Assembly: GCF_020595125.1 (NCBI RefSeq)
Contig: NZ_JACNMS010000001.1
Location: forward strand, 310,001 to 374,000
Reading direction: 5' to 3'
Source: Jeotgalibacillus aurantiacus
GTDB lineage: Bacteria > Bacillota > Bacilli > Bacillales > Jeotgalibacillaceae
Length of the DNA stretch: 64,000 nt
Shown one piece after another: positions 1 to 64,000 of the stretch. The notes beneath the pieces are model-generated. The model was not told the DNA's origin. It was given only the letters and a program-made list of their open reading frames with translations, and ran no database searches. A program made the position numbers and the translations under genes. The first letter of the stretch is position 1. Each line of letters starts with the position of its first letter.

Positions 1-65
1 CTTGCTGATGCCAGCGCGGCTGCTTCGGTTACACGTACAAGTTCCATCGATAAACTGCGTTCCAT
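1..65 (-). CDS. glpX: fructose-1,6-bisphosphatase class II (GlpX), N-terminal fragment cut by window edge
   Basis: The first 21 codons of a gene that runs off the left edge. The peptide starts MERSLSMELVRVTEAAALAS, which matches the conserved start of class II fructose-1,6-bisphosphatases (GlpX), gluconeogenic enzymes that hydrolyse fructose-1,6-bisphosphate. A GAGGAG ribosome binding site lies at 75-80, nine bases before the ATG at 63-65. It follows murA2 by about 80 bp on the same strand, as ywjI/glpX follows murAB in B. subtilis. The rest of the enzyme cannot be judged. Confidence 0.88.
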   Translation of the reverse strand, partial: MERSLSMELVRVTEAAALASA

Positions 66-145
66 TCTGCCCAACTCCTCACGATTTCATTGTCGGGAAT
101 AAGTATAACACATTGAATCGTGATTATGACATACTATTTAAAAAA

Positions 146-1432
146 TCAGGCGTTTTTAACCTGTTCCAGCTCTTCTTCTGTCATGGCTTCCCGCCAGATA
201 TTAGCACCGAGTCCCGTCAGCTTTTCGATCAAATCACTGTAACCGCGGTCGATATGCTCAAGCCCTGTAACTTCAGTAATCCCATCCGCCATCAGTCCGG
301 CAATGACGAGGGCTGCCCCAGCACGAAGGTCAGAAGCTTTTACTCTTGCTCCCTGGAGGTTGGACGGTCCGTACACAATTGCAGAGCGACCCTCTGTTTT
401 AATATTTGCATTCATCCGCTTTAATTCGTCAATATGCTTGAAACGGGCAGAGTAAATCGTATCTGTAACCATAGCCGTACCTTGAATTTTCGTCATAAGA
501 GACGTCATTGGCTGCTGTAGATCCGTTGGAAATCCAGGGTAGACAAGTGTCTTAATATCAATGGACTGCAGTGTATCTGCTTTACCAATGTGAATTTCTT
601 CATCCCCGACTTCAATCGGAACGCCCATTTCACGCATTTTGGCGATCAGTGATTCCATATGAAGGGGAATGACATTTTCAATGGTGACACCATGACCGGC
701 TGCTGCTCCGAGAATCATGTATGTACCGGCTTCAATGCGATCCGGAATGATCGTGTGGCGCGTACCTTTCAGTTCATCAACACCATCGATGCGGATCACG
801 TTCGTTCCCGCTCCCTTGATTTTCGCTCCCATATTCGTCAGTAACGTTGCCACATCAATGATTTCAGGCTCTTTTGCGGCATTCTCAATAATCGTCTGGC
901 CTTTGGCACGGACAGCGGCAAGCATGATATTAATCGTTGCACCAACACTTACAACATCAAGGTAAATGCGTGCTCCGGTTAATTCATCTGCACGAAGATA
1001 AAGCGCACCCTGTTCGTTTGTTACTTTCGCACCGAGCGCTTCAAAGCCTTTAATGTGCTGATCTATCGGGCGTGGTCCAAGGTGACAGCCACCTGGCAGG
1101 CCAATAGCCGCTTTTTTAAACTTCCCAAGCATTGCACCCATCAGATAATAAGAGGCACGCAGTTTTTTCACACGTCCATTTGGTAATGGCATCGCAACCA
1201 TGTTCTCAGGGTTCACGTACATCTCACCATCATCAAATGACACGTCGCCACCAATTTCCTCAAGCAGTTCCTTCAGCGTCTGAACATCTGAAATATCAGG
1301 TAATCCTTCAATAACTGTTGGCGTATCTGCTAAAATCGTAGCGGGAATCAGTGCCACTGCACTGTTTTTGGCACCGCTGACTTTGATTGTTCCTGAAAGA
1401 GGGCGTCCTCCTTCGATTTTGAGTTTTTCCAT
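146..1432 (-). CDS. murA2: UDP-N-acetylglucosamine 1-carboxyvinyltransferase (MurA2/MurZ type)
   Basis: Cytoplasmic enzyme that transfers enolpyruvate from PEP to UDP-GlcNAc, the first committed step of peptidoglycan synthesis and the fosfomycin target. The 428 residues are full family length. The N terminus ([20 protein letters not shown]) is the substrate-binding start of MurA. The catalytic cysteine is Cys116 in [14 protein letters not shown], so the enzyme should be fosfomycin sensitive rather than carry the Asp variant. Position between tal and glpX matches murAB (murZ) of B. subtilis, the second MurA paralogue of Firmicutes. The symbol rests on this synteny. Confidence 0.95.
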
Positions 1433-1532
1433 GTTGTAAGAGCTCCTTCCGCTTGATCAGTGAGTTCTTTTTCTTAGTATGTCTACTCCTGATCGAATCA
1501 TGTGAAGGAAGCCGGAATTCCTTTGTATCGTT

Positions 1533-2171
1533 TTATCGATTGTTCCAATCATTCAAAAAGGCTTCGATTCCTGCTTCCGTTAATGGGTGATTATACATTT
1601 GCTTCAATACCTTCATTGGACAAGTGGCAATGTGCGCACCATTCAGTGCAGCCTGTGTGACGTGCTGCGGATGGCGGATCGATGCTGCGATGATTTCAGA
1701 GTCAATGCCGTGAAGTGCAAAAATCTCAGAAATCGTACTGATCAATTCCATTCCGTCATGACCAATATCATCAAGTCTTCCTAAAAACGGTGATACATAT
1801 GATGCGCCTGCACGCGCTGCTAAAAGTGCCTGGTTCGCACTGAAAACAAGCGTTACATTCGTTTTAATGCCTTCTTTTGCAAAAGCGGACGTTGCTTTTA
1901 AGCCGTCCGGCGTCATTGGAACCTTAACCGTAATATTCGGTGCGATTGCAGCCAGCTCTTTCCCTTCACGAATCATTCCTTCTGCATCAAGTGAAATGAC
2001 TTCTGCACTGACAGATCCATCTACAAGAGACGTAATCTCCTTCAGACGATCGTGAAATGAAATGTTTTCTTTCGCGACAAGCGACGGATTTGTTGTTACT
2101 CCGCTTAAAATGCCCCAGCTGTGTGCTTCTTTAATTTCTTCCATGTTAGCTGTATCGATAAAAAATTTCAT
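1533..2171 (-). CDS. tal: transaldolase-like / fructose-6-phosphate aldolase family protein
   Basis: A 212-residue small transaldolase of the TalC/FSA subfamily, a single TIM barrel with Schiff-base chemistry. The N terminus [16 protein letters not shown] and the GVTTNPSL motif at residues 24-31 are diagnostic. The Schiff-base lysine is Lys83 in [12 protein letters not shown]. subtilis YwjH, the syntenic homologue, has transaldolase activity in the pentose phosphate pathway. Sequence alone does not separate transaldolase from fructose-6-phosphate aldolase activity. It lies downstream of fbaA on the same strand but is separated from it by a likely terminator, and a cre-like site sits upstream. 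Confidence 0.92.
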
Positions 2172-2260
2172 CTTAACCCATCCTTTCTCTACTCTAATTC
2201 TTACTATTTACTGTACCTCGTCCGGACCCTCTAACCGGATTAAGGCATATTTCAAAATGA

Positions 2261-2274
2261 AACAAGCGCTTACA
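2261..2274 (-). promoter_or_regulatory. candidate CcpA cre site upstream of tal
   Basis: The minus strand reads TGTAAGCGCTTGTT, close to the cre consensus TGWAANCGNTNWCA with a strong core and mismatches at the 3' end. It lies about 90 bp upstream of the tal start, consistent with carbon catabolite control of a pentose-phosphate gene. No experimental support; moderate confidence. Confidence 0.45.
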
Positions 2275-2288
2275 TCGTTTGCAAAAAA

Positions 2289-2353
2289 GCTGACTCAAAA
2301 AACGTTGGACCGCGATGCAAACTGCAAAGCGGCCTGTCTGTTTATGAGTCAGC
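2289..2353 (-). terminator. probable fbaA terminator with long apical region
   Basis: A 9-bp inverted repeat, GCTGACTCA at 2289-2297 and TGAGTCAGC at 2345-2353, encloses about 47 bases. On the minus strand it is followed by a run of T. It lies 57 bp past the fbaA stop codon and would end fbaA transcription before tal. The loop is longer than usual for an intrinsic terminator. Confidence 0.5.
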
Positions 2354-2409
2354 CCTCTTTTCAAACGACTCAATTTCTACCCCTCTGAAACTAAGTGTTT
2401 AAATCGTTA

Positions 2410-3267
2410 TTATGCTTGGTTTGAAGAACCAAACTCACGCATTTTGCCAATAACCGTGTTCTTAATGGCTTCACGTGCTGGTCCTAAGTATTTACGCGGA
2501 TCATATACTTCGCTGTCTGCAGCCAGTACTTCACGTACTACTTTCGCAGAAGCGATCTGATTTTCCGTGTTTACATTGATTTTAGCTGTTCCGTAAGAAA
2601 TCGCTTTTTGGATATCTTTCGTCGGAATGCCTGTACCACCGTGAAGAACGATTGGTACACCTGTTTCGCGGCCGATCTGCTCCATTTCAACGAATCCAAG
2701 GTTTGGTTCACCTTTGTAAGGACCGTGAACAGAACCAAGTGCCGGCGCAAGCGTATCAATACCTGTACGCTCAACAAGCTCTTTACATTCCTTTGGATCA
2801 GCATAGATAACGCCGTCTGCTACTACGTCATCTTCCTGACCGCCGACAACGCCAAGTTCTGCTTCTACAGAAACACCTTTTGAATGTGCGTATTCAACTA
2901 CGCGTGAAGTTACTTCCACGTTTTCTTCAAAAGGACCGTGTGAAGCATCAATCATAACAGATGTAAAGCCTGCATCAATCGCCTCTTTACATTTTTCATA
3001 GCTTGAACCGTGATCAAGGTGAATTGCCACTGGTACTGTGATGTTTAAGTCTTCAAGAAGACCTTCAACCATTTTCACAACCGTTTTAAATCCGCTCATG
3101 TAGCGTGCCGCACCTTCAGAAACACCAAGAATAACAGGTGATTTCTCTTCTTCAGCTGCCTGAAGAATCGCCTGTGTAAACTCAAGGTTATTCAGGTTGA
3201 ACTGGCCTACTGCATAGCCCCCATCCTTTGCTTTGTTCAGCATGTCTGTCATTGATACTAATGGCAT
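2410..3267 (-). CDS. fbaA: class II fructose-1,6-bisphosphate aldolase
   Basis: Zinc-dependent glycolytic and gluconeogenic aldolase that interconverts fructose-1,6-bisphosphate with DHAP and glyceraldehyde-3-phosphate. The 285 residues match B. subtilis FbaA. Visible landmarks are [13 protein letters not shown] (catalytic Asp85, zinc His86), GSVHGPYKG and VLHGGTGIP (phosphate and zinc binding), with NVNTEN near the C terminus. The ATG follows a strong TAAGGAGG site. It lies downstream of spo0F, as in B. subtilis. Confidence 0.97.
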
Positions 3268-3527
3268 AATCGTTTTCCTCCTTAAAATGAATGGTTATTA
3301 ACGCTCGCCTTTTTCAAGTTTACGTCAAAACCATTACTCTTCACAACCATTTTCCATAGTATCATATCAAACACTGAGCGATTTGACCATGCAGGAGCCC
3401 TATGTTTCTTAAATGTACATAAAAACAGGACCGGACACATCTTCATTCCTAACGGGCAACTTAATCGATTACCCGCGAACGCTACGCGTGTACAGTCCAA
3501 CCTTCAATAACGATCAGGCATAACCCC

Positions 3528-3890
3528 TTACCCGACCTGAACATATGATCTTACGACTTTTCGAATATCCTCAATATCAAATGGTTTGGCAATATGAGTC
3601 AGTGCACCCATCCGCTTCGCTTCCTTGATCATATCCAATTCACCATAAGCCGTCATAATAATGACCCTGATATCTTCACGAATTTCCTTCATCCGTCTCA
3701 AAATCTCAATTCCATCCATCCCGGGAATCTTCATATCCAGCAGGACTAAATCAGGTTCTTCCTCAAGAAGTGCTAATGCCTCTGGTCCATTCGCAGCCTG
3801 AAACGTCTTATATCCCTCTTTATAAAGAACCTCATTCAGAAGAATCCGGATGCCGAACTGATCATCGACAATCAAAATTTTCTCATCCAT
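3528..3890 (-). CDS. spo0F: sporulation phosphorelay response regulator Spo0F
   Basis: A 120-residue stand-alone receiver domain with no output domain. It accepts phosphate from sporulation kinases and passes it to Spo0B, which phosphorylates Spo0A. The acidic pocket is Asp9-Asp10 (ILIVDDQ), the phosphorylated residue is Asp52 in [11 protein letters not shown], Thr80 is in VIIMTAYGE and the conserved lysine is Lys102 in AKPFD. Position between fbaA and the DUF2529 gene is the B. subtilis order. A sigma-H promoter and a 0A box lie upstream. Its presence argues for a spore former. Confidence 0.97.
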
Positions 3891-3952
3891 TCTTACACCT
3901 CTTCATCAAAAGTATCCCAGTCAATTTTTGAACTCTCCCTCTGTATTATGGT

Positions 3953-3982
3953 ACATTCAACACAAGTTGTACAGAATCCTCT
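3953..3982 (-). promoter_or_regulatory. sigma-H promoter of spo0F
   Basis: On the minus strand AGAGGATTC (3974-3982), a 12-base spacer and GTTGAATGT (3953-3961) closely fit the sigma-H consensus RNAGGAWWW-N11-12-RNNGAATWW. It lies 60-90 bp upstream of the spo0F ATG. B. subtilis spo0F is known to use a sigma-H promoter. Confidence 0.82.
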
Positions 3983-4012
3983 TAAAGATTTTTACAGAAT
4001 TTGTTTACAAGA

Positions 4013-4019
4013 TTCGACA
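4013..4019 (-). promoter_or_regulatory. 0A box (Spo0A-P binding site) upstream of spo0F
   Basis: The minus strand reads TGTCGAA, the exact 0A-box consensus, about 30 bp upstream of the sigma-H -35 element of spo0F. Spo0A-P both represses and activates spo0F through such boxes in B. subtilis. The region also lies just 5' of the divergent DUF2529 gene, so either gene could be affected. Confidence 0.7.
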
Positions 4020-4052
4020 AACCCTTTAGGGGTATGGAAAGGCTTGATATGG

Positions 4053-4571
4053 ATGTTAAAAATGTTTACAACACAGCTGACCGGCCTATTCGGGCGGCTG
4101 CATAGCAAGGAAGAAAACGAAATCGAAAACGCAGCACGCCTGCTCGCTCAGGCAAACGTCGGAGCAGGATCCATTTACGTTGCAGGCTTCGGTGAAATGG
4201 AAGGCGTCACAGCAGAAGCGCTCCGCGGCGAAGAACCTTTGACTGGCGCACGCGAACTTACCGGCGTTACTGAACTGACAACCGCTGACCGCGTACTGCT
4301 CGTAACCCGCCGCTCCACAGACCCGCAAGCGCTTAAGCTGGCGGCAGAACTCCAGTCACACGACATTCCTTTTGTGGTAATTGCAGGTAAAGTGAAGGAC
4401 GCTGAAAACGATCTGGCTGTCTCAGCCGATTCATTCCTGAACACCCAAACCGTCCGCGGCATGCTGCCCGACGAAACTGGCGGACGCTTCGGATTCCCAT
4501 CTCTGATGGCCGCACTGTATTTGTACCACGGCGTGAAGTTTGTGGTGGAAGAGATTTTGGAAGAATATTGA
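4053..4571 (+). CDS. ywjG: DUF2529 family protein (YwjG-like)
   Basis: A 172-residue cytoplasmic protein recognised as DUF2529 from its N terminus MLKMFTTQLTGLFGRL and its place between spo0F and pyrG. The fold looks SIS-like: a short alpha/beta protein with IYVAGFGEME near residue 45 and PFVVIAGKV, but no catalytic residues are assigned and the function is unknown. An upstream in-frame ATG at 3948 exists. The chosen ATG at 4053 follows a GGAAAGG site and matches the conserved family start. Divergent from spo0F and ended by a strong terminator. Confidence 0.85.
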   Translation: MLKMFTTQLTGLFGRLHSKEENEIENAARLLAQANVGAGSIYVAGFGEMEGVTAEALRGEEPLTGARELTGVTELTTADRVLLVTRRSTDPQALKLAAELQSHDIPFVVIAGKVKDAENDLAVSADSFLNTQTVRGMLPDETGGRFGFPSLMAALYLYHGVKFVVEEILEEY

Positions 4572-4576
4572 GCGGG

Positions 4577-4601
4577 ACCCCTGCTGATGCAGGGGTTTTT
4601 T
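4577..4601 (+). terminator. intrinsic terminator after DUF2529 gene
   Basis: ACCCCTGC, a TGAT loop and GCAGGGGT, followed by TTTTT. It is a compact 8-bp stem starting five bases past the stop codon. Confidence 0.93.
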
Positions 4602-4688
4602 GTGGAGTGGGGCTGTATCAACGCGAGCCGGTCGCGAAAGGCTAGAGGCGCTGTGTGTGAAGGAGTCCGCGGAAGGCACAGGGCCGAA

Positions 4689-4873
4689 TTCCTTCACTAT
4701 CGACACTTATTCAGGCTTTCTAGAATTTAATCCCTTCTTTTGAAAAATTAATTCCTTCTTTCTAGAAAATGATTCCATCAAGCGCCCTCCAGATACAGTT
4801 AATTCCTTCATTCTCCTTTCGATTTCCTTCAAACGAGCTTACTTATTCCTTCTTTTCAAAATTTAATTCCATC
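4689..4873 (+). repeat. 21-bp periodic word array, AATTCCTTC family, 5+4 units
   Basis: Intergenic array with word starts (TTCCTTC or close variants) at 4689, 4710, 4731, 4752, 4773, then after a 30-bp step 4803, 4824, 4846 and 4867. Word spacing is therefore 21 x4, 30, 21, 22, 21. The second unit is the variant ATTCAGGC. The same order of variants recurs at 29301-29485 and, inverted, at 6567-6753. There is no open reading frame and stops occur in all frames. The wider gap 4602-5005 also holds GC-rich sequence at 4620-4685 that may be a decayed palindromic element. Confidence 0.85.
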
Positions 4874-5005
4874 ACTCCAACAACCATCCCACCTCCCTAA
4901 ATGCCCTTAACCAACAAGCCCTTCAGCTACATAACCCATTTTTCACCAAAATAAATAGCGCACCACCATCCAAACGGCTATAATAACCAAAAGGAGGTGA
5001 ATGTA

Positions 5006-5536
5006 ATGCAGAAACTCTACCAGCTTTCTAACTGGAAAACGTGGCTCATCGCTGTCCTGATCTTTGCCGGCTTTATTGGATTGATCCTGCCGAATGAAGC
5101 AGCCGAATCCTCGCGTGTCACAGGCACATCTGAATCACCGGATGGCTCCTTCTTTTACACCCCGGAAACTCTTTTTTCCATTGCAGATACATACGGTGAG
5201 GAAGGCAGAGCTTATTACGTCCGCGCCCGTTACACCTTTGATGTCGTCTGGCCTATCGCTTATTTTCTTTTTCTCACGACCACAATCGGTATCCTATTCA
5301 AACCTTTCCGCCAATCTAAATGGAAATGGTTCATTCTTTTGCCGCTTTTCGGCATGATCTTCGATTTTCTTGAAAACTTGAGCACGTCACTGGTCATGTC
5401 ATTTTATCCGGAGGAACTGACCTTTTTCGCTGTGATCGCACCATTTTTCACTGCTATTAAATGGTCATGCATTTACGGAAGCTTTGCACTAATTCCAGTG
5501 GGCATTGCCGCAAGATTAATCAAAAGGAGGAAATAA
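5006..5536 (+). CDS. hypothetical membrane protein with four transmembrane segments
   Basis: A 176-residue protein not assigned to a known family. Hydrophobic segments lie near residues 11-28 (WLIAVLIFAGFIGLILP), 76-95 (VVWPIAYFLFLTTTIGILF), 105-130 (FILLPLFGMIFDFLENL) and 142-170. A polar loop of about 45 residues follows segment 1. The ATG at 5006 has an excellent AAAGGAGGTG site; the GTG at 4997 lies inside that site and was not chosen. It stops one base before the NERD gene start, so the two are probably cotranscribed. The pair sits between inverted copies of a 21-bp word array and is absent from this place in B. subtilis. Confidence 0.72.
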   Translation: MQKLYQLSNWKTWLIAVLIFAGFIGLILPNEAAESSRVTGTSESPDGSFFYTPETLFSIADTYGEEGRAYYVRARYTFDVVWPIAYFLFLTTTIGILFKPFRQSKWKWFILLPLFGMIFDFLENLSTSLVMSFYPEELTFFAVIAPFFTAIKWSCIYGSFALIPVGIAARLIKRRK

Positions 5537-5537
5537 C

Positions 5538-6497
5538 ATGATCATGAAACCGCAGGCATTGCCCTGCCATATTCAAACACTGCAAATCATCGCAGACAGG
5601 CTGCCGCACTATCATCAGAAATTCGAGGACATTCAAAAACATCTTCGCAACTTAATCGCCGGCTATAAAGGTGAAGCCGGACTGGATTATAACCTCAGCT
5701 TCATCAAATCCCCTCACATCATCCTTCACAACCTTCGCCTTAAAGGACAAAACCACCACTTCCAAATGGACACGATCATCCTGTTCCAAAACGCAATCAT
5801 TATTTTAGAAACTAAAAACATCTCCGGCTCGCTCCAATTTAAAACTGATTTCCAGCAGGTTCTCCGCACGTTAAACGGGCAAACAGAAGCTTTCAAAGAC
5901 TTTCACCTGCAAATTAAAAGACAATCAGAACAGCTGACAGAGCTGATGAAACGCCATAAGCTCGGCGCACTACCCGTCATTCCATTCATCGTCATGGCAA
6001 ACTCCCGAACCATTATCCACGCCGAAACGCCACACATTTTGCGAAATGTCATCCCACCAGAAGCCATCGAAAGCGAAATTTATAAGGCTCTGCAAACGAT
6101 CCAGACTAAAAAGTTTGGTCAGGCACATATGAAAAAAGTGGCTGATGTGTTAATCAGTTTGCATGAGGAACTTGAGATTGACTGGTTCAAAAAATATTCA
6201 ATTGGTTTCAGTGAACTGCAGATGGGTGTGCAATGTCCGGGGTGTAGAAAGATTGGAATGGTCAAAAGCAGACGTGGATGGACTTGTGGGGATTGTCATC
6301 ATTTTTCCAGCAGCGTTCACCATGAGGCTTTGGAGCAGCTGTTTCAATTGAAAGGAGATAATGGAATAGTGAATAAGGACATTCGGCTGTTCTTTAGAAT
6401 TTCTGATGAGCAGGCAGCAAGGAGAATGGTGGAGAAGATGGCTGTAAGAAAAAGAGGGACAACTAAAGGGGTAAAATATTTTAAGCTTACTTTATAA
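5538..6497 (+). CDS. NERD domain protein with C-terminal zinc ribbon
   Basis: A 319-residue protein. Residues ~35-150 carry a NERD (nuclease-related) domain: GYKGEAGLDY, then MDTIILFQNAIIILETKN, which holds the D...(E/Q)xK nuclease-like core. Around 225-255 two CxxC pairs (CPGCRKIG and CGDC) form a zinc ribbon, followed by a basic C terminus. NERD proteins are suspected nucleases acting on DNA or RNA, but no substrate is known here. The ATG lies behind AAAAGGAGGAAATAAC, one base past the membrane-protein stop. NERD genes are often found on mobile or defence-related modules; that role is inferred, not shown. Confidence 0.82.
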   Translation: MIMKPQALPCHIQTLQIIADRLPHYHQKFEDIQKHLRNLIAGYKGEAGLDYNLSFIKSPHIILHNLRLKGQNHHFQMDTIILFQNAIIILETKNISGSLQFKTDFQQVLRTLNGQTEAFKDFHLQIKRQSEQLTELMKRHKLGALPVIPFIVMANSRTIIHAETPHILRNVIPPEAIESEIYKALQTIQTKKFGQAHMKKVADVLISLHEELEIDWFKKYSIGFSELQMGVQCPGCRKIGMVKSRRGWTCGDCHHFSSSVHHEALEQLFQLKGDNGIVNKDIRLFFRISDEQAARRMVEKMAVRKRGTTKGVKYFKLTL

Positions 6498-6566
6498 TTG
6501 CGTTCCGATTTGTGAATTGAGTGGTGAAGAACTTTTGTGAAGTGCATTTAGGAGGTCGCCAGAAAT

Positions 6567-6753
6567 GAAGGAAACATTTTTTCAAAAGAGGGAATTGGCA
6601 TTCAGTTATGAAGGGATTACGTCAACAAATGAAGGAATTCCTGGTATCTGAAGACTGTTTGAGGGAATCTTTCTCCAGAAAGAGGGAATTGATTTTTCAA
6701 AAGAAGGAATTAAAATTTGAAAAGCCTGAATAAGTTCAATTAATGAAGGAATT
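6567..6753 (-). repeat. 21-bp periodic word array, AATTCCTTC family, inverted copy
   Basis: GAAGGAATT-type words on the plus strand start at 6567, 6588, 6610, 6631, then 6661, 6682, 6703, 6724 and 6745: spacing 21, 22, 21, 30, 21 x4. Read on the minus strand this is the same 5-30-4 layout and the same unit order as the array at 4689, including the variant CTTATTCAGGC as second unit. It lies between the convergent NERD and pyrG genes and precedes the pyrG terminator. No coding potential. Confidence 0.85.
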
Positions 6754-6810
6754 CCACAACGTTCATCGTTCCGTCACTCCCCACCTTAACCAAAATACCC
6801 TTAAAACTGT

Positions 6811-6838
6811 AAAACAGACCCCCGCCCAAGCAGGGGTC
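6811..6838 (-). terminator. pyrG intrinsic terminator
   Basis: Stem of GACCCCCGC (6817-6825) and GCAGGGGTC (6830-6838), with an A tract at 6811-6814 that is a T tract on the minus strand. It begins 12 bp after the pyrG stop codon. Confidence 0.88.
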
Positions 6839-6849
6839 CAATCATCAAA

Positions 6850-8466
<1,617 letters not shown>

Positions 8467-8502
8467 CTAATCCAAGTTTTATTGAGTGGGTGGAAAAATC
8501 TC

Positions 8503-8552
8503 TTATAAAAAATAAAAAGCGCCCCTCCTGCGTCAGAGACGCAAGGGAGCGC
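8503..8552 (-). terminator. pyrG leader attenuator
   Basis: On the minus strand GCGCTCCCTTGCGTC pairs with GACGCAGGAGGGGCGC around a TCT loop, followed by TTTTTATTTTTT. It lies in the 5' leader, 55 bp before the start codon. The CTCCC strand of the stem can pair with extra G residues added at the transcript start when CTP is low, freeing elongation. This is the established B. subtilis pyrG mechanism; here it is inferred from conserved parts. Confidence 0.88.
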
Positions 8553-8580
8553 GTATATGTGCGTTTGATCCCTTTTCAGG

Positions 8581-8621
8581 GAGCCCAAATAAAATACTAC
8601 CATCATTTTATAAAAAATCAA
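8581..8621 (-). promoter_or_regulatory. pyrG promoter with GGGCTC slippage start
   Basis: Minus strand TTGATT (8616-8621), a 16-base spacer, TAGTAT (8594-8599), seven bases, then GGGCTC starting at 8586. The B. subtilis pyrG transcript also starts GGGCUC and adds extra Gs by slippage when CTP is scarce. Confidence 0.82.
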
Positions 8622-8835
8622 GGAAGTTTTTTCAGTGGGATTTTTGACAGCGTTTTAACAGTTGATGTTAAAGGCTTTTAGTTTAATGAATATTTTCCGG
8701 CTGTTGGGAAATGTATTCCTCATTCCATGGAGGACGGACATTTTCTTTTTGAAGGGAACATCATATAGGCATATCCTGCGCTTTTCGCGGCCGCGTAGTG
8801 AAATAGTCAATACTTCGAACCACCAGTTAAAAAGG

Positions 8836-8968
8836 TTCGCAGGATTCCACTCGAGGTTCTCAGAATTTTGGAGCAGTTTCCTAACATTCAGCCACGGGTT
8901 CACTGAATTCCATCGCTCTTTCAAAAGATTTTCTCATTCTTTCGCAAGATCCGGACTTTTGACTCATA
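8836..8968 (+). repeat. 21-bp periodic word array, TTCNCA family, about 6-7 units
   Basis: Words of the type TTCNCA (with degenerate members) begin at 8836, 8857, 8878, 8899, 8920 and 8941, each exactly 21 bp apart, with a weak seventh near 8962. The array lies between the pyrG promoter and the rpoE terminator. A decayed palindromic element core (CGCTTTTCGCGGCCGCG) lies just before it at about 8778-8795. A 118-codon open frame (8662-9018) crosses the array but has no ribosome binding site or family similarity and is not called. Confidence 0.65.
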
Positions 8969-9001
8969 ACTCCATTCAGCAATGTTTCATCATTTGCATA
9001 C

Positions 9002-9026
9002 AAAAAGAGACTGCCTAAGCAGTCTC
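9002..9026 (-). terminator. rpoE intrinsic terminator
   Basis: GAGACTGC / GCAGTCTC stem (9007-9026) with four-base loop and TTTTT on the minus strand, directly after the rpoE stop. Confidence 0.93.
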
Positions 9027-9032
9027 CCTGTT

Positions 9033-9575
9033 TTACAGATCGTCATCCTCATCTTCAACATCGAGGTCTTCGTCGTCATCGGTTTCACCGATATCGTCAA
9101 AGTCTTCACTGTCTAGTTCATCATCGAAGTCCTCATCGTCTTCATCATCTAGGTCATCGACATCATCGACATCGTCGTCTAGTTCATCGTAGACAAGGTC
9201 GTCTTCTTCGTCATCCAGGTCGTCGAAGTCAAGATCTTCATCCGCGACTTTCTTTTTCTTGGATTTTGTTTTCTTTTTCGTCTGGATTTCGCTTGTTACC
9301 TGCTCGTCCTCTACCTGGTCAAGCGGATACCATGAGCGGAGTCCCCAGCCTTTTTCTGCGCCAAGGAAAATGAAGCGGCCGTCCATGTTCAAGTCGGTGT
9401 AGAATTGAACAATTTTTTCACGTGCCTCTTTATCAGTTAAGCCAAGCAGACGCTGCCATTCATTCACCATTTCGTTAAAAGTAATTGAATCGTGGCGGTC
9501 CACTAAAAGCTGGTGGGCAATTTCAATAAAAGAATACTCTCTCAAGTCTTCTACTGAGCGGTTTTTAAGTTCCAT
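9033..9575 (-). CDS. rpoE: DNA-directed RNA polymerase delta subunit
   Basis: Firmicute-specific RNA polymerase accessory subunit that promotes RNA release and recycling and competes with nucleic acid for the core enzyme. The 180 residues have the usual two-part design: an N-terminal winged-helix HARE/ASXL-like domain (about 1-90, with SFIEIAHQLL and RFIFLGAEKGWGLRSWYP), a lysine-rich patch (KKKTKSKKKK), then a long acidic disordered tail of Asp and Glu from about residue 113. The ATG at 9573-9575 lies eight bases after AAAGGAG; the upstream GTG overlaps that site. It is not next to acdA as in B. subtilis; acyl-CoA and dab genes intervene before fadF. Confidence 0.96.
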   Translation of the reverse strand: MELKNRSVEDLREYSFIEIAHQLLVDRHDSITFNEMVNEWQRLLGLTDKEAREKIVQFYTDLNMDGRFIFLGAEKGWGLRSWYPLDQVEDEQVTSEIQTKKKTKSKKKKVADEDLDFDDLDDEEDDLVYDELDDDVDDVDDLDDEDDEDFDDELDSEDFDDIGETDDDEDLDVEDEDDDL

Positions 9576-9686
9576 TCCGTGCACTCCTTTTTATCTGGTA
9601 TGCGTGATACGCTCTATCTTAAAACATGGTTTTTAGCTGAAAGCATATTATCCATTATAACCAAAGATGTACCCGGAATGCCATAC

Positions 9687-9863
9687 TTACCCCTGTTTTT
9701 TATAAATTCCTGATGATGCTTTTTTGGTTTCACGCCAGGCCAGCCAATAAAAGAAGGCGGAAAGCAGCAAAAAAGCAACAGCACCAAACATTTTGCTGTA
9801 GAGATATAAGGTTGCTGAAGAAATAACTAAAATAGAGCCGCTTAGAATCAGCAGTCTTTTCAC
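9687..9863 (-). CDS. small two-helix membrane protein, 58 aa
   Basis: A short frame that conventional length cut-offs would miss. It starts at a GTG (9861-9863) with TAGGAC eight to nine bases upstream and ends in TAA at 9687. The product is basic at the start (VKRLLILSG), has a hydrophobic stretch at residues 4-21, then a second at about 26-43 (FGAVAFLLLSAFFYWLAWRE), and a polar basic tail ending YKKQG. This looks like a genuine tiny membrane protein, not a shadow of another gene. No family recognised. It lies between icmF and rpoE on the same strand, after the icmF terminator. Confidence 0.62.
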   Translation of the reverse strand: MKRLLILSGSILVISSATLYLYSKMFGAVAFLLLSAFFYWLAWRETKKASSGIYKKQG

Positions 9864-9910
9864 TTGATCACGTCCTACAACTTGTTGTTATCTCCATTAT
9901 AGTACAAAAG

Positions 9911-9953
9911 AAAACCTGCCGGGAGTGATTTGATGGTTTCCCGGGCAGGTTTT
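9911..9953 (-). terminator. icmF terminator
   Basis: AAAACCTGCC (9911-9920) and GGGCAGGTTTT (9943-9953) form a strong stem with an internal GGGAG / CTCCC-like extension. The minus strand continues TTTTCTTTTGT. Confidence 0.88.
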
Positions 9954-9962
9954 ACTGAAACT

Positions 9963-12900
9963 TTACATATTGCGTCGATATTGTCCGCCCACTTCATACA
10001 GTGCATGAGTGATCTGACCTAATGAAGCCACTTTTACTGTTTCCATGAGTTCAGCAAACAGGTTGCCGCCTGAAACAGCCGTTTCTTTCAGTCTTGCCAG
10101 TGCAGCGTCTGCTTCATTCTCGTGCTGTTTTTGGAAAGAACGGAGATTGGCAATCTGGGTTTCTTTTTCTTCCTGCGTTGCACGGGCCAGCTCCATACTG
10201 TCCATTTCCTCTTCTGATGGAGGATTCGGATTCAGATACGTGTTGACACCGATGATCGGCAGTTCACCCGTATGCTTTTTCATTTCATAATGCATGGATT
10301 CTTCCTGGATCTTTCCGCGCTGATACTGCGTTTCCATGGCGCCAAGCACACCACCCCGGTCGTTGATCCGTTCGAATTCCTGCAGCACCATTTCCTCTAC
10401 AAGGTCCGTCAGTTCTTCTACGATAAAGGAGCCCTGCAGTGGATTTTCATTTTTACTTAAGCCGTGTTCTTTTGTGATGATCATCTGGATCGCCATCGCA
10501 CGGCGGACTGATTCTTCAGTCGGCGTAGTAATCGCTTCGTCATACGCATTAGTATGAAGGGAATTACAGTTGTCCTGAAGGGCCATCAGCGCCTGCAGCG
10601 TTGTCCGGATATCGTTGAAATCGATTTCCTGCGCGTGCAGGGAACGTCCTGACGTCTGGATATGGTACTTCAGCTTCTGACTCCGCTCATTAGCACCGTA
10701 TTTATCTCTCATCACTGTCGCCCAAATGCGGCGGGCAACGCGGCCAATCACGGTATACTCCGGATCAAGTCCGTTGGAGAAGAAGAATGACAGGTTCGGT
10801 GCAAAGTCATTAATATTCATACCGCGGCTTAAATAGTACTCCACATACGTAAATCCGTTTGCGAGTGTAAATGCAAGCTGTGAAATCGGATTCGCACCGG
10901 CTTCAGCGATATGGTAGCCGGAGATAGAAACAGAATAATAGTTACGCACTTTCTGGTCGATAAAATACTGCTGGATATCTCCCATCATGCGCAGTGCAAA
11001 TTCGGTTGAGAAAATACACGTATTCTGGCCCTGATCCTCTTTTAAAATATCGGCCTGAACCGTTCCGCGCACGACCTGAAGCGTCTGTTCACGCACTTCC
11101 GTAAATTCCTCAAGTGACAGCGTGCGGCCAAGCGCTTCCTCACGCTTTTTCACCTGCTGATCGATCGCTGTGTTCATGAACATCGCTAGAATAATCGGCG
11201 CAGGTCCGTTAATCGTCATCGAAACGGATGTCGAAGGGGCACACAGATCAAAGCCTGCATACAGCTTCTTCATATCCTCTAGTGTACAGATGCTGACGCC
11301 ACTCTCCCCGACTTTTCCGTAAATGTCCGGACGGTAATCCGGATCTTCACCATATAGGGTTACTGAGTCAAAAGCAGTGCTTAAGCGTTTGGCATCGTCG
11401 TCCTTTGAAAGGTAATGGAAACGGCGGTTCGTACGCTCCGGTGTTCCCTCTCCGGCAAACTGACGCTTCGGATCTTCACCCTTCCGTTTAAATGGAAATA
11501 CGCCCGCTGTGTATGGGAATGAACCCGGTACATTTTCTTTATACACCCATTTTAAAATCTCGCCGTAATCCTCATATTTCGGAAGCGCGACCTTTGGAAT
11601 GGATAGTCCTGAAAGGCTTTTCGTCGTCAGCTCAGTGACGATTTCCTTGTCACGGATTTTCGTTGTAAACTGATCCTGTGCATACATGTCCTTCAGTTTC
11701 GGCCAGTTTTCAAGAATTTTCTTCGACTCAGCCGTCAGCTCATCCCAGGTGTTTTCCTTCAGTGTTTCAAGCGGTGCGACAGCAGCATCATTCCCCTGCT
11801 CTTTTAGCGCCTCAATACTTCCTTCAAGCTGGAAGAAACGGCGGGCAAGCTTTGTCTGCTGTTCAGCTGACTGATGATAGCGGCGCACGGTTTCCGAGAT
11901 TTCACGCAGGTAATAGCGGCGGTCATTTGGAATAATGACGTTCTGCTTTTCAACCTGGGCTTTTTTCGAAAAGGCTGTTGACCAGTCCGTCTGCGCTTTT
12001 GTGTTAATCGTTTCGATCAGTGCAGCAAACAGCGCGTTTGTTCCTGCATCGTTAAACTGGGAGGCAATCGTACCGAATACCGGCATTTCATCAAGGTCCT
12101 GGTCAAACAGCATACGGCTGCGCTGATATTGCTTCTGCACCTGACGTTTCGCATCCTCAGAGCCTTTACGCTCAAATTTATTGATAACAACAAGGTCCGC
12201 ATAATCAATCATATCGATTTTCTCAAGCTGTGACGGCGCACCGAATTCACTCGTCATCACATACATCGAAATGTCGGAGATTTCGGCGATCTCAGCATCC
12301 CCCTGCCCGATTCCGCTCGTCTCCACAATGACCAGATTATAGCCTGCTGCTTTTACAACGGAAATCGCATCACGAATCGCGAGTGACAGCTCACTCTTGG
12401 ATCCGCGAGTCGCAAGACTTCTCATAAATACCCGATCAGAGAAAATAGCATTCATCCGGATTCTGTCCCCTAAGAGGGCACCACCCGTTTTTTGCTTCGT
12501 CGGGTCGATGGATAAGATCGCAACCTTTTTATCCGGTACTTCATTAATGAAGCGTCGGATTAACTCATCAGTAAGGGAGCTTTTACCTGCTCCACCTGTT
12601 CCGGTAATCCCCACAACAGGCGCATGCTTTTCAGCTGCCTTTACACGATCCATAATCTCCTGCCACTGCTCGCTGTCATTTTGCATGCGGTATTCAGCAA
12701 GTGAAATGAATTTCGAGACAATCGGTGTTGTACCGCTTTGCAGCTCTTCAATCTCATGCTTCATTTCCTGTTCAACCGTGGCAAAATCACATTCCTTAAG
12801 CATCTGGTTAATCATGCCCTGAAGCCCGTGCTGACGGCCGTCCTCCGGAGAGAAAATTCGGGCAATACCGTACTCATGAAGCTCTTTAATTTCACGCGGG

Positions 12901-13223
12901 ATAATGACTCCGCCACCTCCGCCGTAAATGCGGATATGCGGAGCACCACGCTCTTTTAACAGGTCATACATATATTTAAAATATTCAACGTGACCACCCT
13001 GGTAGGATGAAATCGCAATACCCTGCACATCCTCCTGGATCGCTGCATTGACGACCTCTTCAACAGAGCGGTTGTGGCCGAGGTGAATGACCTCTGCACC
13101 ACTCGCCTGAAGAATGCGGCGCATAATGTTAATGGAAGCATCATGTCCGTCAAACAGACTCGATGCCGTCACAAAACGCACCGGGTTGGCGGGCTTGTAA
13201 ATCACTGGTTCATTGACTGCCAT
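9963..13223 (-). CDS. icmF: fused isobutyryl-CoA mutase/GTPase IcmF
   Basis: A 1086-residue adenosylcobalamin enzyme that interconverts isobutyryl-CoA and n-butyryl-CoA; some homologues also act on pivalyl-CoA. Domain order is visible: N-terminal B12-binding domain with [13 protein letters not shown] (cobalt-ligand His27) and GISSYQGGH, a MeaB-like chaperone GTPase with P-loop GTGGAGKSS at 208-216, then the large TIM-barrel mutase with [14 protein letters not shown] and [16 protein letters not shown]. The start ATG follows AGGGGGA. It ends a putative operon with a TetR regulator and beta-oxidation genes, linking it to valine or branched-acid breakdown. Its cofactor could come from the B12 salvage operon at 31-41 kb. 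Confidence 0.95.
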
Positions 13224-13235
13224 GCTTTGTTCCCC

Positions 13236-13880
13236 CTATTCCGCCACGGTCTGAAAGCCTTTAATGCCGTTTAACAGCAGACCGGTCTGGCGTTCGATGT
13301 ATTGTTCGATCGTGTAGGAGCGCAGCGCCCAGCGTCTGAACGCCCACATCTGCCCCTGAACAAAAATATTCTGCGCCATGAGATGAATCATTTCCTTCTC
13401 CATCTCAAGTTCCCCTTCATCGACGCATTTCTGAATCAATATTTCAAACATTTCCACCATCTCAAGCTCTTTTTTCAACACGTAAGGCAGGGCATCCTTC
13501 GAGAGTGATTTGGCTTCCTGATACATGACGAGCACTTCGTCCTGCATGTCGTCCACAACTCTGAAGTAGTGGGCAATACCTGTTGAGAGGGACTCAAGCG
13601 TTCCTCCGTTCAGGTCCATGCCGTGGAGGCGGGCCCTTACCTGGTCGTAGATCCGGTCGCAGACGAGGTACAGGACGTCTTCTTTTGTCCGGATATACTC
13701 ATAGAGGGTGCCGATACTGAAGCCGGACGCTTTGGCGATTTCGCGTGTCGTGGTCCGGTGAAAGCCTTTTTGTTTGAAGAGTGAAACGGCTCCTTTTATC
13801 ATCTGATCTCTGCGCATTTCGACGAGTCGTTCGTCTTTTACGGACGATTGTACTTCGCGTCTTTTATCCAACCGCATCCG
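13236..13880 (-). CDS. TetR/AcrR family transcriptional regulator
   Basis: A 214-residue regulator. The N-terminal TetR helix-turn-helix is clear: RRDQMIKGAVSLFKQKGF, then TTTREIAKASGFSIGTLYEY and a lysine-rich third helix start (IRTKEDVLY). The helical C terminus should bind a ligand, probably an acyl-CoA given its neighbours. The frame runs open to 13976, but that extension is made of repeat sequence; ATG 13878-13880 follows AAGGTGG and is preferred. It is 12 bp from icmF. A matching palindrome upstream of the thiolase gene (18981-19002) is the likely operator, making it the probable local repressor. It is not the B. subtilis FadR orthologue by sequence. Confidence 0.85.
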   Translation of the reverse strand, partial: RMRLDKRREVQSSVKDERLVEMRRDQMIKGAVSLFKQKGFHRTTTREIAKASGFSIGTLYEYIRTKEDVLYLVCDRIYDQVRARLHGMDLNGGTLESLSTGIAHYFRVVDDMQDEVLVMYQEAKSLSKDALPYVLKKELEMVEMFEILIQKCVDEGELEMEKEMIHLMAQNIFVQGQMWAFRRWALRSYTIEQYIERQTGLLLNGIKGFQTVAE

Positions 13881-13902
13881 CCACCTTATTCTGGAGTAGG
13901 CC

Positions 13903-14024
13903 GTTGATTTCCGCTCCAGAGGTTCGCTTTCCGCGGCCGCGCGGTGAGCCAGCTGTGCTGCGCACACCTGTCTCACCTGTCGCTTCTATGCCGCAGGAGT
14001 CTCACCTCTTCCGCTCCAATCAAC
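13903..14024 (+). repeat. dispersed palindromic element, copy R1 (GTTGAT type)
   Basis: About 122 bp bounded by inverted arms GTTGATT and AATCAAC, with a second pair AGAGGT / ACCTCT after an unpaired stretch. The core carries the family words CGCTTTCCGCGGCC, a GGTGAGCC...GTCTCACC stem and CCGCAGGAGTCTC. The copy begins 23 bp upstream of the tetR start codon. Related copies: 14046-14233, 14256-14502 and 24410-24656, plus the GTGCCGG type at 19126, 41314 and 53755. Confidence 0.88.
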
Positions 14025-14045
14025 TCTGTAAAATATTATAGAAGC

Positions 14046-14233
14046 GTTGATCTCCGTGGAAGGTACTCGCTTTCCTTTGTCTAGCTCCGGCGACTAGCCC
14101 CTCGAGGTCATAAGTCAAATCTGAACGAGGGCAAAGATCAGTCCTCTTTTTCATCTTCGCCTTATGCTTGTCGGGGCTGGACGAGTCGCCTCCGCTTTTC
14201 CCGCAGGAGTCGCCACCTTCCGTTTAGATCAAC
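14046..14233 (+). repeat. dispersed composite element, copy R2
   Basis: Outer arms GTTGATCT and AGATCAAC plus inner GGAAGGT / ACCTTCC. Between them is a second structured module (type B) beginning TCTAGCTCCGGCGACTAGCC and ending CGAGTCGCCTCCGCTTTTC, whose ends pair (GGCGACT / AGTCGCC, AGCCCC / GGGGCT). The middle of the usual outer core is missing and only its right end CCGCAGGAGTC remains. Confidence 0.87.
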
Positions 14234-14255
14234 TAAATGAACTCTTATGAGAGCC

Positions 14256-14502
14256 GTTGATCTCCGTGGAAGGTACTCGCTTTCCTTTGTCCAGCTCCAG
14301 CGACTAGCCCCTCGAGGTCATAAGTCAAAGATGAACGAGGGCAAAGGTCAACCCTCTTTTCATCTTCGCCTTATGCTTGTCGGGGCTGGACGAGTCGCCT
14401 CCGCTTTTCTAAGGCCGCGCGGTGAACCCACCGTGCTTCGCACGCCGGTTTCACCTGTCGCTTCTATGCCGCAGGAGTCTCGCACCTTCCACTCCGATCA
14501 AC
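14256..14502 (+). repeat. dispersed composite element, copy R3, type B nested in type A
   Basis: Outer arms GTTGATC / GATCAAC and GGAAGGT / ACCTTCC. The type B module is inserted after the word CGCTTTCC, and the rest of the outer core (CCGCGCGGTGAACCC ... GCCGCAGGAGTCTC) follows. Nearly identical in plan to the copy at 24410-24656. No genes in 13881-14556; the stretch is repeats only. Confidence 0.88.
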
Positions 14503-14556
14503 TCGATGTTTATTTGTAAGATCGTTAAGGTCAAATAATGAATCTGATCTTATTAA

Positions 14557-15696
14557 TTACTTCGTCACCATTCTTCCAATCACGAGGCGTTGGATTTCCT
14601 GGGTGCCTTCGTAGATTTGGGTGATTTTGGCGTCGCGCATGTAGCGTTCTACCGGGTAGTCTTTTGTATAGCCGTAGCCTCCGAAGATTTGGACGGCTTC
14701 GACGGTTACTTTCATGGCTGTGTCGCCGGCGAATAGCTTGGACATGGCGGATTCTTTGCCGTATGGCAGGCCTTCTGATTCGAGCCATGCTGCCTGGTAG
14801 GTCAGAAGTCTTGATGCTTCGATGCCTGTTGCCATGTCGGCGATTTTAAAGGAAACGCCCTGGTTAGCAAGGATGGTTTTGCCGAATTGTTCACGGCCTT
14901 TTGCGTATTCAACGGCTGCATCGAGTGCGCCCTGTGCGATTCCGACTGCCTGTGCAGCGATTCCGTTACGGCCTCCGTCGAGTGTCATCATCGCGATTTT
15001 AAAGCCCTGTCCTTCTTCTCCGAGGAGGTTTTCAGCCGGTACTTTGACGTTGTCAAAAATGAGTTCCGTTGTTGGTGATGAACGGATGCCGAGTTTTTTC
15101 TCTTTTTTACCGATCGAGAAGCCTTCCCAGCCTTTTTCTACGATAAATGCGCTCATGCCGCGTGTTCCTGCGTCCTGATCTGTTACGGCGAAAATGATGT
15201 ACAGCTCTGCTTCGCCACCGTTTGTGATCCAGACTTTAGAGCCGTTTAACACGTAGTGATCACCGTTTTTCACAGCGCGTGTTTTCATGGATGATACGTC
15301 TGAACCTGCGCCAGGCTCTGATAAGCCGTATGCGCCAAGCATTTCACCCTGAGCAAGCTTTGTCAGGTAGTGTTTTTTCTGCTGCTCGTTACCGAATTTA
15401 TAAATGGGCCAGCTCGCAAGTGAAAGGTGGGCTGATAGCGTTACGCCTGTTGATGCACAGACACGTGACAGCTCTTCTACCGCGATGACGTAAGCAAGAT
15501 AGTCACTGCCGATCCCGCCGTACTCCTCCGGCCATGGAATACCTGTCAGACCAAGCTCCGCCATTTTGTTGAAAATACTGCGGTCAAAACGTTCTTCTTC
15601 ATCGCGCTCTGCAGCGGTTGGTGCGACATCCTTTTCTGCAAAGTCGCGGACCATTTTACGGATCATTTCGTGCTCTTCAGTTAATGTAAAGTTCAT
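14557..15696 (-). CDS. acdA: acyl-CoA dehydrogenase (AcdA-like)
   Basis: FAD-dependent enzyme that oxidises acyl-CoA to trans-2-enoyl-CoA and passes electrons to ETF. The 379 residues equal the usual length. The N terminus [20 protein letters not shown], the FAD-binding [11 protein letters not shown] and WITNGG motifs, and the catalytic glutamate in [11 protein letters not shown] are present. A TTG six bases upstream was rejected in favour of ATG 15694-15696 after GGGGGA. It lies in the thiolase operon beside a second acyl-CoA dehydrogenase. B. subtilis keeps acdA next to rpoE and fadF; here it is a few kb away. Chain-length preference cannot be read from sequence. Confidence 0.92.
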
Positions 15697-15714
15697 GTTC
15701 AAAAATCCCCCATC

Positions 15715-16851
15715 CTATTTTGTCACGTGCTTACTGATCACGATTCGTTGTATTTCACTTGTACCTTCATAAATCTCACTGATTTTCGCATCGCGGAATA
15801 AGCGCTCTGCCGGGTAATCCTCTGTATAACCGTTACCGCCAAATACCTGTACGCATTCAATCGCGTTCGTCATAGCAGTAGATGAAGCAAACAGCTTTGC
15901 CATAGAGGCTTCCTTGCCGCATGGCTTACCCTGCTGACGTAGATCCGCTGCCTGGTACACGAGAAGGCGTGCCGCTTCTGCAGCTGTGGCCATATCCGCG
16001 AGTTTAAATCCGATTCCCTGCTGCTTGGCGATTGGCTTACCGAACTGCTCACGCTCTTTTGCATAGGCAACCGCATGTTCAACGGCTGCTTCTGCAATAC
16101 CGAGTGATTTTGCAGCAATCCCGATCCGCCCGACATCGAGGTTTCCGAGGGCAATTTTAAAACCTTCTCCCTCTTCACCTAACAGATTTTCAGCTGGTAC
16201 CTTCATATCTTCAAACGTTAGCTGAACGGTACGTGATCCATGCAGCCCCATTTTTTCTTCATCTTTTCCGACGATAAATCCTGGTGTATCCTTTTCAACG
16301 ATAAAGGCACTGATTCCGCGCGTTCCTTTTTCAGGATCTGTGACAGCAAACACGATATACGTATCCGCTTCACCACCGTTTGTGATAAAGATCTTTGAGC
16401 CGTTTAAGACGTAATGATCGTCTTTTTTCACTGCCTTCGTTTTCAGGCTGGCAGCATCTGAGCCTGCACTTGGCTCTGTCAGGCAGAATGCACCGAGGTA
16501 TTCACCGGTCGCAAGTTTCGTTACATATTTCTTCTTCTGCGCTTCATTCCCGTAGTAAAGAATCGGGTTTGTACCAACAGAAGTATGCACGGATAAAATC
16601 ACGCCGACGACCGGACTGACCTTCGACAGCTCGTTAATCGCAATAATATAAGAGATAAAGTCCATTCCTGCCCCGCCGTATTCTTCCGGAACCGTAATGC
16701 CCATGAGACCGAGCTCAGACATTTTGTTCAAAATATCATGCGGAAATTCGCCCGCTTCCATCCGTTCAATAAACGGCTCGACTTCTTCCTTCGCAAAGTC
16801 GCGCACCATTTTGCGCATCATTTCCTGCTCTTCTGTAAAACGGAGTTCCAT
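15715..16851 (-). CDS. mmgC: acyl-CoA dehydrogenase, short/branched-chain type (MmgC-like)
   Basis: A 378-residue acyl-CoA dehydrogenase paralogous to its neighbour. It has FAD motifs FCLTEPSAGSD and FITNGGEAD and the catalytic glutamate in EIYEGTSEIQR. It starts MELRFTEEQEMMRKMVRD behind AAGGGGGAGCAG. The operon order thiolase, 3-hydroxyacyl-CoA dehydrogenase, acyl-CoA dehydrogenase matches mmgABC of B. subtilis, so a role in short- or branched-chain acyl-CoA oxidation is likely, but specificity is inferred. Eighteen bases separate it from acdA. Confidence 0.9.
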   Translation of the reverse strand: MELRFTEEQEMMRKMVRDFAKEEVEPFIERMEAGEFPHDILNKMSELGLMGITVPEEYGGAGMDFISYIIAINELSKVSPVVGVILSVHTSVGTNPILYYGNEAQKKKYVTKLATGEYLGAFCLTEPSAGSDAASLKTKAVKKDDHYVLNGSKIFITNGGEADTYIVFAVTDPEKGTRGISAFIVEKDTPGFIVGKDEEKMGLHGSRTVQLTFEDMKVPAENLLGEEGEGFKIALGNLDVGRIGIAAKSLGIAEAAVEHAVAYAKEREQFGKPIAKQQGIGFKLADMATAAEAARLLVYQAADLRQQGKPCGKEASMAKLFASSTAMTNAIECVQVFGGNGYTEDYPAERLFRDAKISEIYEGTSEIQRIVISKHVTK

Positions 16852-16872
16852 CTTTCTGCTCCCCCTTGCTGA

Positions 16873-17724
16873 TTATTCGTAGCTGTAGAATCCGCGGCCT
16901 GTTTTCTTACCGAGCCAGCCGGCTTTTACATATTTCCGCAGAAGCGGACACGGGCGGTATTTGCTGTCGCCAAATCCGTCATGCAGAATTTCCATAATGT
17001 ACAGACACGTATCAAGACCGATAAAGTCCGCAAGCTGAAGCGGTCCCATCGGATGATTCATGCCCATTTTCATGACATCATCAATCGCTTCCTTCGACGC
17101 AACCCCCTCATAAAGCGTGTAAATCGCTTCATTGATCATCGGCATCAAAATGCGGTTTGACACAAATCCAGGGAAGTCCTCCACCTCAACTGGCGCTTTG
17201 TTCAGTGATTTTGTCATGTCTTCGACTGCCTGATATACCTCGTCTGTGGTGGCGAGTCCGCGGATAATTTCAACGAGCTTCATAACCGGAACCGGGTTCA
17301 TAAAGTGCATCCCGATCACTTTTTCCGGACGGTTTGTGGCTGCTGCAATCTCCGTAATTGGAAGTGATGAGGTGTTTGACGCTAAAATTGCGTGTTCCGG
17401 TGCGACCTCATCGAGCGTTTTGAAGATTTTCGTTTTGATCTCCATATTTTCAACTGCTGCTTCAATGACGATGTCGACGTTTTTCGCATCATTCAGATCC
17501 GTTGAACGCGTAATGCGGTTCATTGTGGCCGTTTTATCCTCTTCTGTCATGCGTCCTTTTTCCACCGAGCGTGACAGATTTTTTTCAATGACCCCAAGAC
17601 CTCTTGTCAGAAATTCATCTTTTAAATCATTCAGCGTGACCTCGTAGCCGGCCTGTGCACATACCTGCGCAATGCCTCCACCCATCTGCCCTGCTCCAAT
17701 GACCATTACCTTTTTGATCTCCAT
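16873..17724 (-). CDS. mmgB: 3-hydroxybutyryl-CoA dehydrogenase
   Basis: NAD(P)-dependent enzyme of beta-oxidation that oxidises 3-hydroxyacyl-CoA to 3-ketoacyl-CoA. The 283 residues contain the Rossmann motif [16 protein letters not shown] at the start, [13 protein letters not shown], the catalytic histidine in [15 protein letters not shown] and [12 protein letters not shown]. The C terminus is the usual helical dimer domain ([19 protein letters not shown]). ATG 17722-17724 follows AAAGGAGA; a TTG six bases upstream was rejected. Second gene of the thiolase operon; the upstream stop is 28 bp away. Confidence 0.94.
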
Positions 17725-17752
17725 ATCCAATCTCCTTTGTTCGTAAAGTGGA

Positions 17753-18931
17753 TTAAACCTGAATTAATACAGCATCTCCCTGACCGCCGCCGGAACAGAT
17801 CGATGCAATACCGAGTCCGCCGCCGCGACGCTTCAGCTCGTAAGCAAGCGTTAAAATAATCCGCGCTCCGCTCGCGCCAATCGGATGACCAAGCGCGACT
17901 GCACCGCCGTTTACATTCACTTTTTCAGGATCAAGATTCGCAATTTTTGAGCTTGCCAGTGCCACTGCAGAAAATGCTTCGTTGATTTCAAAAAGATCAA
18001 TATCCTCAAGCTTATAGCCTGTTTTCTCGAGCAGCTTGTTGATCACAAGACCAGGCGTCTGCGGGAAATCCTTCGCTTCCACTGCCACTTCTGCATGGCC
18101 AAGAATCGTTGCAAGCGGCTTTTTACCTTCTTTTTCAGCTCGCTCGTCACTCATCAGCACCATCGCACACGCCCCATCGTTAATACCTGGTGCGTTACCG
18201 GCTGTGATCGTGCCGTCTTTGTCAAATGCAGGACGAAGGGTGGCAAGCTTTTCAACAGATGTATCTTTTCGAACCGATTCATCATGCGACACAGTAATTG
18301 GATCTTTTTTGCGCTGGGGAACTTCTACAGGCACAATCTCTTCAGCAAAAATCCCGTTTTCAATCGCTTCCCCTGCGCGCTGATGGCTTCTGAATGCCCA
18401 ATGATCCTGCTCCTCGCGCGACAGGTTAAACTCTTCAGCCGTTGAATTGCCGTACGTGCCCATATGTACATGGTTAAACGTACAAGTCAGCCCGTCATGA
18501 ACCATCATATCCTTGACTGTCGTATCACCCATACGGAAACCGGATCTGGCCTTATCCATAAAATAAGGTGCATTCGTCATCGACTCCATACCGCCCGCAA
18601 CAATCAGCGACTCATCCCCAAGTCGGATCAGCTGGTCAGCAAGCGTGACACTTCGCATACCTGATGCACATACTTTATTGATCGTTTCTGTTTTCACTTC
18701 CCATGGAATGCCGGCTTTTTGCGCTGCCTGACGTGACGGGATCTGCCCCTGTCCACCCTGAAGCACAGTTCCTAAAATGACTTCGTCAATGGATTCCGGT
18801 GCGACATCGGATCTTTTCAGTGCTTCTTTGATCGCAAATGCACCAAGGTCTGATGCAGAAAAGGAAGCGAGTGCGCCTCCGAGCTTCCCAAATGGTGTTC
18901 TTGCGCCGTCGATAATGACTGTTTTTGGCAT
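17753..18931 (-). CDS. mmgA: acetyl-CoA C-acetyltransferase (thiolase)
   Basis: A 392-residue thiolase that cleaves 3-ketoacyl-CoA or condenses two acetyl-CoA. The acylated cysteine is in [11 protein letters not shown]. The C-terminal [10 protein letters not shown] histidine motif and CSGGGQGDA cysteine motif are complete. The frame is open 30 bases further upstream, but ATG 18929-18931 after AAGGGGAG gives the usual start [15 protein letters not shown]. First gene of the operon with mmgB, two acyl-CoA dehydrogenases, the TetR gene and icmF. A cre-like site and a TetR-type palindrome lie just upstream. Confidence 0.95.
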
Positions 18932-18946
18932 GGTGATTCTCCCCTT

Positions 18947-18960
18947 TGTATGCGTTTTCA
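18947..18960 (-). promoter_or_regulatory. candidate cre site in thiolase operon leader
   Basis: Minus strand TGAAAACGCATACA differs from the cre consensus TGWAANCGNTNWCA at one position. It lies between the proposed operator and the ribosome binding site, where CcpA would block the operon when sugars are plentiful. B. subtilis mmg genes are known to be CcpA controlled. Confidence 0.62.
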
Positions 18961-18980
18961 AAAATAAGTGAGATGAACGT

Positions 18981-19002
18981 TGACTGAACGCTCGCTCAGT
19001 AA
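18981..19002 (-). promoter_or_regulatory. TetR-type operator upstream of thiolase operon
   Basis: A 22-bp imperfect palindrome: TGACTGAACG, CT, CGCTCAGTAA (8 of 10 pairs match). It lies about 50 bp upstream of mmgA. The size and symmetry suit a TetR dimer, and the only TetR gene of the window is in this operon. Confidence 0.6.
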
Positions 19003-19125
19003 TTCCCCTTTAAAAAAGCCGTCAGGAAACGGCATATTAATAGAATATTCTTGATTCTATTGTAAGCGATTACAAGTTTTGATACAAGGAGTTTTTCAGA
19101 TGAAGGGAGGGGTGAATTAAAAACC

Positions 19126-19238
19126 GTGCCGGGGACATCCTACGCTTTCCGTGGCCGGGCGGTGAACCCACCTGCGCTTCGCACAGTCGGTTTCACCTTA
19201 CCCTTTCCGCCACAGGAGTCTCCGAATGTCCCCGGAAC
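19126..19238 (+). repeat. dispersed palindromic element, copy R5 (GTGCCGG type)
   Basis: Outer arms GTGCCGGGGACATCC and GAATGTCCCCGGAAC pair almost fully. Core words CGCTTTCCGTGGCCGGGCGG and CCACAGGAGTCTCC match the other copies. It lies between the thiolase operon promoter and the end of the carbonic-anhydrase-like gene. No other recognisable feature was seen in 19003-19358, and no separate terminator for the upstream gene, so this hairpin may serve as one. Confidence 0.85.
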
Positions 19239-19358
19239 TAATAGTATCAATATATCATCAACATTATTTTCAGATAAAAAATCCAAAGGAAAGAAAAAAT
19301 CAAGATATTAAAGAGTTAAGGTTATTTTATACCCGCTATAACTGGCTCTATATGCTGA

Positions 19359-19820
19359 TCAGGCACTGACTGAGATCAATGCGTGATCATCTGCAAGGAT
19401 CCCTTGGACTTTGACGTGTGATGGGATGAGCGGGTGGCGGCTGATGAGGCTGACGGTTTTTTTCACGCTTTCATGGCTGCTCTCTGTTTTGAGCCACTCT
19501 TCAACTGTATCAGCCTGTAGTTCCGGCATATGGTGCTTGAAGAGATAATTGAGTGCCGGGATGGATTCTGATTGAATTTTTTTCTTCGTGTCAGTGGCCG
19601 TTTTGTCTGATGAACCGACGACATAGATGGTTTCGATGTTTTCGTTATAGACACAATGGATGATCGATCTCATGATTTCATCGTAAGGGTGCACGATTGT
19701 TGTATCGTAGGATTGAATTATCATCATATTTTCTGAATCCACGTCTGTTATTTCCTTCATGATTGATTCGATGCCTTCTTGTATATCAGTCAGGATTAAT
19801 ACTTTTTTATCCGTGTTCAT
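19359..19820 (-). CDS. beta-carbonic-anhydrase-like protein without zinc ligands
   Basis: A 153-residue protein that follows dabA by 40 bp. Its length and segment order resemble beta-carbonic anhydrases of the YbcF type found near ybcC in Bacillus. The regions that should hold zinc ligands read LTDIQ (residues 10-14, in place of CxDxR) and VVGSSDK (67-73, in place of VVGHTDCG). Only the aspartates survive, so ordinary zinc catalysis looks impossible. It may be a regulatory or structural partner of DabA. The family link is an inference from motif alignment by eye. The downstream gene is the thiolase operon, with a palindromic element between. Confidence 0.6.
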   Translation of the reverse strand: MNTDKKVLILTDIQEGIESIMKEITDVDSENMMIIQSYDTTIVHPYDEIMRSIIHCVYNENIETIYVVGSSDKTATDTKKKIQSESIPALNYLFKHHMPELQADTVEEWLKTESSHESVKKTVSLISRHPLIPSHVKVQGILADDHALISVSA

Positions 19821-19860
19821 GTCAGTCTCTCCTTTTCAGTTTTTAAATGAGCGCAATGGT

Positions 19861-22473
19861 TTATGACCAGCTTCTCCAGCCTCCTTGAGGATTGACGCTG
19901 GCGAGGCGGATCCAGCCGTTTTTCACTTTTTCACTGAAGGACTTGTCCGCGTTCAGTAAACGTTCGATATAGTCATCCGGTGACTGAATGACGATGAGCA
20001 GACGGAGCGGTGAGTGGTAGGCTTCATCGTCTGATTTCATGACTGATTGCCATGGAAGTCCTGCGAGCAGATCACTGGCATTTCCCTGCATCACACCAAT
20101 GCCCGATGTGACAGTTTGGGTCGTTTTATTTCCGCTTCCGTAAAAATGTGGTGCAACGGTTGACGCGTAATATTGCAGGTTGATCCACTGCGTCACTGTT
20201 CCCGGTCCTGCGATGATATTGGCTAAAAGGCTTCCTTCCTGATCCTGTGTCCAGTCGTAGTTATGAAGAAATGCTCTGCCTTCGAGATCACTTTCCTGTG
20301 TCAGTTCCCGTTGTCCGATAATGAAAGCAGCATTTCGCGCAAGTCCCCATTCCGGACGGATTTCGCTCCAGTCGTCTGCAAAACGGTGCGCCTCTTCAAC
20401 CGGATGTTTTGATTTTGAATCGATATTCGGCAGCTGTACGAGACGTTCTGAATTGGCTTTCTGACTGACATTTGGCATTGCTTCTTCAATACGGTCAAAC
20501 GCCTGCTTCGCTTCTTTTGAGAGCGCTGGCACGTAGATCCAATGCAGTTCATCCACCGTTGTTTTATGTTCTGCAGCAACAAAGACCGTTTCCTCAGGAA
20601 TATGAATCCCTGACATCGAAAGCTTCTCTCTTACTTCCGGAAGATTACACAGCGTGGCTAGCACTCTTGCATTGAATCCTCCGGCAGCCCCGCCGCAGGC
20701 CCCGCAGTCAAGGGATGAAGCATAAGGGTTGTTGGTGCTGTGACTGCCGTGCCCGCAAATGACAACCAGTGGGGCAAAATCTTTTGTAAGTCCCATCATT
20801 CTCAGCGCCTGCTCCGCATAAGTCACTTTTTCCTCATCAGAAAAACCAATGTCTACTGGAGAATGTTTCTGCTGATTTTGTTCAAGCGACAGGCTAGTTT
20901 CAGGCTTTCGCAGCCAGCTTTGATGAAGGTTTCTGATAAAACGGTCTGCACGGGTTGGAATGAAGCTTCTTGCCGCCATTTGAAGGCTCAGCCATGGACC
21001 GCTTAATTCAGGTAAAAGCAGACTTGACACAACACTCTGCTTCATCGTTTTAAACGTGCTGCCAAGCGACTCGACAGTCTGTTTCCGGTCCTGGTACATC
21101 GTCAGCTCCTGCTTGTCCGCCTGCTCTTTTATGTGATGCTGAGGATTTAATATAACGGGCAGGGAAGCGTGACTGTGGCGGCTGCCAAGCTCGCTTGTGG
21201 CAATCGGCAGACCAAAAAATCCGGCTATACCAATCGTTTCAAATGGCCCCGCCTGTTCAAGCTGACGGCGGAATGGCTCAGAGCGCACATCAATACAGAA
21301 CGCTAACTGGGCTAAAGCTGTTTTTTCATCCACCGCTTCAGCACGTTCTGCAGAAACCTTCTGACGAAGACGGTCTTCATGGGTAAGCTCCCAGGCCTCC
21401 AGCCAGAGCTTTCGGCGTACCTGATCGTTAAATTGGGATGCGAAACGGATATAGTCATTTTGTTCACTAAATGAGAGTGATGACCATTGTTCCAACGTCA
21501 GCTCTCCCCAGTGCATCCATGACGCAATAAGCTTTTTGACTGGAACCTCCTTATAAGTCTGCACGCTTTCCAAAGGTAAAAAAGGCTTCAGGAGCAGCCA
21601 CTCAATGGACAACCGAACAGCAACGTACTCCTTCAAAAGCGTTTTTTCCTGCGCAGACTGTCCGGAGCGCCATAACATCATCCCTGCCCAGCCCGGTAAA
21701 GACAGCAAATGACCTTCAACATAATCCTGCCAGTCTGATTCTGGTATATTCAGACCTGTCAGTGCTTCTTTTAGCGCAGCATCTGCCTCTTCCGGCCATC
21801 CAGACAGGCTTTTGCGCTGCTTCTTACTGAACCCAGGATCAAATTTCGCCAGGTGCAGCCACGCTTTATACAGTCCTTTATCTCGATTTGGCATTTCCCA
21901 CGCTGCCTGGGAATCATCCAAATACAGCTTGCTCCATTTGATTACATGCTGATCAAGCGTTTGAATCAACCGTTCTCCGCTGTCATTTTCGATATGCGCA
22001 CTTAATGGCTGCCCATATTCCGGACTGTCATCTTCTTCATTCATCCCGGCAAATGGAGCTGCGGCTTTTTCAAGTTCAGGCGAATCCTCTATCTCCTTTG
22101 GAAGCGGCTCAAATGTCAGCGCAGCCTGACAAAAACGCTCTGCTGTCTCTTTTGGAATCTGATACTTGCTTTGACGCAGCCAGTGCTTAAGACGGCTGGT
22201 CACAAAACGCTCATCAATGTCACCCTGCTCTTTAGCAGAAAGGATCATGGACGCGCCTGGATACATATCAACATCTCTCGTATGTTTCAACCACTGTGCC
22301 ACCTGATCAAAAGATTGCTTTTCAAGCCCCATCCACGGATTACGTGCAGCAAACGTGGCAATTGGCCAAAGCGGTGCAATGACGCGGGTTGATGACTGGA
22401 TGATTTCCTCTACACTGCGTTTACGAGGCGCAGTGATCGCTTGATCTTTTTTCACAACTGATGAAGTGACCAT
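19861..22473 (-). CDS. dabA: inorganic carbon transporter subunit DabA (DUF2309/UPF0753)
   Basis: An 870-residue cytoplasmic-face subunit of the DAB energy-coupled CO2/bicarbonate accumulation system. It has a carbonic-anhydrase-like active site: CIDVRSEPFRR (Cys393, Asp395, Arg397), and His575 in ICGHGSHSTNNPY with Cys590 in LDCGACGG, the expected zinc ligands. It works with the membrane subunit DabB to hydrate CO2 vectorially. The ATG lies seven bases after GGAGGAG and 14 bp after dabB, so the two form one operon. B. subtilis YbcC is the related protein. Vectorial function is established for other DABs and inferred here. Confidence 0.92.
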   Translation of the reverse strand: MVTSSVVKKDQAITAPRKRSVEEIIQSSTRVIAPLWPIATFAARNPWMGLEKQSFDQVAQWLKHTRDVDMYPGASMILSAKEQGDIDERFVTSRLKHWLRQSKYQIPKETAERFCQAALTFEPLPKEIEDSPELEKAAAPFAGMNEEDDSPEYGQPLSAHIENDSGERLIQTLDQHVIKWSKLYLDDSQAAWEMPNRDKGLYKAWLHLAKFDPGFSKKQRKSLSGWPEEADAALKEALTGLNIPESDWQDYVEGHLLSLPGWAGMMLWRSGQSAQEKTLLKEYVAVRLSIEWLLLKPFLPLESVQTYKEVPVKKLIASWMHWGELTLEQWSSLSFSEQNDYIRFASQFNDQVRRKLWLEAWELTHEDRLRQKVSAERAEAVDEKTALAQLAFCIDVRSEPFRRQLEQAGPFETIGIAGFFGLPIATSELGSRHSHASLPVILNPQHHIKEQADKQELTMYQDRKQTVESLGSTFKTMKQSVVSSLLLPELSGPWLSLQMAARSFIPTRADRFIRNLHQSWLRKPETSLSLEQNQQKHSPVDIGFSDEEKVTYAEQALRMMGLTKDFAPLVVICGHGSHSTNNPYASSLDCGACGGAAGGFNARVLATLCNLPEVREKLSMSGIHIPEETVFVAAEHKTTVDELHWIYVPALSKEAKQAFDRIEEAMPNVSQKANSERLVQLPNIDSKSKHPVEEAHRFADDWSEIRPEWGLARNAAFIIGQRELTQESDLEGRAFLHNYDWTQDQEGSLLANIIAGPGTVTQWINLQYYASTVAPHFYGSGNKTTQTVTSGIGVMQGNASDLLAGLPWQSVMKSDDEAYHSPLRLLIVIQSPDDYIERLLNADKSFSEKVKNGWIRLASVNPQGGWRSWS

Positions 22474-22487
22474 CAGGCATCTCCTCC

Positions 22488-23993
22488 TCAGGAAACATAT
22501 TTTTTAAGATAAGACGGATGATTTTCGACTGATTTCGCTTCTCCTAAACGGACCAGCCAGAGGTAAAGTCTTGCATGGAATATCGAAGTCCGGTTTCGTG
22601 ACGACCATGCAGCGATTCCACTGCCAACTAAAAGGAATGCAATCACTGTGAAGACAGCTGCAAAAGGCGGTTGTGCACTTTGAGAAATGCTGATTTCCAG
22701 CACGTTGTAGAACAGTTCATGCACCGCAAAATAGACCGTTCCCGTTATCCCGATAAAGACAAGCCCTGCAACACGTCCGATCTTGCCAGGTCCAAAAGCA
22801 ATTAGCTGCGTCCATGACACGGATAACGACCACCCGAGAATAAGGGCGCTGATTAACCGGTAACCTTCACCTGTATCCATCAGCCAAAAAGCTGCTCCGG
22901 CAACCGCACCGAGTCCCCAACCTGCGATGACCCATGCTCTTGAAGCTCTCTCTGTAACCCGTGATGAAGCCTCAAAACGACGCACTGCTGAACCTGCCTG
23001 TAAAAACAACGTCCCTTTAAAGATCCCATGTAAAATGAGGTGGATAATGGCCGCGATGTAAGCGCCAATCGCACATTGAATCAGCATAAAGCCCATCTGC
23101 GCGATCGTAGAGCCAACGAGCTGGCGTTTATAATCAACCTGAACAAGACTGATGCCCGTTCCAAGCAATACGGAAACACTGGCGACAACCAGCAACAAAA
23201 TAGAAGCGGCATCTCCGGTGAAAAGAGGAGAAAACCTTGTTAAAATAATGCCCCCTGCATTCACAAGCCCAGCGTGCATGATCGCAGAAACAGGTGTTGG
23301 GGCAACTACTGATTCAATGAGCCATCTGTGAAATGGAAACTGGGCTGCCGGAATGATGACGGCTAACACAATCAGCAAGTTGATTCCTGTTTTCTCCCCG
23401 GCATCCAACTGCCCCAATGCTGCATCGTTTAAAGCAAGTGATAGCTGCCATTGCCCCGTCACCTGATACAGCCAAATCGCAGCTGCCGATAAAGAAATCC
23501 AGCTAACGATAAACAGACCGGCCGTCAGCCTGGATGCCTGAATCGACATCTTCCATTCCCGATTCGATCTGATAAGTAACGTCAAGCAAACAAGCGAAGC
23601 ACCCCAGCCTGCTACCATCAGCCTCACATCACCGCTCAGCCAGGCTAAAGAGGCAAAAGTGGTCATCAGCGTGAAAAGAACAAAGTATTTACGATAAGCG
23701 CGATCTCCTAACAAATATCTGATCGAAAAACGCTGAATGATGACACCGATTGATAAAATGAATAACACCATCAGCCAGGCCAGAGAATCCAGATAGAACG
23801 GTCCAGTCATCCCACTTATTGAGGGATTAAACAAGCCAAATACGGCGATGAGCGGCGCAATCATCAGAATGGATAAATGAATCCGGATATAAGCAAGCGG
23901 CACTTTAGGATGTAGAAATAACAAGCTGCTGATGCCGCCAGCAATCAGCGCAATAAGAAACAGTATTAATAACATTTCCGGTGAAACGGACAT
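22488..23993 (-). CDS. dabB: DabB, NuoL/MrpA-type proton-conducting membrane subunit
   Basis: A 501-residue polytopic protein of the NADH dehydrogenase subunit 5/MrpA family with about 13-14 hydrophobic helices. FPFHRWLIESVVAPTPVSAIMHAGLVNAGG is split here only for reading: the lysine/histidine proton-path region is seen as PFHRWL and MHAGLVNAGG, and later STIAQMGFML. Being paired with DabA rather than Nuo or Mrp genes identifies it as DabB, which supplies ion flow to drive inorganic carbon uptake. ATG 23991-23993 follows AAAGGAG; a TTG six bases upstream was not used. A leader of about 340 bp with two terminator-type hairpins precedes it. Confidence 0.9.
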   Translation of the reverse strand: MSVSPEMLLILFLIALIAGGISSLLFLHPKVPLAYIRIHLSILMIAPLIAVFGLFNPSISGMTGPFYLDSLAWLMVLFILSIGVIIQRFSIRYLLGDRAYRKYFVLFTLMTTFASLAWLSGDVRLMVAGWGASLVCLTLLIRSNREWKMSIQASRLTAGLFIVSWISLSAAAIWLYQVTGQWQLSLALNDAALGQLDAGEKTGINLLIVLAVIIPAAQFPFHRWLIESVVAPTPVSAIMHAGLVNAGGIILTRFSPLFTGDAASILLLVVASVSVLLGTGISLVQVDYKRQLVGSTIAQMGFMLIQCAIGAYIAAIIHLILHGIFKGTLFLQAGSAVRRFEASSRVTERASRAWVIAGWGLGAVAGAAFWLMDTGEGYRLISALILGWSLSVSWTQLIAFGPGKIGRVAGLVFIGITGTVYFAVHELFYNVLEISISQSAQPPFAAVFTVIAFLLVGSGIAAWSSRNRTSIFHARLYLWLVRLGEAKSVENHPSYLKKYVS

Positions 23994-24037
23994 ATTCAAA
24001 ACTCCTTTCTGATCACCATTTATGAGGTTTGCGAATG

Positions 24038-24103
24038 AAAAAAACCGGCAACGATCCCACCCTAAGATCTAAAGATCGTTAAGGTTGGACAATTGCCGGT
24101 TTT
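24038..24103 (-). promoter_or_regulatory. terminator-type hairpin 2 in dabB leader
   Basis: Minus-strand RNA: AAAACCGGCAA pairs with TTGCCGGTTTT (11 bp), followed by TTTTTTT. The enclosed sequence can fold as CCAACCTTA with TAGGGTGG. AACGATC in the loop can instead pair with GATCGTT in the 3' arm, which would break the terminator stem, as in an attenuator. It ends about 45 bp before dabB. Confidence 0.7.
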
Positions 24104-24156
24104 ACTTCAACGAACATTTCCACGTTTTTTGAAGTACTCCCATTCAATTTGCAGCT

Positions 24157-24211
24157 AAAAAAATCGGCATACCTCCTCACCCATTAAAAGGATGAGGAAA
24201 TATACCGATTT
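24157..24211 (-). promoter_or_regulatory. terminator-type hairpin 1 in dabB leader
   Basis: Minus-strand RNA: AAATCGG..ATA..TCCTCA pairs with TGAGGA..TAT..CCGATTT, followed by TTTTTTTAG. It is a long, nearly continuous stem with U tract, about 160 bp upstream of dabB and on its strand. Together with hairpin 2 it forms a tandem pair with similar AAATCGG / AAACCGG bases. Confidence 0.7.
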
Positions 24212-24333
24212 ACGTTTATTTTTCATTACGCTGACTCACAGGATTTTTCATACGCTCCCTACAGATTGTTTGAAGCGAATGCTAAATCCGGGGTCTATCA
24301 GGCGGTAGAAAACAAACGTCTCTCGCTCATTAA

Positions 24334-24371
24334 GTTATATTTAAAATATAACAGGTGATGATAATTGTCAA
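24334..24371 (-). promoter_or_regulatory. dabB promoter with palindrome over the -10 region
   Basis: Minus strand TTGACA (24366-24371), 17-base spacer, TATTTT (24343-24348). A 19-bp near-perfect palindrome, arms GTTATATT / AATATAAC (24334-24352), covers the -10 and start region and could bind a repressor. The RNA between here and hairpin 1 contains GAGCGAGAGACG and CTACCGCCTGATAG but fits no riboswitch I recognise. Confidence 0.6.
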
Positions 24372-24409
24372 CTTGATGGGTCTTTTTGGAGGAGTGGTTT
24401 TGGTGAACC

Positions 24410-24656
24410 GTTGATTTCCGTGGAAGCCCCTCGCTTTCCTTTGTCTAGCTGCGGCGACTAGCCCCTCGAGGTCATAAGTCAAAGCTGAACGAGGGCAAAG
24501 GTCAGCCCTCTTTTCATCTTCGCCTTATGCTTGTCGCGGCTGGACGAGTCACCTCCGCTTTTCTGAAGCCGCGCGGTGAACCCGCTGTGCTCCGCACACC
24601 GGTTTCACCTGTCGCTTCTATGCCGCAGGAGTCTCGGGTCTTCCACTCCAATCAAC
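24410..24656 (+). repeat. dispersed composite element, copy R4
   Basis: Outer arms GTTGATT / AATCAAC and GGAAG / CTTCC with CCC / GGG next to them. The type B module is nested after CGCTTTCC, then the outer core CGCGCGGTGAACCC and CCGCAGGAGTCTC. It has the same plan as copy R3 at 14256-14502, but the arm bases differ in matched pairs. It separates the dabB promoter from the Nudix gene. Confidence 0.88.
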
Positions 24657-24743
24657 TTTGGCAGTGAAAAAATGATGGAATTTAAAGGATAACTGTATGT
24701 TCTATCAGAATATGAGAAGCAATGTTGAAAACTGGAGGGTGAC

Positions 24744-25181
24744 ATGATGTTTGTGGTGAATGTGGAGGCGGAGATTTATAAGGATGATAAATGGCTGATG
24801 ATTCGAAGAAGTGAAAAGGAAGAGCATGCGGGTGGTGGGCTTGCTTTTGTTGGAGGTCAGGTGGATCATGAGGGTTTTTCATACGACATACTGGAGCGCA
24901 GTCTTGAACGTGAGGTTTTTGAAGAGGTTGGTATTAAGGTTGAGGTCGAGCAATATGTGAATAGCTCTTCTTTTGTGACTGATAAGGGAGAGCACGTCGT
25001 GGATATTGTTTTCTTGTGCAGACATTTGAGTGGTGAAGCTTTTGCGAAGAGTGAGGATGAGGTGGATGAGGTTTACTGGTTCACGCAGAAAGAGCTGATG
25101 GAGCAGACTGGTTTACCAGATTTTTTGATGTGGAATCTTGAGATGGTGTTTAAGAAAACATCCGCTGCAGGGAACTTTTGA
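24744..25181 (+). CDS. Nudix hydrolase family protein
   Basis: A 145-residue Nudix-fold protein that probably hydrolyses a nucleoside diphosphate derivative; the substrate is unknown. The Nudix box is readable as GGQVDHEGFSYDILERS followed by REVFEEVGI; the REUXEEXGU half is intact, while the first glutamate position appears to be aspartate. The N-terminal strand MFVVNVEAEIYKDDKWLMI is typical. Two ATGs (24744, 24747) follow GGAGGGTGAC. It looks like a single-gene unit between a palindromic element and a lipoprotein gene. Confidence 0.85.
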   Translation: MMFVVNVEAEIYKDDKWLMIRRSEKEEHAGGGLAFVGGQVDHEGFSYDILERSLEREVFEEVGIKVEVEQYVNSSSFVTDKGEHVVDIVFLCRHLSGEAFAKSEDEVDEVYWFTQKELMEQTGLPDFLMWNLEMVFKKTSAAGNF

Positions 25182-25231
25182 TATTGTAAAACGACTAATG
25201 TTTTAAAGTTCTATTGTGGAGGAGACAACGA

Positions 25232-25729
25232 ATGAAAAGACCCTTATCCCTATTTTCATTACTGTTTTTATTGACTGGATGTACAGGTTCATCGAGTGAA
25301 GAGGCAGTTGATTACAAGCTACTGGCTTCAGAAAATCAGCTTACCGCTGAGTTTGCTGAAATTGCTTCTGGTGATCACGAAGAAGTTGATTTTTCCCGCT
25401 ACGTTTTTTTAGCTGAAAACGATGAAGAATTTAACAAAGCTTTTTCAACTTTGAATTACCAAGAAGAAATTCCTGACAACAATTTTTCTTCAAACTCCGT
25501 ATTAATCGTTGCTCTTTATGAGTCAGGATGTCAAGCAGAGCTGATGGAGATTTTCAGAGAAAAAGAAGATCCGAGACTTCACGTTTCTGTAGAAGAGCCA
25601 GACGGGGATTGTAAAACAATAGCAAACCCCCGTTCGTTTATAATTTCATTACCCAAAACGGAAACAAACGACATGGAGGAAGTTGTTCTCATTGATGACG
25701 GAGAAGAATCTGTTATTTCTTTTAATTAA
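25232..25729 (+). CDS. putative lipoprotein of unknown function
   Basis: A 165-residue exported protein. It has a lysine/arginine start (MKRPL), a hydrophobic stretch (FSLLFLLTGC) and a lipobox LLTGC, so Cys17 should be lipidated after signal peptidase II cleavage. The mature part is acidic, with two cysteines (ESGCQAEL and DGDCKTI) that may form a disulfide. No family recognised. ATG 25232 follows GGAGGAGACAACGA; an earlier in-frame ATG overlaps that site. Followed by two terminators. Confidence 0.8.
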   Translation: MKRPLSLFSLLFLLTGCTGSSSEEAVDYKLLASENQLTAEFAEIASGDHEEVDFSRYVFLAENDEEFNKAFSTLNYQEEIPDNNFSSNSVLIVALYESGCQAELMEIFREKEDPRLHVSVEEPDGDCKTIANPRSFIISLPKTETNDMEEVVLIDDGEESVISFN

Positions 25730-25743
25730 GGGCACCACCAGAC

Positions 25744-25768
25744 AGCGCCACCCTGTCAAGGTGGCGCT
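25744..25768 (+). terminator. hairpin after lipoprotein gene
   Basis: AGCGCCACC and GGTGGCGCT form a perfect 9-bp stem with a seven-base loop, 15 bp past the stop codon. No T tract directly follows, so it may act with the next hairpin. Confidence 0.6.
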
Positions 25769-25773
25769 CCCCA

Positions 25774-25806
25774 CAAAAAAAGACCCGCCAAAGCGGATCT
25801 TTTTTA
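25774..25806. terminator. bidirectional terminator between lipoprotein gene and fadF
   Basis: AAAAAAAGACCCGC and GCGGATCTTTTTT flank a CAAA loop. A tracts on one side and T tracts on the other serve both convergent genes. Confidence 0.85.
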
Positions 25807-25819
25807 TTTACTCTATGAA

Positions 25820-27940
25820 TCAAGCAGTCTCTTCAACCGGCACGACGTTACCGAATACGCTTAGTTCGAGCAGTTCTGCTACGTCGTAGGTGCCGACTTC
25901 TTCTTCGACTTCTTTGGCTTTTGTGCCGTCGGATAGCATGGTCAGGCAGTATGGGCAGCCGGAGCTGATGACAGAAGGCTGGACGACGAGTGCCTGCTCG
26001 GTGCGGGCAACGTTGACTCGGTGGCCTTTGTCTTCTTCCATCCACATGAGTCCTCCGCCGGCGCCACAGCACATGCCGGTTTCGCGGCTGCGTTCCATTT
26101 CGACGAGTGTGACACCCGGAATGGATTTCAGAATTTCACGTGGTGGATCGTATACTTCGTTGTAGCGGCCAAGGTAGCAGGAATCGTGGAAGGTGATTTT
26201 CTCGTCCACGGCGTGCACCGGTTTCAGCTTGCCACGTTCCACCAGGTCAGCCAGTACCTCTGTATGGTGGTAGACTTCTGCTTTCAGGCCGAAGTCAGGA
26301 TATTCGTTTTTAAAGCAGTTGTATGCGTGAGGGTCAATCGTGACGATTTTCTTCACGTCATTTTTTTCGAACTCGGCGATATTGGCTGTTGCGAGCTCCT
26401 GGAATAAGAATTCATTTCCAAGGCGGCGCGGCGTATCTCCGGAGTTCTTTTCCTTGTTGCCGAGAATCGCGAATTTCACGCCAGCTTCGTTGAGCAGCTT
26501 GGCAAATGACAGAGCGATTTTCTGGCTTCGGTTGTCAAATGATCCCATTGATCCAACCCAGAACAGGTACTCGAATTCTTCTCCCTGTTTGCTGAGTTCT
26601 TTTACCGTAGGAATGTGAACGTCCTCGCGTGCTTCACGCCAGTTTTCTTTTTCCTTACGATTCAGTCCCCAAGGGTTACCCTGACGCTCGATATTTTGCA
26701 TCGCGCGCTGAGCATCCGGCTCCATTTTACCTTCAGTCAGTACGAGGTAACGGCGAAGGTCGATGATTTTATCAACGTGCTCGTTCATGACCGGGCATTG
26801 GTCCTCACAGTTACGGCAAGTTGTACATGCCCAGATTTCCTCTTCTGTGATGACATCTCCGATCAGGCTCGGGCTGTACATATCAAAAGCAGCTTCCGGT
26901 CCGCCGGCAGCTGATGCAGCGGCGAGCTGGTTTCCTTTTGTATGGGCAAATGCCGGTGCCGGAACCCATGGTGACTGGGATGTAATCGCAGCACCTGTCA
27001 GTGTTAAGTGATCTCGGATTTTTGTGATCAGATCCATCGGTGACAGCATTTTCCCTGTACCGGTTGCCGGACACATATTCGTACAGCGTCCGCACTCCAC
27101 GCAGGCATACAGGTCAATCATCTGTGCCTGGGTAAAGTCCTGAACCTTTCCTACACCAAATGTCTCCTGAGACTCATCCTCGAAATTGATTTTGCTGAGC
27201 TTACCAGGATTATCAAGACGGTTGAAATATACGTTTGCAGGCCCTGCAATTAAGTGGGCATGCTTTGATTGTGGTACATAAATCAGGAATCCTAAAAGGA
27301 ATAATAAGTGTACCCACCAGGATACATAAAATAGGAATGCGGCAAAGCCTGTGCCAAGCCATCCTATTGCAAGTGCAACGCCGGATGCAACCGGCTCTGT
27401 CCAGACAGGATCATGATTCTGCCAGACGATATTTGCTCCATTTCCAAGCAGTACAGAAACCATCAGTCCACCGATAAAAATCAGCACGAGTCCTGATTTA
27501 AAACCCCTTTTCAGACGGACGAGCTTTTCCATGTAACGGCGGTAAAACGCCCAGACCACCGCCACTAAAATCATTAATGTGACAAGCTCCTGGAAGAATG
27601 TAAATCCAGGATAGAAAATGCCAAGCGGCAGATGCTCCCCAGGGACTAATCCCTTATAAATGAAATCGATGGCACCAAACTGAACCATTAGGAATCCATA
27701 AAAGAACATCACGTGGATCAGACCACTTTTCTTATCCTTCAATAACTTTTTCTGTCCAAAAACCTGAACCATAATTTTCTTCATACGTTCTTTTACGTTC
27801 TCTTCAAATTCGACTTTTTTGCCGAGTCTGATGAATTCGTAACGCGTTTTCAGTAAGTAACCGAACAGATAAACGGCGTAAGCGGTTACAAGAATGAACG
27901 CAATCCAGTTAACAATTAATAAAATATCCCCTGCACTCAT
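25820..27940 (-). CDS. fadF: FadF, iron-sulfur membrane oxidoreductase of fatty acid degradation
   Basis: A 706-residue protein related to heterodisulfide reductase subunits and B. subtilis FadF (YwjF). The N-terminal 260 residues hold about five membrane helices of a nitrate-reductase-gamma-like domain. Two 4Fe-4S motifs follow, CVECGRCTNMCP and CTTCRNCEDQCP, then two cysteine-rich CCG domains (HDSCYLGRYNEVYDP, MCCGAGGGLMW, SGCPYC). It probably passes electrons from ETF to the quinone pool during beta-oxidation. ATG 27938-27940 after GGGGAGGAG was chosen; the frame opens further upstream through the promoter. A FadR box overlaps the promoter. Confidence 0.92.
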   Translation of the reverse strand: MSAGDILLIVNWIAFILVTAYAVYLFGYLLKTRYEFIRLGKKVEFEENVKERMKKIMVQVFGQKKLLKDKKSGLIHVMFFYGFLMVQFGAIDFIYKGLVPGEHLPLGIFYPGFTFFQELVTLMILVAVVWAFYRRYMEKLVRLKRGFKSGLVLIFIGGLMVSVLLGNGANIVWQNHDPVWTEPVASGVALAIGWLGTGFAAFLFYVSWWVHLLFLLGFLIYVPQSKHAHLIAGPANVYFNRLDNPGKLSKINFEDESQETFGVGKVQDFTQAQMIDLYACVECGRCTNMCPATGTGKMLSPMDLITKIRDHLTLTGAAITSQSPWVPAPAFAHTKGNQLAAASAAGGPEAAFDMYSPSLIGDVITEEEIWACTTCRNCEDQCPVMNEHVDKIIDLRRYLVLTEGKMEPDAQRAMQNIERQGNPWGLNRKEKENWREAREDVHIPTVKELSKQGEEFEYLFWVGSMGSFDNRSQKIALSFAKLLNEAGVKFAILGNKEKNSGDTPRRLGNEFLFQELATANIAEFEKNDVKKIVTIDPHAYNCFKNEYPDFGLKAEVYHHTEVLADLVERGKLKPVHAVDEKITFHDSCYLGRYNEVYDPPREILKSIPGVTLVEMERSRETGMCCGAGGGLMWMEEDKGHRVNVARTEQALVVQPSVISSGCPYCLTMLSDGTKAKEVEEEVGTYDVAELLELSVFGNVVPVEETA

Positions 27941-27989
27941 GTTCGCTGCACTCCTCCCCAATGTTGTCGAAACTTGCTTGCTTAGTACC

Positions 27990-28017
27990 ATTATATAATG
28001 AATGAGCATTCAGTCAA
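27990..28017 (-). promoter_or_regulatory. fadF promoter with embedded FadR operator
   Basis: Minus strand TTGACT (28012-28017), 16-base spacer, TATAAT (27990-27995). The palindrome TGAATGAGCATTCA (27999-28012) fills the spacer. It matches the TGAATGA..CATTCA form of B. subtilis FadR (YsiA) sites, and fadF is a known FadR target. Repressor binding would block RNA polymerase until long-chain acyl-CoA appears. Confidence 0.85.
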
Positions 28018-28100
28018 TGACTTTTCAGAACTTTTCTATAACTATTTTACAGGTTTTGTGAGTGTTTGGATATACTAATTACCGGAAAGGAGGCAGATGG

Positions 28101-29246
28101 ATGAAAGTGCTAATTTGGATTGCCGCGATCTGTCTTTGGCTCAGACTGGACTGGCTGATCGGGTTGAAACGCGACCGTCAAACTAAATGCGGAACACATT
28201 ATCCGTGCAGACAGGGTGAAGCAGCCTTTTTTGATGATGGGGTTGTTTGGATGAAACAGCTGGAAGAGGATTGCGCGCTTGCCTCTGCCTCGATCGATAT
28301 GATGTTCTATATTTTCCAGCCGGATGATGCCGGGAAGCGGATGCTTGAGCTGCTCGTGAACAAAGCACGTGAAGGCGTAAAGGTACGTTTGCTGCTTGAT
28401 TCAGTCGGCAGCCGTCCGCTTAGAAAAGCAATAAAGCAATTCAACACAAAAGGTATTTCAATAAAATTCAGCCGCTCTGCTCTGTTTAAGGGCTCGTGGT
28501 TTGACGTGCAGAAACGAAATCATAAAAAGCTGACGGTGATTGACGGAAAGGTTGCGCATGTTGGCGGGTTTAATATTGGTCGGGAGTATCTGCATCTTCA
28601 CCCGGTGCTTTCACCGTGGCGTGACTACCATTTACGGTTAACTGGTAATATTGTGCAGGATTGCGGGCAGGAATTTGAACGTGACTGGTCGCTTAAAGAA
28701 GTTCAGACTGACGGTAAAAATGAGGACGGATATCAGATTGTATCATCGAGTGCGGTGGATCAGGAAACGTTTATTTGCGGACTTTTGTCAAAAGCAAAGA
28801 GTTCCATATTTATCGGATCACCGTATTTCATTCCAACGTCGACTGTTTTTGATTGTCTGATGGACCGTGTAAAACGTGGAGTCCGGCTGACGATTCTCGT
28901 ACCCGGTACGCCGGATCACCCTCTCGTGCAGCCAGCCTCTTACCGTTATTTACGGGCACTTTTGCAAATGGGGGCAGACATTTATCAGCTGCAGCACGGC
29001 TTTTATCACGCCAAGGTCCTGCTGATTGACGATGAACTATGTGATATCGGAACGATGAACTTTGACCGGCGGAGCCTGCTGATCAATGAAGAGTTAAATG
29101 TGATCACGCGTGATCGCAGCGTGATTGAGCCAATGAAGGAAAGCGTGGCAGAGGATCTGATGCAGTCGGTTCAGCTGACAGAAGATGATTTGAAAGTGAA
29201 GCCGTTGAAGGAAAGCGCGGCGTGGTGTATCGGGCATTTGCTGTGA
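28101..29246 (+). CDS. clsB: cardiolipin synthase-like phospholipase D family protein (YwjE/ClsB)
   Basis: A 381-residue membrane-bound phospholipid transphosphatidylase. After one N-terminal membrane helix (LIWIAAICLWLRLDWLIGL), two HKD motifs are present: NHKKLTVIDGKVAHVGG near residue 145 and HAKVLLIDDELCDIGTMNFD near 320. The gene lies divergently next to fadF, as ywjE lies next to ywjF in B. subtilis, where YwjE is a minor cardiolipin synthase. ATG 28101 follows AAAGGAGG. Shorter than the main ClsA type because it has a single membrane anchor. Confidence 0.88.
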   Translation: MKVLIWIAAICLWLRLDWLIGLKRDRQTKCGTHYPCRQGEAAFFDDGVVWMKQLEEDCALASASIDMMFYIFQPDDAGKRMLELLVNKAREGVKVRLLLDSVGSRPLRKAIKQFNTKGISIKFSRSALFKGSWFDVQKRNHKKLTVIDGKVAHVGGFNIGREYLHLHPVLSPWRDYHLRLTGNIVQDCGQEFERDWSLKEVQTDGKNEDGYQIVSSSAVDQETFICGLLSKAKSSIFIGSPYFIPTSTVFDCLMDRVKRGVRLTILVPGTPDHPLVQPASYRYLRALLQMGADIYQLQHGFYHAKVLLIDDELCDIGTMNFDRRSLLINEELNVITRDRSVIEPMKESVAEDLMQSVQLTEDDLKVKPLKESAAWCIGHLL

Positions 29247-29300
29247 GGCAGATGCCTTTTTTGTGATTGGAGTGGTAGGTGATTTGGCGCGGGGACGGGA

Positions 29301-29485
29301 TTCCTTCATTCATGTGACTTATTCGGCCTTTTGAAAAATTAATTCCCTCGTTTCAAAAGTTATATCCTTCTTTCTGGAATTTAATTTCTTCATTAAGGCT
29401 TTGTCCGGTCCTAATTCCTTCACTAACCAACGGAATCCCTTCTTTTGAACGACCGGATTCCTTCACTGCCAGACACAATTCTCTC
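29301..29485 (+). repeat. 21-bp periodic word array, AATTCCTTC family, 5+4 units
   Basis: Word starts at 29301, 29322, 29343, 29364, 29385, then after 30 bp 29415, 29436, 29458 and 29479: spacing 21 x4, 30, 21, 22, 21, identical to the array at 4689. The second unit is TTATTCGGCC, the counterpart of TTATTCAGGC there. It lies between clsB and the peptidase E gene; nothing else is seen in that gap. Confidence 0.85.
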
Positions 29486-29545
29486 ACTCCCCCCTTCTCC
29501 CCAAATATGGTAACCTATTTAAAAACCTCAAGGAGTACAACCCAC

Positions 29546-30133
29546 ATGAGACAAATCATTGCACTATCAGGCGGCGGCTTTTCCACCGGCAGGCATCAGG
29601 ATGACGATTATATCGTGAAGCAGATCAGCAAAACCGGCCCATTAAACGTTTGTTTTATACCAACAGCAAGTGGTGATGCGGCTGGCTACATAGAGAATTT
29701 CCATCATGCTTTTAAAAGCCACCAAACGTCACACATACTTTTTCATCATTTAGCTGAAGCTGATCTCCTTGATCAGGACCTCATTTATATAGGAGGCGGC
29801 CATACTCAGTTGATGCTTTCTAAATGGAGGGAAACAGGATTTGATCTTCGATTGAAGGAAGCGTACGAACGGGGTATTGTGCTTGCGGGCATCAGCGCAG
29901 GTGCGATGTGCTGGTTTGAAGAGTGCTTCAGCGAAGGCGCGAATGAAACTTGGGAGCAGTATGCAGGCCTTGGATTCCTAAAGGGAACACTTTGCCCGCA
30001 CTATCAGGAAAAGGAACGGCAAATTGCTTTTGACCAGTGGTTAGAAGAAGAGAAGATTGAACCTGCTTTTAAGCTGTCAGACCATGAGGGTGTGCATGTT
30101 GTGAATGAGCAGGTTCAGCATTGGTTACTGTAA
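29546..30133 (+). CDS. peptidase E-like serine peptidase (family S51)
   Basis: A 195-residue cytoplasmic protein of the S51/cyanophycinase-like family. It starts MRQIIALSGGGFS. The nucleophile serine lies in the elbow GISAGAMCWF near residue 120, and the catalytic histidine/aspartate are likely in SDHEGVHV. IYIGGGHTQLML is another family landmark. Such enzymes cleave Asp-X dipeptides. ATG 29546 follows AAGGAG. An upstream in-frame ATG was rejected because it has no site. It is convergent with the zinc-finger gene, six bases apart. Confidence 0.85.
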   Translation: MRQIIALSGGGFSTGRHQDDDYIVKQISKTGPLNVCFIPTASGDAAGYIENFHHAFKSHQTSHILFHHLAEADLLDQDLIYIGGGHTQLMLSKWRETGFDLRLKEAYERGIVLAGISAGAMCWFEECFSEGANETWEQYAGLGFLKGTLCPHYQEKERQIAFDQWLEEEKIEPAFKLSDHEGVHVVNEQVQHWLL

Positions 30134-30139
30134 AATCGT

Positions 30140-30442
30140 TTACCAATACGGTTCGTCCTTATTCGAAAGTTCGATTCCGTATGGCAGGATCAGCAATGAC
30201 AGGACAAGAATGATACTCGAAAAGATCAGCAGCTCAGGCAATGAAAAATTGAAGAAAAGTGCAGCTGCAATGATGATAAAGCTGACGAGTCCGGATAAGG
30301 ATGCCGAACGTTTTCTTGATTGTTTAGTGACGTATTGTTTTTCACCGCAATGCGGACATGTGACGCCACTGCTAAAATTCAGAGAGCGTTTCAGCGTTGC
30401 AAGATGGGACCATTTTTGATGACAGTTCTGGCAGCGTGGCAT
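30140..30442 (-). CDS. small CxxC zinc-finger protein with two membrane helices
   Basis: A 100-residue protein starting MPRCQNCHQKW with a second pair CPHCGEKQY about 20 residues later, the spacing of the TIGR04104 (CXXC-20-CXXC) family. A basic segment (KQSRKRSA) precedes two hydrophobic stretches (GLVSFIIIAAALFF and LLIFSSIILVLSLLIL). Found widely in Bacillales without known function. The product probably sits in the membrane with the zinc knuckle in the cytoplasm. ATG is followed by a good AAAGGAGAAA site upstream. Confidence 0.8.
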   Translation of the reverse strand: MPRCQNCHQKWSHLATLKRSLNFSSGVTCPHCGEKQYVTKQSRKRSASLSGLVSFIIIAAALFFNFSLPELLIFSSIILVLSLLILPYGIELSNKDEPYW

Positions 30443-30577
30443 CGACGTTTTCTCCTTTCGCTAGCAAGTATGCTTATCCTTATGGGTGAGGAAGCTTGTT
30501 AACTTTTATACGGATGAGGAGGGCAAAAGTTCCAGTTTTAAGCGAGTGTTTTTTCCGCTAGGGGCAACATGGAACGG

Positions 30578-30758
30578 TACAATTCCATTTTAGAACGATA
30601 CAATAACTCGGCGGAACGTGACAATTCTGTTCATGAACAATACAAAAATCGATGCTGCAAAGTCTAACGATACAAATAAATGTTCATTCGATTGAATACA
30701 TTTTGAAACAGTACAATTCTCAGCTGAATCGATACAATAACTAAACCAAACAGTACAT
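30578..30758 (-). repeat. 21-bp periodic word array, GATACAAT family
   Basis: Words of the form GATACAAT or GTACAATT place TACAA at 30578, 30599, 30620 (GACAA), 30641, then after 30 bp 30671, a degenerate unit near 30692, 30712, 30733 and 30754. This is the same 4-30-5 layout as the inverted AATTCCTTC arrays but with an unrelated word. It lies between the zinc-finger gene and the last gene of the cobalamin operon. No coding potential; no terminator for the cobalamin operon was recognised in 30443-30829. Confidence 0.8.
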
Positions 30759-30829
30759 TTCCCGGAAACAGCCCCGCTCAGTCATAACACGCTCAAAACA
30801 GCCACACTCCGCCAAAACCACCTGCACCC

Positions 30830-31492
30830 TTAAACTCTCCTGCCCACCATCAAACAAGTCGCCGGCCCACCCGATTTACACACATCCACTCCGAAATCAG
30901 GCATGTCAACCGCAACGCCAGCCTGCTCACACAGTCTCCTCCATTCAGCCTCCACGCCACCTGATCCAACCGGCCACAGCACACGCACAGCGGGATCCGC
31001 AAACAGTCTGGCAACCTCAGCCAAACGCGCAACCTGATCAGCCAGCTCTACCACTTCATTTCCTACAAGTGGCTTCCCGACTAAAGACCATTCCAGCCCT
31101 TCTTCAAACTGAAACGCACGTTGCCGCTCACCCATTATCGTGACACCAACCGCTGACTGCAGCAGCGTCATGTTCGTTTCAGAGCTGCCGGTAAGCGTCA
31201 CATCACCTAAAAACCCAAGCTCCGAAAACCCACGTCTCACACCGGCTTCAAGACTTCCCCATGCCTCATCACCGCAAAAGTTATGAAGCACAACAGACTT
31301 CGGCACAGCTCCGGCTGACAGGCCATCAAGCACCGCACAGCGCGTGGCATAATAGGAAACGACATCATAAGGTACCTGCACTTCATCAGCAGGTTTTTCC
31401 CCAATGCCTCCACTATTATCGGTTGTCAACACGATCACATTGTCGCCGGCATGCCATTCCAGCGCATTCCGGCCAAATGGCGATCTATTCAT
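30830..31492 (-). CDS. cblS: probable alpha-ribazole kinase CblS (AIR synthase/PurM-like)
   Basis: A 220-residue protein whose N-terminal half resembles AIR-synthase/ThiL ATP-binding folds: LTTDNSGGIGEKPADEVQVP, then YYATRCAVLDGLSAGAVPKS. In Listeria and Geobacillus such a protein (CblS) phosphorylates alpha-ribazole so the lower ligand can be attached in B12 salvage. Last gene of the cobalamin operon, overlapping the adenosyltransferase stop by eight bases (ATG inside GATGAATAG). The longer frame to 31528 was rejected. Function is inferred from fold and operon. Confidence 0.68.
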   Translation of the reverse strand: MNRSPFGRNALEWHAGDNVIVLTTDNSGGIGEKPADEVQVPYDVVSYYATRCAVLDGLSAGAVPKSVVLHNFCGDEAWGSLEAGVRRGFSELGFLGDVTLTGSSETNMTLLQSAVGVTIMGERQRAFQFEEGLEWSLVGKPLVGNEVVELADQVARLAEVARLFADPAVRVLWPVGSGGVEAEWRRLCEQAGVAVDMPDFGVDVCKSGGPATCLMVGRRV

Positions 31493-32069
31493 CCTTTGAT
31501 TTTTTACCGGTACGAAACACCTTGGCACTGCGGATATACTCTACATCTGAAATGCCTAATCGGAAGTTCACGACACGTGCGCAGGCAAACAGATAATCTG
31601 ATAAACGGTTTAAGTATTGCTGCGGCGTTCCCGGAAGCTCTGCATCTAATTTTGCTAAAGAGACGGTTTGACGTTCAGCGCGGCGCGTCACGGTTCTGGC
31701 AATGTGAAGCGTGGCTGCTGCCGGTGATCCGCCCGGTAAAATAAAGCGCTCGAGATCCGGAGCTTCCTCCATTAATTCATCAATCCGATTTTCAAGCTGC
31801 TCTACCGCTTTCGGGTCAAGCTTCCACTCACGGCGGCTTGACACGTTCGCAAGGTCGCCGCCCGCATCAAACAATTCGTGCTGAATCGCTTCCAGATCTT
31901 CAAGGATGTCAGCAAATTTTTCACGATCAAGTTCTGTAACAGCTTTGCCGACAAAGCTGTTTGCCTCATCAATCGTTCCGTACGCTTCAACGCGCACATC
32001 ATCTTTATACACACGGCCGCCGATTAAGCTCGTCTGGCCTTTATCTCCTGTTTTCGTGTAGATTTTCAT
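31485..32069 (-). CDS. cob(I)alamin adenosyltransferase, PduO type
   Basis: A 194-residue enzyme that transfers adenosyl from ATP to cob(I)alamin, making coenzyme B12. Landmarks are KIYTKTGDKGQTSLIGG at the N terminus (ATP site), GTIDEANSFVG and the ARTVTRRAERQ helix that holds substrate-binding arginine and glutamate. ATG 32067-32069 after GGGAGG gives the conserved start MKIYTKTGD; the open frame further upstream belongs to the preceding gene region. It overlaps the CobU-like gene by four bases. It would supply the cofactor for IcmF. Confidence 0.94.
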   Translation of the reverse strand: MKIYTKTGDKGQTSLIGGRVYKDDVRVEAYGTIDEANSFVGKAVTELDREKFADILEDLEAIQHELFDAGGDLANVSSRREWKLDPKAVEQLENRIDELMEEAPDLERFILPGGSPAAATLHIARTVTRRAERQTVSLAKLDAELPGTPQQYLNRLSDYLFACARVVNFRLGISDVEYIRSAKVFRTGKKSKDE

Positions 32070-32497
32070 ATTTCTATATCCTCCCTTGTTTTCAGGTCCT
32101 CTGAGATACCATACCAGATGCGCGTGACACGCTCCGCTTTTAATGCGGTGAACTGATGACACCAGCCGAGCACGTCGCGGGTGAACCGCTGTGATTGGTC
32201 GATTGGCACGATGCCTTTTGACTGATCCTCACCAATGACGATCACCCGTCTCTCAGGCTTCCCGTTCTCCCATTCCAATAAACGCGCAACCTCCTGCTTC
32301 CATTCATCCACCACTTCATCGCTGTCTCTCTGACCAAATTGATCAAACACCCATTTTTCTAAATGAGTAAACACAATCACATCTCCGGTCCATTTCTCAC
32401 CTGGTCTGTGAATTTCCGTAAAAGATTCTCCTTTTAAAAGCTGTTCACTCACCCATTTCCGTTTGCCGTTGTGGGCACCTCCGATAATAAAGTGCAT
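32066..32497 (-). CDS. CobU-like P-loop protein, divergent second copy
   Basis: A 143-residue protein with a weak P-loop IIGGAHNGKRKWV at the start and, near the end, KGIVPIDQSQRFTRDVLGWCHQ, which matches the GIVP...RFRD..G..NQ segment of adenosylcobinamide kinase/guanylyltransferase CobU. The middle part with the guanylylated histidine is missing. A complete CobU is encoded at 35280-35816, which in turn lacks the GIVP segment. Role unclear: auxiliary kinase or regulator of cobinamide activation. Start ATG follows AGGAGGGG and overlaps the phosphatase gene by 49 bp. Confidence 0.7.
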   Translation of the reverse strand: MHFIIGGAHNGKRKWVSEQLLKGESFTEIHRPGEKWTGDVIVFTHLEKWVFDQFGQRDSDEVVDEWKQEVARLLEWENGKPERRVIVIGEDQSKGIVPIDQSQRFTRDVLGWCHQFTALKAERVTRIWYGISEDLKTREDIEI

Positions 32498-33084
32498 CGT
32501 TCACCCCTCCTGAAGGCTTCGGCATCTTTCCAGACGAGTGTAACGCCCTGTCCATGAAGCGGCTTCCAGTCCCAGAAGTCCTTTTTTTCCGGGGCAAGCT
32601 CAACCAGCAGCCGTCTGATCGGACCGCCGTGAGAGACAATCGCGATATCGCGGACTTCATCCTGATAGCACCATTCACGGATCATGTTCCAGGCATCGAG
32701 CACTCTGCCTGAAAAATCCTCAAACGACTCACCATTTTCAGGCTGCATCAGGGCAGGATTGCTGAGCCACTGGGCAAAATCATCCCGCTTTTGGAGTTCA
32801 TCCGCTTTACGGCCTTCCCATTCACCAAAGTTGATTTCACGAAGGCCGCGGTTGTGAATTTTCGGCTGATCGGGAAACAGGATCTCCGCCGACTCCACAC
32901 AGCGTTTTAAATCGCTGATGATAACACGCTCCGCCTCTGGACGGTGCTCCTTCGTTTCGTGCAGCCGGTCAATTCCGGCTTCTGCAACAGAGACATCTGT
33001 CCAGCCAATATAAATTTTATCCTGATTCTCCTTCGTCACCCCATGACGATAGAGAGATAACACCACACGAGTATCAGACTCCAT
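32449..33084 (-). CDS. cobC: histidine phosphatase, probable alpha-ribazole phosphatase CobC
   Basis: A 211-residue phosphoglycerate-mutase-superfamily enzyme. The RHG motif is in LSLYRHGVTKEN and the second catalytic histidine in AIVSHGGPIRRLL; the acid-base glutamate is likely in REINFGEWEG. In the cobalamin pathway CobC removes phosphate from alpha-ribazole-5'-phosphate or adenosylcobalamin-5'-phosphate. Assignment rests on its place between cobS and the CobU-like gene. ATG 33082-33084 follows AGGAGG; the extended start was rejected. It overlaps cobS by 49 bp. Confidence 0.82.
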   Translation of the reverse strand: MESDTRVVLSLYRHGVTKENQDKIYIGWTDVSVAEAGIDRLHETKEHRPEAERVIISDLKRCVESAEILFPDQPKIHNRGLREINFGEWEGRKADELQKRDDFAQWLSNPALMQPENGESFEDFSGRVLDAWNMIREWCYQDEVRDIAIVSHGGPIRRLLVELAPEKKDFWDWKPLHGQGVTLVWKDAEAFRRGERCTLLSEVPTTANGNG

Positions 33085-33818
33085 AATTCTCCTCCTTCTA
33101 TACACGCACCAAGTGAATCACCGGTCATGCCACCGAATTCTTTTTGAAAAAAGCGCAGGCTGCATAACCTGAATACAACCGCTCCTGTTAAAAGCAGCAG
33201 CATTACCGGCCAAAACTCTACAAATACAAGCAGTCCGGCTGAAAGCAGCACGCCGGATACCGCCAGCAGCTTAAAACTGTCCTTCCTCTGAAGAAATCCT
33301 CTTAAGAAAAAGGCCAGTCCGTCTTTTCTGGCGAGCGGTGCATGGATCAACAGAAGTCCTGCCACTGATCTCGACAATACGAGTATCCAGAATAGCCAGA
33401 TGACATTAATGAGGTCACGGTTTGCCAGATCAATCAGCAGGATCAGCTTAGCTGTTAAAAGCACAATGAGTGATAATACACCAAAGGCACCTACTCTTGG
33501 ATCCTTTAAAATGTCATGCCGTTTCTCTATGTTTCGGTATGAAAAATACGCATCACTCATATCTGTCCAGCCATCCAAATGAAGACCGCCAGTGAACACA
33601 ATAAGACTGACCCAGATCAGAAATGCGATGATCAGCGGACTTGCTGCAAAAAGCCCTTCGGCAAGCGAGATCACACCGTACAAAATCACACTGATCAGCA
33701 GACCTGCCACCGGCAGAAAGCCAATCATCCACGGAACACTTCTGTGGTCCATATTGATTTCCTTCCGCAAGGGGATGACGGTGAAAAACTGAACCATCAG
33801 CAGCCATCCTCTACCCAT
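33036..33818 (-). CDS. cobS: adenosylcobinamide-GDP ribazoletransferase (cobalamin synthase)
   Basis: A 260-residue polytopic membrane enzyme that joins adenosylcobinamide-GDP to alpha-ribazole or its phosphate. It starts with the family pattern LLMVQFFTVIPLRKE and has GGLHLDGWTDMSDAYFS and FGGMTGDSLGACIE, the two conserved acidic motifs, plus about seven hydrophobic segments. Its ATG lies inside the end of cobQ (GATGGGTAG), an eight-base overlap that suggests translational coupling. Confidence 0.95.
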   Translation of the reverse strand: MGRGWLLMVQFFTVIPLRKEINMDHRSVPWMIGFLPVAGLLISVILYGVISLAEGLFAASPLIIAFLIWVSLIVFTGGLHLDGWTDMSDAYFSYRNIEKRHDILKDPRVGAFGVLSLIVLLTAKLILLIDLANRDLINVIWLFWILVLSRSVAGLLLIHAPLARKDGLAFFLRGFLQRKDSFKLLAVSGVLLSAGLLVFVEFWPVMLLLLTGAVVFRLCSLRFFQKEFGGMTGDSLGACIEGGELWSLILVWCYLSIVMG

Positions 33819-35283
33819 CGGATGCCTCCATCAGCTTCCGGATGAGCGGCCAGTCAAGATGCGGCTTCAGCCTGTCCGCAAGCTCATCATACGGGTCCAC
33901 TTCCTCTTTAAGCGGCTTTTCAAGTTTTTTCCCTCTGATGAGATCGAGCACATAGGTGCGTGCCGTTGTTTCTCTAAAAATATCATGCAGATACGTTCCA
34001 ATCAATCGATCCTCCTCAGACAAAAGGCCATCAAGCTCCCCAGTATCAAATTCGATCAACGGTTGAAAACGGCTGCTTTCCTGAGGTAACGTTTCTCCAA
34101 GATGAATTTCATAGCCGGCTACCTTTTCACCGCTTCCGATAAATGTGCCGCGTCGCTGCAGCACCCGCTTTTCCTGACCGAAAACGGTCTCGATATCAAA
34201 TAAGCCAAATCCGTGTTCAGCCGTTGCTTCACCTGAATCGATTCCTTCCGGGTCATGCAGCATCTCCCCCATCATCTGAAAGCCGCCGCAAATGCCCATC
34301 AGCCAGACGCCTTTTTGATGAAAACGCATCAGTGCTTCCTGCCAGCCAAGTTCTTTTAATGTGCGAAGCGCCTGGATCGTACTTTTCGTTCCCGGAAGCA
34401 GGATCAGGTCCGGTGTATGCTTCAAATCCTCCTGCCGTTTCACCCATTCAATCATCACTTCCGGATCAGCGGCAAGCTTTTCAATATCAGTAAAATTCGA
34501 GATAAAAGGCAGGTCAATAATGGCGGCAGACAGCGTTCCTTTACCAGGTGATTGAACGGCACGGACACCTAACGAATCCTCCTGTTCAATGCCGTGATGT
34601 TCAATATAAGGAAGCACCCCGACAACCGGAAGTCCTGTAAAGTCCTCAATCCATTGCACGCCATCATCAAATAAAGCCCGGTCACCCCTGAATTTGTTAA
34701 TGATAATCCCCTTCACCCGGCGACGGTGCTCATCCGGGAGCAGTGCAAGCGTTCCGGCAATACTGGCAAAAACGCCGCCCCGGTCAATGTCCGCAATCAA
34801 TAAAACCGGCACATCAGCCATTTCCGCTACAGCCATATTCACGAGCTCTCTCGACTGCAGATTCATTTCAACCGGACTGCCTGCTCCTTCAATGACCACC
34901 ATCTCAAACTCACGATTTAGTAAAGCAAGTGCTTCCTGAATCGCCTTTTTACCCGTTTCGTAAAATTGCTCCCGATAGTCCATTCCGCTGAAAGAGGCAT
35001 GCCGTTTCCCGAGCAGCACGACTTCCGCAGCGCGGTCATTTTGCGGTTTCAGAAGAATAGGATTCATCCTGACATCTGGTTCAACCCGGGCCGCTTCCGC
35101 CTGAATCCCCTGTGCCCGTCCGATTTCCAGTCCGTCCTTTGTGACATAGGAATTGTTGGACATGTTCTGTGATTTAAACGGTGCCACCCTGATGCCTTCA
35201 TCTGAGAGAATGCGGCAAAACAGTGTAGCGATCAGGCTTTTCCCAACGTCAGATGACGTCCCCTGAAGCATGATTCCTTTCAT
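33811..35283 (-). CDS. cobQ: cobyric acid synthase
   Basis: A 490-residue glutamine-dependent amidotransferase that amidates side chains b, d, e and g of the corrin ring. The N-terminal dethiobiotin-synthetase-like domain starts GIMLQGTSSDVGKSLIATLF. The C-terminal triad GATase has its cysteine in LMGICGGFQMMGEML and histidine in LHDIF. Retaining cobQ in a salvage-only operon is common because CbiZ produces cobyric acid. It overlaps cobU by four bases (ATGA). Confidence 0.95.
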   Translation of the reverse strand: MKGIMLQGTSSDVGKSLIATLFCRILSDEGIRVAPFKSQNMSNNSYVTKDGLEIGRAQGIQAEAARVEPDVRMNPILLKPQNDRAAEVVLLGKRHASFSGMDYREQFYETGKKAIQEALALLNREFEMVVIEGAGSPVEMNLQSRELVNMAVAEMADVPVLLIADIDRGGVFASIAGTLALLPDEHRRRVKGIIINKFRGDRALFDDGVQWIEDFTGLPVVGVLPYIEHHGIEQEDSLGVRAVQSPGKGTLSAAIIDLPFISNFTDIEKLAADPEVMIEWVKRQEDLKHTPDLILLPGTKSTIQALRTLKELGWQEALMRFHQKGVWLMGICGGFQMMGEMLHDPEGIDSGEATAEHGFGLFDIETVFGQEKRVLQRRGTFIGSGEKVAGYEIHLGETLPQESSRFQPLIEFDTGELDGLLSEEDRLIGTYLHDIFRETTARTYVLDLIRGKKLEKPLKEEVDPYDELADRLKPHLDWPLIRKLMEASDG

Positions 35284-35816
35284 GAGACCGCCCCCTTTCT
35301 GACCAGCGCAAGCCCGGATTCCATTTCAATCGCTGTATGACTCAGTTTCACCATCATCTGATTGAGCTCACCGATGATTCTTCTGAAATCAGCCGTCATT
35401 TGATCTGGCCCGCAAGCCTCAGCCAGCACTTCATTTGAAACAATCAGCAGATCATGAGAAAGGGCAGCTTCATTGATAAACGTGCAGCAGTCGTCAAGAA
35501 CCTGATGCTCTTCCGTTCCCGCCATCATCTCATTAGTCAGCCAGGTCGTCACACAGTCCCAGACGATGATGCTCTCTGAAGGCAGTTTTGATATCGCTTC
35601 GCGAATGCGGATCGGCTGCTCGATCGTCAGCCAGTCCTGCCGACTGCGATCTACCTGATGACGGTTTATTCTCTCTTTCATTTCGTGATCAAAGGCAACA
35701 CCTGAAGCGAGATAAACGAGCGGTTTTCGTCCAGTTTCAGCCCGCTTGATCGCTTCACGCTCTGCCCATGCTGTCTTCCCGCTTCTTACGCCTCCGATGA
35801 TGATGACTGTACCCAT
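35280..35816 (-). CDS. cobU: adenosylcobinamide kinase/adenosylcobinamide-phosphate guanylyltransferase
   Basis: A 178-residue P-loop enzyme that phosphorylates adenosylcobinamide and then adds GMP. The P-loop is IIGGVRSGKTAWAE. EMKERINRHQVDRSRQDW holds the histidine position that is guanylylated in Salmonella CobU, and VWDCVTTWLTN and SNEV follow. The usual GxGIVP motif after SNEV reads LAEACGPDQ here, while a separate small protein at 32066-32497 retains GIVP. It overlaps the end of cobD by 31 bp. Confidence 0.9.
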   Translation of the reverse strand: MGTVIIIGGVRSGKTAWAEREAIKRAETGRKPLVYLASGVAFDHEMKERINRHQVDRSRQDWLTIEQPIRIREAISKLPSESIIVWDCVTTWLTNEMMAGTEEHQVLDDCCTFINEAALSHDLLIVSNEVLAEACGPDQMTADFRRIIGELNQMMVKLSHTAIEMESGLALVRKGAVS

Positions 35817-36877
35817 GTTGACAATGCCTCCAGAAGTTTCGTGTTTTGTTCTGCCGTTTTAATCCCTGCTCTCAGCCACTGTCCATCAAGCTGCTGATAG
35901 TTCCATGTGTGGCGCAGGACGAGCCCATGTTCAAGCAGTGATCGCCAAAGGTTTTCTGTATGATCCGGGTCCGGTGGCTGAAGCAGCACATAATTGGCTT
36001 CAGATTGCGTGATCTGAAAACCCATATCCCTCAATGCCTGTTGCAATCTATGCCGCTCAGCCCTGGTCTCTTCTCTTACTTTTCCTGTATACTCTTCGTC
36101 CTTCAGCACCTCTTCCCCTGCTAAAAGCGCGATCGCATTGACATTCCAATGAGGCACCCAGTCACTGACTTTCTGAATAACCGCTTCTTCCGCTAAAAGA
36201 TAACCAAGTCTGAGCCCCGCCAGACTATACATCTTTGTCATAGAGCGAAAGATGATCAGCGCAGCATTGCCTGTCTGATCCGAAAGGGAAAATTCCTCAC
36301 CTGCCATATCAATAAACGCTTCATCAAGCAGAATGGTGCTGCCAGATTTTTCAGCCGTTTCAAGCCAGTCCAGCAGCAGTCTCTCCGGAATTCTGACGCC
36401 GGTAGGGTTATTCGGATTACAAATGAATATCGCACGGTCCGGCTTTGATAAAAACGCATGAATATCAGTTGAATCAGGCAGCCAGCCATTTTCCTGACTT
36501 GTGTAGAATGGAACAGCCTCGGCTCCATTCGCCATAATTACCCGTTCATACTCACTGAAAGCAGGATGAATCACACCCACTTCCCGGTTTCTGAACAGAC
36601 GAAGCACGGTCATCATCAGCTCTGCCGCGCCATTTCCGAGCAGAATCTGATTCTCCCGGACGTGATGTTTTTCAACAATCAGTTTCTTAAGACGAACCCC
36701 ATTCGGATCCGGATAATGAGAGGCAGCGGTCAGCCAGGAAAGCCAGTTTTCTTTCACGCCATCCGGTGGTCCTCCTGCATAGCTGTTTTCACTGAAATCA
36801 ATTACCTGCTCAGGCATGCTGATTCCGAGCTTCTCATATAAAATATGCGGGTTAGCGCCATGTGAAGGTAAGGTCAA
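35786..36877 (-). CDS. cobD: threonine-phosphate decarboxylase (CobD of Salmonella nomenclature)
   Basis: A 363-residue class I/II aminotransferase-fold PLP enzyme that decarboxylates L-threonine-phosphate to aminopropanol phosphate, the linker used by CbiB. It has the N-terminal HGANPHILYEKLG pattern, FICNPNNPTGV, and the PLP lysine in SMTKMYSLAGLRLGY. It starts at a TTG (36875-36877) eight bases after GGATAGGAGG, and the first residues fit the family, so the rare start is favoured. It overlaps cbiB by 26 bp. Confidence 0.9.
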   Translation of the reverse strand: MTLPSHGANPHILYEKLGISMPEQVIDFSENSYAGGPPDGVKENWLSWLTAASHYPDPNGVRLKKLIVEKHHVRENQILLGNGAAELMMTVLRLFRNREVGVIHPAFSEYERVIMANGAEAVPFYTSQENGWLPDSTDIHAFLSKPDRAIFICNPNNPTGVRIPERLLLDWLETAEKSGSTILLDEAFIDMAGEEFSLSDQTGNAALIIFRSMTKMYSLAGLRLGYLLAEEAVIQKVSDWVPHWNVNAIALLAGEEVLKDEEYTGKVREETRAERHRLQQALRDMGFQITQSEANYVLLQPPDPDHTENLWRSLLEHGLVLRHTWNYQQLDGQWLRAGIKTAEQNTKLLEALSTWVQSSSSEA

Positions 36878-37808
36878 AAAGAACGCCTCCTATCCAGCAG
36901 ACGGCTAAAAAGAGCCAGGCCGTCCGTATCATGATCGTGATGGATTGTCCAATATCCCTGACGTTCAGCGGCGTTGACCCCTGACCAATCACCGGTCTCT
37001 CGGAAATCACGCCCTGATACGTATTCGTTCCGCCAAGCTTAATATGTAAAAGTAATGCCGTAGCTGCTTCTCCCCAGCCGCTATTCGGACTCGGGTGTTT
37101 TTTCGCTTCTACAGGCAGCTGCTTCAATAAATCAATGGTTGTTCCCGCTACAGGTCTTTTCACTAACATCATCATTACTCCTGTGACCCTCGCCGGAATC
37201 CAGTTCGCCAGATCATCCAGCCGCGCACTCGCCCAGCCGTATTCCCGGTAGCGCTCGTTTTTGTACCCCACGATTGAATCACCCGTATTAATCGCTTTAT
37301 ACATCCAGATCCCGGGTGCACCGAACAATAGTCCCCAAAATATTGGCGCCGTTACACCATCACTCGTATTTTCAGCTACCGTTTCGATCGCGCCTCTGGC
37401 GATTTCACCTTCATCTAAATTCGCAGTGTCGCGCCCGACAATCCAGGAAAGTTTTGTTCGGGCTTCAGTCAGATCACCATTTAAAAGAGGCTCCTCCACC
37501 TCTTTGGCTGCATCACCTAAGCTTTTAGAGGCCAGAGCTGAGGTCATGAGGATCACTTCGACGAGAAACCCCGTACTCCAGTGAATCTTCCAGGCCATCA
37601 CAACGAGACTGAAGGTGATCAGCAAAGTGACTGCCAGTACAATCAATAGCGCAATGACGCCACCTGATTTTTTATTTTTATTGAACCGTTTTTCGAGCCA
37701 TATAATGAAAGATCCGATCCACCTGACCGGATGTGGCCAGGCGGGCGGATCTCCCACTAGACGATCGAGAAACAGCGCAACGGTTAAGGCTGCTGCATGT
37801 ACGATCAT
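36852..37808 (-). CDS. cbiB: adenosylcobinamide-phosphate synthase (cobalamin biosynthesis CbiB)
   Basis: A 318-residue membrane enzyme that attaches aminopropanol (or its phosphate) to cobyric acid. Landmarks are LFLDRLVGDPPAWPHPVRWIG, IVGRDTANLDE, GAIETVAENTSDGVTAPIF and PNSGWGEAA with several hydrophobic helices. ATG 37806-37808 after AAAGAG starts just past the preceding stop; a GTG at 37829 would overlap it and has no clear site. Called cobD in some nomenclatures. Confidence 0.93.
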   Translation of the reverse strand: MIVHAAALTVALFLDRLVGDPPAWPHPVRWIGSFIIWLEKRFNKNKKSGGVIALLIVLAVTLLITFSLVVMAWKIHWSTGFLVEVILMTSALASKSLGDAAKEVEEPLLNGDLTEARTKLSWIVGRDTANLDEGEIARGAIETVAENTSDGVTAPIFWGLLFGAPGIWMYKAINTGDSIVGYKNERYREYGWASARLDDLANWIPARVTGVMMMLVKRPVAGTTIDLLKQLPVEAKKHPSPNSGWGEAATALLLHIKLGGTNTYQGVISERPVIGQGSTPLNVRDIGQSITIMIRTAWLFLAVCWIGGVLFDLTFTWR

Positions 37809-37809
37809 A

Positions 37810-39273
37810 TTATCGACTCTTTCGTTCACGGTAAATGTGGATCGCTTCTGACGTGCATTCCACGATACCTTTACCGATCATTTTTCCAAGCGTTGTAATG
37901 GAACCTGCATACTGAACAAAAGGTCCCGTCTGCGTTGCCGCTACTAGCGCGCTGTCAGTGGAGGTTCCGGTCGCAAGTGTCCCAGTCAGCGGATCCGTCA
38001 CATCGGCATTTTGCAGCGCTTTTACCTTCGCTTCGGTGGCGGTCATCATCGCCTGGATAAACGCTTCATCAGACAGCTTGCCATTAATGAAAATCCAGCT
38101 GTTAATCGTTCCAATCGTTGCCTGGCGCTCCCGCTCATACGATAGAGACACGTCGACCGCATTGCCGACTCCAGCTGTGACAGCAATCACAACAGACAGC
38201 CCGTTGTCTTCATATTCCCGAATGACGACATCCTCCACTTTCACTGCGGTCATCATGCCGACTGTATCAGCAGGGTTCCAGCCATGTCGTCCGGCATAGC
38301 GAACCATATCCTCATAGCTGTCATCACATTCATAATCCATCGGCACATGCCGGTTTACAAAATGGTGATACCAGCCAAGTCCTGCTCCGATCACTGCTGA
38401 AGACAGTGTTTTCAGTGACTGTGGTGCTTTTACATAGACATGATCCTGCGTAATGTGAAACAAGTCCTTCGTGATCAGGCCTGCGTTGTCAAAACCATGA
38501 TTCGGCAGCAGTGTCACCTGAGGCTTTGGCAGCTCAGGATGAGACTGCGTATGAACGCGCGCATGATACACACGCTCGACCGTTTCCTTGTTCATCACAT
38601 CCCCCGGCTCCGCCAGCTGCACCGTTTCTCCGTGATGCAACAGCAGCAGACGGTCGCAGTAAAGGGAGGCAATATTCAGATCATGAAAGATGGAGATCAC
38701 AGTTAATTCATGCGTTTCCGTCCATTCTTTTAATAGATCCAATAGCTGCTTTTGATACGACAGATCCAGATGATTTGTCGGCTCATCAAGCAATAGCAGC
38801 TTAGGTTCCTGTGCCAGTGCCTGCGCTAAAAATACGCGCTGACGCTCGCCACCTGAGAGATCCTGAATGGACTGATGCTCGAAACCTTCCACACCGGTCT
38901 GCTTCATCGCATCCATGACTGCTTTTTCATCATGCTCGGTCCAAGGAGCAAACATCCCTTTTTGATGCGGATAGCGCCCCATCGCGACCGTTTCTCTCAC
39001 AGTATAATCAAAAGCATGCTGATGCAGCTGCGGAAGAACCGCCACTTCCCGAGCCAGCTGCTTGGCAGAATAAGCGCTCAGCGGTTTTTCCTTATAGTGT
39101 ACGGACCCTTCTCTGCAAGGGAGAAGACCGCTGATCATTTTCATCAGGGTTGTTTTCCCGCTTCCATTTGGACCGAGAATACCGAGTATCTCCTGTTTTT
39201 GCAGCTCAAAAGAAACGTTTTTCACCACGTCGTGCTCTCCGTATCCTCCGCTTACTCCTGTTGCCTTCAGCAT
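37810..39273 (-). CDS. cobalamin ABC transporter ATPase fused to adenosylcobinamide amidohydrolase (BtuD-CbiZ)
   Basis: A 487-residue two-domain protein. Residues 1-255 are a FecE/BtuD ATPase with Walker A GPNGSGKTTLMK, signature LSGGERQRVFLAQ, Walker B LLLLDEPTNHLD and an H-loop histidine (ISIFHDL). From about 265 the CbiZ domain begins, with AVIGAGLGWYHHFVNRH, MMTAVKVEDV, VTAGVGNAVDV and GTINSWIFINGKLS. CbiZ cuts the aminopropanol linker of adenosylcobinamide or pseudo-B12 to give cobyric acid for remodelling. The fusion couples uptake to salvage at the membrane. Confidence 0.93.
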   Translation of the reverse strand: MLKATGVSGGYGEHDVVKNVSFELQKQEILGILGPNGSGKTTLMKMISGLLPCREGSVHYKEKPLSAYSAKQLAREVAVLPQLHQHAFDYTVRETVAMGRYPHQKGMFAPWTEHDEKAVMDAMKQTGVEGFEHQSIQDLSGGERQRVFLAQALAQEPKLLLLDEPTNHLDLSYQKQLLDLLKEWTETHELTVISIFHDLNIASLYCDRLLLLHHGETVQLAEPGDVMNKETVERVYHARVHTQSHPELPKPQVTLLPNHGFDNAGLITKDLFHITQDHVYVKAPQSLKTLSSAVIGAGLGWYHHFVNRHVPMDYECDDSYEDMVRYAGRHGWNPADTVGMMTAVKVEDVVIREYEDNGLSVVIAVTAGVGNAVDVSLSYERERQATIGTINSWIFINGKLSDEAFIQAMMTATEAKVKALQNADVTDPLTGTLATGTSTDSALVAATQTGPFVQYAGSITTLGKMIGKGIVECTSEAIHIYRERKSR

Positions 39274-39275
39274 GG

Positions 39276-40304
39276 CTATCCTCTTCTTTCTTTGCGTTTT
39301 TGCAGTAAAATCAGTCCAAATACCGGAGCACCAAGCAGTGCTGTAATCACGCCGATCGGCAGCTCTGTCGGTGCCACAACCGTTCTCGCGATCAAATCAC
39401 ATAAGATCAAAAGACTGGCCCCATTTAAAATGGATAACGGCAGCACATGACGGTGATCCGAGCCGGCTGCCATCCGCACCATATGCGGGACCACGAGTCC
39501 GACAAAGCCGATCGTTCCGGATACCGCAACGGCTGCCCCGGTTAAAATCGACCCTGACGCCAGCACTACATACTTTCTAACCTGTACATTGACGCCTAAA
39601 TGATGGGCCCGGTCCTCACCAAACGCCATCGCATTTAACTCACGGGCATTCCACATAAGTAAAAGGGAGCCGATGATAAAAAATGGCGCAATCAATTGGA
39701 TATAGTCCCAGCCCCTCATCGATACGCTGCCAAGGAGCCACGTAATAATCTGCCGCAGTTCGTCACCTGTCAATGCGATCATGAGTGATAAAATCGAGCC
39801 GAGAAACGAGCTGAAAATAATGCCGGTCAGAATGATCGTCTCCATTTTCATCGATTTCTCGACAAACCGGGCAAATCCGAGCACTGCAATAAGGGTTAAA
39901 AGTGCTGCGGCAACACTGACAACCGGCAGGGTAAAGCCGCCTAAACCCGGAATCGTGATCCCGAGGAAAATGACGGCTACCGCTCCGACTGATGCGCCTG
40001 AGGAAACCCCAAGCGTATAAGGATCAGCCAATGGATTTTTGAGCAGTCCCTGAAATGATGCCCCCGCAATCGCAAGGGACGCGCCAACAAGTCCCGCCAG
40101 CACCACACGTGGAAATCGGATATCCAGCACAATCGAGCTGAACATCGGATCCAGGCTCCCCCGATCGCCAGCACCTGCAAAAATCCTGAACATTTCATTA
40201 AAAGGGACCTGGACAGACCCGACTGTAATCGCAAGGGTAAAGGCGACTATCAGAAGAACGATTGACAGGATGTAGCCGAGCGCGATCTTACTCTGCGAAA
40301 ACAT
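39276..40304 (-). CDS. btuC: cobalamin ABC transporter permease BtuC (FecCD family)
   Basis: A 342-residue permease with about ten membrane helices. It has FPRVVLAGLVGASLAIAGA, QGLLKNPLADPYTLGVSSGA and GFVGLVVPHMVR, the coupling and gating motifs of FecCD proteins. ATG 40302-40304 lies within the last 17 bases of btuF. No clear ribosome site is seen, so translation is probably coupled; a TTG further upstream (40343) is possible but would lengthen the N terminus unusually. Confidence 0.92.
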   Translation of the reverse strand: MFSQSKIALGYILSIVLLIVAFTLAITVGSVQVPFNEMFRIFAGAGDRGSLDPMFSSIVLDIRFPRVVLAGLVGASLAIAGASFQGLLKNPLADPYTLGVSSGASVGAVAVIFLGITIPGLGGFTLPVVSVAAALLTLIAVLGFARFVEKSMKMETIILTGIIFSSFLGSILSLMIALTGDELRQIITWLLGSVSMRGWDYIQLIAPFFIIGSLLLMWNARELNAMAFGEDRAHHLGVNVQVRKYVVLASGSILTGAAVAVSGTIGFVGLVVPHMVRMAAGSDHRHVLPLSILNGASLLILCDLIARTVVAPTELPIGVITALLGAPVFGLILLQKRKERRG

Positions 40305-41256
40305 CAGGGTAAATCGCTTCTGCAAGCGCCTGCGTTCCTTCAACTAATCTTGGGCCTGAACGGTTCACCGGATCAGATGGCACAACATGAAGATCCTCAT
40401 TTTGCACAGCAGCTACTTCACTGAAACCTCCGTGACCCATCCATTGACCAATCGGATCCTCAACAAATTCACCATATGTTAACACAACTGTTTCAGGATT
40501 TCGGCTGACAATTTCCTCTTCAGACAGCATCACAAACCCTTCCTGATCAGCTGCCACATTATCCGCATTAATCAGATCGAGCATTTCCTGCATAAACGTG
40601 TTGTTACCTGCTACATAAACCTCAGGCAGACCTGATACATCAACCAGCACCTGCTTGCGGTCTTCTTCAGAAATCGCTGATGCCTTTTCAGCAATTTCGT
40701 CAAAACCTGCCTGCATATCAGCCACAATCTGCTCAGCTTCGTCCGTCGTTCCAGTAACCTGACCAATCATTTCAATCGTGTCATACACCTGCTCAAAATC
40801 CGTTGCGTTTTCAATCACCACAACCGGAATGCCTGCATCCTTAATCTGCTGGAGTCCTTCTGCCGCTCCTGCATTTGAATCGTGCGCTAACACTACGTCC
40901 GGCTGCAGTGAAATGATCTTCTCTACATTAAATTCAAGACCGCCGATTTTCTCCACTTCAAGCGCTGCTTCCGGATAATTATCGTAATCGGACACGCCGA
41001 CAATTTCTTCATCTAAACCAAGTGCAAAGGCGATTTCTGTGTTACTTGGGATCATGGATACGATCGCGTCCGGCTGTTCTTCAATGGTGATGTCTTCACC
41101 GGTTGCGTCTGTCACCGTGACAGGGAATGCTGATTCCTCTCCTGCCGTTTCTTCCTGAGGTTCTTCATTTGTCTCAGGCTGTGTTTCGTCTTGTGTTTCC
41201 TGTGAGCAGGCGGCTAAAAGTCCTGCTGCGAGTAAAATACTGAACCATTTCTTCAT
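40288..41256 (-). CDS. btuF: cobalamin-binding lipoprotein BtuF
   Basis: A 322-residue periplasmic-binding-type lipoprotein. The signal peptide ends in the lipobox LLAACS (Cys17), followed by an acidic linker. The binding fold contains PDAIVSMIPSNTEIAFALGL, VVGVSDYDNYPE and PDVVLAHDS typical of class III (BtuF/FhuD) proteins with a rigid helix between lobes. It is the first gene after the cobalamin riboswitch, and its context with BtuC, BtuD-CbiZ and Cob enzymes supports a corrinoid ligand. Start follows GGGGGAAAAAG. Confidence 0.93.
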   Translation of the reverse strand: MKKWFSILLAAGLLAACSQETQDETQPETNEEPQEETAGEESAFPVTVTDATGEDITIEEQPDAIVSMIPSNTEIAFALGLDEEIVGVSDYDNYPEAALEVEKIGGLEFNVEKIISLQPDVVLAHDSNAGAAEGLQQIKDAGIPVVVIENATDFEQVYDTIEMIGQVTGTTDEAEQIVADMQAGFDEIAEKASAISEEDRKQVLVDVSGLPEVYVAGNNTFMQEMLDLINADNVAADQEGFVMLSEEEIVSRNPETVVLTYGEFVEDPIGQWMGHGGFSEVAAVQNEDLHVVPSDPVNRSGPRLVEGTQALAEAIYPDVFAE

Positions 41257-41313
41257 TGCTTTTTCCCCCGAATCTTTTTATGTACGGACAACTCAGCAGT
41301 TTATCTAAGAACC

Positions 41314-41429
41314 GTGCCGGAAATCCACTCGCTTTCCGCGGGGGAGGCGGTGAGCCTCTTCAAGCCTCCGGCTTTTCAGAGTCTCACCAGCCTGCCCACT
41401 CCCGCAGGAGTCTCGCAGATTTCCGGCAC
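41314..41429 (+). repeat. dispersed palindromic element, copy R6 (GTGCCGG type)
   Basis: Outer arms GTGCCGGAAATC and GATTTCCGGCAC are a perfect 12-bp inverted repeat. The core has CTCGCTTTCCGCGGGGGAGG, GGTGAGCC...GTCTCACC and CCCGCAGGAGTCTCG. It lies in the transcribed leader between the riboswitch terminator and btuF. The fully paired but copy-specific inner arm (AAATC) differs from copies R5 and R7. Confidence 0.9.
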
Positions 41430-41536
41430 TAATGATTTGAGTCACTGCTACAATTATCCAGAAGTATTTCTCTGTTTACCGCAGAAGCTGATTCTTGACT
41501 AAGCACAAATCAAACAGGAGCGGATTTCAAAGAAAA

Positions 41537-41561
41537 TAAAAAAACATCTCACCAGGAGATG
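41537..41561 (-). terminator. terminator of cobalamin riboswitch
   Basis: Minus strand CATCTC, short loop, GAGATG, then TTTTTTTA. It lies about 95 bp downstream of the B12 box and 280 bp before btuF. With B12 bound, it should end transcription of the salvage operon. Confidence 0.82.
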
Positions 41562-41649
41562 CAGGGTTGCAGGAAATGCCGTTTGCTGCAAAGGAGTCAA
41601 ACGGGAGCCGCAACACCAACCTATCCTCGTAGGTATACATGGTGTAATG

Positions 41650-41815
41650 GAATCAAGGCAGGTCTCCTGGCTCATGACTATTGCACTTTGCCCCTTCCCA
41701 TAGCGTCTAGGCTACAGTGGTATTGGCAAATCGCAGTCATTTACAGTGGCGGGACCGCGCTGGAGTTGCACCAGCTTCCCTTTTAACTGATCATTGATGA
41801 TCAGCACCTTTATCC
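41650..41815 (-). promoter_or_regulatory. cobalamin (B12) riboswitch
   Basis: On the minus strand the B12 box AGCCAGGAGACCTGCC (41657-41672) is exact. GGTCCCGCCACTG and GGGAAGCTGGTGCAACTCCAG, further 5', are the other conserved parts. An AAGGTGC near 41810 marks the start of P1/P3. A terminator lies downstream, giving the usual off switch for uptake and salvage genes. Boundaries are approximate. Confidence 0.96.
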
Positions 41816-41914
41816 GTCCATATCGAAATGTTTTTCCAAGACCTATTATAGCATTGAAGGATTGTGAGATTGCAAGAAGTTTTTGGGAGAGGAAGGGCGG
41901 GCGGGGGGATTTGA

Positions 41915-42046
41915 CCACTTTTTAGGGTTATTCGACCACTCTTTTAGGTTATTTGACCACTCTTTCGGATGATTTAACCACTTTTTTCAATGATTCAACC
42001 ACTTTCTCCACTTATTTAACCACTCTCTCCGCAAAAGCTGTCACTT
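41915..42046 (+). repeat. 21-bp periodic word array, TTGACCACTCTTT family, 7 units
   Basis: CCACT (or close variants) starts at 41915, 41936, 41957, 41978, 41999, 42020 and 42041, every step exactly 21 bp. Units read roughly TTATTTGACCACTCTTT plus four variable bases. The array lies between the riboswitch promoter side of the cobalamin operon and the terminator of the dioxygenase gene. A related array is at 56399-56510. Confidence 0.9.
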
Positions 42047-42054
42047 TTGCGGAA

Positions 42055-42092
42055 AGAAAAAACGCTAAACGGAGTCAGGCTCCATTTAGCGT
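42055..42092 (-). terminator. terminator of ring-cleaving dioxygenase gene
   Basis: ACGCTAAACGGAG (42062-42074) and CTCCATTTAGCGT (42080-42092), six-base loop, followed on the minus strand by TTTTTTCTTTCC. Confidence 0.92.
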
Positions 42093-42097
42093 ATAAA

Positions 42098-43072
42098 TTA
42101 TTGTTTAATTTCAAGCGGGCGAAGACGGGCTTCGATTTGTTCGCGGCGTGGCTCAAGGAATGGTGGCAGTGCAAGTCCTTCACCAAGATGCTCCATATCC
42201 TCGTCTGTTGCAAAGCCCGGCTCGTCGGTTGCAAGCTCAAACAGAATACCGTTTGGTTCACGGAAGTAAATGCTGCGGAAGTAATAGCGATCCACTTCGC
42301 CTGACGTTACAAGGTTGAAGCTGCGGATGCGCTCATCCCACTTCTCATATTCTTCATAAGTCGGAATGCGGAATGCCACGTGGTGCACACTGCCGCGACC
42401 CGGGCGCTCTGGCGGAAGATCCGGACGCTCTTCAATGTGGACCTCTGCCCCCGTACCACCTTCAGCAACAGACATGACCTGAATAGCCGGAAGCTCTGCA
42501 CCTGTGCGGTTTGGATATTCCCCTACCTTTTTAAAGCCGAGCACTTTCTCTAACACATCAATCGTTTTCTGCGATTTGCGGACTGTCAGCGTAACCGGCC
42601 CAAGCCCGACAATGGCGTGCTCTTCCGGAATGCCAGCACCTGTCCATGGTACTCCCGCTGCCACACCTTGTTCCCCGTTATCAGCGACAAGCATCAGGCG
42701 GGAGCCTTCCTCATCTTCAAAATAAAGCGTATCGCGCCCTGCACGCTTTTCAATCTCATCATGCTTAACGTGAAGCTCCTCAAAACGATTTTTCCAGTAA
42801 TGAAGAGAGTCCGTTGTCGGTACGCGGAAGGCGGTGTTTGAAATGCTTGAAACACCTGGATACGTGCGGCTCGCCATTGGGATATCAAAATACGTCATAT
42901 CCGTCCCAGGACTGCCTACTGCATCCGCATAAAATAAGTGGTAAGAAGATGTATCATCCTGATTAACAGTGCGCTTTACAAGGCGCATACCTAATACATT
43001 TGTGAAAAAGTGATGGTTCTTTTCAGCAGATCCGGTGATCGCTGAAACGTGATGAATTCCTGTTACATTCAT
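42098..43072 (-). CDS. ring-cleaving dioxygenase of the MhqO/MhqA type (VOC family)
   Basis: A 324-residue two-domain glyoxalase-fold protein. GIHHVSAITG (first metal histidine), SVHHVAFRIPT (second) and ILFELATDEPGF (glutamate) are the expected metal ligands. B. subtilis relatives MhqA, MhqE and MhqO are induced by quinones, protect against them and are repressed by the MarR-type MhqR. Here two operators of the MhqR form flank the promoter. ATG 43070-43072 follows AAAAGGAG; the longer frame includes the promoter. The mhqR gene itself is not in the window. Confidence 0.9.
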   Translation of the reverse strand: MNVTGIHHVSAITGSAEKNHHFFTNVLGMRLVKRTVNQDDTSSYHLFYADAVGSPGTDMTYFDIPMASRTYPGVSSISNTAFRVPTTDSLHYWKNRFEELHVKHDEIEKRAGRDTLYFEDEEGSRLMLVADNGEQGVAAGVPWTGAGIPEEHAIVGLGPVTLTVRKSQKTIDVLEKVLGFKKVGEYPNRTGAELPAIQVMSVAEGGTGAEVHIEERPDLPPERPGRGSVHHVAFRIPTYEEYEKWDERIRSFNLVTSGEVDRYYFRSIYFREPNGILFELATDEPGFATDEDMEHLGEGLALPPFLEPRREQIEARLRPLEIKQ

Positions 43073-43087
43073 GTCGTCCACTCCTTT

Positions 43088-43105
43088 TATCTCGAAACTG
43101 AGATA
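43088..43105. promoter_or_regulatory. MhqR-type operator, downstream site
   Basis: TATCTCGAAACTGAGATA, an 18-bp imperfect palindrome with TATCTC/GAGATA arms, just upstream of the ribosome binding site of the dioxygenase gene. Confidence 0.75.
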
Positions 43106-43117
43106 TTTCTTATTTTC

Positions 43118-43146
43118 ATTGTAAATCATCTGGATCGGATTAGCAA
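43118..43146 (-). promoter_or_regulatory. promoter of ring-cleaving dioxygenase gene
   Basis: Minus strand TTGCTA (43141-43146), exactly 17 bases, TACAAT (43118-43123). It lies between the two palindromes, so repressor on either site would interfere. Confidence 0.75.
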
Positions 43147-43150
43147 TGAT

Positions 43151-43172
43151 AATATCTCGAATTCGAGATATT
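43151..43172. promoter_or_regulatory. MhqR-type operator, upstream site
   Basis: Positions 43151-43172 form a perfect 22-bp palindrome, half-site AATATCTCGAA. It matches the TATCTCGAATTCGAGATA form reported for MhqR in B. subtilis. It lies immediately upstream of the -35 element. Confidence 0.85.
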
Positions 43173-43295
43173 TTACGTTGAGCATTGCTATAGTAAGGTT
43201 TATGGGCTTTTTTAATGCAGCATCAGGATGACGCGGAGACGTACGAATTGGTTGTGACAGGACAGAATTCGCGGCAAACAGGGGTTTAATGGAGT

Positions 43296-43482
43296 GACGG
43301 AAATATATACTGGAGTGATTGAATTAAAGTCTGGAGTGAGGGAATCTGCATGCCCTATTGAAGGAATCTTTGGCGATTAAGAGGTGATTGATGGAGTGAT
43401 TTTTTCAAAAGAAGGAATTCCAAAATGGAACCATTGAATTAATTTTTGAAACGAATGAATAACCAACGGAAGTGATGGAATC
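43296..43482 (-). repeat. 21-bp periodic word array, AATTCCTTC family, inverted copy
   Basis: GAnnGAATT-type words start at 43296, 43317, 43338, 43360, then after 30 bp 43390, 43411, 43432, 43453 and 43474: spacing 21, 21, 22, 30, 21 x4. Same inverted 4-30-5 layout as 6567-6753; the unit at 43453 (GAATGAATAA) corresponds to the TTATTC variant. A second word, GGAGTGA, is interleaved. No coding potential. Confidence 0.8.
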
Positions 43483-43532
43483 AATCCCACCGCTCCTACC
43501 ATTCTCCCAAGCTCCACCTAAACTCAACACAC

Positions 43533-43559
43533 AAAAAGCCGGAGCACCAGGCCCCGACT
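43533..43559 (-). terminator. mccB terminator
   Basis: AGCCGGAGC and GCCCCGACT pair with G-U contacts around ACCAG; minus strand continues TTTTTG. It lies eight bases beyond the mccB stop. Confidence 0.8.
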
Positions 43560-43566
43560 CTCTTTA

Positions 43567-44709
<1,143 letters not shown>

Positions 44710-45630
44710 TTAATCACCCTTATAAATATTCTGGCTGAGATAACGCTCACTGCTGTCTGCAAAAATTGTGACGATATGACTTCCCTCTTTAGCGGTTTCA
44801 GCTTCTTTCAGGGCAGCATAAAACGCGGCGCCTGCTGAGCTTCCGACTAAAAGACCTTCTTTGGCAGCAAGCTCCTTCACCCAGTAAAATGCATTTGTAT
44901 CATAAACCGTATGTACCGCATCAAAATAGGCACGGTCCATGTAATCCGGTAAAAATTCCATTCCAATTCCTTCTGTCCGGTGAGGTCCGGCTTCCCCACC
45001 GTTGATCGTAGAGCCCTCAGGTTCAACAATCACCGTTTTCACATCAGGGTTCTGATCCTTTAAATAGCGCGCGTTCCCCATAAAAGTTCCGCCTGTTCCT
45101 GCGCCGGCGACAAAAATATCGACCTGACCATCCAGATCGCGCCAGATTTCAGGTCCCATCGTTTTGTAATACGTGTCAGGGTTTGCAGGATTGCCAAATT
45201 GGGCCGGTGAAAATGCACCATCGATTTCACGAACGAGCTCCTCCGCTTTGGCAATAGCGCCTTTCATGCCTTCTGCTGTCGGGGTATTGACGACTTCTGC
45301 GCCAAGTGCACGCATCAGCGTCTGCTTTTCCACACTGAACTTTTCAGGCACAACAAACATTACCCGGTACCCACGGCCAACTGCTGCGAGCGCAAGGCCG
45401 ATTCCGGTGTTGCCGGCTGTCGGTTCAATAATCGTTCCGCCCGGCTTGAGCTCGCCGCGCGCAATGGCGTCAGCGAGCAGCTCCATGCCAAGACGGTCCT
45501 TTACACTGCCACCTGGATTAAAATATTCCAGCTTGGCAAAGATCCGGCATTGGTTTGGAATCGGAATGCCGGATATTTCAACGATTGGCGTGTTGCCAAT
45601 CAGTTCCTGAACATTTTTCGCGACCTTCAT
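44710..45630 (-). CDS. mccA: O-acetylserine-dependent cystathionine beta-synthase MccA
   Basis: A 306-residue fold-type II PLP enzyme of the CysK/CBS family. The PLP lysine is in NPGGSVKDRLGMEL, and TAGNTGIGLA and GAGTGGTFMG are the phosphate and asparagine loops. In B. subtilis MccA (YrhA) joins homocysteine to O-acetylserine to make cystathionine. Being next to mccB and luxS distinguishes it from cysteine synthase CysK. The start codon follows the luxS stop directly. Confidence 0.92.
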   Translation of the reverse strand: MKVAKNVQELIGNTPIVEISGIPIPNQCRIFAKLEYFNPGGSVKDRLGMELLADAIARGELKPGGTIIEPTAGNTGIGLALAAVGRGYRVMFVVPEKFSVEKQTLMRALGAEVVNTPTAEGMKGAIAKAEELVREIDGAFSPAQFGNPANPDTYYKTMGPEIWRDLDGQVDIFVAGAGTGGTFMGNARYLKDQNPDVKTVIVEPEGSTINGGEAGPHRTEGIGMEFLPDYMDRAYFDAVHTVYDTNAFYWVKELAAKEGLLVGSSAGAAFYAALKEAETAKEGSHIVTIFADSSERYLSQNIYKGD

Positions 45631-46104
45631 TTACTGATCCTCGCCAAATACATCTTTCCACTCATCGCGTTTTGCCAGCATGTCAGTTGCGATTTCCTTC
45701 GCTCCTTCAAGGCTGTGGTTTGCAGCCCATCCGCACTGAACTTCGTTGCAGGCTGGTACTTCGTCTGCTTTCAGCACATCGTTAAGTGTTGCTTCAAGCA
45801 CCGTTAAGATCTCATCGTAGTTATCATGGTTAATGACAGACAGATAGAATCCAGTCTGGCAGCCCATTGGTCCAATGTCGATGACGTTTGACATATGGTT
45901 GCGGATATTTTCAGCCATTAAGTGCTCAAGTGAATGAAGGCCATCCATCACCATATGTTCTTTATTCGGCTGCTTAAAACGGATATCATACTTGTGGATT
46001 TCATCGCCATTGTGACCTGTTGTAATTCCTACAAGTCTTACATATGGAGCCTTTACCTTTGTATGGTCCAGATTAAAGCTTTCTACGTTCATTTTCTTAG
46101 ACAT
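45631..46104 (-). CDS. luxS: S-ribosylhomocysteine lyase (LuxS)
   Basis: A 157-residue iron/zinc enzyme that splits S-ribosylhomocysteine into homocysteine and the autoinducer-2 precursor DPD. Metal ligands are His57 and His61 in HSLEHLMAE and a cysteine in [15 protein letters not shown] follows AAAGGAGA. It sits between yrrT and mccA, the place held by mtnN in B. subtilis, so homocysteine would be handed directly to MccA. No mtnN/pfs gene is seen in the window. Confidence 0.97.
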
Positions 46105-46179
46105 TTAGAATCTCTCCTTTGGATGCGTTATTTCCTCTATCTTACATGGTTTCAACCGCTCCTGTACAGGAATACCGGC

Positions 46180-46818
46180 TCACGCTTTAATCGCGTGGAT
46201 CAGCCATGCGTATTCGTTCAGCTGTTTAAATGTAACGGCAAACCCTGCATCTGTGAAGAGTTTTTCCATCACAGGGACGGTTGTATAATACTCACGCTTT
46301 AAATCCTCAAGCAGATTATGATAGCCCTGCTCTTCAACCTTTTTCCACTGGGCAAACTTTGCTTCTTCATCTTTAAAGATTGTATCTGCAAATACGACCT
46401 GCCCGCCTTGCTGTAAAAGAGAGCCGTAAAGTGCAGCCGCTTTCGCTTTTTCGTCATCGGTTAAATGATGAAAAGCATATGTGCTCACAAAGGTGTCAAC
46501 CGGCTTACCGTCCAGCGGAAATTCCATAAAGTCTCCATCTGCCAGATCAAGCTGCGGAAAGCGCTCCTGCGTTCTTGCACGCATCGCACCATTCGGCTCA
46601 ATCCCCAGCACATCAAGTCCTCTGACTAACAGTTTCTCCGTCAGATTTCCGGTACCCGTTCCAAATTCTACCGTCCGGCCTTTTGCAAGAGAGGCCACCT
46701 CATCTAAAATTGTATCGTAACCGGCAAAGACTGCCTGGTATTCTTCGTCTTTACCACTCACGGAATCATCGTATGTCTCGACCCACTCATCAAAAATTTC
46801 AACAAATTCACGTCCCAT
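46180..46818 (-). CDS. yrrT: SAM-dependent methyltransferase YrrT
   Basis: A 212-residue class I methyltransferase with motif I VEFGTGTGNLTEKLL, post-I acidic VLGIEPNG, motif II FVSTYAFHHLTDDEK and GQVVFADTIF. B. subtilis YrrT heads the yrrT-mtnN-mccA-mccB operon and is thought to produce S-adenosylhomocysteine for the recycling route; its methyl acceptor is unknown. ATG follows GGAGCGTGCTTAA. The upstream region 46819-47011 is AT rich, with repeated CTTATCA words and a TCGGAATTA that could be a CymR half site, but no convincing operator. Confidence 0.88.
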   Translation of the reverse strand: MGREFVEIFDEWVETYDDSVSGKDEEYQAVFAGYDTILDEVASLAKGRTVEFGTGTGNLTEKLLVRGLDVLGIEPNGAMRARTQERFPQLDLADGDFMEFPLDGKPVDTFVSTYAFHHLTDDEKAKAAALYGSLLQQGGQVVFADTIFKDEEAKFAQWKKVEEQGYHNLLEDLKREYYTTVPVMEKLFTDAGFAVTFKQLNEYAWLIHAIKA

Positions 46819-47011
46819 TTAAGCACGCTCCATTCAAATATTATTATTCTTATCAATATACTCGGAATTAAACGGGTCGGTGATTATCTTATCAAAAAAT
46901 CGGTTGATTGTCACGCAGTTGAAATTCTTTGCATGAGCAAAATTCATGATTTATTCCGACAAGGCTGATAAGATTTAAATTGTTCAGATTTTTTACAGGG
47001 AGGGCTTTAAC

Positions 47012-47656
47012 ATGGCAACGTTACTCGAGGAAATTAAATCGTATAAGGAAACGTTTAAACAAAAAGCACCTGAAGAAAAACAGAGAATCATGGCACAGGC
47101 GACAAAAGAGCTTGAGGAATCCGGGATCGCTAAAGGACTGAAAACAGGAGATCAAGTTCCGGATTTCACGCTGTCGGACGCAACCGGTCAGTCTGTATCT
47201 TTAAAAGAGGAGCTTTCTAAAGGCCCTGTCATCATCACTTTTTACCGTGGTGGCTGGTGCCCATACTGTAATCTTGAGTTAAAAGCTTATCAGGCAAAGC
47301 TGCCGGACATTCAGGATGCCGGAGCACAGCTGATTGCCATCAGCCCTGAAACGCCGGACTCTTCTCTATCAACCAAGGAGAAAAACAACCTTCAATACAA
47401 AGTATTAAGCGATGAGAAAAACCGTGTTGCTGAGCAGTTTGACCTTGTGTTCAAAATGCCGGATTACCTGATTGACGTTTATAAGGATTCCGGGCTTGAC
47501 GTACCGGGACATAACGGAAATGAGGATTGGGAATTGCCTAAGCCCGCAACATTTATAGTTGCTCAATCAGGCGAAATCATTTTTGCAGACGTTGATTCAG
47601 ACTATACAAAACGCACTGCACCTGAAAAAGTAATTGACATTCTGAAAAACCATTAA
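47012..47656 (+). CDS. peroxiredoxin-like (AhpC/TSA) redoxin family protein
   Basis: A 214-residue thioredoxin-fold protein. After a helical N terminus (about 1-45) comes VPDFTLSDATGQSVSLKEEL, then FYRGGWCPYCNLELKAY with a CxxC active site in place of the usual single peroxidatic cysteine, then AQLIAISPETPDSS and PKPATFIVAQSGEIIFADV. Members of this PRX-like group probably reduce peroxides or act as disulfide reductases. ATG follows GGGAGGGC. Divergent from yrrT; ended by a bidirectional terminator shared with the next gene. Confidence 0.88.
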   Translation: MATLLEEIKSYKETFKQKAPEEKQRIMAQATKELEESGIAKGLKTGDQVPDFTLSDATGQSVSLKEELSKGPVIITFYRGGWCPYCNLELKAYQAKLPDIQDAGAQLIAISPETPDSSLSTKEKNNLQYKVLSDEKNRVAEQFDLVFKMPDYLIDVYKDSGLDVPGHNGNEDWELPKPATFIVAQSGEIIFADVDSDYTKRTAPEKVIDILKNH

Positions 47657-47660
47657 TAAC

Positions 47661-47696
47661 AAAAACAGGACACTCGGGCTCGGGTGTCCTGTTTTT
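47661..47696. terminator. bidirectional terminator between peroxiredoxin-like and ATPase genes
   Basis: AAAAACAGGACAC and GTGTCCTGTTTTT form a 13-bp inverted repeat around TCGGGCTCGG, itself able to pair. It serves both convergent genes. Confidence 0.94.
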
Positions 47697-47704
47697 ACAT
47701 TGTT

Positions 47705-48484
47705 CTATAAATGCCTCAAGTACTGCTCCGGATTTTGAAGAAATGATCTGGTCAGATTCACATGTTCCAAGTCGTTATAATCCACACTGACCAGCTTTCC
47801 ATCCTGGATTTCCAATAGCTCTGCTTCCGGACAGGCCATCAGGATGGGAGAATGCGTTGCAATAATAAACTGCGCATCCTTTTTAATCATCTCTTTGATC
47901 ATTGAAATGAGTGTGAGCTGTTTGAGTGGAGAAAGCGGTGCTTCAGGCTCATCCATCAGATAAAGTCCTCCGGGACGAAGCCTCGACTGGAACAAATCCA
48001 GAAACCCCTCTCCGTGTGACCTTACATCAAGACCATCCCCGTAAAGCTGTTTTAATTCATAGAGTGTTCTTGCATAAGGTAATGCTTCAAGGCTGTTTGG
48101 ATTCCGCTGCTTAATTTCTTTTAACGATGCAGTGTATTCATCTCTGATTTGTGCCTGCTTTTTCGTGAAATTGATGAAGTCATCCGCTCTGAGGAAAAAC
48201 CCTTCCCGTGTTCTGACTTTCCAGATCAGCTTCAGCTGTTCTCCGAGTCTTCTGGCATCAGCGAGAGACGGATCATCATCAATCGACAGCTCTCCAAGAA
48301 GACGGCTTCCAATATTAGCGGCAATCCCTTCAAGCAATGTTGACTTTCCTGTCCCATTCTCACCCACGAGAATTGTTACAGGTTTTGAAAAGGTCAATTC
48401 ATTAAAATGCCTGATAACGGGAAGCGAAAACGGAAATTCTTGTTGATTATGTTCTTTAAGGCTGATACTGAGTAAATGTGGCAT
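47705..48484 (-). CDS. AAA/ABC-type ATPase of unknown role
   Basis: A 259-residue soluble ATPase. The P-loop is ILVGENGTGKSTLLEGIA, the signature-like segment is SHGEGFLDLFQSRL and Walker B is GLYLMDEPEAPLSP; a histidine switch follows in FIIATHSPILMA. This is the compact RecF/SMC-like AAA type, with a central helical insert rich in charged residues. The substrate is unknown. Its ATG overlaps the stop of the upstream toroid-protein gene region (TAATATG), so they are cotranscribed. Related single-domain ATPases occur as housekeeping and as defence genes; the context does not decide. Confidence 0.82.
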   Translation of the reverse strand: MPHLLSISLKEHNQQEFPFSLPVIRHFNELTFSKPVTILVGENGTGKSTLLEGIAANIGSRLLGELSIDDDPSLADARRLGEQLKLIWKVRTREGFFLRADDFINFTKKQAQIRDEYTASLKEIKQRNPNSLEALPYARTLYELKQLYGDGLDVRSHGEGFLDLFQSRLRPGGLYLMDEPEAPLSPLKQLTLISMIKEMIKKDAQFIIATHSPILMACPEAELLEIQDGKLVSVDYNDLEHVNLTRSFLQNPEQYLRHL

Positions 48485-48485
48485 A

Positions 48486-49412
48486 TTATTCTCCTAACAA
48501 ATAATGTGGCGGGTGACACGCATTCACCGTCAGATAGCTTCTCCAGTCCTTTTTTGCCCGCTCCCACTCAACCGGATATTGTCCCCATTCCCATGACGGG
48601 TTCCAGTAGCCTTCTTTTGTCAGCCGGTCTGCATACCAGCGGGCGTTTTCCTCCACGAGATCTTCCATGACGGAATATAGAGGCGACTGCGTTCTCTGGA
48701 CGATTTTTAAAGGCTGCAGTCCATACCCTTCCCACTCTTCAGACGTTTTAGTAAGAGCTGTATGCGCCTGATCAGCGATCTTTTGTATGATCTGATCCCG
48801 CAGCTCCCCTTTATGCGTGAGCTCAGCCAAACGGTAATAGCACTGAATTTCATGCATATCCCACTGGTCGATTTCATGAAGCCGCTTTGTCATGGCCACT
48901 TCAAGATCCGCAGTTATTTCATCTGACATGTGACTTCTGCAACGATGAAGGTAGCCTAGAATTTCAGCCCCCGGATTACCAGGGATCTTCTCAAATCCGG
49001 TCTCACCGGTTTCCTCATTGACATTCCACCATGGCGCCCTAGGAACGTGATTTACTGTTGCAGGCACAATTGGAAACAGCTTTTTACCCCGGTCATATTG
49101 AGCAATTAAATAATGCATGGCTTTTACAACCATTGGATGATCTGCTTCAATCGGCAGCTGCATTAAATATTGAAGGGCGACGGTCGTATCCAGAACAGTC
49201 GAGTCAATCAGCCGGCTGTCTGCCTCAAGCGCGTGGCCAAATCCACCATCCTCGTTCTGATAGGATTCAAGTGCATGAATCACGGCTTCGTGTGACCCTT
49301 CCCCCTGCCTGAACTGATGAAACGCACGCTCCACAGGTCTTGCATAACGCTGTATGTATAAGTTTATCGCGATTTTCTGATCTTTTGATAAATGCTTCGT
49401 TAAAATATTCAT
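48486..49412 (-). CDS. alpha/alpha-toroid (squalene-cyclase/prenyltransferase-like) protein
   Basis: A 308-residue protein. YQNEDGGFGHALEADSRL near residue 50 resembles the QxxDGSW/QNEDGGFG repeat of terpenoid cyclase and prenyltransferase toroids, and STVLDTTVALQYL follows as a second helix pair. The aspartate-rich catalytic motif of true cyclases is not seen, so a binding or unknown enzymatic role is more likely. The C terminus is rich in tryptophan (WNPSWEWGQYPVEWE). Start behind GGAGGTGAGCTC. Forms an operon with the ATPase. Confidence 0.72.
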   Translation of the reverse strand: MNILTKHLSKDQKIAINLYIQRYARPVERAFHQFRQGEGSHEAVIHALESYQNEDGGFGHALEADSRLIDSTVLDTTVALQYLMQLPIEADHPMVVKAMHYLIAQYDRGKKLFPIVPATVNHVPRAPWWNVNEETGETGFEKIPGNPGAEILGYLHRCRSHMSDEITADLEVAMTKRLHEIDQWDMHEIQCYYRLAELTHKGELRDQIIQKIADQAHTALTKTSEEWEGYGLQPLKIVQRTQSPLYSVMEDLVEENARWYADRLTKEGYWNPSWEWGQYPVEWERAKKDWRSYLTVNACHPPHYLLGE

Positions 49413-49517
49413 GAGCTCACCTCCTATGTTTTAATTCTTCTTCCTCTATGATCAAAAAACCTTTCCATCCCAAAAAATATTTATTAGAGGAACTAAATAA
49501 TTTTACATTTTAGTAGT

Positions 49518-49543
49518 TAAAAAGTCACGATTTCAACCGATAT
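49518..49543 (+). promoter_or_regulatory. sigma-D promoter of chemoreceptor gene
   Basis: TAAA (49518-49521), 15 bases, CCGATAT (49537-49543), the classic motility sigma factor pattern. It lies 34 bp upstream of the chemoreceptor start. Confidence 0.85.
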
Positions 49544-49576
49544 TAGAATCAGATTATATAAAAGGAGCGTTATTGC

Positions 49577-51310
49577 ATGAGGAGTGTCAGGGGCAAGTTA
49601 TTAAGTATTTCATTTATCTTATTGGTGATTCCAGGACTCGTGATCGGTTCCATCAGCTATTTTTCAGCAAAAAACAGTCTGGATGCTTCGGGTCAGACGA
49701 TGATTAAAAACGCTGTAACGATGGCGATTCAAATGATTGACGGCTATCAGCAGCAGGTTGATGCAGGAGAAATCACATTAGAAGAAGCTCAGGAACAGGT
49801 CAAAACATATTTACTTGGGGAAATGCAGACAGACGGAACTAGACCAAATACGAACCCGGTTGACCTTGGTGAAAACGGATATTTTGTCGTTCTCGATGAA
49901 CAGGGAAATGAGATTGCCCACCCTTCACTTGAAGGTGAAAACGTATTAGATGTTCAGGATGTTGACGGCAGCTACTTCGTTCAAGAGCAAATTGAAACAG
50001 CTCAAAATGGTGGCGGCTTTGTTACTTATTCATGGGCATTCCCTGATTCAGACCGCATCGGCGAAAAAATTATGTACAATGAGCTTGATCCGAACTGGGG
50101 ATGGGTTGTGACTGCCGGTTCTTATATGGAGGATTTCAATGCAGAATCCAACAGCATCCTGTGGATGATCGGCTGGACGATTGGAGCCTCACTGATCATT
50201 GGTGCAGTATTAATCATTTTGTTATCTAATCATTTATCTAAACCGATTGTTGCTGTTAAAAATCAACTGAACCGTTTAAGTGAAAATGATCTGACCGGAT
50301 CCTTTGCAGCATTTAACCGCAAGGATGAAATCGGAGAACTTGGTGCAAGCCTTGTTAAAATGAAGGATAACCTGAACGCAATGATTCAGCGGATCCAGCA
50401 GGTTTCCCATACACTTGCTGCTTCATCTGAGGAATTGTCTGCAAGTGCAGAAGAAACAAACCGGGCAACCGAGCAGATCGCCGGATCAATTCAGCTGATT
50501 TCCGAAAACGCTGAAACACAAACAGAACAGGCGGCATCCTCTCAGGAAACGGTATATGGCATTTCTGAAGGAATCAGCACCATTAAAAATCACCTCGTGT
50601 CAGCAGGAGAATCGACTGAAACCACTGCAGCGAAGGTCGCAGAAGGTAAAGAACGTGTGTTAAATACAGAAGAAAAAATGAACGATATTCAGGAAACATC
50701 AAAGAGAGCATCAGGCGCTATTCAGCAACTCGGCGGAAAGTCCGAACAAATCGGAAATATTGTATCACTCATTACAGCAGTCGCCGAGCAGACGAACCTG
50801 CTTGCGCTGAATGCAGCCATTGAAGCAGCACGGGCCGGAGAACACGGAAAAGGCTTTGCCGTTGTAGCAGATGAAATCAGAAAGCTTGCCGAACAATCCA
50901 GCCGTTCCGCTTCTCAAATTCAAGATCTGATCTTTGAAATCCAAACCGGCATTCAGGAATCCGTGAAATACATGAACGAAGGAGAATTCTCCGTTTCAGC
51001 GGGTATGGACGCCATGAATTTAACTGGCGAAAGCTTCAACGAAATCGAAAAAGCATCTGCGGTGATTTCAGAAGCAGCAAGAAATGTACTGAAATCCGTA
51101 ACTGAGCTGGACCAACGCACAGCTCTAATGGTTGAAACAGCAGCGAAAACAACTGAAATGATTGAACACTCTTCGGCTGAATCTCAATCCATTGCAGCAG
51201 CATCAGAAGAACAAAGCGCCTCCATGGAAGAAGTTGCAGCGAGTTCAGCAGCACTCTCTCACATGGCAGAAGAACTGAGCGAAATCGTAGCAGAGTTTAA
51301 AATTGCTTAA
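49577..51310 (+). CDS. methyl-accepting chemotaxis protein with Cache sensor
   Basis: A 577-residue transmembrane receptor. Order: cytoplasmic start, TM1 ([19 protein letters not shown]), extracellular single Cache domain at about 35-195 ([20 protein letters not shown] and [18 protein letters not shown]), TM2 at about 200-222, HAMP linker, then a methyl-accepting coiled coil with the hairpin tip [20 protein letters not shown]. It signals to CheA/CheW. The ligand is unknown; Cache domains often bind organic acids or amino acids. ATG 49577 follows AAAAGGAGCG. A sigma-D promoter upstream ties it to the motility regulon. The 51311-51474 stretch after it has short inverted words but no clear feature. 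Confidence 0.95.
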
Positions 51311-51474
51311 AGAAAACGGCGTCGCGTAAGCCAGTCTCAGTTGCAAAAATGAGCTGAGAAGTAAATCGAGCCACGTACAATCTTTTGTGAAATGAAAGAC
51401 TAGTTATATTAAAGCCGAAGTACTAGCCTTAACCCCTTGTAACGAAAGAGAATACGGCCCGGTATTAACAGGGC

Positions 51475-51517
51475 AAAAAAGACTGGATAAACGCATATGC
51501 GTTTATCCAGTCTTTTT
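51475..51517. terminator. bidirectional terminator between chemoreceptor gene and argS
   Basis: AAAAAAGACTGGATAAACGC and its exact complement with TTTTT form a perfect 33-bp palindrome at 51481-51513. Confidence 0.95.
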
Positions 51518-51524
51518 GGATTGA

Positions 51525-53195
51525 TTACATTTTCTCAGGAGCCGCTACCCCAATCAGCTTTAATGCATTGCTGATCGTCTGACGCACTGACTGAATGAGG
51601 TTCAGACGCGCTTTTGTCAGCTCAGGTGCTTCAGGATCAAGCACTTTATTCGCATTGTAGAAGCTGTGGAACGCAGAAGCAAGTTCGTTAATATACGTTG
51701 CCACACGGTGCGGTGTACGCATTTCGGCAGCTGAACCGACAACCTGCGGGAATTCCCCAAGCTTTTTCAGAAGATCGATTTCTTTTTCCGTGCCAATCAG
51801 TGATACGTCTGCCTCATCTGCAAAGCTGAAGCCATTCTCCTCTGCCTGACGCAGAATGCTGCAAATACGGGCATGCGCATATTGAGCATAGTAAACCGGA
51901 TTTTCGTTTGACTGGGAAACAGCAAGATCAAGGTCAAAGTCCATGTGTGAATCGCCGCTTCTCATCGCAAAGAAATAGCGCACTGCATCAAGACCAACCT
52001 CGTCAACCAGCTCACGCATCGTCACGGCTTTACCCGTACGCTTACTCATCTTCATCTTTTCGCCGTCTTTGTAAAGCTGAACCATCTGGATGACTTCCAC
52101 TTCTAGGTCATCGCGGTTGTAGCCAAGCGCCTCAACAGCCGCCTTCATACGCGGAATGTATCCGTGGTGATCCGCTCCCCAGATGTTGATGACTTTCTTA
52201 AAACCACGCTCAAACTTATCACGGTGATAAGCAAGGTCAGGTGTCAGATATGTGTAAGATCCGTCATTTTTAATCAGCACGCGATCCTTATCGTCACCAA
52301 GCTCAGTAGAACGGAACCACGTTGCACCGTCCTCTTCATAAACGTGTCCATTCGCCTTTAACACTTTAAGCGCGTCATCGATTTTACCGCTCGTATAAAG
52401 AGACGTTTCTGAGTACCATACATCAAAAGGAACGCGGAATGCTTCAAGATCATCCTGCAGTTTTTTGAGCTCGTATTTTAAACCGTATTCACGGAAAAAT
52501 TCGTAGCGCTCTTCTTCTGATGCCTGAACGTATTTGTCACCGAACTCTTCAGCCAGCGTATTGGCAATACCGATAATATCAGCACCGTGATAGCCGTCCT
52601 CAGGCATTTCCATATCCTTGCCGAGCGCCTGGAAATAGCGGGCTTCCACTGATTTTGCCAGGTTGTGAATCTGATTGCCGGCGTCATTAATATAATATTC
52701 ACGCGTAACATCGTAGCCTGCTTTTGAAAGCACGTTACATAATGAATCGCCAACAGATGCCCCACGTGCGTGTCCAAGATGAAGATCGCCTGTCGGGTTC
52801 GCTGATACAAACTCAACCTGAACCTTTTCACCTTTTCCTGTATTTGTTTCACCGTAAGCGTCCCCTGCTGTCAGGATTGCTGGAATCAAGTCAGTCAGGT
52901 ACGAATTATCCATGTAAAAGTTGATAAAACCAGGTCCGGCAATATCGACCTTTTGAATCGACGCCTTAGACTGGTCAAAGTTTTCAACGAGTTCTGAAGC
53001 AATCTGACGGGGTGCTTTTTTCGCAACACGCGCAAGCTGCATCGCCATATTTGTAGAGAAATCTCCGTTCGCTTTATCCTTAGGCGTTTCTAAAATCACC
53101 TCGGGAAGCTGATCCTCTGTTGCCAATCCCGCTTTTAAAACGGCATCCTTAATTTCCTGCTTTAACTTCTCCTGAATTTCAATTGCAATGGTCAT
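51525..53195 (-). CDS. argS: arginyl-tRNA synthetase
   Basis: A 556-residue class I synthetase. The N-terminal arginine-specific domain is followed by the HIGH motif in [16 protein letters not shown] and the KMSKS motif in [12 protein letters not shown]; the C terminus [11 protein letters not shown] and the ALKLIGV end are typical. ATG starts within the last codons of ywiB (four-base overlap). The ywiB-argS order matches B. subtilis. Confidence 0.97.
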
Positions 53196-53626
53196 CCTTG
53201 TGCTGCCTCCTTGTAATCAATCGTCATATCATAAGAACCGACGCTGCTGCCCTGCATTTCGAGTCCGTAGCGAATATGAAAACGGCCCTTTTCTGAGCCT
53301 GGTGTTGTATGGGTGTAGATTTTTGTATCTGTGATCATCGATAGCGTGCCGTACTCGCTTTCATAGGAGCTCATCATTTTATCGCCCCGTCTGAAGGCAA
53401 GGCGCATTTTCAAAGCACCGCTTCTCAGGATGACGGCGCTGTCCTCTTCCATTTTCACAATGGTACGGACAGTTCCGGTTTCCTGCGTTTCATCGTATTT
53501 CAAATAGTGAATATCGTTTTTTTGAATCCATTCGCCTTCTGAGCGGAAGGATAGTGCTTCTTTTGAGCCGTCCGGCTGGGTAATCACCGTGGTGAGGTGA
53601 ATGGATACGGGTGTCGAGTTTTCCAC
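53192..53626 (-). CDS. ywiB: DUF1934 family protein (YwiB-like)
   Basis: A 144-residue predicted beta-barrel protein of lipocalin/calycin-like fold. It has [30 protein letters not shown] and [13 protein letters not shown]. Function unknown; it is almost always next to argS in Bacillales. A GTG at 53624-53626 lies eight bases after GGAG and is preferred to the GTG nine bases earlier, which overlaps that site. Cotranscribed with argS. Confidence 0.85.
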
Positions 53627-53754
53627 TGGTCTCACTCCGTTTCGTCCGAATTATTAACCTTACTATTATAGAAAGGAATGCGTGAAAATGCAATGTGAAG
53701 TGGAGGAAAGGTAGGGATGGATTTTTCAGGGAAAACGTTGAATTTGATATAACC

Positions 53755-53869
53755 GTGCCGGAACCGTCCTTCGCTTTCCGCGGCCGCGCGGTGAGCCAGC
53801 TAATGCTCCGCATTACGCTGTCTCACCTGTCGCTTCTCTGCCGCAGGAGTCTACGGACGGTCCCGGCAC
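53755..53869 (+). repeat. dispersed palindromic element, copy R7 (GTGCCGG type)
   Basis: Arms GTGCCGGAACCGTCC and GGACGGTCCCGGCAC pair at 14 of 15 positions. Core: CGCTTTCCGCGGCCGCGCGG, TGAGCCAGC...GCTGTCTCA and CTGCCGCAGGAGTCTACGG. Lies upstream of ywiB-argS. Nothing else recognised in 53870-54050. Confidence 0.9.
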
Positions 53870-54051
53870 TTTGGTTTTGATATTTACATCCATAACTTTT
53901 TTAGATGGAAATCGAGTTTAAAACCCAAAAGAAAAGTACACTTTGTTTTATTTATAATTTTGAGTGTCTTTCTCAAGCGGCTTGGTAATAATCAAAGATT
54001 CCCATTCTTTATTGAACAAAATCTAAATCCTTCACTTGGTTTATAACGCAG

Positions 54052-54081
54052 AAAAAACTGCCCTGGTGATCAGGACAGTTT
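54052..54081 (-). terminator. speB terminator
   Basis: AAACTG.CCTG and CAGG.CAGTTT pair around GTGAT; minus strand continues TTTTTTCTG. Confidence 0.8.
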
Positions 54082-54087
54082 AGTGTT

Positions 54088-54960
54088 TTATTTTACAAAC
54101 CCGAGCAGCATTTCTCTTAGGAGTTTGCTGGCTGTGTTGGCTGTTTGTTCTGAGTTGTCGTAGACGGGTGCGACTTCTACGAGGTCGGCTCCGATGACGT
54201 TGACGTCTGATCCTGCAATGGCGTGGATGGATGCAAGGAGTTCACGTGATGTGATTCCGCCGGCGTCCACTGTGCCGGTACCGGGTGCGTGTGCCGGGTC
54301 AAGTACGTCGATGTCGATTGTGACATAAACCGGACGTCCTGCAAGGGTTGGCAGGATTTCTTTTAATGGCTCAAGCACGTCAAATTTTGAAATGTGCATG
54401 GCGTTTTCTTTTGCCCACTCGAATTCTTCCTTCATGCCTGAGCGGATGCCGAATGAATAGACGTTGTTCGGTCCGATATGCTCAGCAATTTTACGGATTG
54501 GTGTGGAGTGTGACAGCTCCTCCCCTTCATAATCCGTGCGAAGGTCGGTGTGGGCATCCATGTGAATAATCGCGAGGTCCTTGTATTTTTTTGCCGCAGC
54601 CTTCATCACAGGCCACGATACAAGGTGCTCTCCGCCCATGCCTAATGGGAATTTCCCATCTTTAAACAGGGTGTCGAGATACTCTTCGATTAAGTCAATA
54701 CTCTTATAAGGGTTTCCGAATGGCAGTGGGATATCCCCCGCATCGAAATACTTAACATCGTCAAGTTCACGGTCAAGGTACGGGCTGTATTCCTCGAGTC
54801 CGATTGAGACTTCGCGGATACGTGCCGGGCCAAAACGGGAGCCTGGACGGTAGCTGACGGTCCAGTCCATCGGCATACCATAGATGACCGCCTGGCTCTC
54901 TTCATAACTCGGGTGACTTTTAATAAATACGTTACCTGAATACTGCTCATCAAATTTCAC
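54088..54960 (-). CDS. speB: agmatinase
   Basis: A 290-residue binuclear manganese ureohydrolase that converts agmatine to putrescine and urea. Metal-binding motifs are GGEHLVSWPVM, IHMDAHTDLR and TIDIDVLDPAHAPGTGT, all complete. Downstream of speE by 13 bp, the same pairing as in B. subtilis, so putrescine production and use are coexpressed. Confidence 0.96.
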   Translation of the reverse strand: MKFDEQYSGNVFIKSHPSYEESQAVIYGMPMDWTVSYRPGSRFGPARIREVSIGLEEYSPYLDRELDDVKYFDAGDIPLPFGNPYKSIDLIEEYLDTLFKDGKFPLGMGGEHLVSWPVMKAAAKKYKDLAIIHMDAHTDLRTDYEGEELSHSTPIRKIAEHIGPNNVYSFGIRSGMKEEFEWAKENAMHISKFDVLEPLKEILPTLAGRPVYVTIDIDVLDPAHAPGTGTVDAGGITSRELLASIHAIAGSDVNVIGADLVEVAPVYDNSEQTANTASKLLREMLLGFVK

Positions 54961-54973
54961 AGCAGGTGCCTCC

Positions 54974-55804
54974 TTATTCCGTTAAATCCTTCACGAATTT
55001 CGGCAGCACGAATGAAGCATTGTGAAGCTCTTTCGTGTAGTATTTCGTGTCGATTTCGTGGAAACGCTCTTCCGCCACTTTTAACGGGTCATGCTTTTTA
55101 GAGCCAAGTGTAAACGCCCATAGACCGCTTGGGTACGTTGGGATATTCGCTGTGTAAAGGCGTGTGATCGGGAAGATTTCCTTCACATCGCTCATAACCT
55201 GCTTAATAAGATCCGCTTTAAACCAAGGGTTATCAGACTGTGCAACAAAAATGCCGTCTTCCTTCAGCGCTTTTGAAATGCCTGAATAGAATCCTTTTGT
55301 AAACAGGTTAACAGCCGGTCCAACAGGCTCAGTAGAATCAACCATGATGACGTCATACACGTTTTCACTTTCAGCAATGTGCATAAAGCCGTCTCCTACG
55401 ATCACTTCAACACGCTCATTTTCAAGATCCCCTGCAATCTCAGGAAGGTATTTCTTCGAATACTCGATGACCTTGCCATCAATTTCAACAAGTGTCGCTT
55501 TCTTTACAGATGGGTGCTTCAGCACTTCGCGGATCACACCGCCGTCTCCACCGCCAACAACGAGTACATTTTCAGGGTTCGGGTGCGTAAATAATGGAAC
55601 GTGCGCGACCATTTCGTGATAAACGAACTCATCCTTCTGCGAAGTCATGACCATTCCGTCAAGAAACAGCATATTTCCCCACTCTTCTGTTTCAGCCATT
55701 TCAAGCAGTTGGAAGTCAGTCTGTTCAGTATGAAGCGTCTGCTTCACCTTCATCGTAATTCCGAAATTCTCTGTTTGCTTTTCTGTAAACCAGAATCCAG
55801 CCAT
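54974..55804 (-). CDS. speE: spermidine synthase
   Basis: A 276-residue aminopropyltransferase that makes spermidine from putrescine and decarboxylated [20 protein letters not shown] binds the nucleoside, the catalytic aspartate lies in [12 protein letters not shown], and [15 protein letters not shown] follows. ATG 55802-55804 after AAAGGAGATATG gives the family start [10 protein letters not shown]; the ten-residue extension was rejected. Preceded by a promoter and a palindrome in the leader. Confidence 0.96.
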
Positions 55805-55895
55805 TTTGCATATCTCCTTTATGATCCATATCATTTGCCCTGCCAGTAAGCAGCGCCTTTATTTCAATCGTTTTCCGAGTCCATTAGCAACATCG

Positions 55896-55919
55896 TTTCG
55901 TGTTTTCCACAACACGAAA
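55896..55919. promoter_or_regulatory. perfect palindrome in speE leader
   Basis: TTTCGTGTT, TTCCAC, AACACGAAA: nine-base perfect arms, six-base loop. It lies about 25 bp downstream of the speE -10 element and 90 bp before the start. It could be an operator or an RNA hairpin; no T tract, so not a simple terminator. Confidence 0.55.
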
Positions 55920-55941
55920 ATTTAAAACACACATGAGAAAA

Positions 55942-55969
55942 AGTATAGAGAAAAATACACAGAATTCAA
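55942..55969 (-). promoter_or_regulatory. speE-speB promoter
   Basis: Minus strand TTGAAT (55964-55969), 16-base spacer, TATACT (55942-55947), about 140 bp upstream of speE. Confidence 0.65.
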
Positions 55970-56018
55970 GCTATTTTTTGAGGATGTTTAAAAACAAGTA
56001 AACGTGCTCATACTACGA

Positions 56019-56190
56019 GGAAAAGCGGAGGCGGGCGTTTAGCGGCGTATGCGGTGGACTGAAGCGATTAAGATAAAGGAAACACAGTGAACAAAGTGAG
56101 CTGATGTTGACTTATCGAAATGAGCTGAGGGAAGCGCACTAGCCGCTGCGAATCGGAGCTGGACATCGGGAAAAGCGGAGGCGGGCGTTT
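56019..56190 (-). repeat. diverged type B element with flanking 22-bp direct repeats
   Basis: The 22-bp sequence at 56019-56040 (GAAAAGCGGAGGCGGGCG core) is repeated exactly at 56169-56190. Between them GCGGCGTATGCGG...CCGCTGC and GGAGCTGGAC appear. GAAAAGCGGAGGCG and AGCTGGAC are also the reverse complement of the type B module at 14046, 14256 and 24410, so this is a distant copy on the other strand. Confidence 0.7.
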
Positions 56191-56193
56191 GTT

Positions 56194-56326
56194 CACTTCC
56201 AAGGGAAGTTTGGACACTTTTGGTCGATACTTGGTCACTTAAAGAGTATGTTTGGTCACTTAAAGAGTATGTTTGGTCACTTTCCAACTAAACTTGGACA
56301 CTTTATGCCTCAGCTTGGTCACTTTC
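56194..56326 (+). repeat. 21-bp periodic word array, TTGGTCACTT family, 7 units
   Basis: CACT within TTGGTCACTT (or GGACACTT) starts at 56194, 56215, 56236, 56257, 56278, 56299 and 56320, each step exactly 21 bp. Two neighbouring units are identical over the whole period. The array directly abuts the direct repeat at 56190. Confidence 0.9.
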
Positions 56327-56398
56327 GTGAAATTCAACGGCAAATCGGAACTGGGAATGAAAAACTGGTGATGCACAAGCAAGTCATTTTGCATTAGA

Positions 56399-56510
56399 CC
56401 ACTTTTCTTGATTATTTGACCACTTTTTATGGTTATTTGACTACTCTTTGAGGTTATTTGACCACTCTTTAAGGTTTTTTGACCACTCTTTGCTCTTATT
56501 TAACTACTCT
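56399..56510 (+). repeat. 21-bp periodic word array, TTGACCACTCTTT family, 6 units
   Basis: CCACT or CTACT starts at 56399, 56420, 56441, 56462, 56483 and 56504, always 21 bp apart. Same word as the array at 41915-42046 although 14 kb away. It ends about 50 bp before pbpG. The rest of 55970-56560 holds only the repeats listed here. Confidence 0.9.
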
Positions 56511-56560
56511 CAAAATAATCACTCAATAAAAGCACTTTAAAATCGCCAGGAGGTGGGCTA

Positions 56561-58621
56561 ATGGGTCGTATATCGAGAAGGAGGCGCAGGAAGCGTTTCA
56601 GGATTTTGCAGTTGGCTGTTCTGACGCTGTTTGTGTTCAGTTTTTTATGGGGTGGCACGATTCTTGCGCTCTATTTTTATGCCAAAACGACCGGTCCGCC
56701 TTCGATTGCGGTTTCACAATCGACGCTGATTCTGGATACGAATGATGAGATCATTGGTGAGCGGACTTCAGGCGAGAAGCGTTACTGGATGCCGCTTGAG
56801 GATATTTCTCCTCATGTTGTCAAGGCGACGCTTGCTGTTGAGGACCGGAAATTTTATGACCATAAAGGGTTTGATTTCACCCGGATTGCCGGCGCAGCGA
56901 TTGCTGATATTAAAGCGATGGCAAAGGTGCAGGGTGCGAGTACGATTACGCAACAGTATGCACGGAATCTTTATTTAACGCATGATAAAACGTGGACCAG
57001 AAAGCTGAATGAGGCCTTGTACACGATTCGTCTGGAGTGGAATTATGAGAAGGAAGATATTCTGGAGGGGTATTTGAATACGATTTATTACGGTCACGGG
57101 ATGTATGGAATTGAGGCCGCGAGCCGCTATTATTTCGGGGTGTCTTCTGAGGATTTGACGCTCGCCCAGGCTGCGATGCTTGCCGGGGTTCCGAAATCTC
57201 CTTACGGCTATTCCCCACTTGAGAATTTCGACGAGGCCAAGGAACGCCAGGAGCTTGTGCTTTCTGTGATGCAGGAAAATGGTGATCTGTCAGTTGACGA
57301 AGCAAAAAAGGCGAAGAAAGAGGAGCTTGTCGTAGCCGTGACCGCTGCTGCTGAAATGCTCGGGACTGCGCCTTATTTTCAGGAGGCCGTCTGGCAGCAG
57401 CTCGAACAAATCGAGGGACTGGAGCCTTACTATTTAAAGTTTGGCGGTCTTAAAATTTATACGACACTGGATTCAACACTGCAAAAAACCGCTGAAGAAA
57501 CGGTAGCTGAAAGAATGCCGGCTGAGACTGAGCTCGAAGTTGCTTTTGCCGCGATTGATCCTTCAAACGGTTATGTAAAAGCGATGGTGGGTGGACGCAA
57601 TTATGAAAACAGTCCATTTAACCGTCTCACTCAGGCAAAAAGACAGCCGGGATCAACCATCAAGCCCATTTTATATACCGGTGCACTTGAACGGGGATTT
57701 ACGCCTGCTACGACGATGAAAAGCGAGCCGACGACCTTTTATTACGATGAAGGCCGGAGTGAATATGCGCCGCTGAATTTTAATCATAAGTTTGCCAATG
57801 ATGCGATAACGCTCGCTCAGGCGATTGCGATCTCGGATAACATTTACGCGGTCAAGGCGCACCAATTTTTAGGCGGAGAAGTTTTGCAAAAAGAAGCTAA
57901 GAGATTTGGACTGTCCACCCCAGTATCTGAGCTGCCTTCTGCGGCACTCGGCACATCCGAAGTTGTGCCGCTTGAAATGATTCATGCCTATTCAGTGTTT
58001 GCCAATGACGGCAAAAGAACGGAGCCTGTTTTAATCCGGAAGATCGAGGATGCGGATGGTAAAGTCATTTACGAGCACAAGCAGAAAGACAAGCAGGCAC
58101 TTGATCAAAAAACCGCGTTTGTCATGACGCATATGCTGACCGGCACGTTTGACCCTGTGCTAAACGATTATTCAACGGTTACCGGGATTACCCTTTTGGA
58201 TCAGAAAACCCGTGAATACGCAGCAAAATCAGGTACAACCAATACTGATCAGTGGATGATCGGCTACTCCCCTACCTTAACTGCTGGCATATGGACCGGA
58301 TATGATGATGCGCGTGAGCTGACATTGTCTGAGGATAAGGCTGCAGCAAAGTCGATCTGGATTGACTTTATGGAAAAAGCGCATGCGAAGCAGCCGGAGA
58401 AATTTTTTGTTCCTCCTGCGGGTGTCCGTGCCGTTCAGATGGATCCTCACACAGGTCTTTTAAATGCTGCATCATGCGGCAACGAACCGCGCACGGCTTA
58501 TTTCCTCGAATCAACTGAGCCCGTGGAGGATTGTGAAGGAAATACAGTCGCGCCACCCGGGGAACCGGTGATTGAGCAGGAGGAAAATGAAAACTGGCTC
58601 GGCCGATTGTTTGGTGAGTAA
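56561..58621 (+). CDS. pbpG: class A penicillin-binding protein (PbpG/PBP2d-like)
   Basis: A 686-residue bifunctional peptidoglycan synthase. A basic N terminus and one membrane anchor (LAVLTLFVFSFLWGGTILAL) precede the GT51 glycosyltransferase with AVEDRKFYDHKG, STITQQYARNLYL and YLNTIYYGHGMYG. The transpeptidase has the serine motif PGSTIKP, ISDNIYAVK (SxN) and AKSGTT (KTG type). Next to speE, as ywhE in B. subtilis, where PbpG contributes to spore wall synthesis. Start after AGGAGGTGGGCTA. Confidence 0.95.
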   Translation: MGRISRRRRRKRFRILQLAVLTLFVFSFLWGGTILALYFYAKTTGPPSIAVSQSTLILDTNDEIIGERTSGEKRYWMPLEDISPHVVKATLAVEDRKFYDHKGFDFTRIAGAAIADIKAMAKVQGASTITQQYARNLYLTHDKTWTRKLNEALYTIRLEWNYEKEDILEGYLNTIYYGHGMYGIEAASRYYFGVSSEDLTLAQAAMLAGVPKSPYGYSPLENFDEAKERQELVLSVMQENGDLSVDEAKKAKKEELVVAVTAAAEMLGTAPYFQEAVWQQLEQIEGLEPYYLKFGGLKIYTTLDSTLQKTAEETVAERMPAETELEVAFAAIDPSNGYVKAMVGGRNYENSPFNRLTQAKRQPGSTIKPILYTGALERGFTPATTMKSEPTTFYYDEGRSEYAPLNFNHKFANDAITLAQAIAISDNIYAVKAHQFLGGEVLQKEAKRFGLSTPVSELPSAALGTSEVVPLEMIHAYSVFANDGKRTEPVLIRKIEDADGKVIYEHKQKDKQALDQKTAFVMTHMLTGTFDPVLNDYSTVTGITLLDQKTREYAAKSGTTNTDQWMIGYSPTLTAGIWTGYDDARELTLSEDKAAAKSIWIDFMEKAHAKQPEKFFVPPAGVRAVQMDPHTGLLNAASCGNEPRTAYFLESTEPVEDCEGNTVAPPGEPVIEQEENENWLGRLFGE

Positions 58622-58628
58622 TAAAAAA

Positions 58629-58675
58629 GGACACAAAAAATCCCGAGGTGTGCGGCCTCGGGTTTTTTCGTGTCC
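58629..58675 (+). terminator. pbpG terminator
   Basis: GGACACAAAAAA.CCCGAGG and CCTCGGG.TTTTTTCGTGTCC form a long two-part stem 8 bp past the stop codon. Confidence 0.92.
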
Positions 58676-58780
58676 TAGCTACATAGTTATGCAACTGTAA
58701 GTAAAGTTTACTCCCTTTCACGATGTCAGGCAATACGCGATGGCAGTTTTACGGAATCCGTCACAATTTGTTCAATAATG

Positions 58781-59296
58781 TCAGGTTTCGATTGACAAGA
58801 GCGCCTGATGAAGTTCAGGTTCTGATGCATGCCAGAACGCTTCATTGTGATTCTTTAAAAAGTCAGCCAGCACCTTTTTAGACGGTTCATCCATGTGATC
58901 CACGATGATCTTACGTTTCATCGACTTATCCATCCGGTTCACATGGTCAGCCAGAATTTTATAACCTCTGCGCTTCTCACGATTGACCACCATTTCACAC
59001 GCTGTAACGCCCGCGTAGTATGGTCCTTCCGGCTTCCGGTCGATCGTCACCCAGACAAGCCAGTAATCCTTGCCGCCTTCTGAATCCTCACGATTCACGG
59101 TAAATTTGATGCCTTTTTCCACCTTTGATCGCGCGTGCATCGCACCAATATCAACCTCTGCCTCCCGCTCGGCTACATCAATAATGACCGGTGAGACATT
59201 ATCAAGGCTGAGCGCGCCGACACCAAAGCCTCCGTGGCCGTCTGTCGGATCATTTTTAATGATGTTAAATCCAATATTCTTCTTTTTCTCTGACAT
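58781..59296 (-). CDS. ywhD: YwhD family protein
   Basis: A 171-residue soluble protein of the YwhD family (B. subtilis homologue of similar length), function unknown. It starts MSEKKKNIGFNIIKNDPTDG and contains GAMHARSKVEKGIKF and YYAGVTACEMVVN. A long open frame upstream was rejected because ATG 59294-59296 follows AAAAGGAGTGG and matches the family start. It lies between pbpG and ywhB; ywhC, present in B. subtilis, is missing. A palindromic operator-like site precedes it. Confidence 0.88.
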   Translation of the reverse strand: MSEKKKNIGFNIIKNDPTDGHGGFGVGALSLDNVSPVIIDVAEREAEVDIGAMHARSKVEKGIKFTVNREDSEGGKDYWLVWVTIDRKPEGPYYAGVTACEMVVNREKRRGYKILADHVNRMDKSMKRKIIVDHMDEPSKKVLADFLKNHNEAFWHASEPELHQALLSIET

Positions 59297-59319
59297 CCCG
59301 TCCACTCCTTTTATAAAAC

Positions 59320-59337
59320 TAACTGATTGTTCAGTTA
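59320..59337. promoter_or_regulatory. TetR-like palindrome upstream of ywhD
   Basis: TAACTGATTGTTCAGTTA, arms TAACTGA/TCAGTTA with a four-base centre. It lies 24 bp upstream of the ywhD start. The half site ACTGA/TCAGT resembles that of the thiolase-operon palindrome but with tighter spacing. Confidence 0.5.
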
Positions 59338-59455
59338 AATGATTTGTTTTTCGTGCTGATGCGTTTACAATAATAAAAGATCGTATCCGATTCGATTGTA
59401 TCATATTTTCAAATGCCGATACGATGCTGACACTTTTAAAGGAGATGACCAATAT

Positions 59456-59644
59456 ATGCCGTATGTAACTGTTAAAATGCTTGAAGGCCGTAACGAAGAG
59501 CAGAAAAAAGCGCTTGTGGAAAAAGTCACTGACGCTGTGGTTGAAACAACCGGCGCGTCGAAGGATAAGGTTGTTGTGTTTATTGAAGAGATGAGCAAAA
59601 ATCATTATGGTGTTGCGGGTAAACGTTTGAGTGACAGCGAATAA
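59456..59644 (+). CDS. ywhB: 4-oxalocrotonate tautomerase family protein (YwhB)
   Basis: A 62-residue tautomerase-superfamily subunit that should form a hexamer. After removal of the initiator methionine the catalytic proline would be N terminal (MPYVTVKMLEGRNEEQK); VFIEEMSKNHYGVAGK is the usual C-terminal part with an arginine/lysine-rich active site. ATG 59456 follows AAAGGAGATG; the upstream in-frame start was rejected since Pro must be residue 2. Physiological substrate unknown. Confidence 0.93.
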   Translation: MPYVTVKMLEGRNEEQKKALVEKVTDAVVETTGASKDKVVVFIEEMSKNHYGVAGKRLSDSE

Positions 59645-59652
59645 TTGGATGG

Positions 59653-59691
59653 AAAAAGCCTTTATGCGGTGAAAGCATAAAGGCTTTTTTC
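59653..59691 (+). terminator. ywhB terminator
   Basis: AAGCCTTTATGC (59657-59668) and GCATAAAGGCTT (59675-59686) with a GGTGAA loop, followed by TTTTTT. Confidence 0.94.
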
Positions 59692-59711
59692 AGGTTAATG
59701 GATTTCTAAAT

Positions 59712-59750
59712 CGCGCCAGGCGGACGCTTTCCGCGGCCGGAGTCGTCAGA
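59712..59750 (+). repeat. truncated palindromic element, copy R8
   Basis: CGCTTTCCGCGGC joined directly to CGGAGTCGTC: the left and right core words of the dispersed element with the middle deleted. Confidence 0.6.
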
Positions 59751-59778
59751 ATGATTCGGGCTAATGAAATGTGAATTT

Positions 59779-59961
59779 GCCGATAGCAAGGTACTTTGTG
59801 TCGACACCTCCATCTTTTCTGTTGATAGAGAGATCATTCATGTCGTTAAACAACTGAATAACATTCGTTTTGTTGTTAGCCGACGAAATTCTGTTAATGG
59901 GCATCGAAAATACGTCGATAGCAGCTCGCTTTCTGTTGATCGCGGCGAACTTTCTGTTGAT
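59779..59961 (-). repeat. 21-bp periodic word array, TCTGTTGAT family, 4+5 units
   Basis: GTTGAT/GTCGAT-type words start at 59779, 59800, 59821, 59842, then after 30 bp 59872, 59893, 59914, 59935 and 59956. All other steps are exactly 21 bp. The 4-30-5 layout equals that of the GATACAAT and inverted AATTCCTTC arrays, though the word is unrelated. Lies between the convergent ywhB and fruA genes. Confidence 0.85.
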
Positions 59962-59992
59962 CACTACCATCATTCCGTCCAGGAGCTCACCA

Positions 59993-61855
59993 TCAAGCCT
60001 GAACCGGCTTTTTCAACAATCCAACGGTGACAGCTGTTACGACTGTTCCGATCAGGATTGCCAGTGCATACAGACCAATGTTTGTGAAGGCACCCTCGAG
60101 AGTTCCAAAGACAAAAATTCCGCCGTGTGGTGCGCGCAGTGCTAAATCGAACCACAGTGTCAATCCGCCTGCTACTGCAGAGCCAAGGACGGCTGATGGA
60201 ATGACACGAAGCGGATCTGATGCCGCGAACGGTAATGCACCTTCTGTGATAAAGAAAGCACCAAGGAAATAGGCTGAGACGCCTGTTTTTCTCTCCTGCT
60301 CATTAAACTTTTTACGGAATAGCGTTGTCGCCAGCGCCATGCCGAGTGGAGGCACCATCCCTCCGGCCATAACCGCCGCCTGCGGTCCAAATTGGCTGTC
60401 CGCCGCTACAGCAAGTGCAAAGGCATACGCTGCTTTATTAATCGGACCACCCATATCAACTGCCATCATACCGCCTAACAACAGCCCTAAAAGAGCAAGG
60501 TTTCCGGTTCCAAGACCACCAAGCCAGTTCATTACTCCCTGATTGATCCCGCTTAAAGGCTGTACCGCCCAATACATGATCAGGCCCGTTATCAAAATAC
60601 CGAAAAACGGATAAATTAACACAGGTTTCAAACCATTAAAGACTTGTGGCAAACCTGCAAAGACCTTTTTCAGCCCAACTACAAGATATCCAGCCAGGAA
60701 TCCGGCAATGATTCCACCAAGAAAACCCGCTTCACTTGTAGAAGCCATCAATCCCCCGACCATTCCCGGCGCAAAACCTGGGCGATCTGCAATACTCATG
60801 GCGATAAATCCTGCAAGGACTGGAATAATGAGCGCAAAGGCATTACCACCACCGATAAAGTTTAAAATATCTCCAATCGCCGAACGCTCACCCGTGATCT
60901 GATCTTCAAACAGGAAGGACAGCGCGATTAAAATTCCTCCACCTACGATAAACGGAAGCATGTTGGAAACCCCGTTCATCAGGTGCTTGTAAACACCTGT
61001 CCGGCCCTTTGCCTGGCCCTCTTCTTTCTTTTCCGTACTGCCGCTTCCCTGATAAACAGGTGCATCCTGATTGACAGCGCGCGTGATCAGCTGCTCTGTT
61101 TTGCGGATTCCGTCTGTGACCGGTACTTCAATAACGCGCTTCCCTTTAAATCGCTCCATTTCAACCTTTGTATCAGCTGCTACAATGATCGCGACAGCGT
61201 TTTCAATTTCTTCTGCCGTCAGCACATTTTTCGCACCGTCAGAGCCGTTTGTTTCGACTTTAATAGAAACATTCATCTCTTTGGCTTTATTTTTCAGGGC
61301 ATCTGCTGCCATATACGTATGGGCGATCCCCGTAGGACATCCTGTTACAGCAAGGATTTGACCCTGCGATGGAGAAGACACCTGCTCCTCTTCAGCCTCT
61401 TCCTCTTCAAAGCGTGAAATTAAACTGATCACGTCATCTGGTGTTTTAGCATCTAACAGCCCCTGCTTCACTTCTTCTTTTAAAAGCAGAACCGACAAGC
61501 GGCTGAGCGCCTGAAGATGAGTGTCGTTAGCCCCTTCTGTAGCTGCAATCATGAAGACGAGGTGTGCAGGCTGTCCGTCAAGTGATTCATAATCAAGCCC
61601 TGACACTGAGCGGCCAAAGGCAATCGCCGGCTCCTTTACTGCTTTTGTTTTCGCGTGAGGAATCGCTACTCCTTCACCAATACCGGTTGTTGTCTGATCC
61701 TCCCTCGCCTGAATCGCTTCACGATAAGCCTTCGCATCATTCAGTTTTCCAGCGCGGTCTAGCAGACTGACCATTTCATCGATGGTTCCCTGCTTCTCAG
61801 TTGACGCGAGTGACAGCTGAATCGTTTGTTTCGTTAATAGATCGGTTATTTTCAT
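59993..61855 (-). CDS. fruA: PTS fructose transporter, fused EIIABC
   Basis: A 620-residue phosphotransferase permease that imports fructose as fructose-1-phosphate. Domain order A-B-C: EIIA (1-145) with the phosphohistidine in VAIPHAKTKAVKEP, EIIB (about 165-265) with the cysteine in VTGCPTGIAHTYMAADAL, then a membrane EIIC (about 290-620) with eight or more helices. ATG overlaps the fruK stop by four bases. Third gene of the fru operon. Confidence 0.95.
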   Translation of the reverse strand: MKITDLLTKQTIQLSLASTEKQGTIDEMVSLLDRAGKLNDAKAYREAIQAREDQTTTGIGEGVAIPHAKTKAVKEPAIAFGRSVSGLDYESLDGQPAHLVFMIAATEGANDTHLQALSRLSVLLLKEEVKQGLLDAKTPDDVISLISRFEEEEAEEEQVSSPSQGQILAVTGCPTGIAHTYMAADALKNKAKEMNVSIKVETNGSDGAKNVLTAEEIENAVAIIVAADTKVEMERFKGKRVIEVPVTDGIRKTEQLITRAVNQDAPVYQGSGSTEKKEEGQAKGRTGVYKHLMNGVSNMLPFIVGGGILIALSFLFEDQITGERSAIGDILNFIGGGNAFALIIPVLAGFIAMSIADRPGFAPGMVGGLMASTSEAGFLGGIIAGFLAGYLVVGLKKVFAGLPQVFNGLKPVLIYPFFGILITGLIMYWAVQPLSGINQGVMNWLGGLGTGNLALLGLLLGGMMAVDMGGPINKAAYAFALAVAADSQFGPQAAVMAGGMVPPLGMALATTLFRKKFNEQERKTGVSAYFLGAFFITEGALPFAASDPLRVIPSAVLGSAVAGGLTLWFDLALRAPHGGIFVFGTLEGAFTNIGLYALAILIGTVVTAVTVGLLKKPVQA

Positions 61856-62772
61856 GATTCTGACCCCCTTATGTTTACCAGTGGCTGATAGTGTTCGATA
61901 TCATTTATTGTGGCAAGTCCTTCTGAAAATGCAGTAGCCGCTCCGCACGCCATGCTGAGTGCGAATGCTTCTTTGATGGTTAACCCTCTTTTCAAACCGG
62001 CTAAAAACCCTGCGACGGATGAGTCACCTGCTCCGACACTGTTTACGAGTTTGCCGGCAGGCGGTTCAGCTAAATAAACATCATCTTTATGAATCAATAC
62101 GGCCCCTTTTTCAGCCATCGAAATCATCAAATACTCAATATCATGATGGCTGTAAAATTGACGGCCGTGCTCGACTGCTTCCTCAATGGTATTGATATCC
62201 TCACCAACGTAGCCGGAGAGTTCCTTATGGTTGGGTTTGATGAAATGCAGCGATGTCTTAAGCGCTGGCTCCAGCAGAGCTTTCTCCGCATCAATGACAA
62301 CCTTCATCCCAAGACCGTGTGCCTTTTCGGCAAGCAGACCGTAAAGATTTTTCGGGACACTTCCCGGAATGCTGCCGGCGAGCACGAGAATATCTCCTTC
62401 TCCGTAGCGGCCAATGAGTTCAAATAGAGCCTCAATATTGCTTTCGCTAATGGCCGGACCTGAAGCATTAATTTCCGTTTCCTCATCTGTTTTCAGCTTA
62501 ATGTTGATGCGGGAAGGCTCTTCTACCTGAATAAAGTCCGCCGTAATCTTTTTTTCACTAAGCGACTGCTCAATAAATTGTCCGCTGAAACCGCCAGTGA
62601 ATCCGGTTGCTGTACTGTGCACCCCGAGCTCCTTCAATACCTGGGATACGTTAATGCCTTTTCCCCCTGCAAAAAAAGCAGTATCTTCCGTTCGGTTTAA
62701 TCCCCCCTGGCGAAGGCTGTCCAACCTCACGACGTAATCTACTGAAGGATTTAATGTGACGGTTAAAATCAT
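61852..62772 (-). CDS. fruK: 1-phosphofructokinase
   Basis: A 306-residue PfkB-family kinase that converts fructose-1-phosphate to fructose-1,6-bisphosphate. FFAGGKGINVSQVLKELG and the C-terminal NSVGAGDSSVAGFLAG anion-hole motif are complete. It overlaps fruR and fruA by four bases each, so the operon is tightly coupled. Its product feeds FbaA encoded near the other end of the window. Confidence 0.95.
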   Translation of the reverse strand: MILTVTLNPSVDYVVRLDSLRQGGLNRTEDTAFFAGGKGINVSQVLKELGVHSTATGFTGGFSGQFIEQSLSEKKITADFIQVEEPSRINIKLKTDEETEINASGPAISESNIEALFELIGRYGEGDILVLAGSIPGSVPKNLYGLLAEKAHGLGMKVVIDAEKALLEPALKTSLHFIKPNHKELSGYVGEDINTIEEAVEHGRQFYSHHDIEYLMISMAEKGAVLIHKDDVYLAEPPAGKLVNSVGAGDSSVAGFLAGLKRGLTIKEAFALSMACGAATAFSEGLATINDIEHYQPLVNIRGSES

Positions 62773-63518
62773 GATCTCACCTCTTTTACAGTCGTTTGCT
62801 TATGGTACAGCGAGGCATTTTCCTCAATCTCTTCTGTGATCAGTGTCGAATCCTGCAGCTCTCCGAATCTGGCAAAAGCAATCTCTCCGATTTTTTCAGC
62901 ATCGGCCAGCACGTACACTTCCCTTGAAAGGCTCATTGCTTCTGCTTTCACCTGCGCTTCTTCCGGATCCGGTGTCGTATAGCCTGACTCATAATGAACA
63001 CCGTTCGTCCCCATAAATGCTTTGTCGAACCGGTAAGCTCTTAACGAATCAATCGCTCCTCTTCCGATCAGCGCGTTCGTTTTCGGTTTAATCACACCAC
63101 CCGTCAAATAAGTTCGAATCCCTTTTTGCATGAGCGCTTCAACATGCATCAGCCCATTTGTCACAACAATGAGATCGTCTTCAGGTAAAAACTCAACCAG
63201 CTGCCTTGTCGTTGTTCCTGCGTCAAGAAAAATACAGTCACCTTTTTCAATAAAAGATGCCGCTAAACGCGCAATTTCTTTTTTCTGATGAAGGTTTTTG
63301 GCTGATTTTTCATCCATGCTCGGTTCGTCCGTCATACGTTCCATCAGCCTTGCACCACCGTGGATCCGCTTAATAAACTTCTTTTTCTCGAGCTCTGTCA
63401 GATCACGCCTGATCGTTGATTCAGAGGCTCCAGTCGCCTCGATCAGATCCTGGATCTTTACCGTTTCCCGTGACTTCACTTTATCTAAAATGATGGAATA
63501 CCGTTCTTCAGTCAGCAT
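62769..63518 (-). CDS. fruR: DeoR-family regulator of fructose operon (FruR)
   Basis: A 249-residue repressor. The N-terminal DeoR helix-turn-helix starts MLTEERYSIILDKVKSRETV with ASESTIRRDLTELE; the effector domain has IFLDAGTTTRQLVEFL and VVTNGLMHVEALM, typical for sugar-phosphate binding. Fructose-1-phosphate is the expected inducer. Two ATGs (63524, 63518) are possible; the second has the better spacing from AAAGGAGG. First gene of fruRKA, behind phased operator repeats. Confidence 0.94.
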   Translation of the reverse strand: MLTEERYSIILDKVKSRETVKIQDLIEATGASESTIRRDLTELEKKKFIKRIHGGARLMERMTDEPSMDEKSAKNLHQKKEIARLAASFIEKGDCIFLDAGTTTRQLVEFLPEDDLIVVTNGLMHVEALMQKGIRTYLTGGVIKPKTNALIGRGAIDSLRAYRFDKAFMGTNGVHYESGYTTPDPEEAQVKAEAMSLSREVYVLADAEKIGEIAFARFGELQDSTLITEEIEENASLYHKQTTVKEVRS

Positions 63519-63551
63519 ATCCATCCTCCTTTTCCTGTTATCTTTGAATTC

Positions 63552-63616
63552 ATTATAAAGAGAACGCTTACAAAAATCAATCAAAAATAATCAAAAACAT
63601 CCAAAAACGGTCAAAC
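63552..63616 (-). promoter_or_regulatory. fru operon promoter with cre site and phased FruR-type repeats
   Basis: Minus strand TTGATT (63575-63580), 17 bases, TATAAT (63552-63557). The spacer holds TGTAAGCGTTCTCT (63559-63572), a cre site with one mismatch. Upstream, GTTTTTGGAT, GTTTTTGATT and ATTTTTGATT repeat every 10-11 bp up to 63616, the arrangement expected for a DeoR-type repressor. Confidence 0.75.
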
Positions 63617-63681
63617 TATTATTTTCTCTTTAAAAAAATTGCCCTATGTAAATTTTCAAAAAAGAAATATGCAATTACCTA

Positions 63682-63709
63682 TTGACCTGAGAATGATTAT
63701 CATTATAAT
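63682..63709 (+). promoter_or_regulatory. Fur-controlled promoter of iron transporter operon
   Basis: TTGACC (63682-63687), 16 bases, TATAAT (63704-63709). GAGAATGATTATCATTATA at 63689-63707 matches the Fur box GATAATGATTATCATTATC at 17 of 19 positions and covers the whole promoter. Confidence 0.9.
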
Positions 63710-63764
63710 TTGAATAGTGCTGATAATTATTTTCAATTAAATTTCGACATAAGGAGTGCACAAC

Positions 63765-64000
63765 ATGAAAAAAGTTTTTTACTTATTCGGTTTAACGTTG
63801 ATCCTTGCGATCCTGACTGCATGTGGCAATTCAGGTGAAGAAGAATCGACTTCAAATGAAAGCGGTTCTTCAAACGAATCTGAAGAATCAGCTGGCGAAG
63901 TAAATCTTTACACTGGTCGTCATTATGATACTGATCAGGCGCTATATGATCAATTTACAGAAGAAACTGGCATTAAAGTAAACGTTATTCAAGGGAAAGA
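63765..64000 (+). CDS. iron(III) ABC transporter substrate-binding lipoprotein, N-terminal part
   Basis: The first 78 codons; the gene continues past the window. Signal peptide [20 protein letters not shown] ends in a lipobox (LTAC), followed by a serine/glutamate-rich linker and [20 protein letters not shown], the start of FutA/AfuA-type ferric-ion binding proteins. The Fur box upstream supports iron. ATG follows AAGGAGTGCACAAC. Confidence 0.88.

What the first reader, a model, noticed from the sequence alone, without database searches (positions are those of the whole stretch)
4689..4873. Same 5-30-4 geometry in arrays with unrelated words
Word starts at 4689, 4710, 4731, 4752, 4773 // 4803, 4824, 4846, 4867 and at 29301...29385 // 29415, 29436, 29458, 29479 have identical spacing (21 x4, 30, 21, 22, 21). 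Inverted copies at 6567 and 43296 keep it. The GATACAAT array (30578) and the TCTGTTGAT array (59779) also show four words, a 30-bp step, five words. Layout conserved while the word is replaced throughout suggests that words change in concert and that position is what is selected.
Basis: seen in the sequence. Interest (0 to 1): 0.9.

Follow-up and report, generated by a model that had tools for sequence, protein, structure and literature searches.

The report
Swappable-word, fixed-layout intergenic DNA arrays
Between ordinary genes of Bacillus-like bacteria lie many short DNA arrays whose repeated 'word' sits every 21 bp (two turns of the helix) in a strict 5-gap-4 layout; the layout stays while the word differs from family to family and, in related bacteria, has been replaced in nearly every unit at the same place, which points to an unknown DNA-binding system with changing specificity.

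Summary
Confirmed, and larger than reported. The window is from a Jeotgalibacillus genome. In sampled stretches of it and of a sister species, 47 of 47 arrays built from three unrelated word families (ATTCCTTC, TTGTATCG, TATCRACA) have five words, a 30-bp step (once 31), four words, and nothing beyond; words and spacers are unrelated between families. A period-free scan finds almost only 20- and 21-bp periods here and in other Bacillaceae. A second class (about six words, no step) occurs too. Words are under purifying selection (4.0% substitutions against 10.0% in spacers). The arrays show no RNA structure and have no recurrent neighbour gene. Concerted word change was shown directly only for second-class arrays: at four orthologous intergenic sites of two Neobacillus strains the word is GTAC in 18 of 20 units of one and GTCC in nearly all units of the other, with homologous spacers. 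Best reading: helically phased landing arrays for an unidentified family of sequence-specific DNA-binding proteins whose specificity turns over. Binding factor and function are not identified. Not REP/RAYT, CRISPR-like or coding repeats; no matching description found in the open literature searched.

The parts
4689..4874 (+). 5-30-4 array, ATTCCTTC family, in the interval between the DUF2529 gene (3948-4571) and pyrG (6850-8466, convergent)
   Evidence: steps 21,21,21,21,30,21,22,21
6567..6752 (-). 5-30-4 array, ATTCCTTC family, inverted, between the NERD-domain gene (5538-6497) and pyrG
   Evidence: same steps on the - strand; orthologous array in the sister species
29301..29486 (+). 5-30-4 array, ATTCCTTC family
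43296..43481 (-). 5-30-4 array, ATTCCTTC family, with the 22-bp step one gap earlier
30575..30758 (-).
   Evidence: one 20-bp step
59778..59962 (-).
41914..42047 (+). second-class array: seven words ACCACTTT/ACCACTCT at 21 bp, no 30-bp step
56189..56322 (+). second-class array TTGGTCAC/TTGGACAC at 21 bp (the scan chain also took in a site at 56159, 30 bp upstream)
56392..56504 (+). second-class array TTTGACCAC at 21 bp, about 200 bp from the previous one

Best explanation
The arrays are double-stranded DNA landing sites, mostly beyond gene ends, for a protein assembly of fixed geometry. Each 8-bp word would be bound by one protomer of a sequence-specific DNA-binding protein; words sit two helical turns apart (21 bp; about three turns at the 30-bp step), so all protomers lie on one face of the DNA and can contact each other. 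In the 5-30-4 class the assembly would have nine protomers in two blocks; in the second class about six. Different word families would be read by different members (paralogs or alleles) of one protein family that share the assembly geometry, so that layout is constant and word is not. When a protein's specificity drifts, the words of its arrays follow by point mutation. Likely role: chromosome-architectural or insulating sites (supercoil absorption, domain boundary, silencing) between transcription units. Shown: geometry, period, selection on words, in-place word replacement in second-class arrays, intergenic position. Inferred: that a protein binds, one protomer per word, and the role.
For: Period almost only 20-21 bp among 12-45 tested, in several genera and with many words, as B-DNA phasing predicts and coding or RNA repeats do not. 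Strict 5-30-4 in 47 arrays of three families, outer positions near background. Families A, B and C do not share position-specific spacers, against a strong positive control within C. Words 26/648 = 4.0% substituted against spacers 83/827 = 10.0%, Fisher p = 8e-6; word positions 1, 2, 4, 7 and 8 change least, 5 and 6 most. No RNA folding signal, mean z -0.14 over 70 strands. Of 61 gene ends facing arrays, a terminator was detected before the array in 31 and inside it in 2; 19 of 50 arrays lie between convergent genes, against 23 of 123 intergenic regions of 200 bp or more. Second class in Neobacillus: one strain almost only GTCC, another mostly GTAC, N. novalis AGCC or AGAC with nearly every array uniform; orthologous sites carry the same leader and homologous spacers but a switched base in nearly every unit.
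Against: No binding protein identified; no recurrent gene family next to arrays. A diverged copy of one Neobacillus array, with its neighbouring hairpin, at a second locus shows that arrays also disperse, so part of the pattern may be element turnover. Position-specific units within the ATTCCTTC family suggest descent of copies from one ancestor. Terminator placement alone is weak (31/61 facing arrays; 37/87 at array-free control ends). The convergent-gene excess is modest and counts several arrays in one gap. No function tested.
Confidence: 0.5

Rival explanations
1. Dispersed, non-autonomous mobile elements: each word family is a lineage of elements whose internal sites are bound by its own transposase or recombinase, and the 5-30-4 layout is inherited from a common ancestor.
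For: Position-specific words and spacers shared by ATTCCTTC copies (half-against-half test). A copy of the TA87 pyrG-site array with its flanking hairpin at another locus. Tandemly duplicated arrays.
Against: No near-identical copies in the window's genome: best spacer identity between loci 0.62. No clean empty sites: the presence/absence cases look like internal deletion or decay. No adjacent transposase or recombinase family. The Y1 transposase (RAYT) family does not track arrays: absent from congener G007, which has arrays, and the two such genes of this genome have no array beside them. Does not explain in-place word switching with homologous spacers.
Confidence: 0.25
2. Selfish or neutral minisatellites: units multiply by slippage and recombination, and uniform words are left over from recent expansion.
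For: Unit deletions; long 20-bp tracts with up to 44 copies in other Bacillaceae.
Against: Homogenisation would make spacers as alike as words; spacers are diverse while words are uniform. The fixed nine-unit geometry and slower word change are not expected of neutral repeats.
Confidence: 0.1
3. RNA-level function: transcribed repeats with multiple seed or protein sites.
For: Several words are pyrimidine- or U-rich on one strand.
Against: No folding signal, terminators found between gene and array in about half the cases and almost never inside, B-DNA-like period, no Rfam match in the window's arrays.
Confidence: 0.07
4. Recognition of self-similarity rather than of a particular word (homology-directed DNA pairing with helical periodicity), so that any word works if repeated in phase.
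For: Word freedom together with strict phase.
Against: Words are shared among loci of one genome and constrained to a family set, which needs word-specific reading or common descent.
Confidence: 0.06

Closest known systems
REP/REPIN elements with RAYT transposases (e.g. PMC3116915, PMC3733652)
   Same: Short intergenic repeats in many copies, several sequence families, copies mostly without a transposase beside them.
   Different: REPs are palindromic; these are direct repeats at 21 bp in a fixed nine-unit layout without folding signal. RAYT presence does not track arrays.
Plasmid iterons and ParR/TubR-type centromere arrays (from own knowledge)
   Same: Direct repeats spaced about one or two helical turns, sometimes two blocks around a gap, bound cooperatively by one protein.
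   Different: Dispersed over the chromosome between ordinary genes, many word families, no rep or par gene recurrent among the neighbours checked.
BIME-type intergenic elements of E. coli (from own knowledge)
   Same: Lie between genes, often at 3' ends; an architectural role is plausible.
   Different: Palindromic REP units there; direct 21-bp arrays with changing words here.
TAACTGA heptamer repeats of Beggiatoaceae (PMC4679880)
   Same: Many sets of intergenic direct repeats of a short word.
   Different: One word in 2-6 copies per set; I saw no 21-bp spacing or fixed layout in the passages read; a translational role is proposed there.

Membership tests
REP/RAYT elements | palindromic (hairpin) repeat | tested here: not met
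   direct repeats; mean RNA fold z -0.14
REP/RAYT elements | cognate Y1 transposase gene flanked by the repeats | tested here: not met
   two Y1_Tnp genes in this genome lack arrays beside them; G007 has arrays and no Y1_Tnp match
CRISPR array | near-identical repeats of roughly 23-50 bp with unique spacers | tested here: not met
   8-bp degenerate words with 13-bp spacers, fixed nine units; cas genes were not searched for
Plasmid iterons | repeats adjacent to a rep gene or replication origin | tested here: not met
   neighbours are ordinary genes
Plasmid iterons / centromere arrays | cooperative binding of one protein per repeat | not testable with these tools
   needs a binding assay
Mobile element (MITE-like) | terminal inverted repeats, target-site duplication, clean empty sites | tested here: inconclusive
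   G000/G004 presence-absence cases look like deletion or decay; one diverged relocated copy in Neobacillus; the orthologous site in another strain holds a different repeat
Coding repeat | open frame through the repeats, period a multiple of 3 | tested here: not met
   20- and 22-bp steps inside arrays, intergenic position
Rfam RNA families | covariance model match at the gathering score | tested here: not met
   only a cobalamin riboswitch at 41640-41826 in the window

The most novel reading that the evidence does not exclude
A chromosome-wide address system: an unknown protein family assembles in a fixed five-plus-four (or six-unit) geometry on helically phased arrays; its DNA-reading part changes specificity quickly, several specificities coexist in one genome, and the matching words are rewritten unit by unit at many loci, while the layout (and, in Neobacillus, a leader like TTTCCAnnnAATGTCTAA) stays constant.
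Probability: 0.3. Interest if true: 0.92.

Novelty: categorically new. Interest (0 to 1): 0.8.

Why it matters
A DNA element in which geometry is conserved and sequence is exchangeable is unusual, and motif searches miss it by design. If the arrays are bound as proposed, some Bacillaceae genomes hold dozens to hundreds of sites of an unrecognised architectural or insulating system, and the GTAC/GTCC strain pair offers a natural experiment on how a DNA-binding protein and its genomic sites change together.

Tried and rejected
Viral contigs with two- or three-word matches: 13 multi-word chains, of which the eight inspected were seven inside reading frames and one in a simple T/G-rich tract. Y1 transposase/RAYT as partner: no correlation. 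Recurrent flanking gene family: none beyond the shared pyrG/DUF2529 site and a few common domains. RNA structure: none. Homology of spacers between word families: not position-specific. Neobacillus leader as a wider marker: 14 of 299 genomes of the order have a single match, near the level of the backwards control. A clean insertion site: not found. An early word-against-spacer comparison was biased, because words had been chosen in one of the two genomes, and was redone by geometry.

Full report
What was checked. The window is C1:310001-374000 of a 3.5-Mb genome.

Geometry. A motif-free chain scan of 173 intergenic regions in 464 kb of the genome found 53 chains at period 21 with one optional 30-bp step, none in shuffled sequence and 0-2 at periods 17, 19, 23, 25 and 31. 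Eleven of the 20 sampled stretches were picked for ATTCCTTC hits; from the window and the stretches picked without regard to hits I would guess 100-250 arrays per genome (inference). With the period left free between 12 and 45, arrays appear at 21 only in this genome, and at 20 or 21 (one at 25) in 79 other Bacillaceae loci. The 5-30-4 class holds three word families here. In 47 arrays of the two sister species (some of them orthologous pairs) words 1-9 match their family and positions 0 and 10 are near background; the central step is 30 in 46 and 31 in one. The ATTCCTTC family has, as a rule, one 22-bp step in the first or second gap after the 30-bp step. Arrays in other congeners show five words, a 29- or 30-bp step and four words, and include other words (GATCGATA in strain S-D1, TCGGGTCA in G007). 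Spacers are position-specific within the ATTCCTTC family but not shared by position between families. The families share layout, not sequence.

A second class, about six words at 21 bp without the step, is common here and in Neobacillus; several such arrays stand in pairs about 190-200 bp apart.

Selection. With positions set by geometry, nine orthologous 5-30-4 arrays of G000 and G004 differ at 4.0% of word bases, 10.0% of spacer bases (p = 8e-6) and 15.7% of the central gap; the ungapped flank figure of 23.7% is inflated by indels. Word changes mostly stay within the family's set (ATTCC[TAC]TC and the like).

Level of action. Arrays show no RNA folding signal (mean z -0.14). Of 61 gene ends facing arrays, 31 have a detected terminator before the array and 2 inside it; array-free control ends have one in 37 of 87, so this says only that terminators do not lie in arrays. 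Nineteen of 50 arrays lie between convergent genes, against 23 of 123 gaps of 200 bp or more (several arrays share a gap). Neighbour genes are ordinary.

Concerted word change. The same interval, identified by DUF2529, holds six-word arrays in Neobacillus, a 20-bp TATCRACC array in Rossellomorea and a 20-bp ATGAGCCT array in Bacillus methanolicus. In Neobacillus the element has a near-constant leader like TTTCCAnnnAATGTCTAA and a species- or strain-dependent word: GTCC in N. niacini MER TA 87, mostly GTAC in N. niacini AT2.8 (GTCC in some arrays), AGCC or AGAC in N. novalis, nearly every array being uniform. At four orthologous sites the AT2.8 arrays have GTAC in 18 of 20 units, while the TA87 arrays have GTCC throughout except two degenerate words (ATCC, TTCC) at site 4 (one further TA87 entry in that list, GTCCT, falls in a spacer). 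With words masked, the true pairing of sites scores best of all 24 pairings, which is the strongest result four sites allow; at site 3 the first spacers align almost base by base. So the words were rewritten in place rather than brought in by re-insertion. A third strain (OK048) has GTCC at two of these sites and GTAC at another, so two word types coexist and loci switch one by one. All this is for the second class; no switch at an orthologous 5-30-4 site was seen.

Mechanism. Helical phase, fixed unit number, selection on words and word exchange fit arrays bound by a cooperative protein whose family members differ in specificity. The protein is unknown and the role (architecture, insulation, silencing) is inferred. 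The main rival is a mobile-element family: dispersal occurred at least once, and the site orthologous to that copy in AT2.8 holds a different, palindromic repeat; but clean empty sites, recent copies in this genome and a partner gene were not found.

Novelty. Nine searches of the open-access library returned no description of such arrays; subscription papers are not covered. Membership tests for REP/RAYT, CRISPR, iterons, coding repeats and Rfam families fail or stay open as listed. I rate it categorically new on the strength of fixed geometry with exchangeable words; if the mobile-element rival is right, it would be a new variant of a known kind.

Noticed in passing
flanks of arrays, e.g. in L031, L034, L036: A separate inverted pair, TTTGaCGCG ... 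about 37 bp ... CGCGtCAAA, stands beside several arrays.
   Followed up: no
L467, L469 and L527: Neobacillus intergenic sites also hold another repeat with palindromic words like ATAAGCGGAGAAATTCCGCTTAT; an orthologous site can carry this instead of a 21-bp array.
   Followed up: partly
L026:17874-17986; L126, L127, L130: Some arrays alternate two words unit by unit (GGAC/GGTC; ATTTGTAG/ATTTGTTG; TTGTAAGA/TTGTATAA; GTAC/GAAC).
   Followed up: no
L136, L147, L151: Long 20-bp arrays (16, 44 and 20 copies) shortly downstream of pyrG in other Bacillaceae.
   Followed up: no
window 41640-41826, - strand: Cobalamin riboswitch (Rfam RF00174, 119.8 bits), close to a second-class array.
   Followed up: no
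window about 56021-56040 and 56171-56190: Repeat GGAAAAGCGGAGGCGGGCGTTT before the TTGGTCAC array; a similar stretch precedes such an array in L029.
   Followed up: no
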